Below, piece by piece: positions 1 through 64,000 of a stretch of DNA of 64,000 nt (position 1 is its first letter; each line of letters starts with the position of its first letter). The notes beneath the pieces were generated by a model, which was given only the letters and a program-made list of their open reading frames with translations, did no database searches and was not told the origin of the DNA. Origin of the DNA: Betaproteobacteria bacterium (GTDB lineage Bacteria > Pseudomonadota > Gammaproteobacteria > Burkholderiales > WYBJ01); the NCBI GenBank assembly GCA_009377585.1, contig WHTS01000008.1, positions 7,438 through 71,437 of the forward strand, written 5' to 3'. Both the position numbers and the translations under genes were made by a program.

Positions 1-46
1 ATCTTGACTGCGCTTCGTGACGGACCTGGTGATATCCGGGCTCAGC

Positions 47-2362
47 CTAGCCTAGCCCGGCCATCCGGCCTGCGTGGTCGGGCGGCGGAGCGGCCGGCTC
101 TTCTATGGACGCGTCTGCCAGCAATGCCGGCAACCGCAGGGTGAAGGTCGTGCCCTTTCCCGCACCGTCGCTTGCCGCCTGGACACTGCCGCCGTGGTTC
201 TGCACCAGGTGACGCACGAGCGCAAGCCCGATGCCGAGGCCGCCGCGAGAACGCTTGCCGCCGCCGGCTTCGGCCTGCCGAAACGGCTCGAAGATATGCG
301 ACAGCATGTCGGCCTCGATGCCGAGTCCGTTGTCGGCGATGCGCACGACGGCCTCGGAGCCTTCGCGGGCAAGACCGATCTCGATGCGGCCGCCCTGGGG
401 AGTGAACTTGATCGCGTTCACCAGCACGTTGGCGAAGATCTGCTGCAGGCGATCAGGATCGGCGAGCACAGTTACGCTCTCGATCCGCGCCGGCTGCAGC
501 TCGAGCTTCTTGCTGGCGGCCGACGGACGCACCGATTCGATGGCCGCATGCAGCACCGCCGGCAGCTCGGTGGGCGCGAGGTCCAGGCGCAGATTGCCGC
601 GGATGATGCGCGACATGTCGAGCAGGTCGTCGATCAACTGAGTCTGCGCCCGGGTGCTGCGCTCGATCACTTCGATGGCGCGCTTCTGCTGGGTCGCATC
701 GAGCGTCCCGCCCTGGAGCAATTGCACCCAGCCGTAGATCGCGTTGAGCGGCGCGCGCAGCTCGTGCGAGATCATTGCGACGAACTCGTCCTTGCTCTGG
801 CTCATCTGTTCGGCATCCTGCCGCGCCTGTTGCTCGCGTGCGAGCAGCGCCTCGCGCATGCGTTCGGTTTCGCGCGCCCGGGTTGCGTCGCGGAATACGA
901 GCACCGTGCCGAGCAGGCGCCCGTCCGCGGAGTGGATGGGCGCCGCGCTGTACTCGATCGGCAGCTCGCACCCTTCGCGTGCGATCAGCATGGGATGCGC
1001 GCCGCCGTGGGCGCTGCCTTCCCGGTAAACCCGGGCCACCGGGCTCTCCAGCGGCTCCCGGGTGTGCTCGTCCACGAGCCGGAACACTTCGTCGATCGAC
1101 TTTCCGAGCGCGCCCGATTCGTTCCAGCCGGTCAGCGCCTGCGCAACTTCGTTGAGGATCGTTACACCACCCGACGAGTCGGTGGCCAGCACCGCATCGG
1201 CGATGCTGCTCAACGTGACTGCCAGGCGGCCCTGATCCTTTTCGCTCGTTTCGCGCGCGATGCGCTCGGCCTCGAGCGCGCGCTGGCGGTCGCGATCCGC
1301 CTGGTCGCGCTCGTGCAGCCGCCGCTCCAGGATCGCTTGCGCCTCGCGCAGGCCGCCCCACAGCTGTTCCATTTCCACCAGCGCCGATGGCTGAGAAGAG
1401 ACGCTGTGGCCGCGCGCCAGCGCCTCGGTGGCGACCGTAACCGCGGCGAGGCTGCGGATCAATGTGCGTCCGAGCGAGAGCGCGATCGTCATTGCCGCCG
1501 CCAGAACCACCAGCCCCACGGCCGCCAGCATCCAGAAGGCATGCCGGATCGGCCCGTCGATCGCTTCGCTCGGCTGCGTCACGGCCACCGTCCATCCGGT
1601 AAGCGGCGAGCGGCTGAGCGCGGCGTACGCCTCGGCGCCGCTTGGCATTTGCGCGCGCCATGCGCCTTCGTCCATGCGGGTGGCCGCGTCGACCAGATCC
1701 GGGTTGGCCGGTTTGCCCACCATGCCGGGCTCGGAGTGGGTGCCGGCGATGATGCGCTTGGCTCCGTCGATCAAGCTGATGACACCCTCGGTTGGGGCGC
1801 TCTGGCGCGCGAGCAGGTTGGCGAACGCCGTGGTGCTGATCTGCGCCGCAAGCACGAATTGCAGCGACGCATTGCGCATCACCGGCACCGCGACGACCAC
1901 GAAGCGCTGCCGGCTCGCGGGATCCTCGAACAGCTCCGACACGGCCGCGCGCCGCGTGCTTGCAACCGTGCTCGCCCACGATGGCCTGTGGGTGCCGCCA
2001 ACCGCGGACGGATAGGCGGTGTTGACCAGCAGGCCTCCCGCCGGATCGACCAGGATCAGCCCCAGCCATCCCGGTCTTTGCCCGACCAGCCGCAGCGCCG
2101 CGTCCTGAAAGCGGGACAGCCGCCACGCGTCGAAGACGTCGAACGTGCTCATGACATTCAGGGCCGCGATCGCCCCCTCGATCTCCTGCTCGACCGATAC
2201 CGATATGGCGCGCGCGGTCTCGACATTGCGCTGCTCCGCACTCTGTACCTGATCGTTCCAGAAGCGCAGCAGCAGACTTACCGTCAGCAACGTGACCGGT
2301 ACGATGGCCGCCAGTACCAGCAGCGCGAGAAGTAGCCGCAGCCTGACTTGTCGAATGCGCAT
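47..2362 (-). CDS. membrane sensor histidine kinase (Cache-PAS-HisKA-HATPase)
   Basis: This 771-residue inner-membrane sensor kinase probably phosphorylates an unlinked response regulator. A first membrane segment at about residues 9-32 and a second at about 275-298 flank a periplasmic Cache-like sensor. A HAMP-like linker, a PAS domain (about 380-495), a HisKA domain with phospho-acceptor His533 in ISHELRAPLN, and a HATPase follow; the N box is near 645, DNGLGIE at 677 and RGGLGIGLAL at 706. There is no attached receiver domain. It lies 123 nt downstream of a glgC gene on the same strand, so it may be read from the same transcript, but no dedicated regulator adjoins it. The ligand cannot be told from sequence. 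Confidence 0.93.
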   Translation of the reverse strand: MRIRQVRLRLLLALLVLAAIVPVTLLTVSLLLRFWNDQVQSAEQRNVETARAISVSVEQEIEGAIAALNVMSTFDVFDAWRLSRFQDAALRLVGQRPGWLGLILVDPAGGLLVNTAYPSAVGGTHRPSWASTVASTRRAAVSELFEDPASRQRFVVVAVPVMRNASLQFVLAAQISTTAFANLLARQSAPTEGVISLIDGAKRIIAGTHSEPGMVGKPANPDLVDAATRMDEGAWRAQMPSGAEAYAALSRSPLTGWTVAVTQPSEAIDGPIRHAFWMLAAVGLVVLAAAMTIALSLGRTLIRSLAAVTVATEALARGHSVSSQPSALVEMEQLWGGLREAQAILERRLHERDQADRDRQRALEAERIARETSEKDQGRLAVTLSSIADAVLATDSSGGVTILNEVAQALTGWNESGALGKSIDEVFRLVDEHTREPLESPVARVYREGSAHGGAHPMLIAREGCELPIEYSAAPIHSADGRLLGTVLVFRDATRARETERMREALLAREQQARQDAEQMSQSKDEFVAMISHELRAPLNAIYGWVQLLQGGTLDATQQKRAIEVIERSTRAQTQLIDDLLDMSRIIRGNLRLDLAPTELPAVLHAAIESVRPSAASKKLELQPARIESVTVLADPDRLQQIFANVLVNAIKFTPQGGRIEIGLAREGSEAVVRIADNGLGIEADMLSHIFEPFRQAEAGGGKRSRGGLGIGLALVRHLVQNHGGSVQAASDGAGKGTTFTLRLPALLADASIEEPAAPPPDHAGRMAGLG

Positions 2363-2485
2363 GAGATGATCCGTTGCAATCCGCCCGCGCCCGGATCGCC
2401 ATTGCAGCGAGCGCAGGCAACGACTAGCGACTACACGGCCAGGGCGATGCGTGACGAGCTTAGCACGCGCACGGCAGCAGCACGT

Positions 2486-3784
2486 TCACGCTGTTGTCGC
2501 CGCCGCGCAAGCCGTATGGCCCACCACGGTGATGCCCTCGGGCGTTACCGTCCAGTAACGTGCGTCGTACTCCGGATCGAATCCGATGCGCGCGTGGGGC
2601 GGGACGACGGCGTTGCAATCGACGATCGTGCGCCGCAACCGAGCGCCCTTGCCGATGTGGCCGTGGTCCATGACGACACACTGCTCGAGCTCGGCGCCGT
2701 CTTGGACGATCGCGGCACGACGGATGATGGAGTCTCGTATCGCGGCGCCACGAATGAGCGCGCCCGCACCGACGTGGCTATTGCCGAGGCTGCTGCGTAC
2801 CAGGCGGGCCGGTGGCCACGAGCGGGCTGCCATGCGAATAGGCCAGTGCGGATTGGACAGATCGAACACCGGCTGGGCGCCGAGGGTGTCCAGATTCGCG
2901 TTGAAATAAGCGTCGACCGTGCCGACGTCGCGCCAATACGCAAGCTGCTCGTAAGGCGGCGTACCCGGGACGCGATTGGATGCGAAGTCGTAGGCGTACA
3001 CGCGGCTGCCCTGTCGCAGCAGGCGCGGCAGCACGTCGTGGCCGAAATCGGGTTCCTCGCGGCCTGCCGGTTCGCGCAGCGCGCGCAGCAGGCAGTCGGC
3101 GTTGAAGACATAGTTGCCCATCGACGCCAGCGCCTTCGACGGCTCGTCCGGCATGCCCGGGGGATCGTCGGGTTTTTCCAGGAAGCTCGCGATGCGCCCG
3201 TCGCGATCGCAGCCGATCACCCCGAAGGCACGCGCCTCAGTGCGCGCAACGGGCAACGCGGCCACGGTTACGTCGGCTGCGTGCGCCCGATGGAATTCGA
3301 TCATCTGGTTTACGTCCATGCGGTAGACGTGGTCGGCGCCGAACACGACCACGACACCGCCGCGCTCGAGCCCGAGCGCATCGATGCTTTGCCGCACCGC
3401 GTCCGCCGTGCCTTTGAACACGCGCCCGCGTGGCTGCACGGTTTTCAGAGCACCCCTTCGCATCAACGGCTGCCAGGCGAGCCGCAAGTGGTCCGTGATG
3501 GAGCTGGCGTTATGCTGAACCAGAACGTGGATCGGGCCAAGCCCGGAGTTGAAAAGATTCGAAAGCGCGAAATCGATGATGCGATGCTGCGGTCCGAACG
3601 GGACGGCGGGCTTGGCCTGGTCCATCGTCAGGGGAGCGAGTCGCGAACCCTGACCGCCGGCGAGAACCACGCCGACGATTGGGTCAGCCGCTTGCGATTG
3701 CACGAAACGCCCGCAACCCGGGGAACCCACGTAACTCAACTCGGGTTCGTTCACGGCAGAACTGGCGTATGGCGCGGTGTCCAT
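2486..3784 (-). CDS. glgC: glucose-1-phosphate adenylyltransferase, first copy
   Basis: It makes ADP-glucose from glucose-1-phosphate and ATP, the committed step of bacterial glycogen synthesis. The N-terminal nucleotidyltransferase motif VLAGGQGSRLAPLT and the KPAVPFG substrate loop are present, followed by a left-handed beta-helix tail with hexapeptide-like repeats. The ATG at 3784 is chosen because GGAGGG precedes it by 7 nt; an in-frame ATG at 3799 is also possible. A weak sigma-54-like element (TGGCAAG-N4-CGGC, minus strand 3836-3851) lies upstream. A second glgC sits at the far end of the window in a trehalose/glycogen operon, so this copy is a paralogue placed next to a sensor kinase and stress genes. 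Confidence 0.95.
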   Translation of the reverse strand: MDTAPYASSAVNEPELSYVGSPGCGRFVQSQAADPIVGVVLAGGQGSRLAPLTMDQAKPAVPFGPQHRIIDFALSNLFNSGLGPIHVLVQHNASSITDHLRLAWQPLMRRGALKTVQPRGRVFKGTADAVRQSIDALGLERGGVVVVFGADHVYRMDVNQMIEFHRAHAADVTVAALPVARTEARAFGVIGCDRDGRIASFLEKPDDPPGMPDEPSKALASMGNYVFNADCLLRALREPAGREEPDFGHDVLPRLLRQGSRVYAYDFASNRVPGTPPYEQLAYWRDVGTVDAYFNANLDTLGAQPVFDLSNPHWPIRMAARSWPPARLVRSSLGNSHVGAGALIRGAAIRDSIIRRAAIVQDGAELEQCVVMDHGHIGKGARLRRTIVDCNAVVPPHARIGFDPEYDARYWTVTPEGITVVGHTACAAATTA

Positions 3785-4072
3785 TGCGAATCCCTCCATT
3801 GTTCGTCTCCCGCGGACCCTTTGGGCCGGCACATGCGCCGAGGGCTTGCCACGCGCCTCGGGTGCCGCGCACAGCCACGCCGCCTGCCGGGCGCCCGCAC
3901 TCGCACAGGCTTGGCGGGCGCACTATTTCTCGATTCTTGCATCGGCCGTACCCGCGAAAATGCCAAACATGCCCGTGGGCCCTCGAGCGCTCACTCACCT
4001 GCTGCCATGGCATCCCGGCCGCAGCTTGATGTGAGCGCGCCCCGACGGACCGCGTAATTGCATGGAGCGCGA

Positions 4073-4089
4073 GCGGCACGCCCGTTGCA
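4073..4089 (+). promoter_or_regulatory. sigma-54 (-24/-12) promoter of the 4130 gene
   Basis: The sequence GCGGCACG-CCCG-TTGCA matches the RpoN consensus, with GG at 4075-4076 and GC at 4087-4088 exactly 10 nt apart. Predicted transcription start is near 4100, which leaves a leader of about 30 nt before the ATG at 4130. It is one of four exact GGCACG-N4-TTGC matches in the window, all upstream of small stress-type genes. Confidence 0.8.
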
Positions 4090-4129
4090 TAGGGTTCTTT
4101 TCCAGTAAACCACAAAAGGAGCTTCAGAA

Positions 4130-4636
4130 ATGAAACGCAAGCCTTTTACAGCCCTTGTCCTGGCCTCGTCATTCGCCATCGTCGGCAGCATGGCGCAGGC
4201 ACAGTCCGGCCAACCGCAGTCCGGCCAACCGGCTCGAAGCGATGCCAGCCGCAGTGCCTCGGGCGTCGAATTCACCAGCGGCGGCGTGGGTTTGGCCGCG
4301 CGCCAGCAACTTGCCGCGCAGTCGGGTCAATACAACCTGCAGCTCGAATTTGCCTATGCGCCCGAGGGCGAATACCTGTCTGCTGTCCAGGTCGATATCG
4401 CCGATGCACGCGGCAACAACGTGCTTTCGACCGTCACCGACGGGCCATGGTTGATGGCCAGGCTGCCGGCGGGAAATTACACCGTCAAGGCGCAGTTTAG
4501 CGGTGAGACTCGTACGCAGCAGGTCAACGTCGGGCCGGGGAAGCGTCGCGTCGTCATGCGATTCCCTGCGAGCGTGGAGCAGCAGGCCGGAGCCATGTCT
4601 TCCGATCAGCGCAGCGCTTCGATGGCCGCGCGTTGA
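4130..4636 (+). CDS. secreted protein with carboxypeptidase-regulatory-like fold
   Basis: This 168-residue exported protein has no assigned function. A signal peptide of about 24 residues ends at MAQAQ. A short Gln/Ser-rich linker follows, then a domain of about 90 residues (YNLQLEF to RRVVMRF) that resembles the carboxypeptidase-regulatory-like beta-sandwich found in periplasmic proteins. AAGGAG lies 7 nt upstream of the ATG. A strong sigma-54 promoter precedes it, so expression probably depends on RpoN and an enhancer-binding protein. The next gene, DUF1328, is on the same strand with its own weaker promoter candidate. Confidence 0.8.
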   Translation: MKRKPFTALVLASSFAIVGSMAQAQSGQPQSGQPARSDASRSASGVEFTSGGVGLAARQQLAAQSGQYNLQLEFAYAPEGEYLSAVQVDIADARGNNVLSTVTDGPWLMARLPAGNYTVKAQFSGETRTQQVNVGPGKRRVVMRFPASVEQQAGAMSSDQRSASMAAR

Positions 4637-4658
4637 ACGAGAATCCGGTCGGATGCGC

Positions 4659-4674
4659 GGGCCTGCTGTTTGCG
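4659..4674 (+). promoter_or_regulatory. possible sigma-54 promoter of the DUF1328 gene
   Basis: GGGCCTG-CTGT-TTGCG has GG (4660-4661) and GC (4672-4673) at the correct 10-nt spacing and an intact TTGC. The -24 half departs from GGCACG at two positions. The leader to the ATG at 4771 would be about 85 nt. On its own it would not be convincing; its place in a run of similar sites raises its value. Confidence 0.35.
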
Positions 4675-4770
4675 GTGAGGAGGCAAGCCCGTGCAGGCGC
4701 CCCGATTTCCCGCGGCAACCGGCAGCGAGGCGAATCAACCTCAGACTTTCATACTTATCGGGAGATGGCC

Positions 4771-4935
4771 ATGATCGGATGGGCAGTCACATTTTTCGTC
4801 ATCGCGTTGATCGCTGCTGTGCTGGGCTTCAGCGGCATTGCGGGTACCGCGGTCAATATCGCGTGGGCCCTGGCAGTGATTGGGATCATCCTGGCAATCG
4901 TGTTCGCGGTCATGGGTCGCCGGCCGCCGATCTGA
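4771..4935 (+). CDS. DUF1328 small membrane protein (YtjA/UPF0391 family)
   Basis: This 54-residue inner-membrane protein is made almost wholly of two hydrophobic helices (about residues 3-20 and 28-47), with a short RRPPI tail. Length and the motif FxGIAGTAxxIAWxL match DUF1328/YtjA, a family common near stress genes in Proteobacteria. The ATG at 4771 is preceded by GGGAGATGGCC; a longer reading upstream lacks a ribosome-binding site. A factor-independent terminator follows at 4968-5002. No biochemical function is established. Confidence 0.9.
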   Translation: MIGWAVTFFVIALIAAVLGFSGIAGTAVNIAWALAVIGIILAIVFAVMGRRPPI

Positions 4936-4967
4936 CGATCCGAAGGTTCAGCGCATCAAGCCTGCTC

Positions 4968-5002
4968 GCGCCGGCAGCCCCAAGGTTGCCGGCGCTTTGT
5001 TT
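4968..5002 (+). terminator. Rho-independent terminator after DUF1328 gene
   Basis: GCGCCGGCA at 4968-4976 pairs perfectly over 9 bp with TGCCGGCGC at 4987-4995 around a 10-nt loop, and is followed by TTTGTTT. It closes the DUF1328 transcription unit ahead of the BON-domain gene. Confidence 0.8.
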
Positions 5003-5065
5003 GCCGGCATTGGCATTGTGCGCAGCCATGGCGCACGCCTCGGGACACGGGAAGGAAAGCGCGAG

Positions 5066-5536
5066 ATGAACGGCTGCTGCGGCGGTATACGACTTCGGCT
5101 TGTTGCGGCGGCGTTGGGCGTTGCCGTGCTCACAGTGGGCTGTGACCGCGCTCAGGAAGATCGCGCGGCGCAGAGTGCGTCGGAAGCTGTGCGCAGCGCC
5201 AACCAGGCGCTGTCCAAGGCCGAAGAAGTGGCCCGCGAGGGCGCTCGCGAGACCGGCCAATTCGCGCGCAAGGCAGGCGAAATCATCAAAGAGGGCGCGC
5301 AGACGAGCGGGCGATTGCTGAGCGATGGCGGGCTGACGGCCCAGGTGAAAACGGCATTGCTGGCCGACGACGGCGTTGCCGGCACGAGCATCGACGTCGA
5401 TACGACTGGCGGTGTCGTCACGCTCACGGGGCGGCTCGCGAATCAGGCGCAAGTCGAGCGCGCGCTCACGATAGCACGCAGCATCGAAGGCGTTGAGCGG
5501 GTCGAGAACCGGCTGACGGCGGCAGAGGCCGGCTAG
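5066..5536 (+). CDS. BON-domain lipoprotein
   Basis: This 156-residue protein has a lipobox (LTVGC, Cys near residue 26), so it is probably an envelope lipoprotein. A charged helical stretch rich in Ala, Glu and Arg (about 27-85) is followed by one BON domain (about 90-152) with the typical GVVTLTG strand and a GVERVEN ending. BON domains bind phospholipid and occur in OsmY-like osmotic stress proteins. The ATG at 5066 is preceded by a GGAAAG-type site. It follows a terminator, so it needs its own promoter, which I could not identify with confidence. Confidence 0.88.
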   Translation: MNGCCGGIRLRLVAAALGVAVLTVGCDRAQEDRAAQSASEAVRSANQALSKAEEVAREGARETGQFARKAGEIIKEGAQTSGRLLSDGGLTAQVKTALLADDGVAGTSIDVDTTGGVVTLTGRLANQAQVERALTIARSIEGVERVENRLTAAEAG

Positions 5537-5561
5537 GCTGACGGCCGCAGAGGGCCACGCC

Positions 5562-6011
5562 TCATTCCCAATACGGCGGCGTGACGTAGTATTTATGCAC
5601 GTTGCGCGTCCAGCTTTGATCGGCGAGCGAGGGCCAGTGGTCCTTGTCGAAACCGGGCGCCTTTTCCAGACGCGCCTTCGACACATCGAGAATGAAGCAC
5701 TTGTTGTCGGTATCCAGAGTGAGCGCTCCCCATGGGATGGCGAAGAGCTTGTCTCCCACGCCCAGAAAACCGCCGCTCGACAGCACGGCGTAGGCAATCC
5801 GTCCCATCGGCACATCGAGCATGATCTCGTCGATCGTGCCCAGCTTATCGCCTTCGCGATTGATGACCGGATCGCCCTCCAGGGTGCTGGCAAGCATCAG
5901 CCGCGGCCCGGGCCCGGACGAATCCTGCGGCGTGCCGACGATTTGGGCGCCTCCGGGGGACGGCGCGGACGGCGCCTTTCCCTTGGGCGCGGAAGCGGTG
6001 ACGTCACTCAT
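5562..6011 (-). CDS. PRC-barrel domain protein
   Basis: This 149-residue cytoplasmic protein has a disordered Pro/Ala/Gly-rich N-terminus (about 1-40) and a PRC-barrel-like domain (about 45-120; GDKLGTIDEIMLDVPMGRIA then YAVLSSGGFLGVGDKLFAIP). A charged tail ends in PPYWE. Small PRC-barrel proteins of this kind accompany stress and storage genes in Betaproteobacteria, but their role is not established. ATG 6011 has GGAG 6 nt upstream. A sigma-54-like element lies about 40-55 nt upstream. It converges on the BON gene, with 25 nt between the stops. Confidence 0.88.
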   Translation of the reverse strand: MSDVTASAPKGKAPSAPSPGGAQIVGTPQDSSGPGPRLMLASTLEGDPVINREGDKLGTIDEIMLDVPMGRIAYAVLSSGGFLGVGDKLFAIPWGALTLDTDNKCFILDVSKARLEKAPGFDKDHWPSLADQSWTRNVHKYYVTPPYWE

Positions 6012-6050
6012 CGCGTGCTCCTCTGATCGGTTTGAGACGGAAAATGCCGG

Positions 6051-6066
6051 CGCAGCACCCATGCCC
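6051..6066 (-). promoter_or_regulatory. probable sigma-54 promoter of the PRC-barrel gene
   Basis: On the minus strand the sequence reads GGGCATG-GGTG-CTGCG, with the GG and GC dinucleotides 10 nt apart. It differs from GGCACG-N4-TTGC at one position in each half. The predicted start near 6041 gives a leader of about 30 nt to the ATG at 6011. Confidence 0.55.
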
Positions 6067-6070
6067 GCCA

Positions 6071-6190
6071 TGGCCTCGGCCCAGCGTTGATGGCCTCGGC
6101 CCAGCGTTGATGGCCTCGGCCCAGCGTTGATGGCCTCGGCCCAGCGTTGATGGCCTCGGCTCAGCGTTGATGGCCTCGGCTCAGCGCTTG
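6071..6190. repeat. six-copy 20-bp tandem repeat
   Basis: Six head-to-tail copies of a 20-bp unit (TGGCCTCGGCCCAGCGTTGA). The first four are identical, the fifth has one C-to-T change, and the sixth carries that change plus differences at its end. The last copy contains the stop codon and final codons of the DUF421 gene (stop at 6181-6183), which suggests the array grew out of that gene's 3' end. It lies just upstream of the promoter candidate of the PRC-barrel gene. Confidence 0.95.
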
Positions 6191-6666
6191 AGGACGCTCA
6201 CGTCGCCGTCGGCTTCGAGGAAAGCCTCCTTCACCTTGGCGAGATCCTCGACGCCATGCTCGCGCAGCTTCGCGCACAGCTCGTCTTCGGTGATGAATTG
6301 TTTGCGCAGGTTGGGGCGAATGAGCGCTCCGTTTCGCACCAGCAGAATGCTGCGCGGCGCCAGCACTCGCCGCAGCGCGGGCGAGGCGTAGGCCAGCCAG
6401 TCGACCACGATGTTCCACGCCAACAGGGTTACCACCAGGATGATGCCGTCGGTAATCGAGCGATATTCGCCGGCCATCGCGTTCTGGGCCGCGTCGGCTA
6501 CCAGCATGAGGAACAGGACATCGGAGATCGCGATCGATCCGATGTCGCGGCGCATGAGGGTGCGAAAGGCGATGAAGATGAACCAGTACATGACGCTGCC
6601 GCGTATGACGAGCTCCCACGGCGATACGGTGAGGTTCCAGACCTGAGACCAATCGATGGGCGGCAC
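6181..6666 (-). CDS. DUF421 membrane protein (YetF/YcaP family)
   Basis: This 161-residue inner-membrane protein has about three hydrophobic helices in its first 95 residues, with the family hallmark TLMRRDIGSIAISDVLFLML. A cytosolic domain follows (APRSILLVRNGALIRPNLRK and ITEDELCAKLREHGVEDLAKVKEAFLE in shape), as in YetF-like DUF421 proteins. The function of the family is not settled. The gene has a good sigma-54 promoter candidate 40-55 nt upstream, behind the rpoN terminator. Its 3' end has been amplified into a 20-bp tandem array. Confidence 0.9.
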   Translation of the reverse strand: MPPIDWSQVWNLTVSPWELVIRGSVMYWFIFIAFRTLMRRDIGSIAISDVLFLMLVADAAQNAMAGEYRSITDGIILVVTLLAWNIVVDWLAYASPALRRVLAPRSILLVRNGALIRPNLRKQFITEDELCAKLREHGVEDLAKVKEAFLEADGDVSVLKR

Positions 6667-6704
6667 GCCTCACTCCACGTCAGAACGGCAGCGCGCACGA
6701 GTTG

Positions 6705-6720
6705 CGCACACGCCGTGCCT
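6705..6720 (-). promoter_or_regulatory. probable sigma-54 promoter of the DUF421 gene
   Basis: The minus strand reads AAGGCACG-GCGT-GTGCG. The -24 half GGCACG is perfect, and the -12 half is GTGC instead of TTGC. Spacing between GG (6719-6718) and GC (6707-6706) is 10 nt. It sits between the rpoN terminator and the ATG at 6666, with an expected leader of about 28 nt. Confidence 0.6.
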
Positions 6721-6730
6721 TCCCAAAAGG

Positions 6731-6770
6731 AAAAACGCCGGTCGCACGCTACGTGCGCGTGCGACCGGCG
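6731..6770 (-). terminator. Rho-independent terminator of rpoN
   Basis: A perfect 13-bp stem (CGCCGGTCGCACG at 6736-6748 with its complement at 6758-6770) encloses a 9-nt loop. On the minus strand it is followed directly by TTTTT. It lies 23 nt after the rpoN stop codon. Confidence 0.93.
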
Positions 6771-6792
6771 CTAAAGGACGAGGCGGCTTCAG

Positions 6793-8361
6793 CTAGACCG
6801 AAGGAGAAGGCGTCAGCTCGCCCGGCGCGTCGGGTTTCGGCGCCTGCTGGTTGCGCTTCGACCAGCGCCGTTCCGATGCGAGCGCAGCGATCGGCCGCGG
6901 CGGCGCGGGGCGCAAGGGCTCGACTCCGGTCACCGACATGCGGCGCGCTTCCACCGAGGGTATGCGCAGTGCCGTGCGATATTTTGCTACGGTGCGCCGT
7001 GCGACCTTGATCGAGCGGCTGGCGAGAATGCGCGCGATCTGCACGTCGGAAAGCGGGTTACGCGCATCTTCGGCGGTGATCAACTCCCGGATCAGGGCGC
7101 GAATCGCGGTGGAAGAGCAGCTCGAGCCGTCCTCTTCGTTGGTAAGCCGGCTGGAGAAGAAGCGCTTGAGCTCGATCAATCCCGTTGGCGTCTCCATGTA
7201 TTTGTTGCTGGTGACGCGCGATATCGTCGAAGGATGCAGACCGAGCTCGCGTGCGACATCGCGCAGCATCAACGGACGCATCGCGAGCTCGCCCAGTTCG
7301 AGAAAGCGCCGCTGCCGGTCGACGATGACCTGCGCCACGCGCTGGATCGTCTCGAAGCGCTGCTGCACGTTACGGATCAGCCAGCGGGCCTCTTGCAGGT
7401 GGCGTGTAAGAGCGCCGTTGCCCGAGCGGTCGCGCTGCAGCGCATCCGCGTAGATCTGATTGATCTGGATGTTGGGCAGTGCCTGCGGATGAATCGAGGC
7501 GATCCACTTGCCGTTGGCTTTGCGCACGATGACGTCGGCCACCACGTAGCGCGCCTGCGCCTCGCTGAACTGCCCCCCGGGCCTCGGGTTGAGCTTGCGA
7601 ATGAGAATGTTGGCGCGCCGGACCGTTTCTTCGGTCACGTTGAGCTTGTGCGCGAGACGGGTGGAATCGTGCAAGGCGAGCAGATCGAGGTGCTCGCGAA
7701 CGATGCGCTTGGCGATCGGCAACTCGTCGCCTGCATCGCAGGCGCGATCGAGCTGCAGCGCAAGGCACTCCGCCAGGTTGCGCGCTCCGATGCCGGCAGG
7801 ATCGAGGCTTTGCACGAAGCGGATCGCCACGTCCACGTCCTCCACGGTAACCGGATGACCTTTGGGCAGCGTCGAAAGCAGCTCTTCCGGGGTCTGGCGC
7901 AGATAACCATCGTCGTCCAGGCCGTCGATTACGATCTCCACGACGAGGCGGTCGTATTCACTCAGGCGGCTGCCGGCCAGCTGTTCGACCAGATGATCGC
8001 GCAAGGTCACGCTGAGCGCATAACCTTCGCCGATCGGGCGCTCGTCGTCGTTGCGCTTCGGCGATACGCTGGTCCAGGGGTCGTGGCCTTCGCCATCGTC
8101 GTCGCTTTCCGAGGCGGCTGCGACAGATTGGGCGGGCTCCGCAACCTCGTCTTCGGTAGAGGCCGTCGTCGTGGCCGTGGTCGATGCTGCGGCCGGTTGC
8201 GCGGCGGTCTCCGCGCGTTCCAGAAAGGGATTGTTTGCCAGGGCCTCTTCCACCTCGTGTTCGAGGTCGGCCGCGGAGAGCTGCAGGATCCTGATCGCCT
8301 GCACGATCTGCGGCGAAAGGGTCAATTGTTGCGTGGTACGAAGTTCCAGGCCTTGTTGCAT
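6793..8361 (-). CDS. rpoN: RNA polymerase sigma-54 factor
   Basis: RpoN directs RNA polymerase to -24/-12 promoters that need an AAA+ activator. The 522-residue form starts at ATG 8361 (MQQGLELRTTQQLTLSPQ), preceded by GGGAG. Region I is the Gln/Leu-rich N-terminus that contacts activators; region II is acidic (about 50-100). The core-binding domain follows. A helix-turn-helix (LHPSTISRVTSNKYM) and the diagnostic RpoN box ARRTVAKYR lie in the C-terminal part. After the RpoN box there is an extra tail of about 60 residues rich in Pro and Arg. It is followed by a strong terminator, and no hpf/ptsN genes of the classical rpoN neighbourhood are present. Confidence 0.97.
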   Translation of the reverse strand: MQQGLELRTTQQLTLSPQIVQAIRILQLSAADLEHEVEEALANNPFLERAETAAQPAAASTTATTTASTEDEVAEPAQSVAAASESDDDGEGHDPWTSVSPKRNDDERPIGEGYALSVTLRDHLVEQLAGSRLSEYDRLVVEIVIDGLDDDGYLRQTPEELLSTLPKGHPVTVEDVDVAIRFVQSLDPAGIGARNLAECLALQLDRACDAGDELPIAKRIVREHLDLLALHDSTRLAHKLNVTEETVRRANILIRKLNPRPGGQFSEAQARYVVADVIVRKANGKWIASIHPQALPNIQINQIYADALQRDRSGNGALTRHLQEARWLIRNVQQRFETIQRVAQVIVDRQRRFLELGELAMRPLMLRDVARELGLHPSTISRVTSNKYMETPTGLIELKRFFSSRLTNEEDGSSCSSTAIRALIRELITAEDARNPLSDVQIARILASRSIKVARRTVAKYRTALRIPSVEARRMSVTGVEPLRPAPPRPIAALASERRWSKRNQQAPKPDAPGELTPSPSV

Positions 8362-8637
8362 GAGAGCTCCCAGCGCGGTTATAAGAACGCTCGTCTGCAA
8401 GAGCTATGCCGGAACGCCAACGCTGCCGCGCAAAAGTGCAAGCCGATGTTCGGCTTGGCGAAAGCCGCAGCTCTCGCACAGACGTGCAAGCCTTTCAGAC
8501 GGCGGAAACCTGTAAAGTCGGTCCGGGCCCGGAAAATAATACGGAAGGAAGCGCCGCGAACGCGTGCGGCGCGCGCCCCCTGCAGCGCTCCGGTGTGGTC
8601 GCATCTCGATAGTGCTGCGGTGTGTGGGCGCGCCGTG

Positions 8638-9669
8638 CTAAGGCGAGGAACGCGTCCAGGCGGCGATGAGGCTGATCAGCTGACTGGCGTCCACCGGCTT
8701 CGGCACGTGAACGTCGAAGCCGTGGGCGTGGGCGCGCTGCACGTCTTCATCGCGGGCGAAAGCCGACACGGCCACGGCAGGAACAGGAATGCGCCCGCGG
8801 TTCAGCTCCCACGCCCGCAGGCGCCACATCAGGCTGTAGCCGTCTTCGACCGGCATCGCGATGTCCGAAACCACGATGTCGGGCAGCCGCTCGCTGCGCG
8901 AATAAAAGTCGAACGCCGGCGCGGCCAAGGGGAACGCCGAGACGGTCGCGCCGGTCTGGCGCAGGATGAGCGCAAGAAACTCGAGAGCATCCGGGTCGTC
9001 TTCGACCAGCAGGATATGAACGCCGTCCAGGCGCGTGCCGAGCGGTGCCGGGGGCGCGAACGTCTTCGGTTTCCCGCCAAACCGCTTGACGGCTTTGGCC
9101 GGCAGGCGGACTACGAGACTGGGCTGCACGCCGCCGCCCGCCGCCCTCAGCACGATCGATCCGCCCTGCGCGTCGATCAGTTGGCGCGCCAGGGCCATTT
9201 GCAGATCGAGTGTGGACGGGTTGCTATCGGTGTGCCGAACGCTATCGCCCAAGGCGCGTGGATCGACCTCGGCACCCGCCTGGGTGATGCGAATGTCGGC
9301 ACCGGCCGCGCTGCCATGAGAGACGATGGCAACCGACGGCGCGAACGGCGCCCTTCCTTTGACGGCGCTCACGATCAAGGTGGCAATGGCGCGCTGCAGG
9401 CGCGCGGCGTCGACCTCCAACATATACGGGTGCGGTTCGTGCCGTACTTCGATCGCCGGCGCGGCGGCCGCGAGCGTACGTCGCGCGAGGCTCACCGCCC
9501 CGTCGACCAGGACATCCAGTGCAACCCGTTGCGGTTCCGCTCGCAGTACCCGTTGCAAGGCGCCTGCGGAGTCCACGATCCGATCGATAATGTGCGGCTG
9601 TCCCTGCATGAGCGCAGGATGCAGGCCGCTCCGGCGTGTGTGCATGGCGTTCGCGCGTGCAAACTCCAT
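8638..9669 (-). CDS. degenerate kinase-like ATPase domain fused to a receiver domain
   Basis: This protein of about 343 residues has two parts. The N-terminal 220 residues resemble a histidine-kinase core, but no acceptor-His motif of the HELRTP type is visible and the ATP-binding N and G boxes are poorly kept (IATLIVSAVK, then AQGGSIVLRA). The C-terminal part (about 225-343) is a good receiver: ILLVEDDPD, phospho-acceptor Asp in VVSDIAMP and Lys in VPKPVD. It may be a phosphate-accepting adaptor more than an active kinase. The start is uncertain: ATG 9669 is used, but an open frame continues upstream to 9984, and a TTG near 9720 would add an LTRQWPAIVKEL helix. It faces away from the small gene at 9875. 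Confidence 0.7.
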   Translation of the reverse strand: MEFARANAMHTRRSGLHPALMQGQPHIIDRIVDSAGALQRVLRAEPQRVALDVLVDGAVSLARRTLAAAAPAIEVRHEPHPYMLEVDAARLQRAIATLIVSAVKGRAPFAPSVAIVSHGSAAGADIRITQAGAEVDPRALGDSVRHTDSNPSTLDLQMALARQLIDAQGGSIVLRAAGGGVQPSLVVRLPAKAVKRFGGKPKTFAPPAPLGTRLDGVHILLVEDDPDALEFLALILRQTGATVSAFPLAAPAFDFYSRSERLPDIVVSDIAMPVEDGYSLMWRLRAWELNRGRIPVPAVAVSAFARDEDVQRAHAHGFDVHVPKPVDASQLISLIAAWTRSSP

Positions 9670-9821
9670 ACCCGAGTCGACGTGGTGGAGTTCCTTGACG
9701 ATGGCCGGCCACTGCCTGGTCAACCGGCTGGCATGATGGCGCGCGCGGTAAGTTGCTTCGCCGAACCGGCAATTCCAACTTCGTCGCGCTGGCGCAATGT
9801 TTGATTCCACGCGAATTTGTT

Positions 9822-9838
9822 TTGGCACGCTTGCTGCT
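9822..9838 (+). promoter_or_regulatory. sigma-54 promoter of the 9875 gene
   Basis: TTGGCACG-CTTG-CTGCT has a full eight-base -24 match and one mismatch in the -12 half (C for T). GG (9824-9825) and GC (9836-9837) are 10 nt apart. The start point would be near 9849, with the ATG of the small gene at 9875. Confidence 0.72.
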
Positions 9839-9874
9839 TCAACGCCTGCGAGAACAAGCGAAGGAGGCAGGAGC

Positions 9875-10111
9875 ATGACCACCAAATCCGCAGGCAATCG
9901 TGAGCGTTCGGTCGATGATCGCCAACTGCTCGAAGCCATCGTGCTGCAGCTCGTGCAGTATCGCGCGGCATGCAGGCGTTTCAACCAGCGCCGGCGGACG
10001 ATCGGCCTCGACTACAATTGTCGCAAGCTGCTGGACCAGATCGCGCTGCGCAAGTCGCTGCTGCAGCTGCTGGCGGCGGAGGCGCGGCATAGCGGGCCCG
10101 CTGCGGCGTAG
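9875..10111 (+). CDS. small basic helical protein, unrecognised
   Basis: A 78-residue protein of unknown function. It is strongly basic and predicted all helical: a region rich in Leu, Gln and Arg (about 17-70) with short runs such as RRFNQRRRT and KLLDQIALRK, and a flexible N-terminus. A very good ribosome-binding site (GGAGGCAGGAG) precedes the ATG at 9875. The clear sigma-54 promoter 37-53 nt upstream argues that it is a real gene in the same stress group as its neighbours. It could bind nucleic acid or a partner protein; nothing in the sequence decides this. Confidence 0.75.
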   Translation: MTTKSAGNRERSVDDRQLLEAIVLQLVQYRAACRRFNQRRRTIGLDYNCRKLLDQIALRKSLLQLLAAEARHSGPAAA

Positions 10112-10251
10112 CGCTGCTCTCGCGCAGCGAATTTCTGCGGTGTGCCACCTCGCATCGGGTTGACTCTGGCAACGCTCGATCGACCTGCTGTAGTACAAAC
10201 GCATAGGCACTACTGAATCAGGGTTCGGCGGCCGCAACCCCAATTGAGGCC

Positions 10252-10267
10252 GGGCATGGTGGTTGCT
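10252..10267 (+). promoter_or_regulatory. sigma-54 promoter of the DegQ-like gene
   Basis: GGGCATG-GTGG-TTGCT keeps a perfect -12 half and has one mismatch in the -24 half. GG (10253-10254) and GC (10265-10266) are 10 nt apart. The start would be near 10278, giving a leader of about 74 nt to ATG 10352. The site overlaps a longer upstream reading frame of the same gene, which supports the downstream start. Confidence 0.58.
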
Positions 10268-10351
10268 CGACGGATGCCACCGGACGCGTCCTGCCTGTGT
10301 GGAGCAGGAGCCCGCCTGTCCCATAACAAAGACAAAGCTGCCAAGACCTCC

Positions 10352-11794
10352 ATGTCCGCGCCGAAGTGGTTCATCGCCGGTTGTCTCGTCTCTGGTGGTG
10401 TCTTCATCGCCGTGCCGCAGGGCGTGCGCGAGGAATCTGCCCTTGCGGTCGAGGTCGCGGCGGCAGCGCCGGCGCCGGCGCCGGCCAATGCGCCGGACCG
10501 CGTTTCAGGGTTACCGGATTTCACCCGGCTGATCGAGCGCGTCGGTCCTTCGGTGGTCAACATCACCACCCGTTCGCTCGTCCGTCATGCTCCGGGAATC
10601 GCCGAGCGGCATTTCGATGTCTACCGCGAGTTGATGGGCGAGGCAACGCAGCGCACGGTGACGGGGCTCGGATCCGGCTTCGTGCTTGGCCATGACGGCT
10701 ACATACTGACCAACGCGCACGTGGTCGAGGGCGTCGACGAAGTCTATGTGCGCCTGACCGGCTCCAAGCGCGAGCTGAAGGCGAAGATCGTGGGCATGGA
10801 TGCCGCTACCGATATCGCTCTGCTCAAGGTGAGCGCGCGGGGGCTGCGCGCAGCACCGGTGGGCAGCTCGCGGCGGCTGCGCGTCGGCGATTGGGTGGCC
10901 GCGATCGGCTCCCCATTCGGCTTCGACAATACCATCACGGCCGGAATCATCAGCGCCAAGGAACGCAATTTGCCCAGCGGGTCGCCGACTCGCTTCCTGC
11001 AAAGCGACGTAGCCATCAACCCGGGTAGCTCGGGCGGGCCGCTGGTCAATTTGAGCGGCGAGGTGGTGGGAATCAATTCCAAGATCTATACACGCACCGG
11101 CGGCTACATGGGCGTGTCGTTCGCCATTCCCATCGAGACCGCGCTCGAGGTGAGCAAGCAACTGCGCAGCCGAGGCAGCATCGCCCGCGGCTTCCTCGGC
11201 ATCGAGGCCCAGCCCGTGAGCGAAGTTCTGGCCGCGTCGTTCAATCTCGATCCGGCGCGCGGCGCGCTGGTCACGGCCGTTCGCAGCCAAAGCCCGGCGA
11301 GCCGCGCCGGCATCCGCGCCGGCGACATCGTGCTGGGATACGGCGGCAAGTCGATCGAGGAACCGTCGGACCTGATGCGGGAAGTCTCGGACACGGCACC
11401 CGGCACGCGTACCGATGTCGAGTTGTGGCGACGCAACGCCTTGCTACATGCGGCCATCATCGTCGATTCCGCATCGGAGTGGGCCTCTGCGCATTCGGGC
11501 GTTGTAGCCGGCGCGGCGAAGCGAACGATCGGGCTGGTGCTGACCGAGGTCGCTCCTGGAGAGCGGGACGCACGCAAGTTTTCCTGTGGGCTGCTGGTAG
11601 AACGCGCCGACGATATGGCCCGGCCGGGTACGCTGCAGAGCGGCGACGTCATCGTTGCCGTCAGCGATGCTCCGTTCCGCACGCGCGCGGAGTTTGATCG
11701 GCTGGTTGAAGCGCGCGCCGGTCAGCCGGTTGCGCTGCTCGTGCTTCGCTCCGGTCGGTCGCAGTACGTTGCGCTCGAGTCCGAGGCGCTCTAG
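10352..11794 (+). CDS. DegP/DegQ-like periplasmic serine protease
   Basis: This 480-residue HtrA-family protease probably degrades or refolds damaged envelope proteins. An N-terminal hydrophobic segment (about 5-22) acts as signal or anchor and is followed by an Ala/Pro linker. The trypsin-like domain carries the triad His123 (TNAHVV), Asp154 (ATDIALLKV) and Ser227 (NPGSSGGP). Two PDZ-like domains follow (about 280-380 and 395-480), the second more divergent. ATG 10352 is chosen over an earlier frame start because the latter lies upstream of the sigma-54 promoter, but the ribosome-binding site is weak. It runs straight into the cytochrome genes (7 nt gap), so both may share a transcript. Confidence 0.93.
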   Translation: MSAPKWFIAGCLVSGGVFIAVPQGVREESALAVEVAAAAPAPAPANAPDRVSGLPDFTRLIERVGPSVVNITTRSLVRHAPGIAERHFDVYRELMGEATQRTVTGLGSGFVLGHDGYILTNAHVVEGVDEVYVRLTGSKRELKAKIVGMDAATDIALLKVSARGLRAAPVGSSRRLRVGDWVAAIGSPFGFDNTITAGIISAKERNLPSGSPTRFLQSDVAINPGSSGGPLVNLSGEVVGINSKIYTRTGGYMGVSFAIPIETALEVSKQLRSRGSIARGFLGIEAQPVSEVLAASFNLDPARGALVTAVRSQSPASRAGIRAGDIVLGYGGKSIEEPSDLMREVSDTAPGTRTDVELWRRNALLHAAIIVDSASEWASAHSGVVAGAAKRTIGLVLTEVAPGERDARKFSCGLLVERADDMARPGTLQSGDVIVAVSDAPFRTRAEFDRLVEARAGQPVALLVLRSGRSQYVALESEAL

Positions 11795-11801
11795 TGTCCG
11801 G

Positions 11802-12650
11802 ATGGCGTCCCGGACAGCACGCGTAGCCGGCGCGGTCACAGGCCTACTCATCCTGCTTGGCGCGATCGGCGCGGCCGCGCTTATGTATTCGGGCTGGTAC
11901 AGCGTCGCAGCCACCGAACAGCACCTGCGGCCGACCTTTCTTGCGCTCGAAATCGGGCTGCGCCGTTCGGTCGAGCATCACTCGCGCGGCATCGAGGTGC
12001 CGCCGCTGCAAGCGCCTGCCGCCCTGACACGCGGGTTCGCGTGCTTCAAGGCACATTGCGAGCAGTGCCACGGCGCGCCGGGCGTGGCGCGCGCCGAGTT
12101 CGCCAAGGGATTGCTGCCCGTGCCGTCGTCCTTGTCGCAGGCTGCGCACGACTGGTCTCCCGCCGAGCTCTACTGGATCATCCGCTACGGGATCAAGATG
12201 ACCGGAATGCCGGCGTGGCAGTTTCGCCTGGACGACGACGCGTTGTGGGCCACCGTCGCCTTCCTGCAGACGCTGCCCGGGATGAGCGCGCGCGAATACG
12301 CGCGGCTGGGAAGCCGCATTTCGCCGTCGGGTTGCGGCCCGCGCGAACCCGATGCGGGGCCAGAGGCGATGGGCGACCCGGCTCGCGGCCGCGTCGTCAT
12401 CCAGCAGTACGCGTGCACGGCATGTCATCGAATCCCGGGCATCGTCGGACCGAAATCGCACACCGGGCCGCCGCTAGAGGCGATGGGCAGTCGCAGGTAC
12501 ATCGCCGGCACCTTGCCCAACAACTTCGAGAACCTGGTTCGCTGGTTGCGGGAGCCGCAGTCGGTCGATCCGCAGACCGCGATGCCGGATACCGGGCTCA
12601 CCGAGGCCGATGCCCGCGATATCGCGGCTTACCTCGTGCGGCTGAAATGA
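11802..12650 (+). CDS. membrane-anchored dihaem cytochrome c
   Basis: This 282-residue protein has one N-terminal membrane helix (about 9-30) and two c-type haem sites, CEQCH and CTACH, each in its own domain; Met ligand candidates are present in KMTGMP and TAMPDTG. It most likely passes electrons to the CuA subunit encoded two genes downstream. The start ATG 11802 lies in the loop of a small hairpin (GTCCGG/CCGGAC). The stop overlaps the next start as ATGA, so translation is coupled. Confidence 0.9.
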   Translation: MASRTARVAGAVTGLLILLGAIGAAALMYSGWYSVAATEQHLRPTFLALEIGLRRSVEHHSRGIEVPPLQAPAALTRGFACFKAHCEQCHGAPGVARAEFAKGLLPVPSSLSQAAHDWSPAELYWIIRYGIKMTGMPAWQFRLDDDALWATVAFLQTLPGMSAREYARLGSRISPSGCGPREPDAGPEAMGDPARGRVVIQQYACTACHRIPGIVGPKSHTGPPLEAMGSRRYIAGTLPNNFENLVRWLREPQSVDPQTAMPDTGLTEADARDIAAYLVRLK

Positions 12651-13012
12651 ATGCGGTCCGATGCATCGCCGGTGTTTGCCTGGCGACCGCGTTGGCCGCA
12701 TGCGGGGCCGAACCGGCAGGCCCCCCGATCACGGGCGACGCAAGAGCGGGCCAAGCTGCCTTGCAGGCGCACGATTGCGGAGTATGTCATCGCATTCCCG
12801 GCGTGCGCGGCGCGGTCGGCCTGGTGGGACCGCCGCTCGCGGGCTTCGGCAATCGCATCTACATCAGCGGGCGATTCGCCAACACCGAGGCGATGCTCAC
12901 GCGCTGGATCGTCGATCCGCCCGCGCTCGTGCCTTCGACTGCCATGCCGGCCGTCGGTGTCGACGCAGTCGATGCGCGCAACATGGCAGCCTACCTGCTG
13001 AGCCTGCACTGA
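12647..13012 (+). CDS. monohaem cytochrome c lipoprotein
   Basis: A 121-residue protein with a lipobox (ALAACG) and one haem c motif, CGVCH, plus a likely Met ligand in TAMPAVG. The phrase HRIPGVRGAVGLVGPPL resembles the second haem domain of the preceding cytochrome, so the two probably arose by duplication. It is expected to sit on the periplasmic face of the membrane as an electron carrier to the oxidase. It overlaps the upstream gene by 4 nt (ATGA). Confidence 0.9.
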   Translation: MNAVRCIAGVCLATALAACGAEPAGPPITGDARAGQAALQAHDCGVCHRIPGVRGAVGLVGPPLAGFGNRIYISGRFANTEAMLTRWIVDPPALVPSTAMPAVGVDAVDARNMAAYLLSLH

Positions 13013-13064
13013 TGACGACCTTGCGCAGGCCCCAGGAACCTGCCCGCCTGGCGGGCACGCGACG

Positions 13065-13100
13065 CTCCCCTCTCCCTCCGGGAGAGGGGTTGGGGGTGAG
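13065..13100 (+). repeat. REP-like palindromic element (family A core) before subunit II
   Basis: CTCCCCTCTCCCTCCGGGAG followed by AGGGGTTGGGGGTGAG is the core of a dispersed element that recurs at 17197 and 44365 and, inverted, at 17339. Here it lies in the 134-nt gap between the cytochrome lipoprotein and subunit II. An open frame crosses it, but the signal peptide begins after it. Confidence 0.85.
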
Positions 13101-13146
13101 GGAAGGGAGGCCACGCAGGTTCGAGGATGCAGCCCGCGATGCTTGT

Positions 13147-14226
13147 ATGGTGACATTTCTGCCCGCTTGCGCGTTGCTGCTCGCCGCAGGAGGCGTGTGC
13201 GCCGCGCAATCGGTGCATGCGCCGGCGAGCGCCGCCGCCGAGACGATTCATGCGCTCGGTATCGCGATGTACATCGGCGCGGCCGCGATCACGCTGTTCG
13301 TGCTCTTGCTCACGATGCGAGCGATGTTCGGTTCGCCGCGGCCGGCCAGCAGCCCGCTGTTCGTGCTCGGCGGCGGCATCGCCTTTCCGGTGGTGGTGCT
13401 CAGCGTGCTGCTCGTGGCATCGCTGTTAATCGGTAATTCGTTGACGCGCCCGCCAGCCTCGCCGGTTGCGCGCATCCAGGTGATCGCGCACCAGTGGTGG
13501 TGGGAGGTGCGTTACCTCCCGCCCGCGAAGCCGGGTTCCGAGCTGGCCTTGCTGCTGCAGGAATTGTGCGGCGGGGCGCGGGTTGCCGCCGCTTCGGCGT
13601 CGAAGCAACCGTCGCAGCAACTGCAGGGTGACGCGCCCGAGGCGATCGTTCTGGCCAACGAGATTCGGGTTCCGGTCGGGCACGCGGTCGAATTGGAGCT
13701 GCATACGCGCGACGTCATCCACAGCCTGTGGGTGCCGGCGCTCGGCGGCAAGGTCGATATGATTCCGGGCCGCGTGAACCGGCTGGTCTGGCAGGCGTCG
13801 CGGGCCGGCGTCTACCGCGGCCAGTGCGCGGAGTATTGCGGCGGCCCGCACGGGCTGATGGGGCTCATCGTGATCGCGGAAGATCCCGCCGACTATCGGG
13901 CGTGGCTTGAGCGCCAGGCGGGGGCCGCGCGTCCTCCCGCGAATGCGCAATTGGCACGCGGGCGAAAGGCGTTCCTGCAAGCGCGCTGCGTCGAATGCCA
14001 TGCCATTCGCGGGACGGCGGCGCGCGGAACCGACGGCCCCGACCTGACCCATGTGGCTTCGCGCCGAACGCTTGCCGCCGCCACGCTGGACAATCACGTC
14101 GGTACGCTGGCCGGCTGGATCGCCGATCCCCAGCGCGTCAAACCGGGCAATCGCATGCCGCCGAGCAAGGATCTCGCCGGACCGGAGCTGCGTGCGCTGG
14201 CCGCCTATCTCGCGAGCCTGGACTGA
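13147..14226 (+). CDS. ctaC: cytochrome c oxidase subunit II with haem c domain (caa3 type)
   Basis: This 359-residue subunit receives electrons through CuA. A signal peptide (about 1-20) is followed by two membrane helices (about 32-60 and 74-98), then QWWWEVRY and the CuA domain with His in HSLWVP and the cluster CAEYCGGPHGLM. A C-terminal haem c domain (CVECH, Met in NRMPP) makes it a caa3-type subunit. ATG 13147 is chosen because the signal peptide begins there; an alternative ATG at 13013 would be coupled to the upstream stop but would run through a repeat. The stop overlaps the start of the next gene (TGATG). Confidence 0.94.
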   Translation: MVTFLPACALLLAAGGVCAAQSVHAPASAAAETIHALGIAMYIGAAAITLFVLLLTMRAMFGSPRPASSPLFVLGGGIAFPVVVLSVLLVASLLIGNSLTRPPASPVARIQVIAHQWWWEVRYLPPAKPGSELALLLQELCGGARVAAASASKQPSQQLQGDAPEAIVLANEIRVPVGHAVELELHTRDVIHSLWVPALGGKVDMIPGRVNRLVWQASRAGVYRGQCAEYCGGPHGLMGLIVIAEDPADYRAWLERQAGAARPPANAQLARGRKAFLQARCVECHAIRGTAARGTDGPDLTHVASRRTLAAATLDNHVGTLAGWIADPQRVKPGNRMPPSKDLAGPELRALAAYLASLD

Positions 14227-16778
14227 TGCAGGCCGAGGGCGAGCGGCTGTCGCGCCTGCGCAAGGCTTTGCCGAACGCGCTGCCACGCCCGGAGGACGAA
14301 GTCGAGCGCCTCGAGCGCGCGTGGGCCGTACCGGCCGGGTTGCGCCGATTGACCGAGGTGAACAATACCAACGTCGGTCTGTGGTACATCGGCACCGCGT
14401 TCGTTTTCCTGCTGCTTGCCGGCGTGCTCGCGCTGGTGATGCGCGTCCAGCTCGCAGCGCCGCAGAACGATCTGGTCTCGCCGCAGCTCTACAACCAGCT
14501 CTTCACCATGCACGGCACGGTGATGATGTTCCTGTTCGCCGTGCCGGTGATCGAAGCGGTCGCGGTGTACCTGCTGCCTCCGATGCTGGGGGCGCGCGAT
14601 CTGCCGTTTCCACGCCTGTCGGCATACGCGTTCTGGGCTTATGCCATCGGCGGCGCGGTGTTCTTCTGCACGCTGTTCTTCGGCGCTGCGCCATCCGGCG
14701 GCTGGTTCATGTACCCGCCGCTGACCAGCTACGAGCATTCGCCCGGGCTCGGGGCGGACTTCTGGCTGCTCGGGATCGGCTTCATCGAGATCTCGGCGAT
14801 CGCCGGCGCGATCGAGCTCGTGGTTGGCGTATTGCGCACGCGCGCGCCCGGTATGACGCTCGGCAGGATGCCGATCTACGCCTGGACCATGCTCGTCGTG
14901 GGCGCGATGATCGTGTTCGGTTTTCCGCCGGTCATACTGGCCACGCTGCTGCTGGAGATCGAGCGCGCGCTGCACTGGCCGTTTTTCATCGCCGCCAAGG
15001 GCGGCGATCCGTTGCTGTGGCAGCACCTGTTCTGGCTTTTCGGCCATCCCGAGGTCTACATCATTTTCCTGCCCGCGGCCGGGATGATCTCGATGATGGT
15101 GCCGGCACTGGCGCAGACGGCGCTGGTCGGCTACCGCTGGATTGTCGCCGCGCTGATCGGCGTGGCGATTCTCGGCATGGGGCTGTGGGCGCATCACATG
15201 TTCGCGACCGGAATGCCGCAGCTGTCGATGAGCTTCTTCTCGGCCGCGAGCATGGCGGTCGCCATTCCGACCGGCATCCAGATCTTCGCCTGGATCGCGA
15301 CGCTATGGCGCGGAAACGTGCTCAAGGCAACGCCGACCTGGTTCCTGCTCGCATTCTTCGGTTCCTTCGTGCTGGGCGGGCTCACGGGAGTCATGCTGGC
15401 GGTGATCCCGTACGACTGGCAGGTGCACGATACCCACTTCGTCGTGGCCCACCTCCATTACGTGCTGATCGGCGGCATGGTGTTTCCGTTGTTCGCGGCG
15501 CTGTACTTCTGGGCGCCGATGATCTCGGGGCGCCCGTTGTCCGAACGTTTGGGCAAGTGTGCGTGCGCGCTCATGTTCGCCGGCTTCACGGTCACCTTTC
15601 TGCCGATGCACTGGACGGGACTGCGCGGCATGCCGCGGCGCGTGCATACCTATGCGCCCGATCTGGGTTGGGACGGGCTTAACCTCGTATCGACCGTGGG
15701 CGCGTTCGTACTCGCGGCCGGAGTCGCGCTGGTGCTCATCGACGTCATTCTGCATCTGCGGGTCGCGGGCAAGGTCGACACCAACCCCTGGCGCGCCGGC
15801 ACCCTGGAGTGGCTGCCGCAGGACGATTTCGGCATCCGCAGCATCCCGCGGGTGGAGGCGCGCTATCCGCTCTGGAACCATCCCGAGTTGCCGCGCGAAG
15901 TCGATAGCGGCCAGCATTTTCTTCCCGGCACCGCCACCGGCCGGCGCGAGAGTATCGTCACTTCGCCCCTCGAGGCGCAGCCGCAGTACCTGGCGATCCT
16001 GCCCGGGCCGAGCTGGTTGCCGCTCGTAGCCGGCGCCGGGACCGCGGCGTTTTTCCTGCTCCTGACCGTGAAGATGACGCTGCCCGCGGCGATCGGCGGC
16101 GTGGTCGCATTGGTCGCCATCTGGCGCTGGCTCTGGCAGAGCGACCAGGGTCCGATGCATCCGCCGGTGGACGTGGGCGAGGGCACCCGGCTGCCGGTCT
16201 ACATGACTGGGCCCAACTCGCATTCCTGGTGGGCGATGGTCGTCCTGATGTTCGTGTCCGGGACGATCTTCGCCTGCCTCGCGTTCGCGTACTTCTACTA
16301 TTGGACCGTCACGCCGGGCGCGTGGCCGCCGCTGCCCGGCGCACTGCCCGACCTGACGTGGCCGCTGGCTTCGGCCCTGCTGTATGCGGCTTCGGCGTTC
16401 GCGCTGCGGTGGGCGCGGCAGGCGCTCGAGCGCTATGGCCACCGGCGTTTTCGCCTCGGAATCGGGATCGCCTTGCTGGCCGCGTGCGCGGCATTCGGCG
16501 TGGGGCTCTACGGGCAGTACCGTGCCGGCTTGGCTCCGACCGAGCATGCGTACGCTGCCGTCGTCTATGCGTTCTTCGCCTATCAGGGTTTGTTCGTTGC
16601 GGTGGTCGTCATCATGGCGGCATACCTGCTCGCGCGCTCCTGGACGGGGCTCCTGGATGGCATCCGGCGCGTGAGCTTCGACAATTGCCGCCTGTTCTGG
16701 CTGTACGCCGTGGGCCAGGGTCTGGTTGCGCTGGCGATCGTTTACGGCTCGCCGCTGTTGCGAGGGAGCGGCGCATGA
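14226..16778 (+). CDS. cytochrome c oxidase subunits I and III fused (caa3 type)
   Basis: An 850-residue integral membrane protein. The first 560 residues or so are haem-copper oxidase subunit I: haem a ligand in TMHGTVM, CuB His and cross-linked Tyr region GHPEVY, the HH pair in AHHMF, and HDTHFVVAHLHYV for haem a3 and a. The Glu of GHPEVY marks an A1-type D channel. The last 240 residues or so resemble subunit III (NSHSWWAMVVLMF onward, seven-helix type). The K-channel lysine normally found in PTGIK is Gln here (PTGIQ, residue 352, codon at 15279-15281). Subunit I-III fusions are known in caa3 enzymes such as that of Thermus. Confidence 0.95.
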   Translation: MQAEGERLSRLRKALPNALPRPEDEVERLERAWAVPAGLRRLTEVNNTNVGLWYIGTAFVFLLLAGVLALVMRVQLAAPQNDLVSPQLYNQLFTMHGTVMMFLFAVPVIEAVAVYLLPPMLGARDLPFPRLSAYAFWAYAIGGAVFFCTLFFGAAPSGGWFMYPPLTSYEHSPGLGADFWLLGIGFIEISAIAGAIELVVGVLRTRAPGMTLGRMPIYAWTMLVVGAMIVFGFPPVILATLLLEIERALHWPFFIAAKGGDPLLWQHLFWLFGHPEVYIIFLPAAGMISMMVPALAQTALVGYRWIVAALIGVAILGMGLWAHHMFATGMPQLSMSFFSAASMAVAIPTGIQIFAWIATLWRGNVLKATPTWFLLAFFGSFVLGGLTGVMLAVIPYDWQVHDTHFVVAHLHYVLIGGMVFPLFAALYFWAPMISGRPLSERLGKCACALMFAGFTVTFLPMHWTGLRGMPRRVHTYAPDLGWDGLNLVSTVGAFVLAAGVALVLIDVILHLRVAGKVDTNPWRAGTLEWLPQDDFGIRSIPRVEARYPLWNHPELPREVDSGQHFLPGTATGRRESIVTSPLEAQPQYLAILPGPSWLPLVAGAGTAAFFLLLTVKMTLPAAIGGVVALVAIWRWLWQSDQGPMHPPVDVGEGTRLPVYMTGPNSHSWWAMVVLMFVSGTIFACLAFAYFYYWTVTPGAWPPLPGALPDLTWPLASALLYAASAFALRWARQALERYGHRRFRLGIGIALLAACAAFGVGLYGQYRAGLAPTEHAYAAVVYAFFAYQGLFVAVVVIMAAYLLARSWTGLLDGIRRVSFDNCRLFWLYAVGQGLVALAIVYGSPLLRGSGA

Positions 16779-16820
16779 GCGCGCCGCGGTTGCGAGGGAG
16801 CGGCGCATGAGCGCGCCGTC
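16757..16820 (+). repeat. 32-bp tandem duplication across a gene junction
   Basis: Two copies of a 32-bp unit beginning GTTGCGAGGGAGCGGCGCAT, at 16757-16788 and from 16789. The unit includes the stop of the oxidase fusion and the start of the next gene. The first-copy ATG (16775) leads only to an 11-residue peptide; the second-copy ATG (16807) opens the true reading frame. Confidence 0.92.
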
Positions 16821-17172
16821 CTTGGATTTCGCCCGCGCGGTGCGTTTTCTCTGCGGCGGCCTGCTGGTGTGGGCGGCGTTGTTCCTGTTTACCTACATCT
16901 TCGCCGCGATCGCCTGCACGCGCGGTTTTTCGTATGCGCTGTGGCTCGGCCTGGGTGTCGTGCCCTTGCTGCTGCTGTTGGCAGCGGCGTTATCGCTCGG
17001 CGTCTTGTACGTCATCGCACGGCGCGCCGACAGGCTGCAGGGCAGCATCGCACGACGCAGCGACGACACCCGGCGCGTGGTGGCTCACGTCGCTACCATG
17101 GTTTGCGGCCTGGCGTTGATCGCGATCGTTTGGAATGCGCTGGCGCTGCTGCTGACGGCGAGCCGGTGCTGA
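16807..17172 (+). CDS. small membrane protein of the oxidase cluster
   Basis: A 121-residue protein with three predicted membrane helices (about 11-33, 41-65 and 95-117) separated by a basic loop with RRADRLQGSIARRSDD. I do not recognise the family. Its place directly behind the subunit I-III fusion suggests an accessory or assembly role, or a counterpart of small oxidase subunits such as subunit IV. GAGGGAGCGGCGC gives a ribosome-binding site in front of ATG 16807. The start region was duplicated. Confidence 0.8.
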   Translation: MSAPSLDFARAVRFLCGGLLVWAALFLFTYIFAAIACTRGFSYALWLGLGVVPLLLLLAAALSLGVLYVIARRADRLQGSIARRSDDTRRVVAHVATMVCGLALIAIVWNALALLLTASRC

Positions 17173-17196
17173 GACTATCGATCGTAGCGAGCGGCG

Positions 17197-17305
17197 CTCC
17201 CCTCTCCCCCCGGGAGAGGGGCTGGGGGTGAGGGCGGGAATTCGCGGACCATGGTCCGCGCCGGCCGAGCGGCATCGGCCTGCATGCCGATGCGCGCACT
17301 GCAAG
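17197..17305 (+). repeat. dispersed repeat A, full copy
   Basis: A unit of about 109 bp that begins with the CTCCCCTCTCC palindrome, continues through GGGAATTCGCGGACCATGG (centre of the palindrome GCGGACCATGGTCCGC) and a second palindrome around GGCCTGCATGCCGAT, and ends GCACTGCAAG. It is nearly identical to 44365-44473 and is found inverted and interrupted at 46223-46411. Confidence 0.92.
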
Positions 17306-17338
17306 CGAGGGATATCGTCAGCACGACGCATAATTTCC

Positions 17339-17371
17339 CTCACCCTCGATCCCTCTCCCGGAGGGAGAGGG
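17339..17371 (-). repeat. inverted partial copy of repeat A core
   Basis: CTCACCCTCGATCCCTCTCC followed by CGGAGGGAGAGGG is the reverse-oriented core of the same element, 34 nt past the full copy. The pair could form a large stem and may end transcription between the oxidase genes and the convergent molybdenum hydroxylase genes. Confidence 0.8.
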
Positions 17372-17427
17372 AAGACAACCATACCTCTTGGAACAAACAT
17401 ACAAGGGAAGACAAGCTTGTCCAACAA

Positions 17428-18411
17428 TCATGAGCGCAGCGCGTGCAACGCGCGGCGGATCAGGCCTTCGGCCAGCGGCACCTTGTAGCCGTTCATGCGC
17501 AGCGGTTCGGCGCCGGCCAAGGCGTCGCGCGCAGCTTGCGCGATCGCTGCCTCGTCGGGCTGCGCGCCCTGCAGGCTCCGGAACGCATCCTCGACGGGCC
17601 ACGGCACGGCCGCGACACCGCCGAGCACCAAGCGCAGATCCTCGAAGCGGCCCGCTTCGACGCGCGCGGCCGCGGCCACGCTGACCGTGGCGAATGCCCA
17701 CACCGCACGATCCATCGCCTTGAGATAGATGCTGCGAAAGCCTGCTGCGGGCCGCGGGACCCGCACCGCCGTGACGACTTCGCGCGCGCCGAGAATGGTC
17801 TCCACGCGCCGCTCGTCGGTCGGTGGTGCGAAGAATTCGCGCAGCGAGACGCTGCGGGCCGCACGCGCGGAGCGCAGCTCCACCCGGGCGTCGAGAGCCA
17901 TCAGGGCGCAGGCGACATCCGAGGGATGCACGGCGCGACACGGCCCGGTATCGAACAGCGCGTGCAAGCCGTTCTCGCCGGCGCGAGCATGGCACTCGGC
18001 ACCCCCCTTGAGCCAGCAGTGGAAGCTTTCGTTGCGGAAGTACCAGCAGCGCGGCCGCTGCAGCAGGGTTCCGCCGAGTGTCGCCATGTTGCGCAATTGC
18101 GCGGTCGCAGCCGTGCCGGCGGCCTGTGCAAGCGCCGCGAAGTCGCGCGCGATCTCGGGGTGGCCGCCGATGTCGGCCAGCGTGGCGAGGGCGCCGATGC
18201 GCAACGCGTCCGAGTCGAGCACGATGTCGCGCGGCAGATCGGCCACCCGTTTCAGGCTGACGAGCAGGCGCGGCGCGGCAATGTGCGACTTCATCAGCGG
18301 CAGCAGATCGGTGCCGCCGGCGAGTAGGCGGGCCTCCTCGGCGCTTGCGCCACGCAGGGCGTGCACGCTGGACTCGATCGAGCCGGGCGCCACGTAATCG
18401 AACGGCTTCAC
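17428..18411 (-). CDS. molybdenum hydroxylase, FAD-binding subunit
   Basis: This 327-residue subunit of the xanthine dehydrogenase/CO dehydrogenase family (CoxM/YagS-like) carries FAD between the iron-sulphur and molybdenum subunits. The FAD motifs are clear: LLAGGTDLLPLMK and TAQLRNMATLGGTLLQRPRC. The CWYFRNESFHCWLKGG and CRAVHPSDVACAL segments are typical of YagS, which binds an extra 4Fe-4S cluster; Cys residues are present in this region. The GTG start at 18411 overlaps the upstream stop as GTGA, so translation is coupled. Substrate unknown. Confidence 0.93.
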   Translation of the reverse strand: MKPFDYVAPGSIESSVHALRGASAEEARLLAGGTDLLPLMKSHIAAPRLLVSLKRVADLPRDIVLDSDALRIGALATLADIGGHPEIARDFAALAQAAGTAATAQLRNMATLGGTLLQRPRCWYFRNESFHCWLKGGAECHARAGENGLHALFDTGPCRAVHPSDVACALMALDARVELRSARAARSVSLREFFAPPTDERRVETILGAREVVTAVRVPRPAAGFRSIYLKAMDRAVWAFATVSVAAAARVEAGRFEDLRLVLGGVAAVPWPVEDAFRSLQGAQPDEAAIAQAARDALAGAEPLRMNGYKVPLAEGLIRRALHALRS

Positions 18412-20708
18412 GACCCGATCTCGCGGTCGCACAGCCGAGTGCGGGGCGGCGCCTGCAGCGCCTCGAGCATGCGGCAGGCGGTAAAAGGCGTGTCGTGCAG
18501 CCGCACGCCCACGGCGTCGAAGATCGCGTTGGCGATGGCGGGCGCGGTCGGAATGATCGGCGGCTCCCCGATGCCCTTGGCGCCTGTGGCGTTGGCGAGG
18601 AAGTCGGGAACGTCGAGCGCGGCATGCACGATATCCGGGGCGTCCGCGACCGTCGGCAGCTTATAGTCCTCGAGATTCGCGTTGAGCACGATGCCGCTGC
18701 CTGGATCGACGATGCGTTGCTCGGTGAGCGCGAAGCCGACGGCCTGCGTCACGCCGCCGATCACCTGGCTGTCCACCAGATTGCGATTGATGATCCGACC
18801 GCAATCGTGCGTGGCGACCACGCGCAGCACCCGCACCTGGCCGGTTTCGGTATCGACTTCCACCTCCACGCACTGGGCGCCGAACGTGCGCACCGAGTGC
18901 GAGCGGCGGTTGGAGCCGCGCTTGCCGGTGGCCTGGATCAAGCGCGTACCGACCGCGGCGCAGATCCGCGCCATGTCGAGCGGCTCCGAACCGGGTTCGT
19001 CCGAATGGATGCGGCCGTTCTCGATGCGAAGCCGGTCCGCGCCGACGTGAAGCAGGCTCGATGCGCTCTCGAGCACGCGCCGGCGCGCCTGCTCGCAGGC
19101 CGCCTGTACTGCCGGACCCAGGGTCGCGAGCGTCGCGCTGCCCGAGCTCACGGGCGAGTGCAGTTCGCTGCGTGTATCGCCGAGAACGACCTGAACGGAG
19201 CCGAGCGGAACACCGAGTGTTTGCGCGCAGACTTGCGCCAGCGCCGTGCGCGTCCCGGTGCCGATGTCCTGCGTGCCGGTATCGAGCCGGACACTGCCTT
19301 CGGGATTGAGCGTCACGCGAACGCGTCCCGGAGGATAACCGCCGCCGCCCACCCAGTCGTGCGCAGCGAAGCCGATGCCGCGCCGCATCGGCCCCGTGGC
19401 GGGCGCGCGCGCATAGCTGCGCCAACCGAACGCGTTGCGCGCTCGCTCGTAACACAGGCGCAGGCTATCGGGCGAGGTGTACGGTTTCCTGCGCATCTGG
19501 TCGGTCTCGGTGTAGTTGCGCAGCCGCAGCTCGATCGGATCGATAGAAAGCGCCCGTGACAGCTCGTCCATCGCGGACTCCAGCGCAAATGCGCCTTCGA
19601 CATAGCCGGGCGCGCGGAACGCGATCGCCGGCCCGGTATGCGTGTACACGATGCGTTGTTCGGTGCGCACGTTGCGGCAGGCGTACAGCGAGTGGTAGAT
19701 CCCGTCGGCGATGCTGCCTTCGCCGCCCGCCCGGTAGGCGCCGATCTGCACGTCCACCTCGGCGCAGATCGCGGCGAGCGTGCCGTCGCGCTTCGCACCG
19801 ATGCGCACGTGCTGGCGCGTGCCATTGCGATTGCCCGCGGCCAGGTTCTCGCCCGCACGGTCGAGCACGAAGCGAACCGGACGGCGCGTTTGCCGGGCGA
19901 GCAGCGCGGCGATGACGTCGTGCTTCCATGCGACCTGCTTGGCGCCGAAAGCGCCGCCGATATGCTCGGCGAATACGCGCACCCGGTTCTCCGGCAGTTC
20001 CAGCTTTTCCGCCACCTCCTTGCGCAGCGCGAACACGCCCTGGGTCGATGCATACAGCGTCAGCTGTTCGCCTTCCCAGACGGCGGTGCAGGCGTGCGGC
20101 TCGAGGCTGTTGTGCAGCGCCACCTGCGTGGTATAGACGCGATCGATGATGAGCTCGGCTTCGCGCATGCCGCGGCGCACGTTGCCGCGGCTCTGGACGG
20201 ACGGTTGGTCGGCCAGATTGCCTTCGGCATGAACGCTGGGCGCTCCCGGCGCGCGTGCGGCGGCCAGTTCCAGCACGAACGGCAGCGGCTCGTAGTCGAC
20301 TTCGATCAGGCGCACCGCGTCCTCGGCGATGCGCTCGCTCTCCGCAGCGACCGCAGCCACCTCTTCGCCGGCGAAGCGCGGCGTGCGCTCGAATAGAACG
20401 CCGCGGTCGTACCACGAAATGGCAGGGGCGTTGTTGAGGCTCAAGACGGCGTGCACGCCGGGCAGGGCAAGCGCCTTGCGCTCGTCGATGCTGCGAATGC
20501 GCGCATGTGCGTGCGGGCTTCGCAGCACCGCGACCCAGAGCATTCCAGGAAGATGCACGTCGCTCGCATAGCGCGCCCGGCCGGTGACTTTTTCCGCGCC
20601 TTCGAGGCGCGCTGCGATGGGTGAACGCACCGACGCGGCGGACCCGACCCGCGCGACGGATTCCGGGTGCTCCGTCGCTTCCAGCGTACGGGGATGCGCC
20701 TCATCCAT
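18408..20708 (-). CDS. molybdenum hydroxylase, molybdopterin-binding catalytic subunit
   Basis: This is the large subunit (766 residues from ATG 20708; an earlier in-frame ATG at 20741 is possible) of a xanthine-dehydrogenase-like enzyme. The N-terminal part (ARLEGAEKVTGRARYASDV) is the aldehyde oxidase a/b hammerhead domain, and the rest binds the Mo cofactor (GGAFGAKQ, AFRAPGY, and GIGEPP near the C-terminus with the usual catalytic Glu). The order small Fe-S, large Mo, FAD subunit is that of YagT-YagR-YagS. It overlaps the upstream gene by 8 nt and the downstream one by 4 nt. Confidence 0.94.
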   Translation of the reverse strand: MDEAHPRTLEATEHPESVARVGSAASVRSPIAARLEGAEKVTGRARYASDVHLPGMLWVAVLRSPHAHARIRSIDERKALALPGVHAVLSLNNAPAISWYDRGVLFERTPRFAGEEVAAVAAESERIAEDAVRLIEVDYEPLPFVLELAAARAPGAPSVHAEGNLADQPSVQSRGNVRRGMREAELIIDRVYTTQVALHNSLEPHACTAVWEGEQLTLYASTQGVFALRKEVAEKLELPENRVRVFAEHIGGAFGAKQVAWKHDVIAALLARQTRRPVRFVLDRAGENLAAGNRNGTRQHVRIGAKRDGTLAAICAEVDVQIGAYRAGGEGSIADGIYHSLYACRNVRTEQRIVYTHTGPAIAFRAPGYVEGAFALESAMDELSRALSIDPIELRLRNYTETDQMRRKPYTSPDSLRLCYERARNAFGWRSYARAPATGPMRRGIGFAAHDWVGGGGYPPGRVRVTLNPEGSVRLDTGTQDIGTGTRTALAQVCAQTLGVPLGSVQVVLGDTRSELHSPVSSGSATLATLGPAVQAACEQARRRVLESASSLLHVGADRLRIENGRIHSDEPGSEPLDMARICAAVGTRLIQATGKRGSNRRSHSVRTFGAQCVEVEVDTETGQVRVLRVVATHDCGRIINRNLVDSQVIGGVTQAVGFALTEQRIVDPGSGIVLNANLEDYKLPTVADAPDIVHAALDVPDFLANATGAKGIGEPPIIPTAPAIANAIFDAVGVRLHDTPFTACRMLEALQAPPRTRLCDREIGS

Positions 20709-21210
20709 CGTAGGCATCGTCGGTAGCATGCGCATCCGCATCGCGTCCGGCTGCGATGCGCCCTGCGCGCAGAAGATTGCGGTACGCCCCGCAGCGGCAG
20801 AGGTTGCCGCTCAGTGCACGCTCGATGTCCGCGTCCGCGGGATGCGGATTGTCGGCAAGCAGCGCCTTCAGGCTCATGATCTGACCGGGGGTGCAAAAAC
20901 CGCACTGGAATGCATCGGCTGCGATGAATGCCTGCTGCACGGGATCCAGCTCGCCGTTCGCGTCGAGACCCTCGATGGTCGTGATCTCGGCTCCATCGCA
21001 CTCGATCGCGAGCTTGAGGCATGCGTACATCGCGCGTCCGTCGACCAGAACGGTGCAGGCGCCGCAGTTGCCCATGTCGCAGACCTTCTTGGCGCCGGTG
21101 AGCTGAAGGTCGTCGCGCAGCACGTCGAGCAGCGAGCGGCGCGGCTCGAGCAGCAGCGAGTGGGCCACGCCGTTGATGTTGAGCAACGCGCTCAGCGGGC
21201 CGCTATCCAC
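20701..21210 (-). CDS. molybdenum hydroxylase, 2Fe-2S subunit
   Basis: This 169-residue small subunit has an N-terminal plant-type ferredoxin domain (CDMGNCGACTVLVDG) and a C-terminal four-helix 2Fe-2S domain (CGFCTPGQIM and NLCRCGAY). No Tat signal is seen, so unlike YagT the enzyme is probably cytoplasmic. The frame is open further upstream, but the GTG at 21210 has GGAG 9 nt before it and fits the family N-terminus. Its start lies just inside the end of a decayed SDR gene. Confidence 0.93.
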   Translation of the reverse strand: MDSGPLSALLNINGVAHSLLLEPRRSLLDVLRDDLQLTGAKKVCDMGNCGACTVLVDGRAMYACLKLAIECDGAEITTIEGLDANGELDPVQQAFIAADAFQCGFCTPGQIMSLKALLADNPHPADADIERALSGNLCRCGAYRNLLRAGRIAAGRDADAHATDDAYDG

Positions 21211-21306
21211 CGGTGGTCTCTCCGCCCCTGACCTGCAGCACGATTCCCGTGATGAACGACGAATCCGCGTCCGAGGCGAGAAAGACGTAGGCGGGCGGTT
21301 CGGCTC
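21203..21306 (-). pseudogene. C-terminal remnant of a short-chain dehydrogenase
   Basis: In the frame from 21306 to the TAG at 21203 the minus strand encodes about 33 residues, including EPPAYVFLASDADSSFITG and VLQVRGGE. This is the standard end of an SDR oxidoreductase of the general-stress type (YghA/YdaD-like). A TGA stands directly in front and no Rossmann-fold sequence precedes it, so only the tail survives. Confidence 0.8.
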
Positions 21307-21491
21307 ATGGACACCTCGGCAGTTGCTACGAATTTGCCCCGGCTGCAAGACCGCGCCCGGGTACGCGCGACACAACGCAAGCGACATGCCTCGGGGGCAG
21401 CCACCTCGGTTGCAGCCACCTCGGCGGCAGCCACGAGTGATGCCGCGCGAGGATGTGCCCGCGGCGGCCCCGGGTGGCTATCCGTGGAGGG

Positions 21492-21785
21492 CTATCCGGT
21501 GGACTGCTTTCGATTGGTGCAGGTGTCGCGCTCGAGCTGCGTCGGCAGCTTGGTACAGTCGACCTTGATCGGTGAATCGGGTACCGCGGGCACGGCCGGT
21601 TTGACCGGTTTCGCAGCGCGCCCCGGCGGCTTGGGCGCAGGGCAGTCCTGCGGCGGAGCGCACGATTCGCCACGCTCCGGAGCGCCTTGCGGCTCGGGGC
21701 GAACATGCTCGTCGCCGGGTTGGGTGCAGGCGAGCAACGCTCCGAAAGTGCCCGAGATGACGGCGTAACGGATGGCTATTCGCAT
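21492..21785 (-). CDS. small Pro-rich lipoprotein
   Basis: A 97-residue protein with a signal peptide and probable lipobox (GALLACT, Cys near residue 20). It has a Pro/Ala/Lys-rich middle, six Cys in all and the ending CTKLPTQLERDTCTNR. It was not matched to a family. A possible weak sigma-54 element (TGGAATG-N4-TTGCG, minus strand 21815-21831) lies about 35 nt upstream. It may be a periplasmic linker-type lipoprotein. Confidence 0.6.
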   Translation of the reverse strand: MRIAIRYAVISGTFGALLACTQPGDEHVRPEPQGAPERGESCAPPQDCPAPKPPGRAAKPVKPAVPAVPDSPIKVDCTKLPTQLERDTCTNRKQSTG

Positions 21786-21852
21786 GGCATGCCCCCGCGG
21801 TCAGGACCGACGTCACGCAATCGCCATTCCAGCCCCTTGGGCGGGCTGAGCG

Positions 21853-23019
21853 TCACACGCGTGTCGGCTCCGGCTCGTGCGTCGCGCCGGACTCCTCGCC
21901 GCGAGGCGACGGCAGCAGATCCGGGCCCGGAGCCTTGCCGTGCAAATGCTCGCGTCCGGCTGTGTCGAGCGCGCCGCGGATCTCAGCCCGTGCGCGCGGA
22001 AGGCTGTCGGGAAAGCGTTCCTGGATGAAGCCGATCAGTCGCTCCCGCACTTCGCAACGCAGATCCCACGCCGTCGAGGCGTCCGGGGCGCTCATCAGCG
22101 CGCGCAATTGAACCGTGCGCTCCGTGGCTTCCACGACTTGCAGATTCCACACCTTGCCGTCCCACAGTTTCGAGCTTTGCAGAATGGCGTGCAGCTCGGC
22201 GCGCATTTCGTCGAGCGGCACGGTGTAATCCACGTTGAGATAGACCGTGCCGAGCAGCTCGGAGGTTTGCCGGGTCCAGTTCTGAAACGGGTTCTCGATG
22301 AAATAGCTCAACGGCACGACCAGCCTGCGCAGGTCCCAGATGCGCACCACGATGTAGGTGTTGGTGATCTCTTCGATGCGCCCCCATTCGCCTTCCACGA
22401 TGACCACATCGTCGAGCCGGATCGGCTGAGTGAGCGCGAGCTGCAAGCCGGCGAGCAGGTTGGAGAGTGCCGGTCTGGCCGCCGCGCCGACGATGATGCC
22501 GGCGATCCCGGCGGATGCGAGCAGGCTTGCACCCACGTTCTCCGCACCGGGAATCTTCATCAGGATGAGCGCCCCTGCGATCGCCCCGACAATCGTGCCT
22601 GCAATGCGGCGGAAGATGCTCGCCTGGGTGCGGACACGTCGAGCCGCAAGGTTGTCCGCGATGTCGACCGGGTAGCGCAACGCGACCCAATCGCTGAACA
22701 CCGCCAGCATCTTGACCAGCAGCCAGGCGATGCCGACGATGAACAGCGCCCCCAGCACGCGCTCGCCGGTGAACGCGATCTCCGGCGCCGGTGGAATGGC
22801 GCTCCAAGCCAGGATGATGAAGAGCAAAGGGAACAGCAGGCGTGCGGGCGCCCTGCTATGCGAGACGAGCAGTTCGTCCAATGGACGCGGCGTGCGCCGG
22901 GCGATCCGGGCGGCGATCGCGTAGACGACGGAGTGCGCGACGAACCCCAGGATCACCATGAACGCCAAGACGATGAGCGACAAAGCCCACGCGGGCAGCT
23001 CGGCGAAAAACTCCTGCAT
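21853..23019 (-). CDS. MscS-family mechanosensitive channel
   Basis: This 388-residue inner-membrane channel probably opens on hypo-osmotic shock to release solutes. There are four or so helices in the first 200 residues, with the pore-lining helix 3 visible as GASLLASAGIAGIIVGAAAR. The MscS beta domain follows (LDDVVIVEGEWGRIEEITNTY and IVVPLSYFIENPFQN-like sequence), then the alpha/beta C-terminal domain. The last 35 residues are Pro/Glu-rich. It lies downstream of two small genes on the same strand. A second MscS is at 52587. Confidence 0.93.
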   Translation of the reverse strand: MQEFFAELPAWALSLIVLAFMVILGFVAHSVVYAIAARIARRTPRPLDELLVSHSRAPARLLFPLLFIILAWSAIPPAPEIAFTGERVLGALFIVGIAWLLVKMLAVFSDWVALRYPVDIADNLAARRVRTQASIFRRIAGTIVGAIAGALILMKIPGAENVGASLLASAGIAGIIVGAAARPALSNLLAGLQLALTQPIRLDDVVIVEGEWGRIEEITNTYIVVRIWDLRRLVVPLSYFIENPFQNWTRQTSELLGTVYLNVDYTVPLDEMRAELHAILQSSKLWDGKVWNLQVVEATERTVQLRALMSAPDASTAWDLRCEVRERLIGFIQERFPDSLPRARAEIRGALDTAGREHLHGKAPGPDLLPSPRGEESGATHEPEPTRV

Positions 23020-23164
23020 CGATTCCTCCCGGCGCTTTTGCGGTAGGTGGTTGCGGTACTTTGGTTGCGGTCCGCGAGCAACGCAAGGCGGAAGCTGTCA
23101 CCAGCCCCGCCTCCTCATGTGCGACCGGAGCAGCGCACGAGCGTTCCGTAACCTCGCTCGCCCG

Positions 23165-23503
23165 CTACCGCGTCCCGGCGCTGCCGCGATCCTCGCCCTC
23201 GCGCCAGTGCGCGTAGCATTCGGTGCCGCAGAAGTGATAGATGTATTCTTCGGCGTCGATGCGATACGAGCGCGTGGGGTCGAGCTCGGCGTTGCAGGCG
23301 CGACACGAGACCTTGCCCGACTCGCTATCCTCCGGCGCGCGCACCTTGGAGCGCGGCGGCGTCACGCTGTACTTCTGCTCGCCGATGCGCTCCTGGTCGC
23401 GCACCGGATTGCGCAGCCCGAGCTCGGCGCTCGGATCGTGCTCGGCGCTCGGATCGTGAGCGCTCGGATCGTTCTTGGGCGGGGGCCTTTTGGGGTCGCT
23501 CAT
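23165..23503 (-). CDS. small zinc-ribbon-like protein
   Basis: A 112-residue soluble protein. A polar N-terminus has three tandem DPSAE/DPSAH repeats (about 12-30). The C-terminal part has paired cysteines, CRACNAELDPTRSYRI then HFCGTECYAHW, which look like a metal-binding zinc ribbon. I do not know a specific family. The start ATG 23503 is 26 nt downstream of the glycine-zipper gene stop, so the two are probably co-transcribed. Confidence 0.72.
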   Translation of the reverse strand: MSDPKRPPPKNDPSAHDPSAEHDPSAELGLRNPVRDQERIGEQKYSVTPPRSKVRAPEDSESGKVSCRACNAELDPTRSYRIDAEEYIYHFCGTECYAHWREGEDRGSAGTR

Positions 23504-23529
23504 GATGTAGCCTCGGGGGTGTCGCAAGC

Positions 23530-23967
23530 TCACGAGATCGGCGTGACCACGCCGTTTTCCACTCGCACGCGATCACCCGGTCGCAGTATCGGCGACGATT
23601 CCTGTGCGATCGCCTGATAGGTGCCGTCGTCCATACGCACGTAGATCTTGAAGAGGTCGTCGGAGCGTACGCGCCGTTCGACTTCGCGGCCCGCAATTGC
23701 GCCACCGGCCGCACCCGCGATAGTGGCTGCGGTGTTGCCGCTGCCGCTTCCGATCTGGTTGCCGATCAGCCCGCCGACCACCGCGCCGCCGATGGCGCCC
23801 AGAATGCCCGGATTGTTGCGGTCGACGACCTCGACCGATTCCACCGTGCCGTAGCCGGAACGGACCTGAGTGTTGTCGATGCCGGTGCCGGTGAAGCCAG
23901 GCATATTGCTGCAGGCCGTCAAGCTCAGCGAGACCAGCAGCACGTAAAAGAATCGCTTGATCGTCAT
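23530..23967 (-). CDS. glycine-zipper 2TM envelope lipoprotein (SlyB/OsmB-like)
   Basis: This 145-residue lipoprotein has a signal peptide with lipobox (SLTACS). A glycine zipper lies in the middle (GAIGGAVVGGLIGNQIGSGSG and AGAAGGAIAGREVERRV), followed by a short beta region (YVRMDDGTYQAI) ending in VVTPIS. Such proteins stabilise the cell envelope and are often stress induced. A sigma-54 promoter candidate (TGGCATG-N4-CTGCG) lies 39-54 nt upstream. Divergent from the EEP hydrolase gene. Confidence 0.92.
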   Translation of the reverse strand: MTIKRFFYVLLVSLSLTACSNMPGFTGTGIDNTQVRSGYGTVESVEVVDRNNPGILGAIGGAVVGGLIGNQIGSGSGNTAATIAGAAGGAIAGREVERRVRSDDLFKIYVRMDDGTYQAIAQESSPILRPGDRVRVENGVVTPIS

Positions 23968-24005
23968 GGCTATCTCCGCAATCTTAGTAGGACGATCAGC
24001 CGTCT

Positions 24006-24021
24006 CGCAGCTGTCATGCCA
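24006..24021 (-). promoter_or_regulatory. probable sigma-54 promoter of the glycine-zipper gene
   Basis: The minus strand reads CTGGCATG-ACAG-CTGCG: one mismatch in each half, GG (24020-24019) and GC (24008-24007) 10 nt apart. The start near 23996 gives a leader of about 29 nt. On the plus strand a weaker element (GGAACA-N4-TTGCA, 24038-24052) could serve the divergent gene. Confidence 0.6.
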
Positions 24022-24081
24022 GCCTGCAATCCAAGCGGGAACATGGTTTGCATCCCGGCTGCCGGCAAGGGCATTCAACAA

Positions 24082-24834
24082 GTGCGGATCAACCTCGTTT
24101 CCTACAATGTTCACGGTTGCCTCGGTTGGGACGGTCGTGCCGATCCCGGGCGCGTCGCAGCCGTATTGAGCGAGGTCGGCGGCGACATCGTGGCGCTGCA
24201 GGAAGTGCCGCGTCTCGAACGCGGTGGGGGGCTGTTCCTCAACCGTGTCAGCGCCGTTACGGGATTGAAGGCGATCGCAGGCGCCGAGCTGCTCGGCCAT
24301 TTCGCGCACTATGGCAACGCGCTCCTTACGCGTTTTGCATTGCGCTCGATGTCCACGATCGATCTGGGCGTGCAGGGCAGGGAGCCGCGCGGGGCGATCC
24401 ACGTCGAGCTCGACTGCGATGCGGCACGCATTAGCGTCATCGCGACGCACCTCGGCCTGTCGCCCGCGGAACGGCGTACGCAAATCCAGCGCCTACTGCC
24501 GGTGGTGATGCAGCAGACTTGTCCGGTCGTGCTGCTCGGCGACATCAACGAGTGGTTCACCTGGGGGCGGCCGTTGCGCTGGCTGCACGCGCACTTCGGG
24601 CGGCCACCGGCGCCGCGCAGTTTTCCTTCGATGTGTCCGGCCTTCCGGCTCGACCGGATCTGGGTATCCCGGCCAAGCATCGTCTCCACCGTGCGCGCGC
24701 ACGTCAGTGCGCTGGCGCGCAGCGCTTCGGATCATCTGCCGGTGAAAGGGTTAGCCGAACTGCGCTGGGCCGATCACTGCGCGCAGGAGATACCCGAACT
24801 GACGACCAGGCGGGGCGCGACGGCTGCTTCGTGA
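24082..24834 (+). CDS. endonuclease/exonuclease/phosphatase-family hydrolase
   Basis: A 250-residue metal-dependent hydrolase of the EEP superfamily (DNase I / inositol phosphatase fold). Motifs in order: SYNVHGC with the metal-binding Asn, ALQEVPR with the catalytic Glu, ATHLGLS, LLGDINEW and ASDHLPV with the catalytic His. It may act on DNA or phosphodiester lipids; cardiolipin-synthase-linked members exist, but no such neighbour is present. The GTG start at 24082 is chosen because AAGGG precedes it; ATGs at 24016 and 24043 are in frame but lie within the promoter region of the divergent gene. The 3' end overlaps the convergent gene by 61 nt. Confidence 0.85.
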   Translation: MRINLVSYNVHGCLGWDGRADPGRVAAVLSEVGGDIVALQEVPRLERGGGLFLNRVSAVTGLKAIAGAELLGHFAHYGNALLTRFALRSMSTIDLGVQGREPRGAIHVELDCDAARISVIATHLGLSPAERRTQIQRLLPVVMQQTCPVVLLGDINEWFTWGRPLRWLHAHFGRPPAPRSFPSMCPAFRLDRIWVSRPSIVSTVRAHVSALARSASDHLPVKGLAELRWADHCAQEIPELTTRRGATAAS

Positions 24835-25289
24835 GCCACGGCGCTGTCCTCTTCGCACATAGGGTGCGCGTTGGAGAATGCGAAAATGCGCCGGCTTGCC
24901 GTGGAAGCGGCATCCCACACTTCCGCCGCGCGGGCGGTCACGCAAATAAGCTGCTTCGACAAAGTGTGGGGTAGATGGCGGCCTTCGCTGGCAGCGCGCC
25001 AGACTGAGCGTACATAGGGCGGATCGCGCAGGACGATCGCCCAACCATATACGGTGACGTAGGGGCCGGCGTCTGCGGCTCCGTAAGCGACGGATACGTC
25101 CGCGCCGCGCCCGATCTCGCTTGCCGGCTGGCCGTCGGCGCCGACATGAAACCAGAGATGGCCGTTGAACGGCGCCTTCAACGGCGTCATCGGGCGGGTG
25201 CGGGGGCGACCCTCGGCATCGATCACGGTGAGCATCGCGCAATCGAAACGATTCAACAGCGTCGCAAGATTATGGACCGATGGAATCAT
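24774..25289 (-). CDS. PNPOx-like general stress protein (GsiB/YdaG-type split barrel)
   Basis: A 171-residue flavin-binding split-barrel protein related to pyridoxamine-phosphate oxidase and Bacillus general stress protein 26. Family features are CAMLTVIDAEGRPRTRPMTP, HLWFHVGADGQPASEI and the VSVAYGAADAGPYVTVYGWA strand. The tail after about residue 135 is unusual and Ala-rich. ATG 25289 has GGGAG 8 nt upstream. An exact sigma-54 promoter lies 33-48 nt upstream. Its end overlaps the convergent EEP gene by 61 nt, which may mean the tail is extended. Confidence 0.85.
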   Translation of the reverse strand: MIPSVHNLATLLNRFDCAMLTVIDAEGRPRTRPMTPLKAPFNGHLWFHVGADGQPASEIGRGADVSVAYGAADAGPYVTVYGWAIVLRDPPYVRSVWRAASEGRHLPHTLSKQLICVTARAAEVWDAASTASRRIFAFSNAHPMCEEDSAVAHEAAVAPRLVVSSGISCAQ

Positions 25290-25321
25290 CGCGGGGTCTC
25301 CCTACAGAGTTAGGTCCGCCT

Positions 25322-25337
25322 CGCAATCGACGTGCCC
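25322..25337 (-). promoter_or_regulatory. sigma-54 promoter of the general stress protein gene
   Basis: The minus strand reads GGGCACG-TCGA-TTGCG, an exact GGCACG-N4-TTGC match with GG (25336-25335) and GC (25324-25323) at 10-nt spacing. The start is expected near 25312, 23 nt before ATG 25289. Confidence 0.8.
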
Positions 25338-25403
25338 GCTGTGCCCCTAACCACGGGGGACTCCGAGAGCCGCGGCCGGCAATACTTTCCCGACGAGCGT
25401 GCT

Positions 25404-25722
25404 TCAGGCGATCATGCCGAACATCGGCAGCAGCACGAACCACCCGACTGAGCTTGCCCTCGATCAGCACGCGCGAGCCGCCGCTGAAGGGACCATAGTG
25501 GCGATTGTGCCGGTCGCTCGGCTCGTCGATCAGCTCGTTGCTGAATACGGTTGCGGCCTCGACGCAGAACAGCATGGCGTAACCCAGCCAGAACGTCTTC
25601 ATGTCGAGCGGCCGCAGGGCGGCAGCCGCACCGAGGAGGTAAGCGAGGAAGGTCATGGGATAGAACTGCAGGCGCAACGCCCGTAGCCAGGCGAACGCCC
25701 GGCCCCATAGATCACGCGATAC
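25404..25722 (-). pseudogene. UbiA-type prenyltransferase remnant with internal deletion
   Basis: The minus strand encodes a UbiA-like N-terminus: LRALRLQFYPMTFLAYLLGA, a second helix and the prenyl-diphosphate motif NELIDEPSDRHN (NxxxDxxxD). After IEGKLS the frame loses similarity. In the +1 frame a typical last membrane helix, GWFVLLPMFGMIA, runs to the stop at 25404-25406. About two thirds of the protein between these parts is missing, so the gene is dead. Its 5' end is fused out of frame to the flavodoxin-fold gene upstream. Confidence 0.75.
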
Positions 25723-26150
25723 ACCGGCGCGGGCGTATCCATCGTCGTGATGATCTCCGCCGTGCGTCCGGTGAGACAGCCCTCGTAGCCGCTGCCGCCT
25801 TCGGTTACGCGGAATGCCCAGCCCGGCGTCAACACGCGGTCGAGCATGCCCTTGAGCAGCGCCGGCATCGTTCCCCACCACGTGGGGAAGACGAACACGA
25901 GATGACTGGCCCATTCGATGTCGCCGCGTAGCGACGCGAGGTCCGGTTCCAGGATATGGTCGCACGGGGATGGCGTGCGCACGTTCGGATCGAACCGCGC
26001 CTGGCTCAAGTCCCGTATATGGACTTGCGCCGAAGCTTGCGAGCGCGCGCCGATGGCATAGGAGGCGGCGATCGCCGCGCTCAGACTTTGCTCGCCGCGC
26101 GGGTGCGCAACCACGACCATGATGCGAGGCGCGTCGGCGGAAGCGTTCAC
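25653..26150 (-). CDS. NAD(P)H:quinone-reductase-like flavodoxin-fold protein, C-terminus lost
   Basis: A 165-residue reading frame from GTG 26150 with the flavodoxin-fold NAD(P)H oxidoreductase pattern (KefF/MdaB/WrbA relatives): MVVVAHPRGEQSLSAAIA, FVFPTWWGTMPALLKGMLDR and TAEIITTMDTP. Family members run on for another 30 residues or so. Here the frame departs after VIYG into unrelated sequence, while the adjoining frame carries a UbiA start. A one-base indel near 25703 would join the two. It is probably a truncated or frameshifted gene; residual activity cannot be excluded because the FMN loop is intact. Confidence 0.6.
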   Translation of the reverse strand: MNASADAPRIMVVVAHPRGEQSLSAAIAASYAIGARSQASAQVHIRDLSQARFDPNVRTPSPCDHILEPDLASLRGDIEWASHLVFVFPTWWGTMPALLKGMLDRVLTPGWAFRVTEGGSGYEGCLTGRTAEIITTMDTPAPVYRVIYGAGRSPGYGRCACSSIP

Positions 26151-26656
26151 GGCGAACCGTTGCGCATGAGTCGAGCTCAATACATTGGCATGATAACGTC
26201 GCGCCAAGCCGGCGCACGCGCGCCAGTACCGCAGCGTCGGTGTCGCTGACAGCAAGCGGCACGCCCGCGGCTCGCAGCGGTGTTTTCTCCGAAAAGCCCG
26301 AGCCGCTGCTCGAGGCCCGCCAGGGCATGCGCGTTGCAAGCACGAGGGCCAACGCATTGGGCCAACGTATTTCGTCCCCCGCGCCCGGCTCGAGCCTTAC
26401 ATCGGCGGCTCGGCTGACCACGCCATCGCCACGACCTCGCGACCTCCTCCCGCGAGGGATGCGCGGCGCGTGGGGACGAATCCTCCTTCGGCGGAAGCTT
26501 TCCGCTGAGGGCGGGCGGCATTTGCTCGGGACAGGAGCCAGGAGCGCGCGGGACAGGAGCACGCAGGACACGTTTCGTCCGAACCGGGGTAGAATCGCCG
26601 GACGAACAATCGCTGCTTGACGTGCCGCCGATCGGCGGCACGCGTACGCGCCGCCC
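26151..26656. other. 506-nt stretch without a supportable gene
   Basis: Reading frames exist on both strands but none has a recognisable domain or a good ribosome-binding site. One minus-strand frame contains AGVPLAVSDTDAAVLARV, which might be the end of a decayed gene, but I could not match it. No clear promoter was found for the activator gene that begins at 26657; TAGAAT at 26590 is a possible -10 without a good -35. Confidence 0.5.
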
Positions 26657-28018
26657 ATGCCTCATACGCTGATCGTAGAAGACGACCCGGATTCCGCCGA
26701 TATGCTCGCCGAGCTTATCAAGGGCGAGGGATTCACCACGGCTACGGCGCATACGCTGGCCGAGGCGCGCCAGCAATTGGCCCTGCGCGAGCCCGACCTC
26801 GTCCTGCTGGACCTGGTCTTGCCGGACGGGAACGGCATGGATTTGTTCGCCGATCGCCCGGAAGCCTTTTCCGGCAGCGAAGTGGTCATGATCACGGGCC
26901 ACGCGAGCCTCGATACCTCGATCCAGGCGCTGCGCCTGGGCGCCACCGACTACCTCGTCAAGCCGATCAATTTCCGCCATCTGAAGAACATCCTGTCGCG
27001 CGTGACGCCGCCCGCCGAGCTGCAGAAGCGGATCGCGAGCTTCGAGAAGGATGTGAGCGAGATCGGCCGCTTCGGGCCGCTCTGGGGTCGGTCGAAGGTG
27101 ATGCGTGAGATCTATCACCAGATCACGCGCGTCGCGCGCACTTCGGTGAGCATACTGGTCTGCGGTCAGAGCGGCACGGGCAAGGAAGTCGTCGCGCAGG
27201 CCATCCACGAGCTGAGCCGGCGCCGCGACCGCGCCTTCCTCGCCGTGAACTGCGGCGCCATCTCGCCGCAACTGATCGAAAGCGAGATGTTCGGTCACGA
27301 GAAGGGCAGCTTCACCGGCGCCGCCCGCCAGCATCAAGGCTATTTCGAGCGCGCCCACGGCGGCACGCTGCTGCTCGACGAGATCACCGAGATGCCGCTC
27401 GACCTGCAGGTGAAGCTGCTGCGCGTGCTCGAGACGCGCATGTTCCAGCGCATCGGCGGCACGGAATCGATCGAGATCGACGTGCGCATCATCGCCGCCA
27501 CCAACCGGGACCCTTACGAGGCCGTCGCACAGGGTAAGCTGCGCGAGGACTTGCTGTATCGGCTCAACGTCTTTCGCATCGACGTGCCGCCGCTGAGCGA
27601 ACGGCGCGACGACGTGGAGCTGCTCGGGCAGAACTTCCTCGGCGAGCTCAATACTCTGGAGAAAGCCTCGAAACGCTTCACGCCCGGTGCGATCGAGGCA
27701 CTGACCGCCTATCATTGGCCTGGAAACGTGCGCCAACTGCGCAATGCCATTCAGCGCGCCTTCATCATGGCCGAGGGTAACGAGATCGACGAAGACTGCC
27801 TGTCGTTCGATGCCGTCTCGTCCGCCGCCGCCGCTCCCGCCGATGGCGCGAGCGTCACCGTGCGTGTCGGCACCTCGATCGCGGAGATGGAACGAAAGCT
27901 CATCTTCGCCACGCTGGACTACTGCGGCGGCCGGCGCGAGCAGGCGGCCGAGCTGCTCGGCGTGAGCCCCAAGACGCTCTACAACCGGCTGCGCGAGTAC
28001 GAGCGCGGCAACGGCTGA
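26657..28018 (+). CDS. NtrC-family sigma-54-dependent response regulator
   Basis: A 453-residue enhancer-binding protein that opens sigma-54 promoters. Receiver domain (1-120) with Asp52 as phosphate acceptor and Lys102. AAA+ domain (about 143-375) with Walker A GQSGTGKE (170-177), sigma-54 contact loop GSFTGA (217-222; the usual form is GAFTGA) and Walker [10 protein letters not shown]-terminal Fis-type helix-turn-helix (about 410-450, [19 protein letters not shown]). No cognate kinase adjoins it; the two kinase-like genes at 0-10 kb are unlinked. It is followed within 75 nt by a small gene with an exact sigma-54 promoter, which it may control. Confidence 0.96.
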
Positions 28019-28041
28019 TCCGGTGTGACCCGCGTGCGTGC

Positions 28042-28057
28042 GGGCACGTGCCTTGCG
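28042..28057 (+). promoter_or_regulatory. sigma-54 promoter of the 28093 gene
   Basis: CGGGCACG-TGCC-TTGCG is an exact GGCACG-N4-TTGC match, with GG (28043-28044) and GC (28055-28056) 10 nt apart. It starts 24 nt after the activator gene. The start would be near 28068, 25 nt before ATG 28093. Confidence 0.8.
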
Positions 28058-28092
28058 CCTCCCGCTGTGACATTTTTGTCGAGGAGGCAGCC

Positions 28093-28335
28093 ATGAAAAA
28101 GCAGGTTCACGGCGAAGGCAACTACCAGGCCACGCGCGACTACAACGAGCGCACCAAGGACTATCTGCAATCGGCCGATGTCGAGAAAGACGCGAAGAAG
28201 GCCGCACCACGCGACGAACGCGAAGCGCGCGATATGCAGAAGGCCGAGCAGCAGGGCAAGCAGCACGCCAAGGTGAAGGGCCACGAAAGGAATTTGCAGC
28301 CGCAAAAGAGTTCGCAGTCCCAGGACGACAAGTAG
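28093..28335 (+). CDS. small hydrophilic, probably disordered protein
   Basis: An 80-residue protein with no hydrophobic segment, no Cys and no Trp. It is rich in Lys, Glu, Gln and Asp (DYLQSADVEKDAKKAAPRDE, then AEQQGKQHAKVKGHE) and is likely to be unstructured. In composition it recalls desiccation or osmotic stress proteins, though I could not place it in a family. GAGGAGGC precedes the ATG. An exact sigma-54 promoter and the adjacent NtrC-type activator indicate RpoN-dependent control. Confidence 0.78.
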   Translation: MKKQVHGEGNYQATRDYNERTKDYLQSADVEKDAKKAAPRDEREARDMQKAEQQGKQHAKVKGHERNLQPQKSSQSQDDK

Positions 28336-28480
28336 CGGACGACAAGTAGCGACGAGCAGGTAAGTCATCGGCAGCGACCCGGCAAGCGCTATCCTGAAGT
28401 TCCTGGCCTGCCGGGTCGTTGCACGTCGGGCGTTCGCGCCGCGCTACCATGGCTGCTTTCTCCCATGACCGGAGCACGCG

Positions 28481-29860
28481 ATGAGCACCCGAGTCGAGCA
28501 CGACAGCCTGGGCGAGATCGCGGTTCCGGCTGACGCCCTCTACGGCGCGCAAACTCAGCGTGCCGTCGATAATTTTCAATTGAGCGGTCTGCGCATGCCA
28601 CGGCCGTTTCTGCGGGGCTTAGGCCTGGTGAAGGCCTGTTGCGCGCGCGTGAACCAGGAGCTCGGCCTGCTGGATGGTTCGATCGGGGCGGCGGTGTTCG
28701 ATGCCGCGATGCGCGTCGCTCGCGGCGAGCTGGACGCGCACTTTCCGCTCGACATCTTCCAGACGGGCTCCGGCACCAGCACGAACATGAATGCGAACGA
28801 GGTGATCGCGCAGGTCGCGACCGCAGCGCTCGGGCGCGCGGTGCATCCGAACGACCACGTCAACATGAGTCAAAGCAGCAACGACGTGATACCGACCGTG
28901 ATCCACGTGAGCGCGGCGCTGCTGGTCGAAGAACAACTTCGGCCGGGGCTGGACACGCTGGCAGGGACGATCGAAGCCCGCGCAGCCGAGATGCAAGCCA
29001 TCGTGAAAACCGGCCGCACGCACCTCATGGATGCGATGCCCTTGACGGCTGCGCAGGAGCTCGGCGGATGGGCAGCGCAGGTCCGCCACGACATCGAGCG
29101 CATCGACAACGTCGCTCCTCGGCTGCGGGCGCTGGCGCAGGGTGGTACGGCAGTCGGAACCGGCGTGAACGCGCCGGCCGATTTCGGGCCGCGCGTGGCG
29201 CGGGCGCTGTCGGATGAAACCGGCGTCGTCTTTTCGGCCAGCGAGAATTATTTCGAAGCGCTCAGCTGCCAGGACACCGCGGTCGAGTTGAGCGGGCAGC
29301 TCAAGGTGACGGCGGTGAGCCTGATGAAGATCGCGAACGACCTGCGCTGGATGAACAGCGGTCCGCTGACGGGGCTGGCGGAGATCAGCCTGCCGGCCTT
29401 GCAGCTCGGCAGCAGCATCATGCCGGGCAAGATCAATCCGGTGATTCCCGAAGCGGTCGCGATGGTGTGCGCCAAGGTGATCGGCAACGACGCCACTGTC
29501 ACCGTCGCCGGCCAGTCGGGCAACTTTCAGTTGAACGTCATGCTGCCGTTGATCGCGCACGATCTGCTGCAGTCGACCGAGCTGCTGGCGCACGCCTGCC
29601 GCGCGCTGGCCAGCCGAGCCATCGCCGGCATGACGATCAACGAGGCGAGACTACGCGAACAGCTGGGCTGCAACCCGATCCTGGTGACCGGGCTCAATCG
29701 GCGCATCGGCTACGAGCGCGGCGCGCAGATCGCAAAGCGCGCTTATGCGGAGGGCCGGCCGATCCTGGACGTGGCGGTCGAGATGACGGGCCTCGCACGC
29801 GAAGAGCTCGAGCGCTTGCTCGAACCCGCGGCCCTCACCCGGCCCGGCGTGCGCGACTAG
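28481..29860 (+). CDS. fumC: class II fumarate hydratase
   Basis: This 459-residue enzyme interconverts fumarate and malate and needs no iron-sulphur cluster, unlike class I fumarases. It carries the superfamily signature GSSIMPGKINP (catalytic Ser loop), GTGTSTNMN-like GSGTSTNMNANEVI, the HPNDHVNMSQSSND segment and TGRTHLMDAMP. Length and order match FumC throughout. It stands alone between the small stress gene and a repeat-rich spacer. Confidence 0.97.
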   Translation: MSTRVEHDSLGEIAVPADALYGAQTQRAVDNFQLSGLRMPRPFLRGLGLVKACCARVNQELGLLDGSIGAAVFDAAMRVARGELDAHFPLDIFQTGSGTSTNMNANEVIAQVATAALGRAVHPNDHVNMSQSSNDVIPTVIHVSAALLVEEQLRPGLDTLAGTIEARAAEMQAIVKTGRTHLMDAMPLTAAQELGGWAAQVRHDIERIDNVAPRLRALAQGGTAVGTGVNAPADFGPRVARALSDETGVVFSASENYFEALSCQDTAVELSGQLKVTAVSLMKIANDLRWMNSGPLTGLAEISLPALQLGSSIMPGKINPVIPEAVAMVCAKVIGNDATVTVAGQSGNFQLNVMLPLIAHDLLQSTELLAHACRALASRAIAGMTINEARLREQLGCNPILVTGLNRRIGYERGAQIAKRAYAEGRPILDVAVEMTGLAREELERLLEPAALTRPGVRD

Positions 29861-29917
29861 AGCGAATCGACGGTGTGGTTCTCGGTCGCGTGAGACCACC
29901 CCGTCCGCGACGTTGTC

Positions 29918-30005
29918 GCGTCCAGCCCCTCCTTGAAAAGGAGGGGAGGTCTATTGCCCCTCCTCTCACGAGGAGGGGCGCCGGCGAAGGAGGCGGGGTG
30001 GTGTG
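29918..30005 (+). repeat. GC-rich palindromic repeat (family C)
   Basis: Two hairpins in series, CCCCTCCTTGAAAAGGAGGGG and CCCCTCCTCTCACGAGGAGGGG in outline, followed by GGCGGGGTGGTGTGGTTT. The same building blocks recur at 37992-38140 and 46430-46556. It lies between convergent genes and may act as a bidirectional terminator. Confidence 0.82.
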
Positions 30006-30021
30006 GTTTGCATGCGGCGAA

Positions 30022-30468
30022 TCACTTGTTCTCCACCGCGTAAACGTCCGTGATGTCACGCAGGCCCTTGAACTCGATCGCGTTGCCGCAGGTATCGGTC
30101 ACGGTCATGAGCATCTGCTCGCGGATCGTGCCCTTCTGCGTTACCGCCGGCTTGTTGAGGAAGTCCGCCCCATGTGCCGTGAGCTTCTCAGCCGTGCGCT
30201 GAAAGTCCTCCAAGGTCATCACCACGCCGAAATGACGCAACGGCGTCTTGCCGGATTCTCCCAATTTTCTTCCCTGGCCGCCCACGATCTCGGTCGGAGC
30301 CAGATGGGCCACGATGTGGTGACCGAAGAAGTTGAAGTCCGCCCGTCCCGGCAGCTTGCGGCCTTCGGGGCAGCCGAGCAGCTCGCCGTAGAAGTTACGC
30401 GCGCGATCCAGATCGTCGACCGCGAACGAGAAGTGGAACAGGGTCGGTGCGCTGCTGCTTGTCGTCAT
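30022..30468 (-). CDS. VOC (glyoxalase/dioxygenase) superfamily protein
   Basis: A 148-residue metal-binding protein of the vicinal oxygen chelate fold: FHFSFAVDDLDRARNFYGELLG at the first strand-helix, FFGHHIVAHLAP with possible His ligands, HFGVVMTLEDF, and DTCGNAIEFKGL with the C-terminal Glu ligand. Such proteins are lyases, isomerases or dioxygenases; the substrate is unknown. GGAGGAGG precedes ATG 30468. Its neighbours are catabolic genes. Confidence 0.9.
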   Translation of the reverse strand: MTTSSSAPTLFHFSFAVDDLDRARNFYGELLGCPEGRKLPGRADFNFFGHHIVAHLAPTEIVGGQGRKLGESGKTPLRHFGVVMTLEDFQRTAEKLTAHGADFLNKPAVTQKGTIREQMLMTVTDTCGNAIEFKGLRDITDVYAVENK

Positions 30469-30519
30469 ACCTGACCTCCTCCGGATGCACATCTCACCTC
30501 GACGGCCAAGCCGTCGGAG

Positions 30520-30700
30520 GCCGGCGTCGATTCGCTTTGCGGTCGATCCCCACTGCGTGGGCACCTCCGAACCGATAGATGCAACTGAAACCGCCAAGCC
30601 GTCGGTGCCCGGCGCCATTCGCTTTGCGGTCGATCCCCACTGCGTGGGGCCCCTCGCCCGGGAAGCTCATGTTGCCGCCCCTCGCCCGGGAAGCTCACGC
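30520..30700 (+). repeat. dispersed repeat B, two copies
   Basis: A segment reading TTCGCTTTGCGGTCGATCCC followed by CACTGCGTGGG occurs twice (from about 30529 and 30620), with related flanks that include CCAAGCCGTCGG. The phrase CCCCTCGCCCGGGAAGCTCA is also doubled. A third copy of the core is at about 46331. The pair fills the gap between the VOC gene and the thiamine-diphosphate enzyme gene. Confidence 0.85.
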
Positions 30701-30754
30701 CGCCCTCGGGGTGGATGAACGAAACGCCGTGACTACGCGACCGCGCGTGCGCCA

Positions 30755-32437
30755 TCAAGCCTTGAACACCACCGGCGCGAGCGTGTTCTGGTCGATCGCA
30801 ACCTCGACCAGCGCCGGCTTGCCGGACCCCAGTGCGCGTTCGAGCGCGCCCTTCAAGTCCTGCGGTTTTGTGACCTGCTCGCCGTGCCCGCCGAACGAGC
30901 GCACCAGCGCGGCAAAGTCCGGATTGCGATAGTCGACGGCGAACAGCCGCCCGCCGTAGTGCGCCTGCTGGAACGCGCGCTCGTTGCCGAGCCCCTGGTC
31001 GTTGAACACGACCAGCACTACCGGAATGTTTTCGCGCATCGCGGTCTCGAACTCGCCGATGTTGCACAGCGCGCCCATGTCGCCGGCGGCGGCGATGATC
31101 GGCCGATCGGGCCGCGCCAGCTTGGCGCCGAGCGCGATCGGGAACGCGCCGCCCACCGAACCCCAGTCCTCGATGGTGATGAAGGTGCCGGGCGCGTAGG
31201 TGCCATAGTAGTTGCGTACATGCTTACCGGCGTTGCCCGCATCGGTGACGACCATGCCGTTTCTCGGCAGCACTTCGCGCAAGGTATGCGCGACGAACTG
31301 CGGCTGGATCGGCACGGCGTCCGGACGCACGATTGCGTTGCGCTCGCTGTCGTGTTTGTCGCGCACCTTTGCGACGTCGATCCAAGCCTTGCGCAATCCC
31401 TTCGCCCCGGCGCGCTGGCTCAAGCCGGCGATGAAGCTCGCCGTCGACCCCGTGACGGCGACGCTCACCGGGAACACGATGCCGATGTGGCCCGGCGCCG
31501 CGGTATGGTGGACGAGCTTCGCATCCTTGCTGAAGATGCCGTACCGGAACATGGTCGAATACACGTCCATGTGCGCACCGATCGCGACGATGACGTCGGC
31601 CTGCGGCACGGTGGTATTGGCGCTCTCCCAGCCATTGCGCCCGAGCGGCCCCAGGGCGCTGGCATGATCGGTCGGAAACGCATCGGGCGAGTATTGCAGC
31701 GCCGCCACCGGGATGCCGGTGCGATCGGCCAGCTCGATCATCGCGGCGGCTGCCTGCTCGTTCAGCACGCCGCGGCCGACCACGAACACCGGCCGCTGCG
31801 CGGCGGCGATCGCTTCGAAGGCGCGATCGATCTGCGCGGGATCGCAGACCGGCAGCACGCTATTGCGATAGGCCGCGGGCTCGATCGCTTCCTGCTCGAT
31901 CGATTGCAGCAGGATCTCGCTGGAGGCTTCCACGTGCGTCGGGCCGCGCGGCTCGGTCAAGGCGACGCGGAAGGCCTTGCGCATCGACTCCTGCACCTTG
32001 GCGGTGTTGGGGATGCTGTAAGCCCACTTGGTGAGCGGGCGCATGAACGCCACTTGATCCATGTCCTGAGTCGCGTCGCGCTCGCGCACCTCGCTTTCCT
32101 GCACGCCGCACACGCTGATCACCGGAAGGAACGCGCGGTTGGCTGCGCCGATTCCGGTTGCGAGGTTGGTCACGCCGGGGCCTTCGGTCGCGGTGACCAC
32201 CGACGCCTTGCCGGAAGCGCGCGCGAAACCATACGCCATGAAGGCGGCGCCTTGCTCGTGGCGGGTGAGGATGAAGCGGATGCGCGGCGTGTCGCGCAGC
32301 GCATCGAGGATCGCCAGGTTCTGGGTTCCCGGTATGCCGAACACGTGATCGATGCCTTCGCGCAACAGCGTGTCCACCAGCGCACGCGCGCCTGTGATGC
32401 CGTTGCCGGTGCTGGCCTGCTTCGGGCCCGTTGCCAT
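30755..32437 (-). CDS. thiamine-diphosphate-dependent enzyme, acetolactate-synthase family
   Basis: A 560-residue ThDP enzyme. The N-terminal pyrimidine-binding domain has the activating Glu in TRHEQGAAFMAYGFAR and the GVTNLATGIGAA loop. A central domain follows, and the C-terminal pyrophosphate-binding domain has GDMGALCNIGEFETA with NDQG (GDx...N motif). Decarboxylases and ligases such as acetolactate synthase, benzoylformate decarboxylase and sulfoacetaldehyde acetyltransferase all share this pattern, and I cannot choose between them. GGAG precedes ATG 32437. A second, distant ThDP enzyme is at 44531. Confidence 0.92.
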   Translation of the reverse strand: MATGPKQASTGNGITGARALVDTLLREGIDHVFGIPGTQNLAILDALRDTPRIRFILTRHEQGAAFMAYGFARASGKASVVTATEGPGVTNLATGIGAANRAFLPVISVCGVQESEVRERDATQDMDQVAFMRPLTKWAYSIPNTAKVQESMRKAFRVALTEPRGPTHVEASSEILLQSIEQEAIEPAAYRNSVLPVCDPAQIDRAFEAIAAAQRPVFVVGRGVLNEQAAAAMIELADRTGIPVAALQYSPDAFPTDHASALGPLGRNGWESANTTVPQADVIVAIGAHMDVYSTMFRYGIFSKDAKLVHHTAAPGHIGIVFPVSVAVTGSTASFIAGLSQRAGAKGLRKAWIDVAKVRDKHDSERNAIVRPDAVPIQPQFVAHTLREVLPRNGMVVTDAGNAGKHVRNYYGTYAPGTFITIEDWGSVGGAFPIALGAKLARPDRPIIAAAGDMGALCNIGEFETAMRENIPVVLVVFNDQGLGNERAFQQAHYGGRLFAVDYRNPDFAALVRSFGGHGEQVTKPQDLKGALERALGSGKPALVEVAIDQNTLAPVVFKA

Positions 32438-32540
32438 AACGTCTCCTGCCTGCGTGTTTTCGGAAATTGGATCGCGGCGTGGGGTCGAAGCCGCGCCACA
32501 GGAATCATCGAAGTCTATGCGCTTGCCCAGCACGCAGCAA

Positions 32541-32609
32541 GGTTCGGTCGCGATCAGGTTCGATCGCGATCAGGACAGGTTCGATCGCGATCAGTTTCGA
32601 TCGCGATCG
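32541..32609 (+). repeat. four 16-bp copies of a GATCGCGATC palindrome
   Basis: Units of the form GGTTCGATCGCGATCA start at 32541, 32557, 32578 and 32594, with a 5-nt insert before the third. Each contains the palindrome CGATCGCGATCG or a one-base variant of it. The array lies between divergent genes, in the region where their promoters should be. Confidence 0.9.
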
Positions 32610-32682
32610 TAGAGCGGCGGTCTCGCATGCGACAATGGCGACCCAGCCAACCGGATCACACGACAACAACCCGAACCCTACG

Positions 32683-33627
32683 ATGACTCCTGCAGAGGCC
32701 GAATCCATACGCCGCCGCGCGCTCACCGCGCTATCGAACAACCGTACGCCCGGATACAACTTCCCCGGCTATTTCCTGGACCTTCAATGCATCCGCTACG
32801 ACACCGGCGGCGTGGTGCTGGAGATGGATACCGGCGCCCACAATGCGAATCCGGACGGCACGACGCATCTGGCGGCGGTCACGTGCCTGGCCGATTTCGC
32901 GCTCGCACAGGCTTGCCGCACCTTCGTCGATCCGAGCATCCGCACGGCGACGATGGCGCTGCACCTGCGCTTCCTCGGCGGCGAGGCGCGTGGCCGGCTT
33001 CGGGCGGAGGCCCACTCGACCGGATTTTCCGAGCGCACCGCCTTGGCCGAGGCGGATTGCTTCGGCCGGCTGACCTCGGAGGACAGGGAGATTCTGCGCA
33101 TGTCCGGCACCTGGGCGCGGCCGCCGGCGCCCGACGGGCGTGCGATGCATCCATTGCCCTGGGCGCGCACCGAGCCGGCACCGCCCGCGCCGCTGTTGAA
33201 GCCAGCCGAGCTCGATGCGATGGAGCGCGCCGCCATGCGCCGGGTTGCTCAGTCGCTGCGCGACGCGAAAGACGGCGAGTTCGCCGATCGGCTCTGGTCG
33301 CCGGTTGTGCGCAAAAGCGGCGAGCGCACGGTCGGCCGGCTCCCCATTGGATTGCACATCGGCAATCGCGTCGGCCATGTGCAGGGCGGCTTCTCGATCA
33401 GCACGGCGTTGTTCACCGCCATCGCCGCGGTCCCGCACCATCCGCTGCTGACGGCCGCATCGGCCTGGTACATCAGTCCCGGCCAGGGCAAGGGCCTGAG
33501 CGCGCGCTCGAGCGTCCTGCAGCGTGGGCGCAATGTCGCCGTCGTGCGCACGGAGCTGCTCGCGACCGGCGGCAAGCGCGTGCTCGAGGTGATCTCCAAT
33601 CACGCCGTCGCGCGGAAGGCGGTCTGA
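32683..33627 (+). CDS. tandem hotdog thioesterase-like protein
   Basis: A 314-residue protein with two hotdog-fold (PaaI/acyl-CoA thioesterase-like) halves. The first is marked by THLAAVTCLADFALAQACRT, the second by GNRVGHVQGGFSISTALFTA and ARSSVLQRGRNVAVVRTELL. The two halves probably form an internal dimer. In the second half the GHVQGG phrase carries the loop that usually binds CoA thioester. The start is ATG 32683; an in-frame ATG at 32635 is possible, and neither has a strong ribosome-binding site. Confidence 0.82.
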   Translation: MTPAEAESIRRRALTALSNNRTPGYNFPGYFLDLQCIRYDTGGVVLEMDTGAHNANPDGTTHLAAVTCLADFALAQACRTFVDPSIRTATMALHLRFLGGEARGRLRAEAHSTGFSERTALAEADCFGRLTSEDREILRMSGTWARPPAPDGRAMHPLPWARTEPAPPAPLLKPAELDAMERAAMRRVAQSLRDAKDGEFADRLWSPVVRKSGERTVGRLPIGLHIGNRVGHVQGGFSISTALFTAIAAVPHHPLLTAASAWYISPGQGKGLSARSSVLQRGRNVAVVRTELLATGGKRVLEVISNHAVARKAV

Positions 33628-33676
33628 GATTGCGCTGGCTCGCTTCCGGTCGCGACCGGCAGCACGCGCCCGCGGG

Positions 33677-34915
33677 TCAGCCGGCCGCGATCGCGCGGAA
33701 TCGTTGCTCCAGTTCGCACAGCGCATCCGCGAGTCGTCGTAGCTTTTCGTCATGCCAGGCACGGTCGTTCGCGGCCCGCGCGCTCTCGTCGGCCAGCATG
33801 CGATCGATCTCCGCAAGCTGCGGCCCACCGACACCTCTGCGGCCGGAGACCATGTAGTACGCGCTGATCACCTGGCCGAACTCGCTCTCGCTCAACGGCA
33901 GCGGCTGCTTCGTTTCGTCCCGGTAGATTCGTTGCACTTCGCAGAACGGTATGTCGCTCAATCGCAGTCGATGCGAGCGGCCGTAGTCGGTGAGGAGCGA
34001 AGCGAAGTGATGGCCGACGCGAAACGGCACCTGCGCGCGCTGCAGGAGCGCATCGGCGATCTCGGTCGTGGTCGTGGTCGAGTAGTCGGCGTGCACTTCC
34101 TCCAGCGCCCGGTCCTTGTCGACCACGATCCCGTCCACGACTTCGGCGAACAGCTTCAGCACCTGCAGCGGGCGAGTGCACGGCACCGGATCGTACGAGC
34201 GGTAGTCGCCGGCCAGATCGAGGAAAGCATCGATCGGGGCGAGATGGTTGGCGTCGTAGGCATTCTCGAGCAGGCCATCGAAGCCCAGCAACTCGGCCAG
34301 GCGCTTGCGATCGAGCGGAAAGCTCGACGTGGCAAGGACGGCCGCTCCGAGCGGATTGCAGTTGATGCGAGCATAGGCTTCACGCATGCGCTCGGTCTGG
34401 CGCGCGAGCGCGGAAGCAAACGCGAGCAGGTAGTGTGCGAAGGTCGTGGGCTGCGCCTGCACGCCGTGCGTGTAGGCGGGAATGATGGTTTCCTTGTGGT
34501 TCTCGGCCAGCGCGACAAGCTTACGGCGCACGTCGATCAGCGCCTCGCATTCCTGCAGCAGTCCGTCGCGCAGGTTCATGCGTGCGATCGTGCTGGCGAT
34601 GTCCTGGCGGCTGCCGCCCGAATGCAGGCGCGACGCTTCGGGGCCGGCCACGGCGATCAGCTGCGGCTCGTAGTCGAGGTAGTCGGCGGAGCGTTGCGCC
34701 CGCGGCTCGTTCGCCATGACCTGGGCGATACCGCGCGCGATGCGGCTGCCGAGCTCGCGTGGGACGATGCCAGTCTCGCACAGCATGACAACGGAGGCCT
34801 GGTTGATCTCGTCGAGAAACTCGACCGAGCGGCCGCCGCCGCGGAATACCTCGTTGATGTCCAGCGGCCTGGGCAGATCGGCGGAGCCGGCGTTCGGAAT
34901 CGAAGGTATCGTCAT
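33677..34915 (-). CDS. argininosuccinate-lyase-like protein lacking the signature loop
   Basis: A 412-residue member of the aspartase/fumarase superfamily, closest in feel to argininosuccinate lyase (SRLHSGGSRQDIASTIARMNLRD, TIIPAYTHGVQAQPTTFAHYLLA, NPLGAAVLATSSFPLDR). The C-terminal section (STTTTTEIADALLQRAQVPFRVGHH) also fits. The stretch that should hold the GSSxMPxKxNP catalytic loop is absent: after FLDLAGDYRSYDPV the sequence goes straight to RPLQVLKLFAEVVDG. The frame is open, so either it is an in-frame deletion of about 60 residues or a divergent family with another chemistry. A Bug gene stub lies just upstream. Confidence 0.75.
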   Translation of the reverse strand: MTIPSIPNAGSADLPRPLDINEVFRGGGRSVEFLDEINQASVVMLCETGIVPRELGSRIARGIAQVMANEPRAQRSADYLDYEPQLIAVAGPEASRLHSGGSRQDIASTIARMNLRDGLLQECEALIDVRRKLVALAENHKETIIPAYTHGVQAQPTTFAHYLLAFASALARQTERMREAYARINCNPLGAAVLATSSFPLDRKRLAELLGFDGLLENAYDANHLAPIDAFLDLAGDYRSYDPVPCTRPLQVLKLFAEVVDGIVVDKDRALEEVHADYSTTTTTEIADALLQRAQVPFRVGHHFASLLTDYGRSHRLRLSDIPFCEVQRIYRDETKQPLPLSESEFGQVISAYYMVSGRRGVGGPQLAEIDRMLADESARAANDRAWHDEKLRRLADALCELEQRFRAIAAG

Positions 34916-35032
34916 GTTCTTCTCCCCGGGTCGACAGGCTCTTGCGCTCAGAGACTCAGGAAGGTCGACAGGTTCAGCGCCGCGGCATCGAAAGAAATCG
35001 TATCAATGTGAACGTGATTCGATTGCCGGGTT

Positions 35033-35167
35033 TCATCTCGGTGATCGCCTGTGCGCGATCATCCGAACGGGCTTTTCGGGGTAAGCGGCTGGCGAGCCGT
35101 TCACCCAGAGCAGTGCAGCCACGAATCCCAGCGGCGCAAGTGCGCGCTGCCAAAGTAGTCGCGACAT
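35033..35167 (-). pseudogene. Bug/TctC receptor gene, N-terminal stub
   Basis: The 44-codon frame from ATG 35167 encodes a signal peptide (SRLLWQRALAPLGFVAALLW...) followed by YPEKPVRMI, the invariant start of mature Bug proteins, then ends after AHRRSPR. A strong ribosome-binding site (GGGGAGG) remains in front. The other 270 residues or so are missing. It would have formed an operon with the lyase-like gene. Confidence 0.75.
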
Positions 35168-35360
35168 TCCGAACCTCCCCGATGTAATGGCAGCCGGCTC
35201 GTGCGCGCGCGCGATCTATCTGCCTGCGCAATGCCGCGCCAGCAAAAGCTGCGCGCGATAACGCTGCGCCCGTTAAAGGACTACGCGCGCACAGGAAAGC
35301 TGCGCGCGCGAATGCCGGCTGCGCACCGATGCGGCGACGCGCGCGGATACGACTACTGGA

Positions 35361-35999
35361 CTACTGCAGCGGCGAAAAGCTCGACGACATGACGATCTTG
35401 TTCTCCTGCGCAACATAAGGAATAACCTTACGCCCTTGCTTGGAAGCGAGCGCCGAAGGCGGCCACACGCCGGCATCCCGCGCCTGGTCGCGGATGGCGT
35501 TGCGCTGATCGATCGACGAATAGGGCCAGATATGCAGCCATTTGTTGAGCGCGCCCAGTTCGGAATAACCGACGAAGCAGGGCTTGCTGTACTTCATGCG
35601 CTCGGGCAGTGCGGCGCCCCAGTTCTCGAGCACGTTGGGCAGCGCTCCGGCCGCATAGGTATAGGTGCGCATCTCGAAATACGGGCCCATCTTGCCCGGT
35701 TTCGCTTCGGGGCAGAACGGTGCCGGGATGAAGATTTCGGACTTCTGATTGACCAGGAATTCGCCGATCGCGGGCGGCCAGACCTTGGCCTTGACCGCCT
35801 CGGCGCGGATGCGGCCACGCTCTTCCAGATCCTTGTACGCCCACACGTGGATGATCTGATTCAAGGGCCCGATTTCGGTGTGCCAGAACGCGAACAGCTC
35901 GGACAGCTTCTTTCTCTGCTCATAGGCTTCGCCGTAGCGCTTTTCCACTTCGGTCAGTGAGCCTGGCTTGATGTCGTATGTCCTGAACTCGTAGATCAT
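35361..35999 (-). CDS. NIPSNAP-family protein with two repeats
   Basis: A 212-residue protein with two NIPSNAP-type ferredoxin-like domains. The first starts IYEFRTYDIKPGSLTEVEKRY and holds FWHTEIGPLNQIIHVWAYKD; the second starts YFEMRTYTYAAGALPNVLENW and holds YSELGALNKWLHIWPYSS. The role of bacterial NIPSNAP proteins is unclear; they occur in degradation clusters. ATG 35999 is chosen because AGAGG sits 7 nt upstream; the ATG at 36005 would leave no spacing. Confidence 0.9.
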   Translation of the reverse strand: MIYEFRTYDIKPGSLTEVEKRYGEAYEQRKKLSELFAFWHTEIGPLNQIIHVWAYKDLEERGRIRAEAVKAKVWPPAIGEFLVNQKSEIFIPAPFCPEAKPGKMGPYFEMRTYTYAAGALPNVLENWGAALPERMKYSKPCFVGYSELGALNKWLHIWPYSSIDQRNAIRDQARDAGVWPPSALASKQGRKVIPYVAQENKIVMSSSFSPLQ

Positions 36000-36295
36000 G
36001 GTCATTCCTCTGTAGGCTGGTGGCATTTTCACCGCAGCCATCCCAACGCCTCGCGTACGGGCGATCGCTGGGGCGCAACGGCGTCGAGCACGGACCGATC
36101 GGGTCACTCCCGGCTCCCGATGGCGATCGCATTATCGCACTCGCGCTTGCCGATGCACGGCATTCGGCGCCTGACACTGCAACTGAACCGCTGGCGTCAG
36201 GGCCATCTACGCCGCTGGCCTGAGACGAACTACGCAGCTGGCGCCAGGCGCATCCATCGATATCGCAACGCAACATCGCCCCTCCATGCGCATGT
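36000..36295. other. intergenic region between divergent NIPSNAP and amidohydrolase genes
   Basis: No supportable gene. It should hold the promoter of the minus-strand NIPSNAP gene, which I could not identify. GCGATCGC-type palindromes and the phrases GCCATCTACGCCGCTGGCC and ACTACGCAGCTGGCGCCAGG give local symmetry without a clear operator. Confidence 0.4.
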
Positions 36296-36324
36296 TTGAC
36301 ACGCGTACGGGCCAAGCACAGAAT
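36296..36324 (+). promoter_or_regulatory. sigma-70 type promoter of the amidohydrolase gene
   Basis: TTGACA (36296-36301) is a perfect -35 box, 17 nt before CAGAAT (36319-36324), which matches four of six -10 positions. The start would be near 36331, just ahead of the AGGAGG ribosome-binding site. Confidence 0.6.
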
Positions 36325-36355
36325 GCCTGCGCCGCGTTCCACCAGGAGGAAAACC

Positions 36356-37852
36356 ATGTCCCTGCTCGAGCCCAGCGAACTGGAACAATTGCTTCCCGCC
36401 GAAACGCATTCGTTTCCCTCACCCATACCGACGCAATTCGTCTCCAGCGACGAATTCATGCCTGCACCGCAGACCGAGCGGCAGAAGCAGGTGGAAGCCC
36501 GCATCAAGGCGCTCGGCTCGCAGCTGGCGAAACACCAGGGCATCAGCCGGCGCAAGTTCTTCAAGACCGCCTCGGGCATGGCGGCCGCATTTCTCGCCAT
36601 GAACGACGTCTACGGTCCGATGTTCGGCGTAAGCCGGGCCGAAGCGGCCAGTCCCGACATGGCCAACGAGCGCGCCAAGTCGCTCGCCGACCAGTTCATC
36701 ATGGACATGCACACCCACTTCCTGCGCGACGACACGCGCCTGGAAAACTTCGTGCGCCAGCGCGAGGCGGTGGGCAAGGCCGGCTGGAACCCGGCGCTCG
36801 CGGGCAAGCCGCAGACCATCGACGATCTGAAGTTCGCGAACTACTTCAAGGAAATCTATTTCGACAGTGACACCAAGGTCGCGCTCATTTCGGGCTCGGG
36901 CTCGGAGGATCCGCGCGACTGGTTCCTCACCAATGAAATGAAGAACGATGCCCGCAGCAAGGTCAACCGCCTTGCGGGGACGAAGCGGATGTTCTCGCAT
37001 GCCATCTTCATGCCGGGCACGCCGGGCTGGATGGAAAAGGTCGATCGCGACATGGAGCTGCTCAAGCCCGATTCGTTCAAGGGCTATACCGTCGGCGACA
37101 ACACCAACAAGCAGCTGTCCAAGCATCCCTGGCGCATGGACGACGAGAAGCTGCTCTATCCCTTCTACGAGAAGCTGGTGAAGGCCGGGCTCGTCAACGT
37201 CTGCGTCCACAAGGGACTGTACTCGCCGGCGACGACCAAGCGCTTCCCTGAGCTGCTGGAGTATGCGGATGTGGACGACGTGGGCAAGGCGGCCAAGGAT
37301 TGGCCCCAGCTCAATTTCATCGTCTATCACTCGGCATTCCGCTTCACGGGCGGCTCCTTCCCGGTTGGTTGGGAGCAATTCGAGAAGACGGGACGCGTTG
37401 ACTGGGTGACCGACCTGTCGGAGATTCCGGCCAAGCACGGCGTCAGCAACGTCTACGGCGATCTCGGTCAGATCTTCGCCCAGAGCACCGTCGCCGAGCC
37501 GCGCCTGTGCGCGGCGATGATGGGGCAGCTGGTGAAGGGACTGGGCGCCGACCACGTGGTATGGGGAACCGACGCGGTCTGGACCGGCGCCCCGCAATGG
37601 CAGATCGAGGCGCTGCGCCGGCTGGAGATTCCCGAAGAGATGCAGAAAAAGCACGGCTTCCCGGCGCTCGGCCCCGCGGGCGGCCCGACCAAACGCGCGA
37701 TCTTCGGCGAGAACTCGGCGCGGCTGTACAAGTACGATCGGCGTGCCGAGCTCGAGAGCGATCGCATCTCTTTGGCGAAGGTCGACTACGAGAAGAGCGG
37801 CGACGGCCGCACCAACAAGCGCTACGGGTACGTGGTCAAGCCGGTGGCGTAG
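36356..37852 (+). CDS. Tat-exported amidohydrolase-2-family protein
   Basis: A 498-residue metal-dependent hydrolase or decarboxylase of the amidohydrolase-2 (ACMSD-like) family. A long N-terminal region precedes an internal twin-arginine signal, SRRKFFKTASGMAAAFL (about 63-80). The metal-binding MDMHTHFL starts the barrel; later motifs are VNVCVHKGL, FIVYHSAF and WGTDAVWTGAP with the catalytic Asp, then IFGENSARLY at the end. Tat export implies folding with cofactor before secretion, or loss of the signal function. GGAGG precedes ATG 36356, and a sigma-70 promoter lies upstream. Confidence 0.9.
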   Translation: MSLLEPSELEQLLPAETHSFPSPIPTQFVSSDEFMPAPQTERQKQVEARIKALGSQLAKHQGISRRKFFKTASGMAAAFLAMNDVYGPMFGVSRAEAASPDMANERAKSLADQFIMDMHTHFLRDDTRLENFVRQREAVGKAGWNPALAGKPQTIDDLKFANYFKEIYFDSDTKVALISGSGSEDPRDWFLTNEMKNDARSKVNRLAGTKRMFSHAIFMPGTPGWMEKVDRDMELLKPDSFKGYTVGDNTNKQLSKHPWRMDDEKLLYPFYEKLVKAGLVNVCVHKGLYSPATTKRFPELLEYADVDDVGKAAKDWPQLNFIVYHSAFRFTGGSFPVGWEQFEKTGRVDWVTDLSEIPAKHGVSNVYGDLGQIFAQSTVAEPRLCAAMMGQLVKGLGADHVVWGTDAVWTGAPQWQIEALRRLEIPEEMQKKHGFPALGPAGGPTKRAIFGENSARLYKYDRRAELESDRISLAKVDYEKSGDGRTNKRYGYVVKPVA

Positions 37853-37991
37853 ATCACCCCGCGATGACGCCCCTCCTCGTCGAGAGTGAGGACGGCTCTG
37901 GCGGACACACTTAACGTGTGTCCGCGCCGGACGAACGCCCGAAGCGCTAGAGCGCGTAGGGCAGGGCGGGACACGATTACGTCGCGGTCAT

Positions 37992-38140
37992 GGTGACTTT
38001 CCCCTCCTTCAAAAGGAGGGGCGGGACACGACTGTGTCGTGGACGGGGTGGTTCCTTCGGCGGCCAAACCACACCACCCCGTCGGCTGCGCCGCCACCCC
38101 TCCTCGACGAGGAGGGGAACGCCACACGCGCCTCGACTCT
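37992..38140 (+). repeat. GC-rich palindromic repeat (family C)
   Basis: CCCCTCCTTCAAAAGGAGGGG, then a GTGTCGTGGACGGGGTGGTT segment, an inverted ACCACACCACCCCGTCGG segment and CCCCTCCTCGACGAGGAGGGG. The arrangement is a large imperfect inverted repeat between the convergent amidohydrolase and Bug genes and probably acts as a two-way terminator. Confidence 0.85.
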
Positions 38141-38176
38141 TGCGCGCGACCCTCGTCGAGGAAGGGAAAGGCGCGG

Positions 38177-39136
38177 CTACTTGTGCGGCCGCTTGCGCGC
38201 CCACTCGGTGTACTTGGCCGCCTTCCCGTGCAGTTCCTTGTAGTACGTGGCGTACTCGTCGCCGACCATCACCTTGATGCCGAGGCCGGAAGCTTCCAGC
38301 TTCTGCGTGTGCTCGGGATCCGCCATTGCCTTGGATAGGATCTGCAACCGTGCCACGACCGTGGGCGGCATGCCTTTCGGGCCCGCGATGCCGCGCGTCG
38401 AGCTCGATACCACGCTTTTCATGCCGAGCTCGACGGTCGTCGGCACATCGGGCAGGAACTTCGAGCGCGCGCTGTCCATGACCGCCAGGGCGCGCACCTC
38501 GCCGCTGCGTACGCGCTTGAAGATGCTGCCGACATTGTCGAACGCGACCTCCACGTGCCCACCCAGGATCGCGGTCATCTGCGGCGCGCCGCCGTCGAGA
38601 TGTGCGATACGGAAAATGGCGCCGGGATTGACCTCCTCGACCATCAGAATCGCGAGGTGGTCGTCCGACAGAATGCCGGTCGTGACGGCGCTGATCTTGT
38701 TGGGGGTTTTCTTGGCCGCCTCGATCAGGTTCTGCATCGTCTTGTACTGACTGTCTCCCTTGACCCACACCACGCCCGGATCCAGCACCTGGTTGGCGAT
38801 CGGCGTGAACGAATCGATCTTGAAGATGGCCTTGCGGTCCGGGTCGAGGATCACGGTGTTCAAGGCGGGCAGGTTGATGAAGGCAATGTTGTAGCCGTCG
38901 GGCTTGTGCCGCGAGAGCTCGGTCCAACCCACCTGGCCGCCGGCGCCGGCCTTGTTCACGACCACGATCGACTGGCCGGCGATCTTCTCTGCGATCGCGG
39001 CGACAATGCGCGCGCCGACATCGGTACTGCCGCCCGCCGGATAGGCAACCATCAGGTTGATGGGACGGGTCGGGAACTCGGCCGCCGCAAGCGGCCCGGT
39101 TGCGCACAGCAAGAGCACTGCGACCAACTTTCTCAT
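38177..39136 (-). CDS. Bug/TctC-family periplasmic solute receptor
   Basis: A 319-residue periplasmic binding protein for an organic acid. Signal peptide of about 19 residues (LVAVLLLCATGPLAAA), then FPTRPINLMVAYPAGGSTD, NKAGAGGQVGW and the KPDGYNI segment, as in Bug receptors; PDVPTTVELG lies in the second lobe. It is followed on the same strand by a truncated TctA gene that lies downstream of an unrelated junction, so a working tripartite transporter is not encoded here. Confidence 0.93.
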   Translation of the reverse strand: MRKLVAVLLLCATGPLAAAEFPTRPINLMVAYPAGGSTDVGARIVAAIAEKIAGQSIVVVNKAGAGGQVGWTELSRHKPDGYNIAFINLPALNTVILDPDRKAIFKIDSFTPIANQVLDPGVVWVKGDSQYKTMQNLIEAAKKTPNKISAVTTGILSDDHLAILMVEEVNPGAIFRIAHLDGGAPQMTAILGGHVEVAFDNVGSIFKRVRSGEVRALAVMDSARSKFLPDVPTTVELGMKSVVSSSTRGIAGPKGMPPTVVARLQILSKAMADPEHTQKLEASGLGIKVMVGDEYATYYKELHGKAAKYTEWARKRPHK

Positions 39137-39194
39137 GGCGATGATTTCCTCGTGGCGTGGGACAGGGGTATGCGCGAGTGAAAAAGGGAAACCG

Positions 39195-39707
39195 TCATGT
39201 GCTTTCCGCGGCCTTGATGGCTTTCACGGTCGATATGTGCAGGGTCGACAGCACCAGGATCGCCACGGATGCAAAAATGAGCGCGGCGCACAGCGGGCGC
39301 GTGAAGAATACGCTGAAGTCGCCGCCGGAGATCTCCAGCGATGTTCGCAGCGATTTCTCCATGAACGGGCCGAGGATCAGCGCCAGCACGGCCGGCGCCA
39401 GCGGGAACTCGAGCTTGCGCAATACGTAGCCGATCAAGCCAAACACGACCATGACGATCACATCGACGACGCTGCCCCTGAGGCTGTAGGCGCCGACGAT
39501 GCAGAACACCAGCGTGCCCGTGCACAGGTACGCTGCGGGCAGACGCAGGATGCTCGCCCATACGCCCACCAGCGGCAGATTCAGCACGAGCAGCATCGCA
39601 TTGCCGACGAAGAAGCTCGCGATCACGGTCCAGACCAGATCGGGGCGCTCTGTGAACAGAAACGGTCCGGGCGTAATGCCGTTGATGATGAACGCGCCCA
39701 TCAGCAC
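39195..39707 (-). pseudogene. tripartite transporter TctA, C-terminal third only
   Basis: The 170-residue frame begins MGAFIINGITPGPFLFTERP and continues with four or so membrane helices (NAMLLVLNLPLVGVW, LVFCIVGAYSL, RKLEFPLAPAVLALILGP). This is the final third of a TctA permease, normally about 500 residues. The first two thirds and the small TctB gene are absent. The coding sequence stops abruptly at 39707, where a plus-strand Bug C-terminus begins. Confidence 0.88.
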
Positions 39708-39708
39708 G

Positions 39709-39853
39709 GCAATTGTCGGACGTAAGCGCGAAACTGATCGCTCAGGGCGCGGAGCCGGTGGCCAACACGCCCGAGCAGGCGACCGCGCACGTCGAGCGCG
39801 AGATCGCGAAATGGACCAAGGTGATCAAGGGGGCGGGAATCAAGGCGCAATGA
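39709..39853 (+). pseudogene. Bug/TctC receptor, C-terminal fragment
   Basis: The plus strand encodes LSDVSAKLIAQGAEPVANTP then AHVEREIAKWTKVIKGAGIKA and a TGA at 39851-39853. This is the standard end of a Bug receptor. No start or upstream Bug sequence exists, because the opposite strand there encodes TctA. It marks a recombination or inversion junction. Confidence 0.85.
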
Positions 39854-39861
39854 CGCAGTGA

Positions 39862-39905
39862 AAAAAGCAAAGGGCGAAGACGCGAACCACGGCACCTTCG
39901 CCCTT
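39862..39905 (-). terminator. Rho-independent terminator of the 39951 Bug gene
   Basis: AAGGGCGAAG (39870-39879) pairs perfectly over 10 bp with CTTCGCCCTT (39896-39905). On the minus strand the hairpin is followed by TGCTTTTTT. It ends the Bug transcript about 45 nt after its stop. Confidence 0.85.
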
Positions 39906-39950
39906 CATGCCTGCGGATGAGGCACGCCGTTCTACGGCGCGGCGCATGCA

Positions 39951-40928
39951 TTACAACGGCTTGATCTCCGCGATTTTGGCGATCTTGCGATAGCGCTCGA
40001 TCTCGCGCGCCAGGAACCCGTCGAGCTCCTTGGGCGTTTGCGGCCAGGCTTCTGCTTTCTCGCGCTCGAAGAATTTCTGCATCTCAGGCCCCGCCAGCAC
40101 TTTGTTCACCGCGGCGTTGATCTGCTCGAGTAGGGGCTGCGGGAGTCCCGCGGGGGCGAACAGGCCCCACCAGAGCTGGTATTCGTATCCGGGGGCACCG
40201 GACTCGGCGACCGCGGGCAGGCCCGGGAACAGCGGCGATGGCTTCGAGCTCGTCACGGCAAGAATGCGCACGCGGTTTGCCTGCATCGCCGGCCCCAGCG
40301 CGGCGGCGCTCGAAATGATGAGATCGATTTCGCCGCCGGAGAGAGAGGCCACCGCGGGTGCGATGCCTTTGAAGGGGACGTGTGTCATCTTGATTTCGGC
40401 GGCTGCTGCGAACAGCGAGCCGGAGAAGTGGTTGTTGCCGCCGGCGCCCGAAGAGCCATAGGTGAGCTCCTTCTTCTTCGCCAGCTCGATCAGCTCCTTC
40501 ACACTCTTGGCGGGAACCGAATTATGTACGGCAACGAGCATCGGGGCGCGGGCGAACGTCGCAATCGGGACGATCGTCTTGACGGGATCGAACGGCAGTT
40601 TCGCGCGCACCGACGTGGTGGCGGGGAAGGATGAGGTGTGTCCGAGAAGGGTATAGCCGTCGGGCTTTGCGCGCGTAACGAACTCGCTGCCGATCATGCC
40701 GCTGGCGCCGGGGCGGTTCTCGACAACGAAGTTCTGGCCCAACGACTTGGAAAGCCCCTGCGCCACCGCGCGCGTCATGATGTCGATCGAGCCGCCGGCG
40801 CTGTACGGCACGATCACCTGGACCGGACGGGCGGGGTAGTTCTGGGCGAAAGCGCCGCCGGTGGCGGTCGCAAGGGCAACACCGAATGCAGCCGCGCGAA
40901 CGCCGCTGCGTGCGTGAATACAGCTCAT
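39951..40928 (-). CDS. Bug/TctC-family periplasmic solute receptor
   Basis: A 325-residue receptor with a signal peptide (about 1-29, ending GGAFAQ) and the family pattern NYPARPVQVIVPYSAGGSID, VVENRPGASGMIGSE, KPDGYTLLGHTSS and LPAVAESGAPGYEY. The binding pocket should accept a carboxylate. TGGAG precedes ATG 40928. It differs from the receptor at 38177, so the two are not a recent duplication. The adjacent MmgE/PrpD gene is on the same strand some 290 nt upstream. Confidence 0.94.
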   Translation of the reverse strand: MSCIHARSGVRAAAFGVALATATGGAFAQNYPARPVQVIVPYSAGGSIDIMTRAVAQGLSKSLGQNFVVENRPGASGMIGSEFVTRAKPDGYTLLGHTSSFPATTSVRAKLPFDPVKTIVPIATFARAPMLVAVHNSVPAKSVKELIELAKKKELTYGSSGAGGNNHFSGSLFAAAAEIKMTHVPFKGIAPAVASLSGGEIDLIISSAAALGPAMQANRVRILAVTSSKPSPLFPGLPAVAESGAPGYEYQLWWGLFAPAGLPQPLLEQINAAVNKVLAGPEMQKFFEREKAEAWPQTPKELDGFLAREIERYRKIAKIAEIKPL

Positions 40929-41219
40929 GGTCACTCCAGGAAACGAAGGGATAGAAGTACGAACAGCATCCGAGCGCCGAAATTCGACGCAACCGGGATC
41001 ATGAAGACCCGGAATGCTGTTGGCGGTCACCTCGTGCGCCATGGGACCGATCGAAACACCAGAATGAATCCGCCGCCGCCTATTCTATCAATTTAGGCGA
41101 TGGATTCGCTCACTGTATAGGCGCCAAATCGGAAACAGTCCGTTCGCACGCCATGCCAAGCGCCTCATCGCTCGAGCAGGCGCTTACGATGACGGATGAA
41201 GTATCGCTTGCGAGCCTCT

Positions 41220-42575
41220 TCAGGACTCGACGCGCACGAGATCGAGGACCTGTCCGATCGCAGCTGCCCGATCGATCTCCCACAGGGCATGCAGCAGCGC
41301 ATCGCGCCTGGCCGGTGAGAGCACGCGCTCGGCCTGGGCGGCGAACTTGGCGTCGATCTCCGAGTCCGTCATCGGGTTTCTGGCGTGCCCGCGCGGATAG
41401 GATGCGATCTCGCTCAGGTGTTCGCCGCCGCGGGTGTCGAGCTCGATCTCGGTCGTGAGCTCGGCAGGAAAGCGCTGCGTGAACTCGGCACTCTCGGCGA
41501 TGGCGATCTTCTGCATCAGCGCGCGCGTGGCCGGATCGCGCATCCTGGCCTCGTCGAAACTGTCCGCCCGGATCGCGCCGTCCATGAGCGCCAGCGCGAG
41601 CAGGTAGGGCAGGCTGTGATCCGCCGTCTCGCGCGTTCGCGGATCCCACTTCTCGGGCTCCGATCCGATCTCGCTGTAGGCGATGTGGTAGGTCTGGACG
41701 CGGATCGCCGCGATGTCCTCGACGCGCACGCGCTGGCGCAGCTTCAGCGCCATCCACAGCGGCGCCTGCGAATGGTATTCGGATGGAAAGAATTTCATGT
41801 TGGTGCGCTCGATGCCGAACTGCTCGCCGCCGAGCGTGCCGAGCTGAAACTTTCCGGTCACCAGCTCCCACACGCCGTTGAAGCCTTCGAAGGCCGCGGT
41901 CGGGCCGGTCATGCCTTGCTTGGCGAGCAAGGCGGCGAACACGCCCGAGCGCGCGGCCGCTGCGGTCGCGCAGCCTTTCCACATCGCCAGCTCCCCGGCG
42001 CGCGTCTGGCGGATGGAAACGCTGCTCGTAATGGCGATGGCGAGTGCGTCGCCCAACTGCGCGGTGGAAAGGCCCAGCAGTAGCCCGGCGCCGGCGGCTA
42101 CCCCGAGCACGACGAACACGCCCTGGTCCCAGCCGCGCGCACGCAATGGCACCTGGTCGGCGAGTGCGGCGAACACCTCGTAGGCCGCGACGATGGCCAG
42201 CAGGGTGCGTTTGCCGTCGGCATGGCAGCCGTCGGCGACTGCCAGACAGGCCGCCGTCATGTCGCTTGGATGACCCGAGCCGACCGAAACGTAGGTGTCG
42301 TTGTAGTCGAGATAGCGCAGCGCTACGGTATTGGCGAATGCTGCCATCTCCATCGAGGTCGTCGCGCCCGAGCCGAGCACTCGTGCCGGGGGCGTGCCGC
42401 TGGCCGCTAGCGCGAGCCGCCGCGCGATCGTTGCGGGTTCGGCGTCGTATCCGCCGAGCAGGCAGGCGATCGAGTCGACCAGGTGGCGTTTCGCGGCGCG
42501 CACCGTATTGGCCGGAAGCGCGTCGTAGCGCAGGCCGGTCACGAAGGCTGCGAGTGCGCGGGTGGTAGCGTCCAT
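41220..42575 (-). CDS. MmgE/PrpD family protein
   Basis: A 451-residue protein of the MmgE/PrpD family, which includes 2-methylcitrate dehydratase and cis-aconitate decarboxylase. Typical segments are KRHLVDSIACLLGGYDAEPA, NTVALRYLDYNDTYVSVGSGHPSD, MWKGCATAAAARSGVFAALL and KFFPSEYHSQ. Substrate is probably a hydroxy tricarboxylic acid or similar. AAAGGA precedes ATG 42575. No prpB or prpC is nearby, so a role in the methylcitrate cycle is not indicated. Confidence 0.92.
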   Translation of the reverse strand: MDATTRALAAFVTGLRYDALPANTVRAAKRHLVDSIACLLGGYDAEPATIARRLALAASGTPPARVLGSGATTSMEMAAFANTVALRYLDYNDTYVSVGSGHPSDMTAACLAVADGCHADGKRTLLAIVAAYEVFAALADQVPLRARGWDQGVFVVLGVAAGAGLLLGLSTAQLGDALAIAITSSVSIRQTRAGELAMWKGCATAAAARSGVFAALLAKQGMTGPTAAFEGFNGVWELVTGKFQLGTLGGEQFGIERTNMKFFPSEYHSQAPLWMALKLRQRVRVEDIAAIRVQTYHIAYSEIGSEPEKWDPRTRETADHSLPYLLALALMDGAIRADSFDEARMRDPATRALMQKIAIAESAEFTQRFPAELTTEIELDTRGGEHLSEIASYPRGHARNPMTDSEIDAKFAAQAERVLSPARRDALLHALWEIDRAAAIGQVLDLVRVES

Positions 42576-42682
42576 GGTCGATCCTTTCGCAAGCTGGCGT
42601 GCCGGCGATCGCGGAAAAGGTCCCCGGGTCGGCACCTCGCCGGCCTGGGCCGCAATGCGCTCGTCGAGCATCGCCTCCGATA

Positions 42683-43606
42683 TCAGGCGACGGCGCGCAT
42701 CTGGAAATCGCCTTTCGCGGCGGCGCAGTCGGGGCAGATCCAATCCTCGGGGACGTCTTCCCAGCGCGTGCCCGGTGCGATGCCTTCGTCCGGCAGGCCC
42801 TTCGCTTCGTCGTAGCTGAACGCGCACAGCTCGCACTGCCACACCCGGTAGCGGGCCGAGTCGGGCTTGGCGATCATCGGTTGCGCGGCAACATCGACAC
42901 GCGGGAAGTTGAGCACCAATGCTTCCAGCCCCTCGGGTCCGGCGTGCAAGCCGAATGCGGGCTCGTCGGGCTTGACGAACACGATCGTGATCGCGCCGTG
43001 GGCTTTGCCGGCGTACACGAGGCTTCCCTGGGTGATCACCACGTACTGCCCGTTGCCGCTAGCGGGATCGGGTGCGAGCGCGCGCGCATTCGGTTGCAGC
43101 GTAAGCGCATAGCAGGCGAGGCCGCGTTCGTCTTCGAGCTGCGCGAAGGCCGAGATGCCGAGCGGATCGCCGGACACGAACCGGGGCGCCTCGGTCACTT
43201 GCCAGGGCTTGCGGCCGGGCACCTGCACGAGCTTTTCGCGCTGTGCCGGCAGGTACTGCGCGCCGGGATCCCAATGCGCGCGCAGGGTGAGGAAGCCGAG
43301 CCCTTCGTCGGCGAACCGGATCGGCCCGTAGGGCGTGTGCGCGCGGGCAAAATGCACCGCATGCAGCGCGAGCGGATGGCGGCCGAGAACGCCGCCGCCG
43401 TGGGCGATGACCTGGAACTGGTCCACTTGGTGGAAGTGCGGGTGGATCACCCGCTCGCGCGTGCCTTCGGCGAGGAAAGCGACCGGCGCATCTACCACGC
43501 CCTCGGGGGGCACGAGAAAATTGGTGCGCCAGGCAAGCCCGCCAGTGGGCACCTCGCGCTGTTTGCGGTTGTCCTTCACGTCGTCGAAGGCAGCGATCTG
43601 GGCCAT
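42683..43606 (-). CDS. cupin-like protein with C-terminal rubredoxin domain
   Basis: A 307-residue protein. The first 240 residues or so look like a double-stranded beta-helix (cupin-type) with [18 protein letters not shown], which offers His ligands for a metal. The last 55 residues are a rubredoxin-type iron site: [15 protein letters not shown] and [16 protein letters not shown], i.e. two CxxC pairs. A rubredoxin fused to a cupin suggests an oxygenase with its own one-electron donor. It lies about 110 nt upstream of the MmgE/PrpD gene on the same strand. Confidence 0.82.
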
Positions 43607-43701
43607 TGCGTTTCTCCCCCGATAGCAACCCTCAATTGTAACCGGGCCGGGCCGAAGCGGCGGTACTTGCGATCCGGCATGCCGGGCATGCATAGTTCGC
43701 C

Positions 43702-43758
43702 AGTGTCCTGAGTCCGAGGTTCGTCGCAGAGATCGCGAACGTCTGCCCTCAGGACACT
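43702..43758. repeat. 11-bp inverted repeat in a 57-bp element
   Basis: AGTGTCCTGAG (43702-43712) and its exact complement CTCAGGACACT (43748-43758) enclose 35 nt that hold a shorter inner match (GTTCG...CGAAC). It sits directly upstream of the bifunctional nuclease gene and about 95 nt upstream of the divergent cupin-rubredoxin gene. It may be a transcription attenuator, an operator or a small palindromic mobile unit. Confidence 0.8.
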
Positions 43759-43781
43759 ACCGTCGGCCAAGGAGGATCGAC

Positions 43782-44291
43782 ATGCGAGCTCGAACTGGCG
43801 AAATCTGGCGCCTTGCGGCGGCCATGATGGCGATCGCGCTTGCTGCGCCGGCGTGCGCGGCCGAAACGCCGAGCGAAGACAACGTGCGCGTTCAGAGCGT
43901 GGAGGTGGTGGCGAGCGCGCTCGGTGCCGTGGTTCTGCTCAAGGTCGACAACAAGGCGATTCCGGTGTTCGTCGATCAGACGGTTGCGGCGTCGATCCAC
44001 GCCGCGCTCACGCGCAGCAAGCTGCCGCGCCCCCTCTCGCACGACCTGATGCACAGCATATTGGAATCCTACGGCGGCAAGGTCACGCAGGTGGTGGTGA
44101 CGCTGCGCGAAGCGACCTTCTATGGCGCGCTCAGCATCGATCTCGGCGGTGAAGCCAAGGTCTTCGATGCCCGCTCCTCGGATGCGATCGCGCTCGCGAT
44201 CCATTTTTCCGCGCCCATACTCGTCGGCCGTTCCCTGCTCGAAAGCGCCGGGCGCGAGCTGGGCGATCCGCCGGGTTCGCAGCGCCTGTAA
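43782..44291 (+). CDS. DUF151 bifunctional nuclease-domain protein, exported
   Basis: A 169-residue protein with a signal peptide (about 1-26, ending ACAAE) and a BFN/DUF151 domain (about 35-150): VVLLKVDNKAIPVFVDQTVA, LSHDLMHSILESYGGKVTQV and ARSSDAIALAIHFSAPI. Plant and bacterial members act as RNases and DNases; here the domain would be periplasmic, which is less usual. A strong ribosome-binding site (AAGGAGG) precedes ATG 43782. Confidence 0.9.
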   Translation: MRARTGEIWRLAAAMMAIALAAPACAAETPSEDNVRVQSVEVVASALGAVVLLKVDNKAIPVFVDQTVAASIHAALTRSKLPRPLSHDLMHSILESYGGKVTQVVVTLREATFYGALSIDLGGEAKVFDARSSDAIALAIHFSAPILVGRSLLESAGRELGDPPGSQRL

Positions 44292-44364
44292 CGATTCAAC
44301 TGGAGCCAGCGGTTCGAACTACCAGCCTTTCGTAAAGTTGATGCCAATGGACGAGCACTGAACG

Positions 44365-44473
44365 CTCCCCTCTCCCTCTGGGAGAGGGGTTGGGGGTGAG
44401 GCCGGGAATTCGCGGACCATGGTCCGCGCCGGCCGAACGGCATCGGCCTGCATGCCGATGCGCGCACTGCAAG
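44365..44473 (+). repeat. dispersed repeat A, full copy
   Basis: Nearly identical to the copy at 17197-17305 across about 109 bp, including both palindromes (GCGGACCATGGTCCGC and the CATCGGCCTGCATGCCGATG core). It lies between the DUF151 gene and the thiamine-diphosphate enzyme. Confidence 0.92.
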
Positions 44474-44530
44474 GAAGGGAGCCGAGCGCCAACCATTTCG
44501 GAAAAGCTCGGCAATCACGGGAGATCCGCC

Positions 44531-46186
44531 ATGAAGATCAAAGCTGCAAACGGTGTCGCGCGCATTCTGAAGGCCGAGGGCGTGCCCTGGGTGAGCTGCT
44601 ATCCGACCAGTCACGTCAACAATGCGCTGGGCGAAGAGGGCGTGCGCATCCTGATGATGGGTGAGGAGCGCTTCGCGGTCGGCGTCGCGGACGCCTTTTC
44701 GCGCGTGACCTGCGGCCAGCAGATCGGCGTATGCACGGTCATGGCGAGCCTCAATGCCGCCGGTATCCAGATGGCCTACGGTGCGATCGCCCAGGCGTGG
44801 GAGGATTCGTCTCCGCTACTCGTGATTGCCGAGGGCCTGAGTCAGGGTGCGAGCCGACACACGCATTACGACATGGCGGAGGCGCTCCGCCCGGTCACCA
44901 AGTGGGTGGGAAAGATCGATCGCGCCGAGCTGGTGCCGGACTACATGCGCCGCGCCTTCACCCATCTGCGCTCCGGCCGCCCCGGCCCGGTGCTGCTGCT
45001 CGTGCCGCGCGATCTGGGCGAGTACGACGAAGAGCGCTATCCCTATGTGCCGGTGAAGGGTTGGCGCAGCGCACCCGATCCGGACGACGTAGCGGCCGCG
45101 GTGACGGCGCTGCGCGCGGCCAAGCGGCCGCTGCTCCACGCCGGCGAGGGCGTCTATTACGCGGGTGCGACCGAGGAGCTGCGCCAATTCGCCGAGCTGG
45201 CGTCGCTGCCCGTGCTCACGACGCTGAAAGCCAAGGGCGCGTTCCCGGAGAATCATCCGCTCGCGCTCGGCGTGCGCGGCTCGCTCGCCGCGCATTTCCT
45301 GCAGGCTGCCGACCTGGTGTTCTCGATCGGCTCGAGCCTCTTCCCCAATCGCTTCAGCCACGCGATTCCGGAACCGCAGGCGAAAACGATCGTGCAGTGC
45401 GCCGTGGACACGCTCGACATCAATCGCAGCTACGAGACGCGGCACGCGGTGATCGGCGATGCCCAACTTACGCTGCGGGCCCTGATCGCCGAATACACCA
45501 AGCAGGCGGGCGGGGCGCGCAAGGATGCCGCGCTGTTGGAGGAGATCGCGGCCGGGCGGCAGGAATTCCAGGCGCAGTTCCGTCCCTGGCTGGAATCGGG
45601 CGACAAGCCGATCAATCCCTACCGCGTGATCGGCGACCTCATAAAGGTGCTCGATCCAAGAGCATCGTTCGTGACCGCCGATTCGGGCAACACGCGCGAC
45701 CAGACCAGCACGGTGTACGAAGCGCAGATTCCCCGCGGCCACCTCGGCTGGGGCAACGTGTCCACGCTCGGCTTCAGCCTGGCCGGAGCGATCGCAGCCA
45801 AGCTCGCGTATCCGCAGCGCCAGTGCGTCAACATCACCGGCGATGCCGGCGTGTGCTACATGATGGGCAACTTCGAGGCGGTGGCGCGCTATGGCATCGG
45901 CATCACGACCGTGCACATCAACAACGGCGGTTATTCGGGCTACGGCCCCGGATTCTGGGGCAAGGGTCACGATCCGTACACCTGGAAGGTGTCCGACCAC
46001 GGCTCGGCGTGCATGGCTTCGATGGCACGTTCACTCGGTTTTCATGCCGAGGACGTGACCGAGCCGGCCGAGATCGTTCCGGCGTTCGAACGCGCTTTCG
46101 CGGAAAACGCCAAGGGCCGGCCCGCGCTGCTGGAATTCATCTGCTCGCATCATCCGGTCCACGGCGGCTGGGTGGGACGGGAGTGA
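44531..46186 (+). CDS. thiamine-diphosphate-dependent enzyme, acetolactate-synthase superfamily
   Basis: A 551-residue ThDP enzyme. The catalytic Glu lies in MMGEERFAVGVADAFSRVTC, the pyrophosphate motif is ITGDAGVCYMMGNFEAV with HINNGG, and the central NAD-like domain has LVFSIGSSLFPN. The residue after GD is Ala instead of the usual Gly, and the loop carries an unusual YSGYGPGFWGKGHDP sequence, so this is not classical acetolactate synthase. GGGAG precedes ATG 44531. It is only distantly related to the ThDP enzyme at 30755. Substrate unknown. Confidence 0.9.
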   Translation: MKIKAANGVARILKAEGVPWVSCYPTSHVNNALGEEGVRILMMGEERFAVGVADAFSRVTCGQQIGVCTVMASLNAAGIQMAYGAIAQAWEDSSPLLVIAEGLSQGASRHTHYDMAEALRPVTKWVGKIDRAELVPDYMRRAFTHLRSGRPGPVLLLVPRDLGEYDEERYPYVPVKGWRSAPDPDDVAAAVTALRAAKRPLLHAGEGVYYAGATEELRQFAELASLPVLTTLKAKGAFPENHPLALGVRGSLAAHFLQAADLVFSIGSSLFPNRFSHAIPEPQAKTIVQCAVDTLDINRSYETRHAVIGDAQLTLRALIAEYTKQAGGARKDAALLEEIAAGRQEFQAQFRPWLESGDKPINPYRVIGDLIKVLDPRASFVTADSGNTRDQTSTVYEAQIPRGHLGWGNVSTLGFSLAGAIAAKLAYPQRQCVNITGDAGVCYMMGNFEAVARYGIGITTVHINNGGYSGYGPGFWGKGHDPYTWKVSDHGSACMASMARSLGFHAEDVTEPAEIVPAFERAFAENAKGRPALLEFICSHHPVHGGWVGRE

Positions 46187-46222
46187 CATGCGAGAGTCGC
46201 TTCGCCCCCGAAAACCACACCC

Positions 46223-46411
46223 CTTGCAGGGCGCGCATCGGCATGCAGGCCGATGCCGTTCGGCCGGCGCGGACCGCCTCGGAGAGCTGCGTGGCCGGCT
46301 CGGTGGTCAGTGCCCTGGCGGTTGGCGTCGACTCGCTTTGCGGTCGATCCCCACAAGTGGGGCCCCTCGCCCGGTAAGCTCGCGCCGCTATGGTCCGCGA
46401 ATTCCCGGCCT
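46223..46411 (-). repeat. repeat A, inverted and split by repeat B
   Basis: 46223-46275 and 46391-46411 together give a minus-strand copy of repeat A. Between them lies an insert of about 115 bp holding the repeat B core (TCGCTTTGCGGTCGATCCCC). The break falls at the centre of the GGACC/GGTCC palindrome. Confidence 0.82.
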
Positions 46412-46429
46412 TACCCCCGTCGGCTACGC

Positions 46430-46556
46430 CGACACCCCGCCTCGTGAGAGGCGGGGAGATTGAATCTTCCCTCCCGTGAGAGGCGCGAGATTGAATCTTC
46501 CCCTCCTCGTCGAGGAGGGGCTGGACGCGACAGTGTCGCGGACGGGGTGGTCCGCG
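46430..46556 (+). repeat. GC-rich palindromic repeat (family C)
   Basis: CCCCGCCTCGTGAGAGGCGGGG, two copies of GAGATTGAATCTTCCC, and CCCCTCCTCGTCGAGGAGGGG, then GACGGGGTGGTCCGC. It forms strong hairpins between the convergent ThDP enzyme and CMD genes and probably works as a two-way terminator. Confidence 0.85.
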
Positions 46557-46557
46557 C

Positions 46558-47475
46558 TTACTTCCCGAAGCTCTCGACCTTCAACGGCGGATTGCCGATC
46601 TCGTCCAGCCGCTTGTCGTCGGCCATCACCTGCACGAACACTTCCAGCGCCTGCAGCATGGGCGGCATGCCGAAGTTGGCGCAGGTGAGAAACACGACCT
46701 CGAGCACCTCGCGCGGATGGGCGCCCTGACGCAGCGCCCCGCGCATGTGACCGCGCGCGTTGGTCTCTTCGCCGACGGCAAGGCAATCGCCCACCATGCA
46801 CAGCAGCCGCGTCTTGTCGTCGATCATGAAGCGCGCATACATGCCGCCATAGCAGAACTTCACCCACAGATCGGCCATGTCGGAGTCGATTGCGTCCAGC
46901 CACGACAGGATATTGAGGTGATGGCGCGGCCGCATGACGAGCCCGCGGCTGACCGCATGCCAGCCATGCTTCCCGATCAGCTCGGCGGCACGCGGATCGG
47001 CGGCATCGTCGGGATGCCATTTCTTGCGCTCGTCCTGGTACGAGCGGGTGCGGTCGTTGCCGTCCAGCGGCAGCTGCGTGCGGCGTAACTCGTCCAACAA
47101 ACCCGCGCTTTCCGCCACCCGGTGCAGCACTTCGATCGCCGGATCGACCACGGTATGGCCGCCGTAGACGATGCACTGAAGCACGATTTCGGCGATCTCG
47201 CGCACCGGCACCTTCGCGGCCAGTGCGGCATGGATGGAATCCTCCAGCGCGCCGTGGCTTTTCGCCATCGTGTACTGGCCGATCAGGACCAGGAGCCGCG
47301 TGCGCGTATCGAGCGCGGGCCGGCGGCCGAGACCCTTGATCGCGAAGTCCAGCCACAGCCGGGTGAAGTGCTGATCGATGTCGTCGCGCTGCGCGACGCG
47401 CCGCTCGAACGATTTCGGCTGTAGCGCCATGCCGGCTTCGAACGCGTCGGCGCCGTATTTGGAGTGCAAGGTCAT
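46558..47475 (-). CDS. double carboxymuconolactone-decarboxylase (CMD) domain protein
   Basis: A 305-residue protein with two CMD/AhpD-fold domains. The first (about 40-125) has LLVLIGQYTMAKSHGALEDS and REIAEIVLQCIVYGGHTVVD; the second (about 200-290) has CMVGDCLAVGEETNARGHMR and REVLEVVFLTCANFGMPPML. The CxxC pair of peroxidase-type AhpD is absent at the expected place, so it is closer to decarboxylase/lactonase-type CMD proteins. It lies 7 nt downstream of the 47483 gene and is probably in one operon with it and the selenoprotein gene. Confidence 0.88.
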   Translation of the reverse strand: MTLHSKYGADAFEAGMALQPKSFERRVAQRDDIDQHFTRLWLDFAIKGLGRRPALDTRTRLLVLIGQYTMAKSHGALEDSIHAALAAKVPVREIAEIVLQCIVYGGHTVVDPAIEVLHRVAESAGLLDELRRTQLPLDGNDRTRSYQDERKKWHPDDAADPRAAELIGKHGWHAVSRGLVMRPRHHLNILSWLDAIDSDMADLWVKFCYGGMYARFMIDDKTRLLCMVGDCLAVGEETNARGHMRGALRQGAHPREVLEVVFLTCANFGMPPMLQALEVFVQVMADDKRLDEIGNPPLKVESFGK

Positions 47476-47482
47476 TGGGTTC

Positions 47483-48595
47483 TCACTTTCTCATCGAGGC
47501 GATCGACGTAGCGAGACGTCCATCACCATGCTTCAGCGCTCGCGTCACGGCATGCGTATTGCCGAAGGTTGGGATGTAGGCCGAATGCTTGCCGGCGCCG
47601 CCGATCACGACCACGATGAAGTCCTCGGCGCGCTCCACCATCGACACCAGCGTGTCTGGATCGGCATCGCCGTACCGGTGCGCGAGCTTCATGCGAAAGC
47701 GCCGCTCGATATTCTCCTTCGAGAACTTGTGCATCGGCACGCGCCCGTGCTCGAACAGGAACTCCTTCACCGCCTGCTTCGAATAGCCGTCGCCGGCAAT
47801 CGTCGCCGCGTGCTCCGGGCTCAACAACACCACGGGTTCGGATGCGTAGTAGGTATTGTTCTGTCCCGTATTGGCGACGGTGCCCGCTATCGTGGTCAGA
47901 AGCCCGGCGGCGGTGTAGCTCTCGTGGTCGTTGACATTGTGCGGCGGCTCGGCGGCGACGACTGTCACGGTGGTGGCTTCGAGCGGAAAACCGCGCTCGA
48001 CATGCAGCGGCTGCCAGGGATTGCCCGCTTCGTTCTCGGCGGCACAGTAGGTGAACTTGGTCGGATCGCCGTAGGTCGACATGTCGCCGATCCCCGGGAT
48101 CGCGCCGCCGATGTTCACCAGCGATAGCCTCACCGCGCGGCCGATGGTCGCGTTGGCGCGATTGCCCGCACCCAGCGCGCTATGCCCGGAATTCATGCCG
48201 AGCTCCTGCGCGCCCGGCCCGTTGACGATGACGAGCGGCGCGCACGGATGCGTGGTCGCCTGGATGCCGTAGAGGTTGAACGGCTCCTCGGCCATCGCTT
48301 CGATGGCGAGCACGACCAACGGAAAATACTCCGGGCGGCAACCGGCCATGACGGCATTGGCCGCCAGGCGCAGCGGGGTCGCGGCGCCGAAACGAGGCGC
48401 CAGCATGGCGATCGGTTGATCCCAGGGTCGATCGCAGTAGGCGAGCATGCGCTCGACGCGTTCGGTCGTGGGCAGCACCACGGGTAGGCCATCGCTCCAG
48501 CCGTGCTGCATGCAATATTCGAACGCGGCCTCGGAATCGTCCTCGGCCTCGAAGCCGGCGCCGGGCTCGACCAGCAGCTTGTCGATGGCGCTCAT
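47483..48595 (-). CDS. unrecognised 370-residue partner of the UGSC selenoprotein
   Basis: A soluble 370-residue protein with no family I can name. Conserved-looking segments are CMQHGWSDGLPVVLPTTERV, AIEAMAEEPFNLYGIQATTH, NSGHSALGAGNRANATIGRA, NIGGAIPGIGDMSTYGDP and KHSAYIPTFGNTHAVTRAL. The last fits a nucleotide- or metal-binding loop followed by a thiol-poor end. The start ATG 48595 overlaps a 13-codon minigene stop (ATGA), which in turn overlaps the selenoprotein stop, so the three are translationally coupled. This points to joint action with the selenoprotein in one reaction or complex; the chemistry is unknown. Confidence 0.8.
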   Translation of the reverse strand: MSAIDKLLVEPGAGFEAEDDSEAAFEYCMQHGWSDGLPVVLPTTERVERMLAYCDRPWDQPIAMLAPRFGAATPLRLAANAVMAGCRPEYFPLVVLAIEAMAEEPFNLYGIQATTHPCAPLVIVNGPGAQELGMNSGHSALGAGNRANATIGRAVRLSLVNIGGAIPGIGDMSTYGDPTKFTYCAAENEAGNPWQPLHVERGFPLEATTVTVVAAEPPHNVNDHESYTAAGLLTTIAGTVANTGQNNTYYASEPVVLLSPEHAATIAGDGYSKQAVKEFLFEHGRVPMHKFSKENIERRFRMKLAHRYGDADPDTLVSMVERAEDFIVVVIGGAGKHSAYIPTFGNTHAVTRALKHGDGRLATSIASMRK

Positions 48596-48663
48596 TTGAG
48601 CATTTCCGCCAGTAGCTTCTCGGCAGCGCTCATTTCAGCATCTCCGCCAGCAGCTTCTCCAGC
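48588..48663 (-). repeat. 38-bp tandem duplication across the selenoprotein/partner junction
   Basis: Two diverged copies of a 38-bp unit holding the end of one gene and the start of the next (coding EKLLAEMLK then MSA). Copy boundaries lie near 48625-48626. Each copy contains an ATGA overlap. Several differences between copies show the duplication is not new. Confidence 0.88.
48592..48633 (-). CDS. 13-codon duplicated minigene between selenoprotein and partner
   Basis: ATG 48633 opens MSAAEKLLAEMLK and stops at 48592-48594. Its start overlaps the selenoprotein stop and its stop overlaps the partner start, both as ATGA. It arose from the 38-bp duplication. It is probably a translational relay more than a functional peptide. 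Confidence 0.35.
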   Translation of the reverse strand: MSAAEKLLAEMLK

Positions 48664-49166
48664 TGCGGCCAGGCGGCGTGGCCGCGGCCTTCCACCTGCT
48701 CGACGCTGATGCCGCCCAGCGGGTGCGGGATCATGATGATGGGCAGGTCGGGCACGCCGAACGTCTTCGCCTGCGCCTGCGCGAGGTTGAGAAACGGCTC
48801 GGTGCAGATGACCGCAGTGCGCAGCCCACGCTTCCGAAGCGTCGCCATGTCGTGGACACTCCACGACGTGCACGACCCTCAATCGGCCATCGCGCTCAAG
48901 ACGAAGTCCGCCTCGCGCGCGAGATCCTCCACGATTTCGGCCGCGGCCGGCCGCGAGGCCGCCGGCTTGCGGCGCTTGACGGTCGCGCTGATCGGAAGCG
49001 AATCTGCGGCGGCGTCGAGCAGGAACTGCAGCAGGTGATCCGCGTTCGCCTTGCTGTTGTCCAGGATGCCGATCCGGATGCCGGCGCCCTCGGCGCGCTT
49101 TCCGGCGGCGATGGTCGCGGCAGCGGCGACCGGGGCTTCAGGCGATACGCAACGTTTCAAGGTCAA
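48630..49166 (-). CDS. UGSC-family selenoprotein with in-frame TGA (Sec96)
   Basis: Read through the TGA at 48879-48881, the gene encodes 178 residues. An N-terminal part (RIGILDNSKANADHLLQFLL, later ADFVLSAMAD) joins U-G-S-C-TSWSVHD and MATLRKRGLRTAVICTEPFL. Both halves are in the same frame and belong together: UGSC proteins, known from computational selenoproteome surveys, have exactly this order, and Cys homologues read CGSC. The U-G-S-C site is a likely selenenylsulphide redox centre. The start is TTG 49166 with GAGGAG 8 nt upstream. A SECIS-like hairpin follows the TGA. A conventional annotation would split this into two hypothetical fragments. selA/B/C/D are not in the window. Confidence 0.9.
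48849..48867 (-). promoter_or_regulatory. bacterial SECIS hairpin for the in-frame UGA
   Basis: After the UGA come 11 nt and then GTCGTGGA-GTG-TCCACGAC, a perfect 8-bp stem with a 3-nt loop that starts with G. The distance from UGA to the loop is 19 nt, and 11 nt separate UGA from the stem base, as in E. coli fdhF. These match the known rules for SelB-binding elements. Confidence 0.82.
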
Positions 49167-49255
49167 TGTCGTGTCTCCTCATTTCCAATCTTGTTCGAGC
49201 AGGCGGATGCAGCGATTGTAAACGTGACCGTTGGTCTGCACCGCTAGCCGCGCGC

Positions 49256-49726
49256 TCATTGCGTTTTGGTGCCCGGCGGCAACTCGACGTTGCGGCGTAC
49301 TTCCAGCCTGGGCGATTCGATGGTGATCTCTTTCGGTTTCGCCACCAGGACGCTCAACTCGTAGTTGCCGGCTTGCGGAACCGAAACGATCAGCATGGTG
49401 TGGGCAAAGTCGCCGCCTTGCGGCATCTGGTTGGTGCCCGGGTTGTTGATGTTGAAGCTGCCGGTCGCGATCGGGGCGCCGTCGAGCGAAAGCGTGGCGC
49501 GGTAGCTGTTCCAGCGGTCCATCTCCGCGTACGCTGCCACCGTGGTGCCGCGTAGATTGAAAGCGATCGGATTCATGTCCGGGTCGAGATCGAGCCGCAC
49601 CGGCGCGAAGCTGCCGTCGTCGCCCTGCATCAAGGTGTGAACGGATTCGCGCGCACCGGTGAAAAGGCCCTCGCAGCCGGCGAGCAGCAGGACGAGAGCC
49701 GCGCACGCGAGTCGAGCGCGCATCAT
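49256..49726 (-). CDS. small lipoprotein, beta-sandwich-like
   Basis: A 156-residue lipoprotein with a clear lipobox (LVLLLAGCEG, Cys near residue 17). The mature part is predicted mostly beta (FAPVRLDLDPDMNPIAFNLR, YRATLSLDGAPIATGSFNIN, NYELSVLVAKPKEITIESPR). I do not recognise the family. ATG 49726 starts the signal peptide; an upstream in-frame ATG at 49795 would be coupled to the oxidoreductase gene stop. It lies 90 nt upstream of the selenoprotein gene on the same strand. Confidence 0.75.
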   Translation of the reverse strand: MMRARLACAALVLLLAGCEGLFTGARESVHTLMQGDDGSFAPVRLDLDPDMNPIAFNLRGTTVAAYAEMDRWNSYRATLSLDGAPIATGSFNINNPGTNQMPQGGDFAHTMLIVSVPQAGNYELSVLVAKPKEITIESPRLEVRRNVELPPGTKTQ

Positions 49727-49787
49727 GCCGCGGTTGCGGTGGCTCGTGAGCCCCCATTGCCGCGAGTCGCTGGCCGATCCTGCATGG

Positions 49788-50807
49788 TTACGCATGCTCG
49801 AACTCCGTATCGAATGCGGGCGCAATCTCGCGCGCGAACCGGCGCAGGCTCTCGCGCGAGGCGCCGCCCATGTTGGCCAGGATGTAGCTCGCTCCGGCCG
49901 CGCGCAGCGCCTCGAGCTGAGCGGCGATCTCGTTCGGGCTGCCGTAGAGCGCGGCCGCTTCGTTGCCGCCCGGCGCATCGGCGTACGCAAGCACATGCGA
50001 GCCGCGCTGCTGCCCCGGTGCACGCGCGACCTCGATGGTGCGTCGGCGTATGCGTGCATTGCGCTCGAGCGCTAGAGCCTTGTCGGCCGCATCGCGCGCC
50101 ACGTAGACGTCGCGCGCCACCGCGACCCTCATCGGGTCGAAGCTTCGGCCTTGCGCCTGCACCTCGGCCTTGAAAAGGGCGATCCGCTCGCCGATGAGGT
50201 CGATGCCGGCGAACTGATCGAGCAGCAGATTGAATCCGCGTTGCGCGACCTTGCGGATCGACTCGGCGCTGCCGGCCGCCATCCAGATCGGCGGGTGCGG
50301 CCGCTGTGCCGGCGGCGGCTCGACGATGATGTCCCGGAAGCGCCAGAAGCGGCCGGCATGCGAGAACGGCGACGTCGCGCTCCAGGCGCGCAGCAGCACG
50401 TCCAGACATTCGTCGAAGCGCGCATCGGCCTCTTCGGCCGGGATTGCGAAACCAAGGAACTCGTTGTGACGATAACCTTTGCCGATGCCCAGATCGAGCC
50501 GTCCGCCCGAAAGCAGGTCGAGCGTTGCGGTCTGCTCCGCCAGCAGGACGGGGTTGTGCCATGGCAGCACCATGACCGCCGTGCCGACGCGCAGCCTGCG
50601 CGTGCGCGCAGCGAGCCAGGTGAGCAGATTCAGCGTCGCCGAAACCTGCGTCCAGCCGCTGAAGTGGTGTTCGACGACGAACGAGCTATGGTAGCCGAGC
50701 GCGTCGGCTTCCACGGCAAATTCGATGTAATCGTGGAAGCCCTGGCCCATCGGCGCGCCCGGTCGGGACGCGGCAGCCTGGGCGCCGCCGAACATTCCGA
50801 AGCGCAT
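49788..50807 (-). CDS. LLM-class flavin-dependent monooxygenase
   Basis: A 339-residue luciferase-like TIM-barrel enzyme. Motifs: RFGMFGGA at the first strand, YHSSFVVEHHFSGW, TAVMVLPWHNPVLLAEQTAT, LDLGIGKGYRHNEF and PPIWMAAGSAESIRKVA. It probably uses FMNH2 (or F420) and O2; which of the two cannot be told. The stop overlaps an alternative start of the next gene. It lies about 115 nt downstream of a cupin gene on the same strand. Confidence 0.93.
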   Translation of the reverse strand: MRFGMFGGAQAAASRPGAPMGQGFHDYIEFAVEADALGYHSSFVVEHHFSGWTQVSATLNLLTWLAARTRRLRVGTAVMVLPWHNPVLLAEQTATLDLLSGGRLDLGIGKGYRHNEFLGFAIPAEEADARFDECLDVLLRAWSATSPFSHAGRFWRFRDIIVEPPPAQRPHPPIWMAAGSAESIRKVAQRGFNLLLDQFAGIDLIGERIALFKAEVQAQGRSFDPMRVAVARDVYVARDAADKALALERNARIRRRTIEVARAPGQQRGSHVLAYADAPGGNEAAALYGSPNEIAAQLEALRAAGASYILANMGGASRESLRRFAREIAPAFDTEFEHA

Positions 50808-50922
50808 GCTGTTTGCTGCCGGGCGGAGCGTTATGGGCACATGATCCCCGGCTCGGCACAGCACGGGCTCAACATGGATCGTACGGACGCATCCGCGGCG
50901 GCGGCACGCGCTAGAGCGCGGA

Positions 50923-51399
50923 TCACGCCTTGGGCGCGGGATGGATGTTGTCCACCCAGTGCACTTCCTCCGGCTTTTCCACCACCGGTATGTCGAGGTT
51001 GACCACCACCGGCTCCTGGCCGCTCCGGACCAGCACGCATGAGAGCGGCTCGTCGTCGTTGGCGTTGATCTCCTGATGCGGCACGTAGGGCGGGACATAG
51101 ATGAAATCGCCTGGACCGGCCTCGGCCATGAATTCGAGATTGTCGCCCCAGCGCATGCGGGCCTTGCCGCTGACGACATAGATCACGCTTTCGACCGGCC
51201 CGTGATGATGCGCTCCGGTCTTCGCCTTGGGATGGATCACCACGGTGCCCGCCCAGAGCTTCTCGGCGCCGGTGCGGGCATGGGTGATCGCGGCGGCGCG
51301 GTTCATGCCCGGTGTTTGTGCGGTATTGATGTCGACCTCGTTGCCGTGCACCACCCGCACGCCGTGATACTTCCAGTTCGATATGGACGATTCAGCCAT
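50923..51399 (-). CDS. cupin-domain protein
   Basis: A 158-residue single-cupin protein with both cupin motifs: HPKAKTGAHHHGPVESVIYV (three His and Glu as metal ligands) and PGDFIYVPPYVPHQEINAN (final His). Many such proteins are dioxygenases or isomerases in aromatic or uronate degradation. GGGAG precedes ATG 51399. It is divergent from the glycine-zipper gene, whose sigma-54 promoter lies in the shared spacer. Confidence 0.92.
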   Translation of the reverse strand: MAESSISNWKYHGVRVVHGNEVDINTAQTPGMNRAAAITHARTGAEKLWAGTVVIHPKAKTGAHHHGPVESVIYVVSGKARMRWGDNLEFMAEAGPGDFIYVPPYVPHQEINANDDEPLSCVLVRSGQEPVVVNLDIPVVEKPEEVHWVDNIHPAPKA

Positions 51400-51445
51400 G
51401 TGCGTTCTCCCGAACCTGCAACGTCGATGATACAACGAGCAACGG

Positions 51446-51461
51446 TGGCACGGCGCTTGCG
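51446..51461 (+). promoter_or_regulatory. sigma-54 promoter of the 51545 glycine-zipper gene
   Basis: GTGGCACG-GCGC-TTGCG is the best match in the window (TGGCACG-N4-TTGC exact), with GG (51447-51448) and GC (51459-51460) 10 nt apart. The start is near 51472, 73 nt before the ATG. A second candidate, AGGCCTT-CATT-TTGCT (GG 51499-51500, GC 51511-51512), is closer to the gene. Confidence 0.83.
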
Positions 51462-51544
51462 GACCGGCCTGGACTCGATGAGTGCGGCAGCCGTCCCAGG
51501 CCTTTCATTTGCTGTATGACGATCGAACAACCCTGGAGAATTCC

Positions 51545-51754
51545 ATGCGTACGACATTGACCGTCGGTTTACTGATTCTGGCGGCGCTCGGCAGCGGATG
51601 CGCCACGTGGGATGAAATGGATGGTTCGGAGCGCGGCCTGGCCGTGGGCGCTACCGGCGGCGCCGTGGTGGGCGGCATTGTGGGCGGGCCGATCGGAGCC
51701 GCCATCGGTGCCGGCGCAGGCGGCTATGCCGGCCATCATGAAGGATCGCACTGA
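51545..51754 (+). CDS. small glycine-zipper lipoprotein
   Basis: A 69-residue lipoprotein: lipobox LGSGC (Cys near residue 19), then a glycine zipper (AVGATGGAVVGGIVGGPIGA and AIGAGAGGYAG) ending in HHEGSH. Glycine-zipper proteins span or associate with membranes and are commonly induced by osmotic or envelope stress. GGAG sits 7 nt upstream of the ATG. The exact sigma-54 promoter places it in the RpoN group with the similar lipoprotein at 23530. Confidence 0.88.
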   Translation: MRTTLTVGLLILAALGSGCATWDEMDGSERGLAVGATGGAVVGGIVGGPIGAAIGAGAGGYAGHHEGSH

Positions 51755-51966
51755 AGGCGCGACGACGCCGGCATCGACATCTCGCACAGGCGCGGCAGCG
51801 TGGACTGGCCGCGCGGATACCGCCTTCGCCCAGGTTATACAGCAGCAACGCGATCGCGCCGGTGACATTGTCTCGATCGGCGTGGCCTGCGCGGGCGGGG
51901 GGTCATGCGGCTCCGCTAGCTCGGATACTTCATCGGCGCACGGGCGGCCTGGTGGCGTATGCGGGC

Positions 51967-52482
51967 TTAGGTGCGCCGGGTGCCGGCGCTCGCGCCCCCG
52001 GCCTGCTGCAGCGCCTTGTACAACAGGTCCAGCGCAGCCGAGGCGAAGCTCCACATGTTGAGCTCGCGGTTGGCCGTGCGCGTTTCGATCATGGCCGAGA
52101 GCTCGATCGGCCCGGCCACCGCGATGCAGGCGTGGCCCGCGTCGTAACCGTAGCGATTGCCGGTGGGTCCGGTGGCGCCGGTCTCGCCGATCGCCCAGGT
52201 GGTTGCGAGCCGTTCGCGCGCGCAGCGGGCCAATGCCAGCGCGTACGCCTCGCTGCTCGGCGCAACGCCGGAGAACGGATCGCCGGCCTGCTCCAGGAAG
52301 GCCTTGCGCGATTCGCGCGTGTAGGTGACGACCCCGCCGCGAAAGTATGCCGACGCGCCGGGCAGTGAAAGCAGTGCGGCACTGATGATGCCGCCCGCCG
52401 ACGATTCGGCGACTGTAATCGTATCCCCGCGCAGCTTGAGCAATTCGCCGGCCTGGCGGCCGAGTAGCGACAACTGGTTCAT
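51967..52482 (-). CDS. pncC: CinA C-terminal-like nicotinamide-nucleotide amidase
   Basis: A 171-residue PncC/YgaD-like enzyme that deamidates NMN to nicotinate mononucleotide in pyridine-nucleotide recycling. Family signature: TITVAESSAGGIISAALLSL with the catalytic Ser, ERLATTWAIGETGATGPTGN and GYDAGHACIAVAGPIELSA. It lacks the N-terminal molybdopterin-like domain of full CinA, as PncC does. GGAGG precedes ATG 52482. The gene stands alone upstream of nothing obvious; the 3' neighbour converges. Confidence 0.9.
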   Translation of the reverse strand: MNQLSLLGRQAGELLKLRGDTITVAESSAGGIISAALLSLPGASAYFRGGVVTYTRESRKAFLEQAGDPFSGVAPSSEAYALALARCARERLATTWAIGETGATGPTGNRYGYDAGHACIAVAGPIELSAMIETRTANRELNMWSFASAALDLLYKALQQAGGASAGTRRT

Positions 52483-52586
52483 TGGAATTTCCTCCGATGT
52501 GTTAGGTCGAGTGAAGCGTGAGTGAGTGAAACGTGCAGCGTGAAGGGCGTATGAATGAGTCGCTGAGCGCGCGGCCTGTTCACCCT

Positions 52587-53465
52587 TCACTTTTCACGCG
52601 CTTCACTCTTTACTTCCGCCATGCCGCGCACGGTCAGCCTCGGATAGGGTATTTCGATACCGGCCTCACCGAAGGCGTGCTTGAGCCGGCGCAGGTATTC
52701 ACGTCGCACGCTCCATTGCTCCAGCGGCATCACCTTGAGACGCGCGCGCAGCATGACCGCCGATTCGGCGAGGCTTTCCACCCCGGCAATCTCCAGATCG
52801 CCGATGATGTTCGGCGCGAAGGCGGGATCGGCGCGCAATCCCGCGGCCACCGTGCGCATGATGCCGAACGCCGTGTCGACATCGTCGCCATAACCGATTC
52901 GCACATCGATCACCGCATGGGCGAAGCTGCGGCTCATATTGGTTACCGTGCTGATGAGGCTGTTCGGGATGAAATGGACGCTGCCCTCGTAGTCGCGCAG
53001 GCGCACGAAGCGCAGCGTGACTTCCTCGACCAGTCCGGACTTGTCCGCGATCTGCACCACATCGCCCTGGCGGATCTGGTTCTCGAGCAGAATGAAGAAG
53101 CCGGTGAAGTAGTCCTTCACCAGGCTTTGCGCGCCGAACCCTATGGCGATACCGACCACGCCGGCCGCGCCGAGTATCGGCGCCACCGACACGCCGACCT
53201 CGGACAGGATCAGCATGCCGACGATCAGCAGCAGCGCGACGTTCGCGATGTAGCGGAACACCTGGCTGAGCGTTTCGGCGCGCTTGCTGGCCTCGGCGTC
53301 GGCCAGGCGCAACGTCACGCGGCTACGAAACACGCGGATGAGGTGGCGCAGGAGCGCGGCTACGATCCACGCCGCCGCCAGGATCAAGGCGATCCGTATG
53401 GCGGTCAGCGCCGTCGGATCCAGTTGCTGGAGGGTAGCCGAAAATTCCTTCATCGCAACACTCAC
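52587..53465 (-). CDS. MscS-family mechanosensitive channel of the trehalose operon
   Basis: A 292-residue small-conductance channel. Three helices in the first 110 residues, with the pore helix VAPILGAAGVVGIAIGFGAQSLVKDYFTG in outline, then the beta domain (IRQGDVVQIADKSGLVEEV and VHFIPNSLISTVTNMS) and a C-terminal alpha/beta domain. The GTG start at 53465 is 6 nt after the MalQ-TreY stop, so it is the last gene of the glycogen/trehalose operon. That arrangement links solute synthesis with solute release. Confidence 0.94.
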   Translation of the reverse strand: MSVAMKEFSATLQQLDPTALTAIRIALILAAAWIVAALLRHLIRVFRSRVTLRLADAEASKRAETLSQVFRYIANVALLLIVGMLILSEVGVSVAPILGAAGVVGIAIGFGAQSLVKDYFTGFFILLENQIRQGDVVQIADKSGLVEEVTLRFVRLRDYEGSVHFIPNSLISTVTNMSRSFAHAVIDVRIGYGDDVDTAFGIMRTVAAGLRADPAFAPNIIGDLEIAGVESLAESAVMLRARLKVMPLEQWSVRREYLRRLKHAFGEAGIEIPYPRLTVRGMAEVKSEAREK

Positions 53466-53471
53466 TCGCTG

Positions 53472-56400
53472 TTATCGAGCCTGCGTGTCGTAGTGCAGGA
53501 TGGCCCCTGGAAAATAATCGAAGACGCGCCCGAGGTCGAGCCGTCCGTCGGTGGCCTGGAAACGCGCTCCGGTGATGAGGTCGGTCAGCTCGGCGCCCGC
53601 GGGCAGCATGCTGGCATCCACCACCGTATCCTGCCACAGCGCTGCGCCGACCGGCGCGCTGCCGACATCGACGCCGAGTGAAGCGAACATGCGCGCGCAA
53701 ACGACCAGGATCCCGCTCTCGCCGTGGCGGCGTGCATAGGCAAGCGCATGCTGTTCGCGCGCGCCGGTCAGCTTGACCGGAAGGTAATCGCCGTGGCTGA
53801 AAAGCTCGGGCGAGCTGCGCCGCAGGCCGAGCGAGCGCAGCACGACCCACATCTTCGCGCGCCCGTCCCAAGCGGACTCGACCAGCGCGCGCACGGCCTC
53901 GCCCAATTTTTCGCCCGCTCTAGCGCTCATTCGCTGCAGCGCCGCCAGCATGCGCAGCCGATGCTCGTAGTCGACCGGGCGGCGATTGTCGGGATCGACC
54001 AGGCTGTAGTCGAGCGTCTCGTTGCCCTGGAAGATGTCCGGCACCCCGGGGGAGGTGAGCTTGATGACCGCCATCGACAGGCTGTTGAGTGCCCCGTACC
54101 ACGCGAACGCCCGGGCCTGCGCCGCCAGGTCGTCGAGAAAAAGGTTGCCTGTGCTGCGCCCGAGCAGCCCGCGCACGAATTCGATCAGCGCCGCTTCGTA
54201 CGGCTCGTTGACGTTGAGCCAGCTCGTGCGCACCTTGGCCTCGCGCGCCGCCTTCACCATGTAACCCTCGATCCGGCCGCGATACGCGGCGAGCGCCTCG
54301 TCCGTGCAGTCCGCCGGAAAGCTGCCGATGAGCGTCTGGTAGAGCAGGTATTCGTCGTTGCGGCTGGGCCCGACCGCGCCGTTGATGTTGCGTTTGCGGG
54401 CGCGGTTGAGCCGGCTCCAGCGCCGTACCAGCAGCCGCCATGCCGCTGGCATCTCGGAGATGACGTCGATGCGCGCGCGCACGTCCTCCGAGCGCTTGTT
54501 GTCGTGGGTGGACGTGGCCAGCAGCGTGTGCGGCCACTTGGCGGCGCGGTCGGCGCTCGCGCCGTGGAAGGCCGACACGCGCATGCCGAACTGATCCGGA
54601 TCGCCGCCGACGTCGTTCAACGAGACCAGGCGGTTGAAGTTGTAGAAGGCGGTGTCCTCGATGCCCTTGGCCGCGACCGGCGAAGTGAGCTGCTGGAAGC
54701 GCATGGTGATGGCGCGGCACTCGGCCTTGAGGGCTTCGGGCGCGTCGGTCGGCAATTGCTGCAGCAGGATCGAGCGCAGGAAGTCGAACACGCTCGCGTC
54801 CGCGCCGCGGCCGTGCTCGCGCGCGCGCCCGATGGCCCATTCGATGTAGCGCCGGTCCTGCTTCGAGATCGAGTCCGCGATGTAGGTGCGGTAGACCGGA
54901 AAGTAGCCGATCACCTCGGTCACCGCGCGCTGCAGCGTGTTGACGGTGTAGTCGCGGGTTCGCCGGTCGGCACGCGCCAAGTGCAGCAACCGGCGCGAGA
55001 GCACCGCCAGCTCGCCCGCGAGCGCGCTGGTGAGCACGATGCGCTTGCCGCGATAGCAGGCCTCGATGAACGCCGCCGACTCGTCGCCGACGAACGCCTT
55101 CCACGCGCGATGGACGCGCTCTCGCGCCTCGGTATCGACGAAGACGCCGTTGACGACGTTGGCGAAGCGGTAGCCGGTCGTTCCGTACACCGGCCAGGAT
55201 TCGGGCAGATGCTCGTGCGGGGCGATGATCTTTTCCACCACCACGTAGAGGGGGCGGGCGGCAGCATCGGGCGGCGGCGCTGAGCCGGCCGCGAACGCGA
55301 GCTGGATGTAGCGCTCCTGCAGCTTGCGAAAATAGCGCGCCGGCTCGAACAGCCCGTCGGGGTGATCGATGCGCAGCCCATCCACCTGGCCCGCCGCCGC
55401 CAGCTCCAGCACGAAGCGGTGGGTCGCCTCGAACGCGGCATCGTTCTCCATGCGCAGCGCCGCCAGGTCGTTGATGTCGAAGAAGCGGCGGTAGTTGATG
55501 TCGTCGCCCGCCACCCGCCAGTAGGCAAGGCGATAGGCCTGCGCGTCGAGCAGCTCGTGCAGGGCGCGAAAGCGGTCGGGCTCGCTGTTGGCGCCGTTGA
55601 TGAAGCGCACGCTGCGCTCGATCGCCTCGCCCAGCACGGGCTGGCTGGCGACCATGCGGCCAAGCCGGCGCTTGTGCACTTCCTTGTCGCGCGTGCGCTC
55701 GGCGATCGCCTCGGGCTCGGTCGCTTCCCGCGCCGGCAGGTGATGGAGCGAGGCGATCAGGCTTTCCAGCCCCGCCTGCGCATCCGGGTCGAGCTCGCCC
55801 GAGCCGAGGCTTCGCACCGCACGGTCGAGGATGCGCGGATACTCGCGCGGATCGATGGGAAAGCGGTGCTCGTAGTAGAACACCGCGAACGAGCCCGCTG
55901 CCGGCTCGAACTCCAGGCGCAGCTCCGCGCGCTCGAGCACGGCGCCGTAATGATCGCCCAGCACCGGCAGCACGATGCGATTGGCGAACTCGGGGTCGAT
56001 CGGGCGCCAGTCGACGTCGAAATAGTCGGCATAGGCCGAGGCCGGTCCGTTCTCGAGCAGATCCATCCACCAGGCGTTGTCGCGCCCCATGACGCCCATG
56101 TGGTTGGGCACCATGTCGAGAATCTGGCCCATGCCGTGGCGCTTCAACTCGGCCACGAAGTGCTCGAAGTCGTCGCGATTGCCGATCTCCGGGTTGAGCG
56201 CGGCGTGATCGATGATGTCGTAGCCGTGCTGGCTGCCGGCGCGTGCGCGCAGGTACGGCGAGCAGTAGACGTGGCTCACGCCCAGTGCGGCGAGATACGG
56301 GATGAGCGCGGTGGCGCGGGAGAAGTCGAACTCGCGATGCAGCTGCAGCCGGTAGGTGCAGCGCGGGATCACGGCCTGCGCGCCCTGCGGCCGCGGTTGC

Positions 56401-58616
56401 GCGAGCACGTGGCTGCGGGGCCGCACGGTTGCCAGCGTCTGGGCGCTGCGCACGAAGCGCTCCTCGTCCAGAAAGCGCTCGAGCTCCAGCGGGAGCTTCC
56501 GCCGCCAATTCGGATACTGGTCGGTGGTCCCGGGCAGGTTCGCCTGATCGGCGCTTCCCGCCACGTCCTCGAGCTGCAGCACCATGACCTTGGCCGGCGT
56601 CGCGGCGAGGTAGGCGTGGATGGCGGCGCTCAATGCCGGCGTCATCGCCGGCACGGCGACCGGGTCGGGCGCCACCCCCTGGGGCAGCAGGTTCTCGCGC
56701 TCCAAGGCGAGCAGCAGGCGGGCGCGGTCCTGCGCCCGGCCGACGATCTGCGCTTCGCGCATCGCCTCGTTCGGAAACAGCCCCAGCTGCGAGCGCAGGC
56801 TCAGGTCGCGTCCTTCCCACCAGCCGGCCAGGGTGGGCAGGTCATGGGTGGACGCCGCGACGATCGCCTGCGCGGGATAGTCGCGCGGGGACTTGAATTC
56901 GCCGCCCGGCTGGCGCTCGAAGTAGAGCAGCCGATAGGACAGCACGCCCGTGCGCGCGAGCGCCTCACGCGCTTCGTCCGGCACCGTGCCGAGGTCTTCC
57001 CCGATCACCAGGCAGCGGTTGCGCTCGCTTTCCAGCGCGGTCAGCCCGAGCAGATCCTCGAACGGATAGCGCACATAGGCGCCTTCGGCGGCCTTGCCGT
57101 CGGGGGGCACCCAGAATAGCCGCATCAGACCCATCACGTGATCGATGCGCAGCGCCCCGGAGTGGCGCATGTTCGCGCGCAACGTCGCGATGAACGGCTC
57201 GTAGGCGCGGGCCTCGAGCCGGTGCGGAATCATCGGCGGCAAGCCCCAGTTCTGACCGTTGGGCGCGAAGTCGTCGGGGGGTGCGCCGACGCCGGCGGTG
57301 GTCGCGTAGATGTCCTGGTTCGCCCAGGCTTCCGCTCCGCCGCGATCGATCGATACGGCCAGGTCTTCGTAGATGCCCACGCCCAAGCCGAGCTCGAACG
57401 AACGCCGGGCCGCCGCACCGTATTGGATGTCGACCTGCCATTGCAGGTATTCGAAGAACTCGACCCGGTCCAGGCGTTCGGCGCAAAACGCGGCAACCGC
57501 TTCGGAGGCGGGATCGCGAAACGCTTGCGGCCATACCGGCCAGCCCCAGACGTCGGTCGATTCGCGCGAGAGGCTCTCCTGCAGCGCATCGAACAGCGCA
57601 TGCCGGCGCAGCGCCTCGCCGCCTTCGGCCTGGAAGCCGCGAAAGCGGCGCGCGTGCTCGGTGCCGCGCTCGATATGGTGCTTGCGAAAATAGGCGTAGA
57701 GCAAATCGAGCACTTGGCGCTTGGCCGCGGCGACGGCTGGGTAGTCGAGCAGCTCGGCTTCGCGCAAGCTCTTCAGGCGCGTCTGAAAGACGGCGCTGCG
57801 CACCAGCGCTCTCGCCTCCTCGCTGGCGTGAAAATCCGCGCACGCCTCGACGTCGATGTAGATCCAGTTCTTGAACAACCGGCTCGAAGGGCTGTACGGG
57901 CTCGCGTGCGCGGGATTGTGCGGATAGAGCGCGTGCAGGGGATTGAGCCCGATCACGCCGCCGCCGCGCGTGCCCCATTGCTGCACCAGCGTCATCAGGT
58001 CGGTGAAGTCGCCGATGCCCCAGTTGCGCTCGGAACGCACGCCGTAGAGCTGGCAGGTCGCGCCCCAGACTCGCCCCTCGCCTTGCAGGGCTGGCGGGCA
58101 ATAGCAGCGCTCGGGCGTGACCGCGAGCAGCATATCGGTGCGCATCTCGGTGCTGTCGGCCTCGCCGTGGCGTACGCGCACGTGGTGATAACCGAACGGC
58201 AGCTCGAACGCGAGCCGCCATTCGAGGGCCACGTAGTCGCAGCCTGCGACCGAAACGCGCTCGATCGAGTGCAGGCTCGCCGGCTGCAAGCGGCCTTCGT
58301 GCCGGTCGCCGTCCTCCTCGCGCACCGTCCAGGCGAGCTCGTCGCCAAGACTTGCGGCCGGCAGCTGCAGTCGGATCGTCCACGGGCTCGCGTCGCGGCG
58401 AACGACGGTTGCCGGCGGCAGGACGCGTGCCCAGCGCGCCTGCTGCGTGCGCGTGAGTGATGCCTCGACGGCGGCATCGTCGGCGGCCTCGATCCCCATG
58501 GCTTGCAGGACCGAACGCAACGCGTGCTCCCCGGTGTGATGCTGCTGTCCCCAGATATCGTAGTACTCGAGAATGACGCCGTATGCGCGCGCCAGCTCGA
58601 GCAGCTTGTCGTTCAT
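53472..58616 (-). CDS. 4-alpha-glucanotransferase fused to maltooligosyl trehalose synthase
   Basis: A 1714-residue fusion. Residues 1 to about 745 are MalQ: CQLYGVRSERNWGIGDFTDL, GLNPLHALYPHNPAHASPYS, catalytic Asp in LRIDHVMGLMRLFW, Glu in VIGEDLGTVPDE and STHDLPTLAGWW. From about 750 the protein is TreY: IPRCTYRLQLHREFDF, DMVPNHMGVMG, nucleophile Asp in VDGLRIDHPDGLFEP, VVVEKIIAPHE and TSTHDNKRSEDVRARI. MalQ elongates glucans; TreY turns their reducing end into a trehalosyl end. The start is ATG 58616, 3 nt after treZ; a longer open frame reaching 60383 is only a shadow of treZ. Confidence 0.95.
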   Translation of the reverse strand: MNDKLLELARAYGVILEYYDIWGQQHHTGEHALRSVLQAMGIEAADDAAVEASLTRTQQARWARVLPPATVVRRDASPWTIRLQLPAASLGDELAWTVREEDGDRHEGRLQPASLHSIERVSVAGCDYVALEWRLAFELPFGYHHVRVRHGEADSTEMRTDMLLAVTPERCYCPPALQGEGRVWGATCQLYGVRSERNWGIGDFTDLMTLVQQWGTRGGGVIGLNPLHALYPHNPAHASPYSPSSRLFKNWIYIDVEACADFHASEEARALVRSAVFQTRLKSLREAELLDYPAVAAAKRQVLDLLYAYFRKHHIERGTEHARRFRGFQAEGGEALRRHALFDALQESLSRESTDVWGWPVWPQAFRDPASEAVAAFCAERLDRVEFFEYLQWQVDIQYGAAARRSFELGLGVGIYEDLAVSIDRGGAEAWANQDIYATTAGVGAPPDDFAPNGQNWGLPPMIPHRLEARAYEPFIATLRANMRHSGALRIDHVMGLMRLFWVPPDGKAAEGAYVRYPFEDLLGLTALESERNRCLVIGEDLGTVPDEAREALARTGVLSYRLLYFERQPGGEFKSPRDYPAQAIVAASTHDLPTLAGWWEGRDLSLRSQLGLFPNEAMREAQIVGRAQDRARLLLALERENLLPQGVAPDPVAVPAMTPALSAAIHAYLAATPAKVMVLQLEDVAGSADQANLPGTTDQYPNWRRKLPLELERFLDEERFVRSAQTLATVRPRSHVLAQPRPQGAQAVIPRCTYRLQLHREFDFSRATALIPYLAALGVSHVYCSPYLRARAGSQHGYDIIDHAALNPEIGNRDDFEHFVAELKRHGMGQILDMVPNHMGVMGRDNAWWMDLLENGPASAYADYFDVDWRPIDPEFANRIVLPVLGDHYGAVLERAELRLEFEPAAGSFAVFYYEHRFPIDPREYPRILDRAVRSLGSGELDPDAQAGLESLIASLHHLPAREATEPEAIAERTRDKEVHKRRLGRMVASQPVLGEAIERSVRFINGANSEPDRFRALHELLDAQAYRLAYWRVAGDDINYRRFFDINDLAALRMENDAAFEATHRFVLELAAAGQVDGLRIDHPDGLFEPARYFRKLQERYIQLAFAAGSAPPPDAAARPLYVVVEKIIAPHEHLPESWPVYGTTGYRFANVVNGVFVDTEARERVHRAWKAFVGDESAAFIEACYRGKRIVLTSALAGELAVLSRRLLHLARADRRTRDYTVNTLQRAVTEVIGYFPVYRTYIADSISKQDRRYIEWAIGRAREHGRGADASVFDFLRSILLQQLPTDAPEALKAECRAITMRFQQLTSPVAAKGIEDTAFYNFNRLVSLNDVGGDPDQFGMRVSAFHGASADRAAKWPHTLLATSTHDNKRSEDVRARIDVISEMPAAWRLLVRRWSRLNRARKRNINGAVGPSRNDEYLLYQTLIGSFPADCTDEALAAYRGRIEGYMVKAAREAKVRTSWLNVNEPYEAALIEFVRGLLGRSTGNLFLDDLAAQARAFAWYGALNSLSMAVIKLTSPGVPDIFQGNETLDYSLVDPDNRRPVDYEHRLRMLAALQRMSARAGEKLGEAVRALVESAWDGRAKMWVVLRSLGLRRSSPELFSHGDYLPVKLTGAREQHALAYARRHGESGILVVCARMFASLGVDVGSAPVGAALWQDTVVDASMLPAGAELTDLITGARFQATDGRLDLGRVFDYFPGAILHYDTQAR

Positions 58617-58618
58617 TG

Positions 58619-60440
58619 TCAGGGTTCGGTTTCCAGCGCGCAGATCACGCCATAGGCTGGGAGGCGGACGAACCCTGCTGCGTCGGCGCCGAGCGGTCCC
58701 GACTCGAACAACGCCTGCCCGCGCGGGCGCTGCATGCGTGCGCTTGCCTCGGCGGAAAAGTTCGCGCGCAGGTGCAGCGCAGCACCCTCGCTCAGCGCCC
58801 AATCGACCGCCAGCACGCGCTCGTCGTCGACCGTGAACGCGCCGCTCGGGGGCTGCTGCGCCAGGTGCGGCATGAGGTATTGATGGCGTGCAGCCAGGCA
58901 GCGGCGATAGAGGTCGAGATATTCGTTGGGCTCGCGAGCATCGTCCCAGTGGAGCTTGGAGCGGCGGAAGGTTTCGGGATCGGTCGGGTCGGCGATCGAC
59001 TCGCGCGCTTGCGGATCGGCGAAGCGCGCGAAGCGGGCGAACTCCTCGCGCCGGCCGCGGGCGACGGCCGCGGCGAGCTCCGGTCCGAAGTCGCAGAAGT
59101 ACAGGAAGGGGCTCGAGGCGTTGAATTCCTCGCCCATGAACAGCATCGGCGGCGCCGGCGCGAGCAGCCAGCACGCAATCGCGGCCTGCAGCTTCTCGCG
59201 CGGGGCGAGATGACCGATGCGCTCGCCGAACGCGCGGTTGCCGACCTGGTCGTGCGTTTGCAGGAACGAGACGAACGCGGCCGCTGGCAGGTGCACGCTC
59301 GGATCGCCGCGTTCGGCGCCGTCGCGAAAGGCGGAAGCCTCGCCCTGGTAGCCGAAGCCCTCGGCCAGACAGCGGCCGAAATACCACAGCGGCGCTCGCG
59401 CATAGTCCGAATAGTAGCCGTCGCTCTCGCCGGTGAGCACGATGTGGGCGGCATGATGCATGTCGTCGTTCCACTGCGCGGTCGCCAGGATCGGCTGGCG
59501 CTGCGCATCGCGCCCCAGATAGCGTGCCTGGTTGCGTTCGTTCTCCAGGATGATGTGCACGTGCCGCCCGGGGCGCGTGCGCGAACGCACCGTCGCGCAC
59601 AGCTCGGTGACGAAATCGGGCTGGGTCTCGTCGACGATCGCGTGCACGGCATCGAGCCGCAGCCCGTCCATGCAGTACTCCTCCAGCCAGTAGAGCGCAT
59701 TGTGGATGAAGAAGTCGCGCACCGTGCGCGAGTGCGGGCCGTCGAAGTCGATCGCCGCGCCCCAGGGCGTATGCCGCTGCGGGTTGAAGAAGGCGGGCGC
59801 GTAGGCGTTGAGGTAGTTGCCCTCCGGGCCGAAATGGTTGTAGACGACGTCGACGAATACCATGAGGCCGCGTGCATGCGCGCATTGCACGAGCAGCTTC
59901 AGGTCTTCGGGCGTTCCGTAGGAGGCGTCGGGCGCGAATGGCAGCACGCCGTCGTAACCCCAGTTGCGCGTGCCGGGAAAATCCGCCAGCGGCATCAGCT
60001 CGATTGCGGTCACGCCCAGCGAGGCGAGGTGATCGAGGCGCTCGATGGCGGCGCGGAAGGTGCCCTTCTCGGTGAAGGTGCCGACGTGCAGCTCGTAGAT
60101 CACCGCCTGCTCCCACGGGCGGCCGTTCCAGGCGAGCTCGCCCCACGAGAACGCCAGCGGATCGACGATCATGCTCGGCGCATGCACGTCCTCGGGATTG
60201 AAGCGCGAGGCGGGATCGGGCACGAGCAGGCCCCCGTCGATGCGAAAGCCGTAGCGGGCTCCCGCATGCACGTTGCCGACGGCGCCGCGAAACCAGCCGC
60301 CTTCGGCCGCGGCGAGCGCCGCGCCGATGCGATTCTGGCCCTGGGTGATCTCGACTTCCACCTCGGTTGCCGCCGGCGCCCACAGCCGGAAATGCGCGGT
60401 TGCGTCTTCGGCGAGCTCGGCGCCGAACGGCATCGAATAC

Positions 60441-60454
<14 letters not shown>
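58619..60454 (-). CDS. treZ: malto-oligosyltrehalose trehalohydrolase
   Basis: A 611-residue GH13 enzyme that releases trehalose from maltooligosyltrehalose made by TreY. An N-terminal carbohydrate-binding module (about 10-95) precedes the barrel; key motifs are [27 protein letters not shown], nucleophile Asp in [11 protein letters not shown], acid/base Glu in HIILENERN and [11 protein letters not shown]. The 14-nt overlap with glgX and the 2-nt gap to malQ-treY show a tight operon. Confidence 0.96.
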
Positions 60455-62623
<2,169 letters not shown>

Positions 62624-62627
<4 letters not shown>

Positions 62628-63859
62628 GAGCGGAAGCGGGGATGGCGCTCATCGAGCGGCGCCAGCGGCACGATCACGATTCCCGAGTCGGTGACCGTGT
62701 AGTGCCTCGCATCCTGATCCCGGTCGTAGCCGATGCGCGCGCCGGGCGCGATGGTGTTGTGCCGATCGATGATGGCGCGGCGGATGCGCGCGCCGTCGCC
62801 GATGGTGCACGAATCGAACACGATCGAATCCTCGATCGCGACGTTCTTGCCGACCACGGTGCCGGCACGGACGACGCTGCGTGTGAGCGTGGCATCCTGG
62901 ATGAGCACGCCCGCGCCGATGTCGCTGTCCTCGATACGCGCGGCGCCGAAGCTTGCCGGCGGACCCTGGTAGTTGCTCGAGCGAATGGGCCAGCGCGGAT
63001 TCATGAGATCGAACCGCGGCTCGGCGCCGAGCGTATCCATGGTGGCGTCGAAATAGGCCTCGATGGTGCCCACGTCGCGCCAGTAGTTCGCTTCCTCGTA
63101 GGAATGCATGCCGGGGCATGCATTCAGCGCGAAATCGTAGGCGAATACGCGCTGCGTCTTGATCAGCCGCGGCAGCACGTCGCGGCCGAAATCGGTGCCG
63201 CTGCGGTCGCGAGCCTCGACCAGCGCCTCGATCAGGGTGCGGGTGCGGAAGATGTAGTTGCCCATCGAGGCGTACGCGCGCGTGGGGTCGGTCGGCATCG
63301 TGGGCGGGGCAGGCGGCTTCTCGACGAACTCGCGGATGCGGCCGCTCGCATCGCAGTCGATCACGCCGAAGGCCGTGGCTTGCGCGAGCGGCACCGGCAA
63401 TGCGGCCACCGTCACGTCGGCATCGCAGGCGAGATGGAAATCGATCATCTGCCGCAGGTCCATGCGATACACGTGATCGGCGCCGAATACCGCCACCACG
63501 TCGGGATCGTTCGCCTCGATCAGCGCAAGATTCTGATAGACGGCATCGGCGGTGCCCTGGAACCATTCCTGGCCCTCGCGCATCTGCGGCGGCACCACCG
63601 TGATGAAATGCGACGGGATGGTCGGACCCAGCACCCACGCCTCGCGGATGTGCTCGATCAACGATTGCGACTTGTACTGCACCAGGACGTAGATCGAATA
63701 GATGCCCGAATTGACCAGGTTCGAGAGCGCGAAGTCGACGATGCGGTAGCGCCCGCTGAAAGGAACTGCGGGCTTCGAGCGCTCGGCCGTCAAGGGAGAG
63801 AGCCGGGTGCCTTCGCCGCCGGCCAGCACGATGCCCAGCACGCTGTTGCGCGCGCTCAC
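62624..63859 (-). CDS. glgC: glucose-1-phosphate adenylyltransferase, second copy
   Basis: A 411-residue ADP-glucose pyrophosphorylase with [20 protein letters not shown], the allosteric/substrate loop [19 protein letters not shown] and a beta-helix tail ([20 protein letters not shown]). The GTG start at 63859 overlaps the upstream stop (GTGA). It heads the debranching and trehalose genes, so ADP-glucose here may feed glycogen that is then turned into trehalose. The other glgC, at 2486, is a separate paralogue. Confidence 0.96.
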
Positions 63860-64000
63860 GCCAGGTTACCTTCGATCAGCTCGGAGAGGCCGCGGATCGG
63901 GATCGCGGCCCACTGCGGGCGGCTTTCAAGCTCGTAGCGCATTTCGTAGAGCCCCTTCTCGATCACGAACAGGTCCAGCAATCGCTTGAACGCCGCTGCG
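63856..64000 (-). CDS. maltokinase-like (TreS-Mak or Pep2-type) C-terminus, partial
   Basis: Only the last 47 residues or so are inside the window: KRLLDLFVIEKGLYEMRYEL then RPQWAAIPIRGLSELI. This is the end of maltokinase domains, alone or fused to trehalose synthase. It overlaps glgC by 4 nt, so it belongs to the same operon. Which of the two forms it is must be read from the sequence beyond 64000. Confidence 0.7.
   Translation of the reverse strand, partial: AAAFKRLLDLFVIEKGLYEMRYELESRPQWAAIPIRGLSELIEGNLA

Follow-up and report, generated by a model that had tools for sequence, protein, structure and literature searches.

We estimate at about 0.93 the joint probability that a gene on the minus strand of the window (the whole stretch of 64,000 nucleotides analysed here) is decoded with selenocysteine (Sec) at an in-frame UGA, that its product belongs to the UGSC family and that it has a partner gene. 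Family matches, a covarying hairpin, the sel genes of the host genome and a TGA shared at one column of the homologues indicate a genuine selenoprotein and an additional member of a known family, which is already described from the GOS metagenome (2008), in Pfam (PF24696) and in NCBIfam (NF041046). On its own, the window gene is one more member of that family, and its setting matters more. Its constant association with a partner, together with the reassignment of its fold and the tie to glycine and proline reductases, suggests a testable function for a common freshwater family. The original prediction, which was made from the DNA alone, left out that the family had been described, that an obligate-looking partner lies downstream and that the genome holds 23 further members. 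Standard gene callers would cut every such UGSC gene in two at the TGA. The features are listed in Table 1.

Table 1. Positions in the window of the UGSC gene, its signals and the partner gene
Feature	Position	Strand	Details or basis
GAGGAG, Shine-Dalgarno-like	49175..49180	-	8 nt 5' of the TTG start; from sequence
UGSC selenoprotein gene	48630..49166	-	178 aa with Sec96; start TTG 49166, stop TGA 48632-48630
Sec96 codon TGA	48879..48881	-	TGA in 114/116 homologues, Cys in 2
Bacterial SECIS hairpin	48849..48867	-	Covariation, synonymous-codon null, bSECIS-model test
38-bp imperfect direct repeat	48584..48659	-	Copies 48659-48622 and 48621-48584; duplicates the gene junction
13-codon mini-ORF MSAAEKLLAEMLK	48592..48633	-	Bridges UGSC stop and partner start via two ATGA overlaps
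Partner gene, 370 aa, presumed 'Unknown_1' domain	47483..48595	-	Homology to the C-terminal domain found in UGSC fusions

Reading frame, TGA column and Sec machinery

Two minus-strand reading frames of the same phase had been predicted to be split by a TGA alone. This was confirmed, since the sole in-frame stop of the frame 49166-48632 is the TGA at 48881-48879. Reading through it yields 95 aa, U and a further 82 aa, including ...MADUGSCTSWSVHDMATL..., with the UGSC motif at residues 96-99. The distance from the TGA to the next ATG (48848) had been given as 16 codons, but the actual count is 10. The readthrough protein matches PF24696 (UGSC) over residues 7-174 with 148.1 bits (cut-off 25) and NF041046 with 129.1 bits (cut-off 125), each match extending across the TGA. 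The family assignment, previously made from the motif, is therefore borne out by scores above both cut-offs and is practically certain. The UGSC family is among the major selenoprotein families of the GOS metagenome, where it comprises 255 Sec forms and 21 Cys forms, and reaches its highest frequency in the nonmarine samples (PMC2398784).

For comparison, we used 116 family copies. They were drawn from the host genome, from other members of its genus, from two further families in the order and from named MAGs, Dehalococcoidia among them; a few of these loci come from the same relatives, so not all copies are independent. Exactly one stop is found at the UGSC column in 114 of them, and it is TGA and never TAA or TAG, while the remaining two have Cys. 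No copy carries an extra in-frame TGA elsewhere. Within the UxxC pair, the Sec/Cys position is invariant and the second Cys is 97% conserved. The homologues thus read on through the column, as the original prediction required. A sequencing error, one of the hazards it named, is not credible and neither is a pseudogene, because the same one-column pattern recurs in 114 copies from many assemblies. The Cys forms are a paralogue in the host genome (CGTS) and the sole copy of another genome, G005 (CGSC), in which selB is still present. The CGTS paralogue (G000:C44:7810-8313; L033:6814-8388) is without a SECIS hairpin and shares its contig with two Sec paralogues.

A search of the host genome for selA, selB, selC and selD, as had been proposed, found all four. 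The assembly totals 6.76 Mb in 242 contigs, at 99.4% completeness and 4.85% contamination. One contig carries selA (558 bits), selB (442 bits), the tRNA-Sec gene selC (75 bits, anticodon TCA) and a TrxB-like flavoprotein gene, which sits between selB and selC. The selD gene (412 bits) itself has an in-frame TGA. The genome also encodes a selenoprotein of another kind, which is PrdB/GrdB-like (L165:706-1959 (-); G000:C3 near 149660-150019). Its in-frame TGA falls in a UPNC motif, and it scores 97 bits to TIGR04483, whose cut-off is 300. The named relatives are Burkholderiales/Betaproteobacteria MAGs, and the two nearest UGSC orthologues are 93% and 79% identical to the window protein. UGSC genes 52-53% identical were also seen in MAGs titled Bordetella parapertussis (L139, L144, L148-L151, L156), which are probably mislabelled environmental betaproteobacteria.

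The SECIS hairpin

An 8-bp hairpin with a G-first loop had been predicted downstream of the UGA, and both its shape and its spacing were upheld. The stem pairs GTCGUGGA (48867-48860) with UCCACGAC (48856-48849) around the loop GUG (48859-48857). It begins 11 nt from the UGA, with the loop G at 19 nt, and has an MFE of -11.1 kcal/mol. The published bSECIS model demands a loop of 3-9 nt, a stem of 4-16 bp, a spacing of 16-37 nt, an MFE of -7.5 or lower and a G within the first two loop positions (PMC13188914). The window hairpin satisfies this model, including the loop G and the spacing. A scan of the window against Rfam gave no match at the gathering threshold.

Compared with synonymous codons, the window hairpin on its own is borderline (z = -1.8, p = 0.056), and the proof of the SECIS is therefore comparative. 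The hairpin register is common to 54 of the 83 Sec copies, and covariation was run on 46 distinct sequences. In these homologues, 97.8% of the cells are paired and both sides have changed in 6 of the 8 base pairs. Double-changed cells number 33, compared with 7.7 in shuffles, and 0 of 500 shuffles reached the observed value. Sliding the structure off register lowers the paired fraction to 14-44%. The changes include TCG/CAC to TCA/CAT, which is synonymous on both sides, and TGG..TCC to TGC..TGC. Synonymous codons were resampled as the null because the amino acids at the hairpin are conserved. An average of 7.83 of 8 pairs form, while the null has a mean of 5.03 and a maximum of 5.74 over 1000 runs. 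All 47 copies with Ser at the loop position encode it as AGT, against an AGT usage of about 12%. As coded here, the bSECIS model accepts 77 of 83 Sec copies (six fail) versus 23% of resampled sequences (195/830). Neither Cys copy has a SECIS: both form 5/8 pairs, the null value, and have AGC as the loop codon.

These comparisons bear on two readings in which the UGA is not decoded as Sec. A true stop at the TGA would mean a pseudogene, an error in sequencing or a pair of independent genes, and ORFs are indeed obtained both for the initial 95 aa and from the ATG at 48848. However, nearly all homologues share the TGA, the protein is conserved on both sides of it, the hairpin covaries and the genome has the sel genes, which makes a true stop extremely improbable. 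The in-frame TGA in many UGSC family genes could also be read as an ordinary sense codon of the host, but TGA also terminates the UGSC gene and the bridging mini-ORF, and the family copies are free of additional TGAs elsewhere; we give this reading almost no credence. Judged by comparative sequence evidence, decoding of the window UGA as Sec is nearly certain.

Partner gene, neighbourhood and family expansion

The partner had no match in Pfam or NCBIfam, where lax thresholds gave only scattered chance hits. It is, however, homologous to the C-terminal half that twelve UGSC fusion proteins of the host genome carry (phmmer 1e-96 to 1e-38). Among the 116 loci, the partner domain is fused or adjacent in 113 (fused in 38, downstream in 48, upstream in 27), and two of the three loci without it are at contig ends. 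UGSC and partner are the only pair consistently kept together in the orthologue neighbourhoods. An alignment of 35 stand-alone partner sequences shows Cys86 (in MAGC), Asp35, Arg153 and Glu187 to be invariant, and the MAGC Cys is 97% conserved once the fusions are added. The observed fusion and adjacency make it quite likely that the two proteins form a complex and act as a two-subunit enzyme.

In 41 of the 48 downstream partner pairs, the UGSC stop overlaps an ATG or GTG as ATGA or GTGA. In the window, the 38-bp duplication creates the 13-codon bridge between the genes; in the orthologue without the repeat (L076/L134), the UGSC stop directly overlaps an ATG. Two unusual loci were also seen. 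In a fused UGSC-partner gene (L030:4609-5769 (+)), the partner half ends in a repeat-like stretch, RHPRERRGPGGVSFWIPACAGMT, and is apparently interrupted by an inserted repeat. At L035:4637-4966 (+) (G000:C21), a UGSC C-terminal half that begins at the Sec motif is in frame with an acyl-CoA-dehydrogenase-like ORF and is near-identical to the end of L033:10509-11144, a possible recombination or assembly chimera.

Genes for TctC/Bug solute receptors occur in 44 of 74 UGSC loci. Other neighbours are acyl-CoA dehydrogenase, CoA transferase, MmgE/PrpD and, in four loci, TrxB-like genes. The host genome has at least 150 scored TctC/Bug (PF03401) genes of 454 first-look candidates. Near UGSC there are 73 TctC genes in 636 kb, in loci that are not independent of one another; even taking every one of the 454 candidates as real, no more than about 43 would be expected. 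Because TctC genes are so abundant in this genome, the enrichment is only modest. The neighbours fit a role in the catabolism of imported compounds, but this is only suggestive. The CMD, LLM, cupin and TPP enzyme genes near the window gene were considered as substrate clues and dropped, since they are not conserved with it, and so no substrate can be named.

The host genome has 24 UGSC family members, 23 of them with the TGA. Its genus-mates have 17, 19 and 26 matches, a few of which are weak, and the family is above cut-off in 40 of 399 genomes of the order. The relative G484, a 5.7-Mb MAG (98% complete), has 58 matches, 51 of them with exactly one TGA; mixing in the MAG could inflate this copy number, although the stated contamination is 2%. 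One family alone accounts for 23 Sec genes here and 51 in G484, both Burkholderiales. The latter number is near the largest total selenoproteomes published: 57 genes in Olavius Delta 1 (PMC13188914) and, according to that review, 63 in a Methylomirabilota MAG that is possibly a mixture (Cell Rep 2026). Selenoprotein-rich bacteria are said to be mostly anaerobes (PMC13188914). The partner or the expansion may have been noticed in the literature before.

Fold, distant relatives and proposed function

Structure models were obtained with pLDDT 94.9 for a fusion and 91.4 for the window protein. The UGSC domain is modelled as five beta-alpha units in alternation. Sec96 begins the helix that follows strand 3, and Cys99 lies three residues further on. 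Its PDB neighbours, at TM 0.4-0.5, are flavodoxins, flavodiiron proteins, TIR and lumazine synthase. The GOS paper had supposed a thioredoxin-like fold (PMC2398784). The model does not have the thioredoxin order beta-alpha-beta-alpha-beta-beta-alpha and contains no antiparallel hairpin. The flavodoxin-like neighbours, with no thioredoxin fold among the 50 best, contradict that supposition, and the predicted fold is flavodoxin-like. Among the PDB matches that Foldseek listed for the fusion model, none reads as the partner domain, and a PDB sequence search with the family profile gave chance hits only.

Profile comparisons point to a different set of relatives. With hhalign, UGSC aligned to a GrdB/PrdB-like profile with Prob 85.9 and E 5e-6, Sec against Sec, while two control comparisons gave Prob 0.4 and 0.3. 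In an NCBIfam scan of 97 members, models for GrdB, PrdB, GrdF, GrdH and mixed selenoprotein B matched 9-25 members each. These were the sole recurrent hits besides UGSC, had a best E of 1e-5 and covered the Sec-bearing stretch. The UGSC members examined individually score at most about 21 bits to TIGR01917, TIGR01918 and TIGR04483, against cut-offs of 65-602, so UGSC is not itself a GrdB or PrdB. The weak but repeated profile matches suggest that UGSC and GrdB/PrdB probably share a superfamily. A GrdE/PrdA-type pyruvoyl profile was not found in the partner with Pfam or NCBIfam, even at lax thresholds; the partner shows no relation to GrdE/PrdA, so no counterpart to the pyruvoyl half of known reductases can be recognised here. 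A weak PF09338 (Gly_reductase) hit was discarded; it lies in the UGSC domain and was seen in two members, with E 0.045 and 0.32.

The most far-reaching reading, which we consider somewhat less likely than not, is that UGSC and its partner represent a new class of two-subunit selenoreductases derived from the GrdB/PrdB superfamily. The second subunit would be unrelated to the known ones and have a fold not seen before, the class would have radiated in Burkholderiales into tens of copies per genome, each specific for a substrate, and selenium would gate synthesis of the partner through the overlapping start codons. In the explanation that we favour, SelB with Sec-tRNA binds the hairpin and the UGA is decoded as Sec, as the comparative sequence evidence shows. 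The UGSC protein would be one subunit, and the product of the next gene, made by coupled translation, the other. By analogy with glycine and D-proline reductases, the selenolate may attack the substrate and cleave a C-N or similar bond reductively, a chemistry that we regard as plausible but short of probable. The resulting selenenylsulfide with Cys99 could be re-reduced by a TrxB-like flavoprotein, for example the product of the gene that lies between selB and selC. Substrate binding would fall to the partner, which may also contribute Cys86 as a second thiol, and the paralogues could each be specialised for other substrates. At low selenium, ribosomes would halt at the UGA and miss the overlapping start, so synthesis of the partner should drop too.

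Two other readings keep the Sec and change its use. As the GOS paper supposed, UGSC could be a general thiol-disulfide or peroxide oxidoreductase of the thioredoxin-like kind; the partner would then be its protein substrate or scaffold. The UxxC motif and the TrxB-like genes nearby in four loci agree with this, but the five beta-alpha units, the absence of thioredoxin folds from the top 50 PDB neighbours and the profile links to GrdB/PrdB do not, and dozens of paralogues with dedicated partners are ill-suited to a general redox role; we consider it unlikely. It is more doubtful still that the protein binds metal or handles selenium without redox catalysis, with the partner as effector. Some Sec residues have been suggested as metal ligands (review, PMC13188914), and the whole family is without an assigned function; however, few copies lack the UxxC pair, Sec occupies the N-terminal end of a helix in the model and homology to GrdB/PrdB is indicated.

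The proposed selenoreductase can be set against three published systems. GrdB, the selenoprotein B of glycine/sarcosine/betaine reductase (TIGR01917, TIGR01918), and PrdB of D-proline reductase (TIGR04483) resemble UGSC, as modelled, in having UxxC at a strand-helix junction, with Sec aligned to Sec, followed by the next helix and a G-[IV]-P strand, and probably in needing a second subunit. They differ in that UGSC scores far under their cut-offs, has no recognisable GrdE/PrdA and is paired with an unrelated partner domain. In their 2008 paper, the GOS authors noted a fusion of UGSC with an 'Unknown_1' domain (PMC2398784). The window partner is presumably this same domain, as both are fused to UGSC and have a conserved Cys, the identity being drawn from these traits. 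The window gene agrees with the UGSC family (PF24696/NF041046; PMC2398784) in motif, length, TGA position and SECIS. Compared with the family as published, the partner in the window is a separate, coupled gene, the genome holds 24 members, and the fold and the relatives are reassigned.
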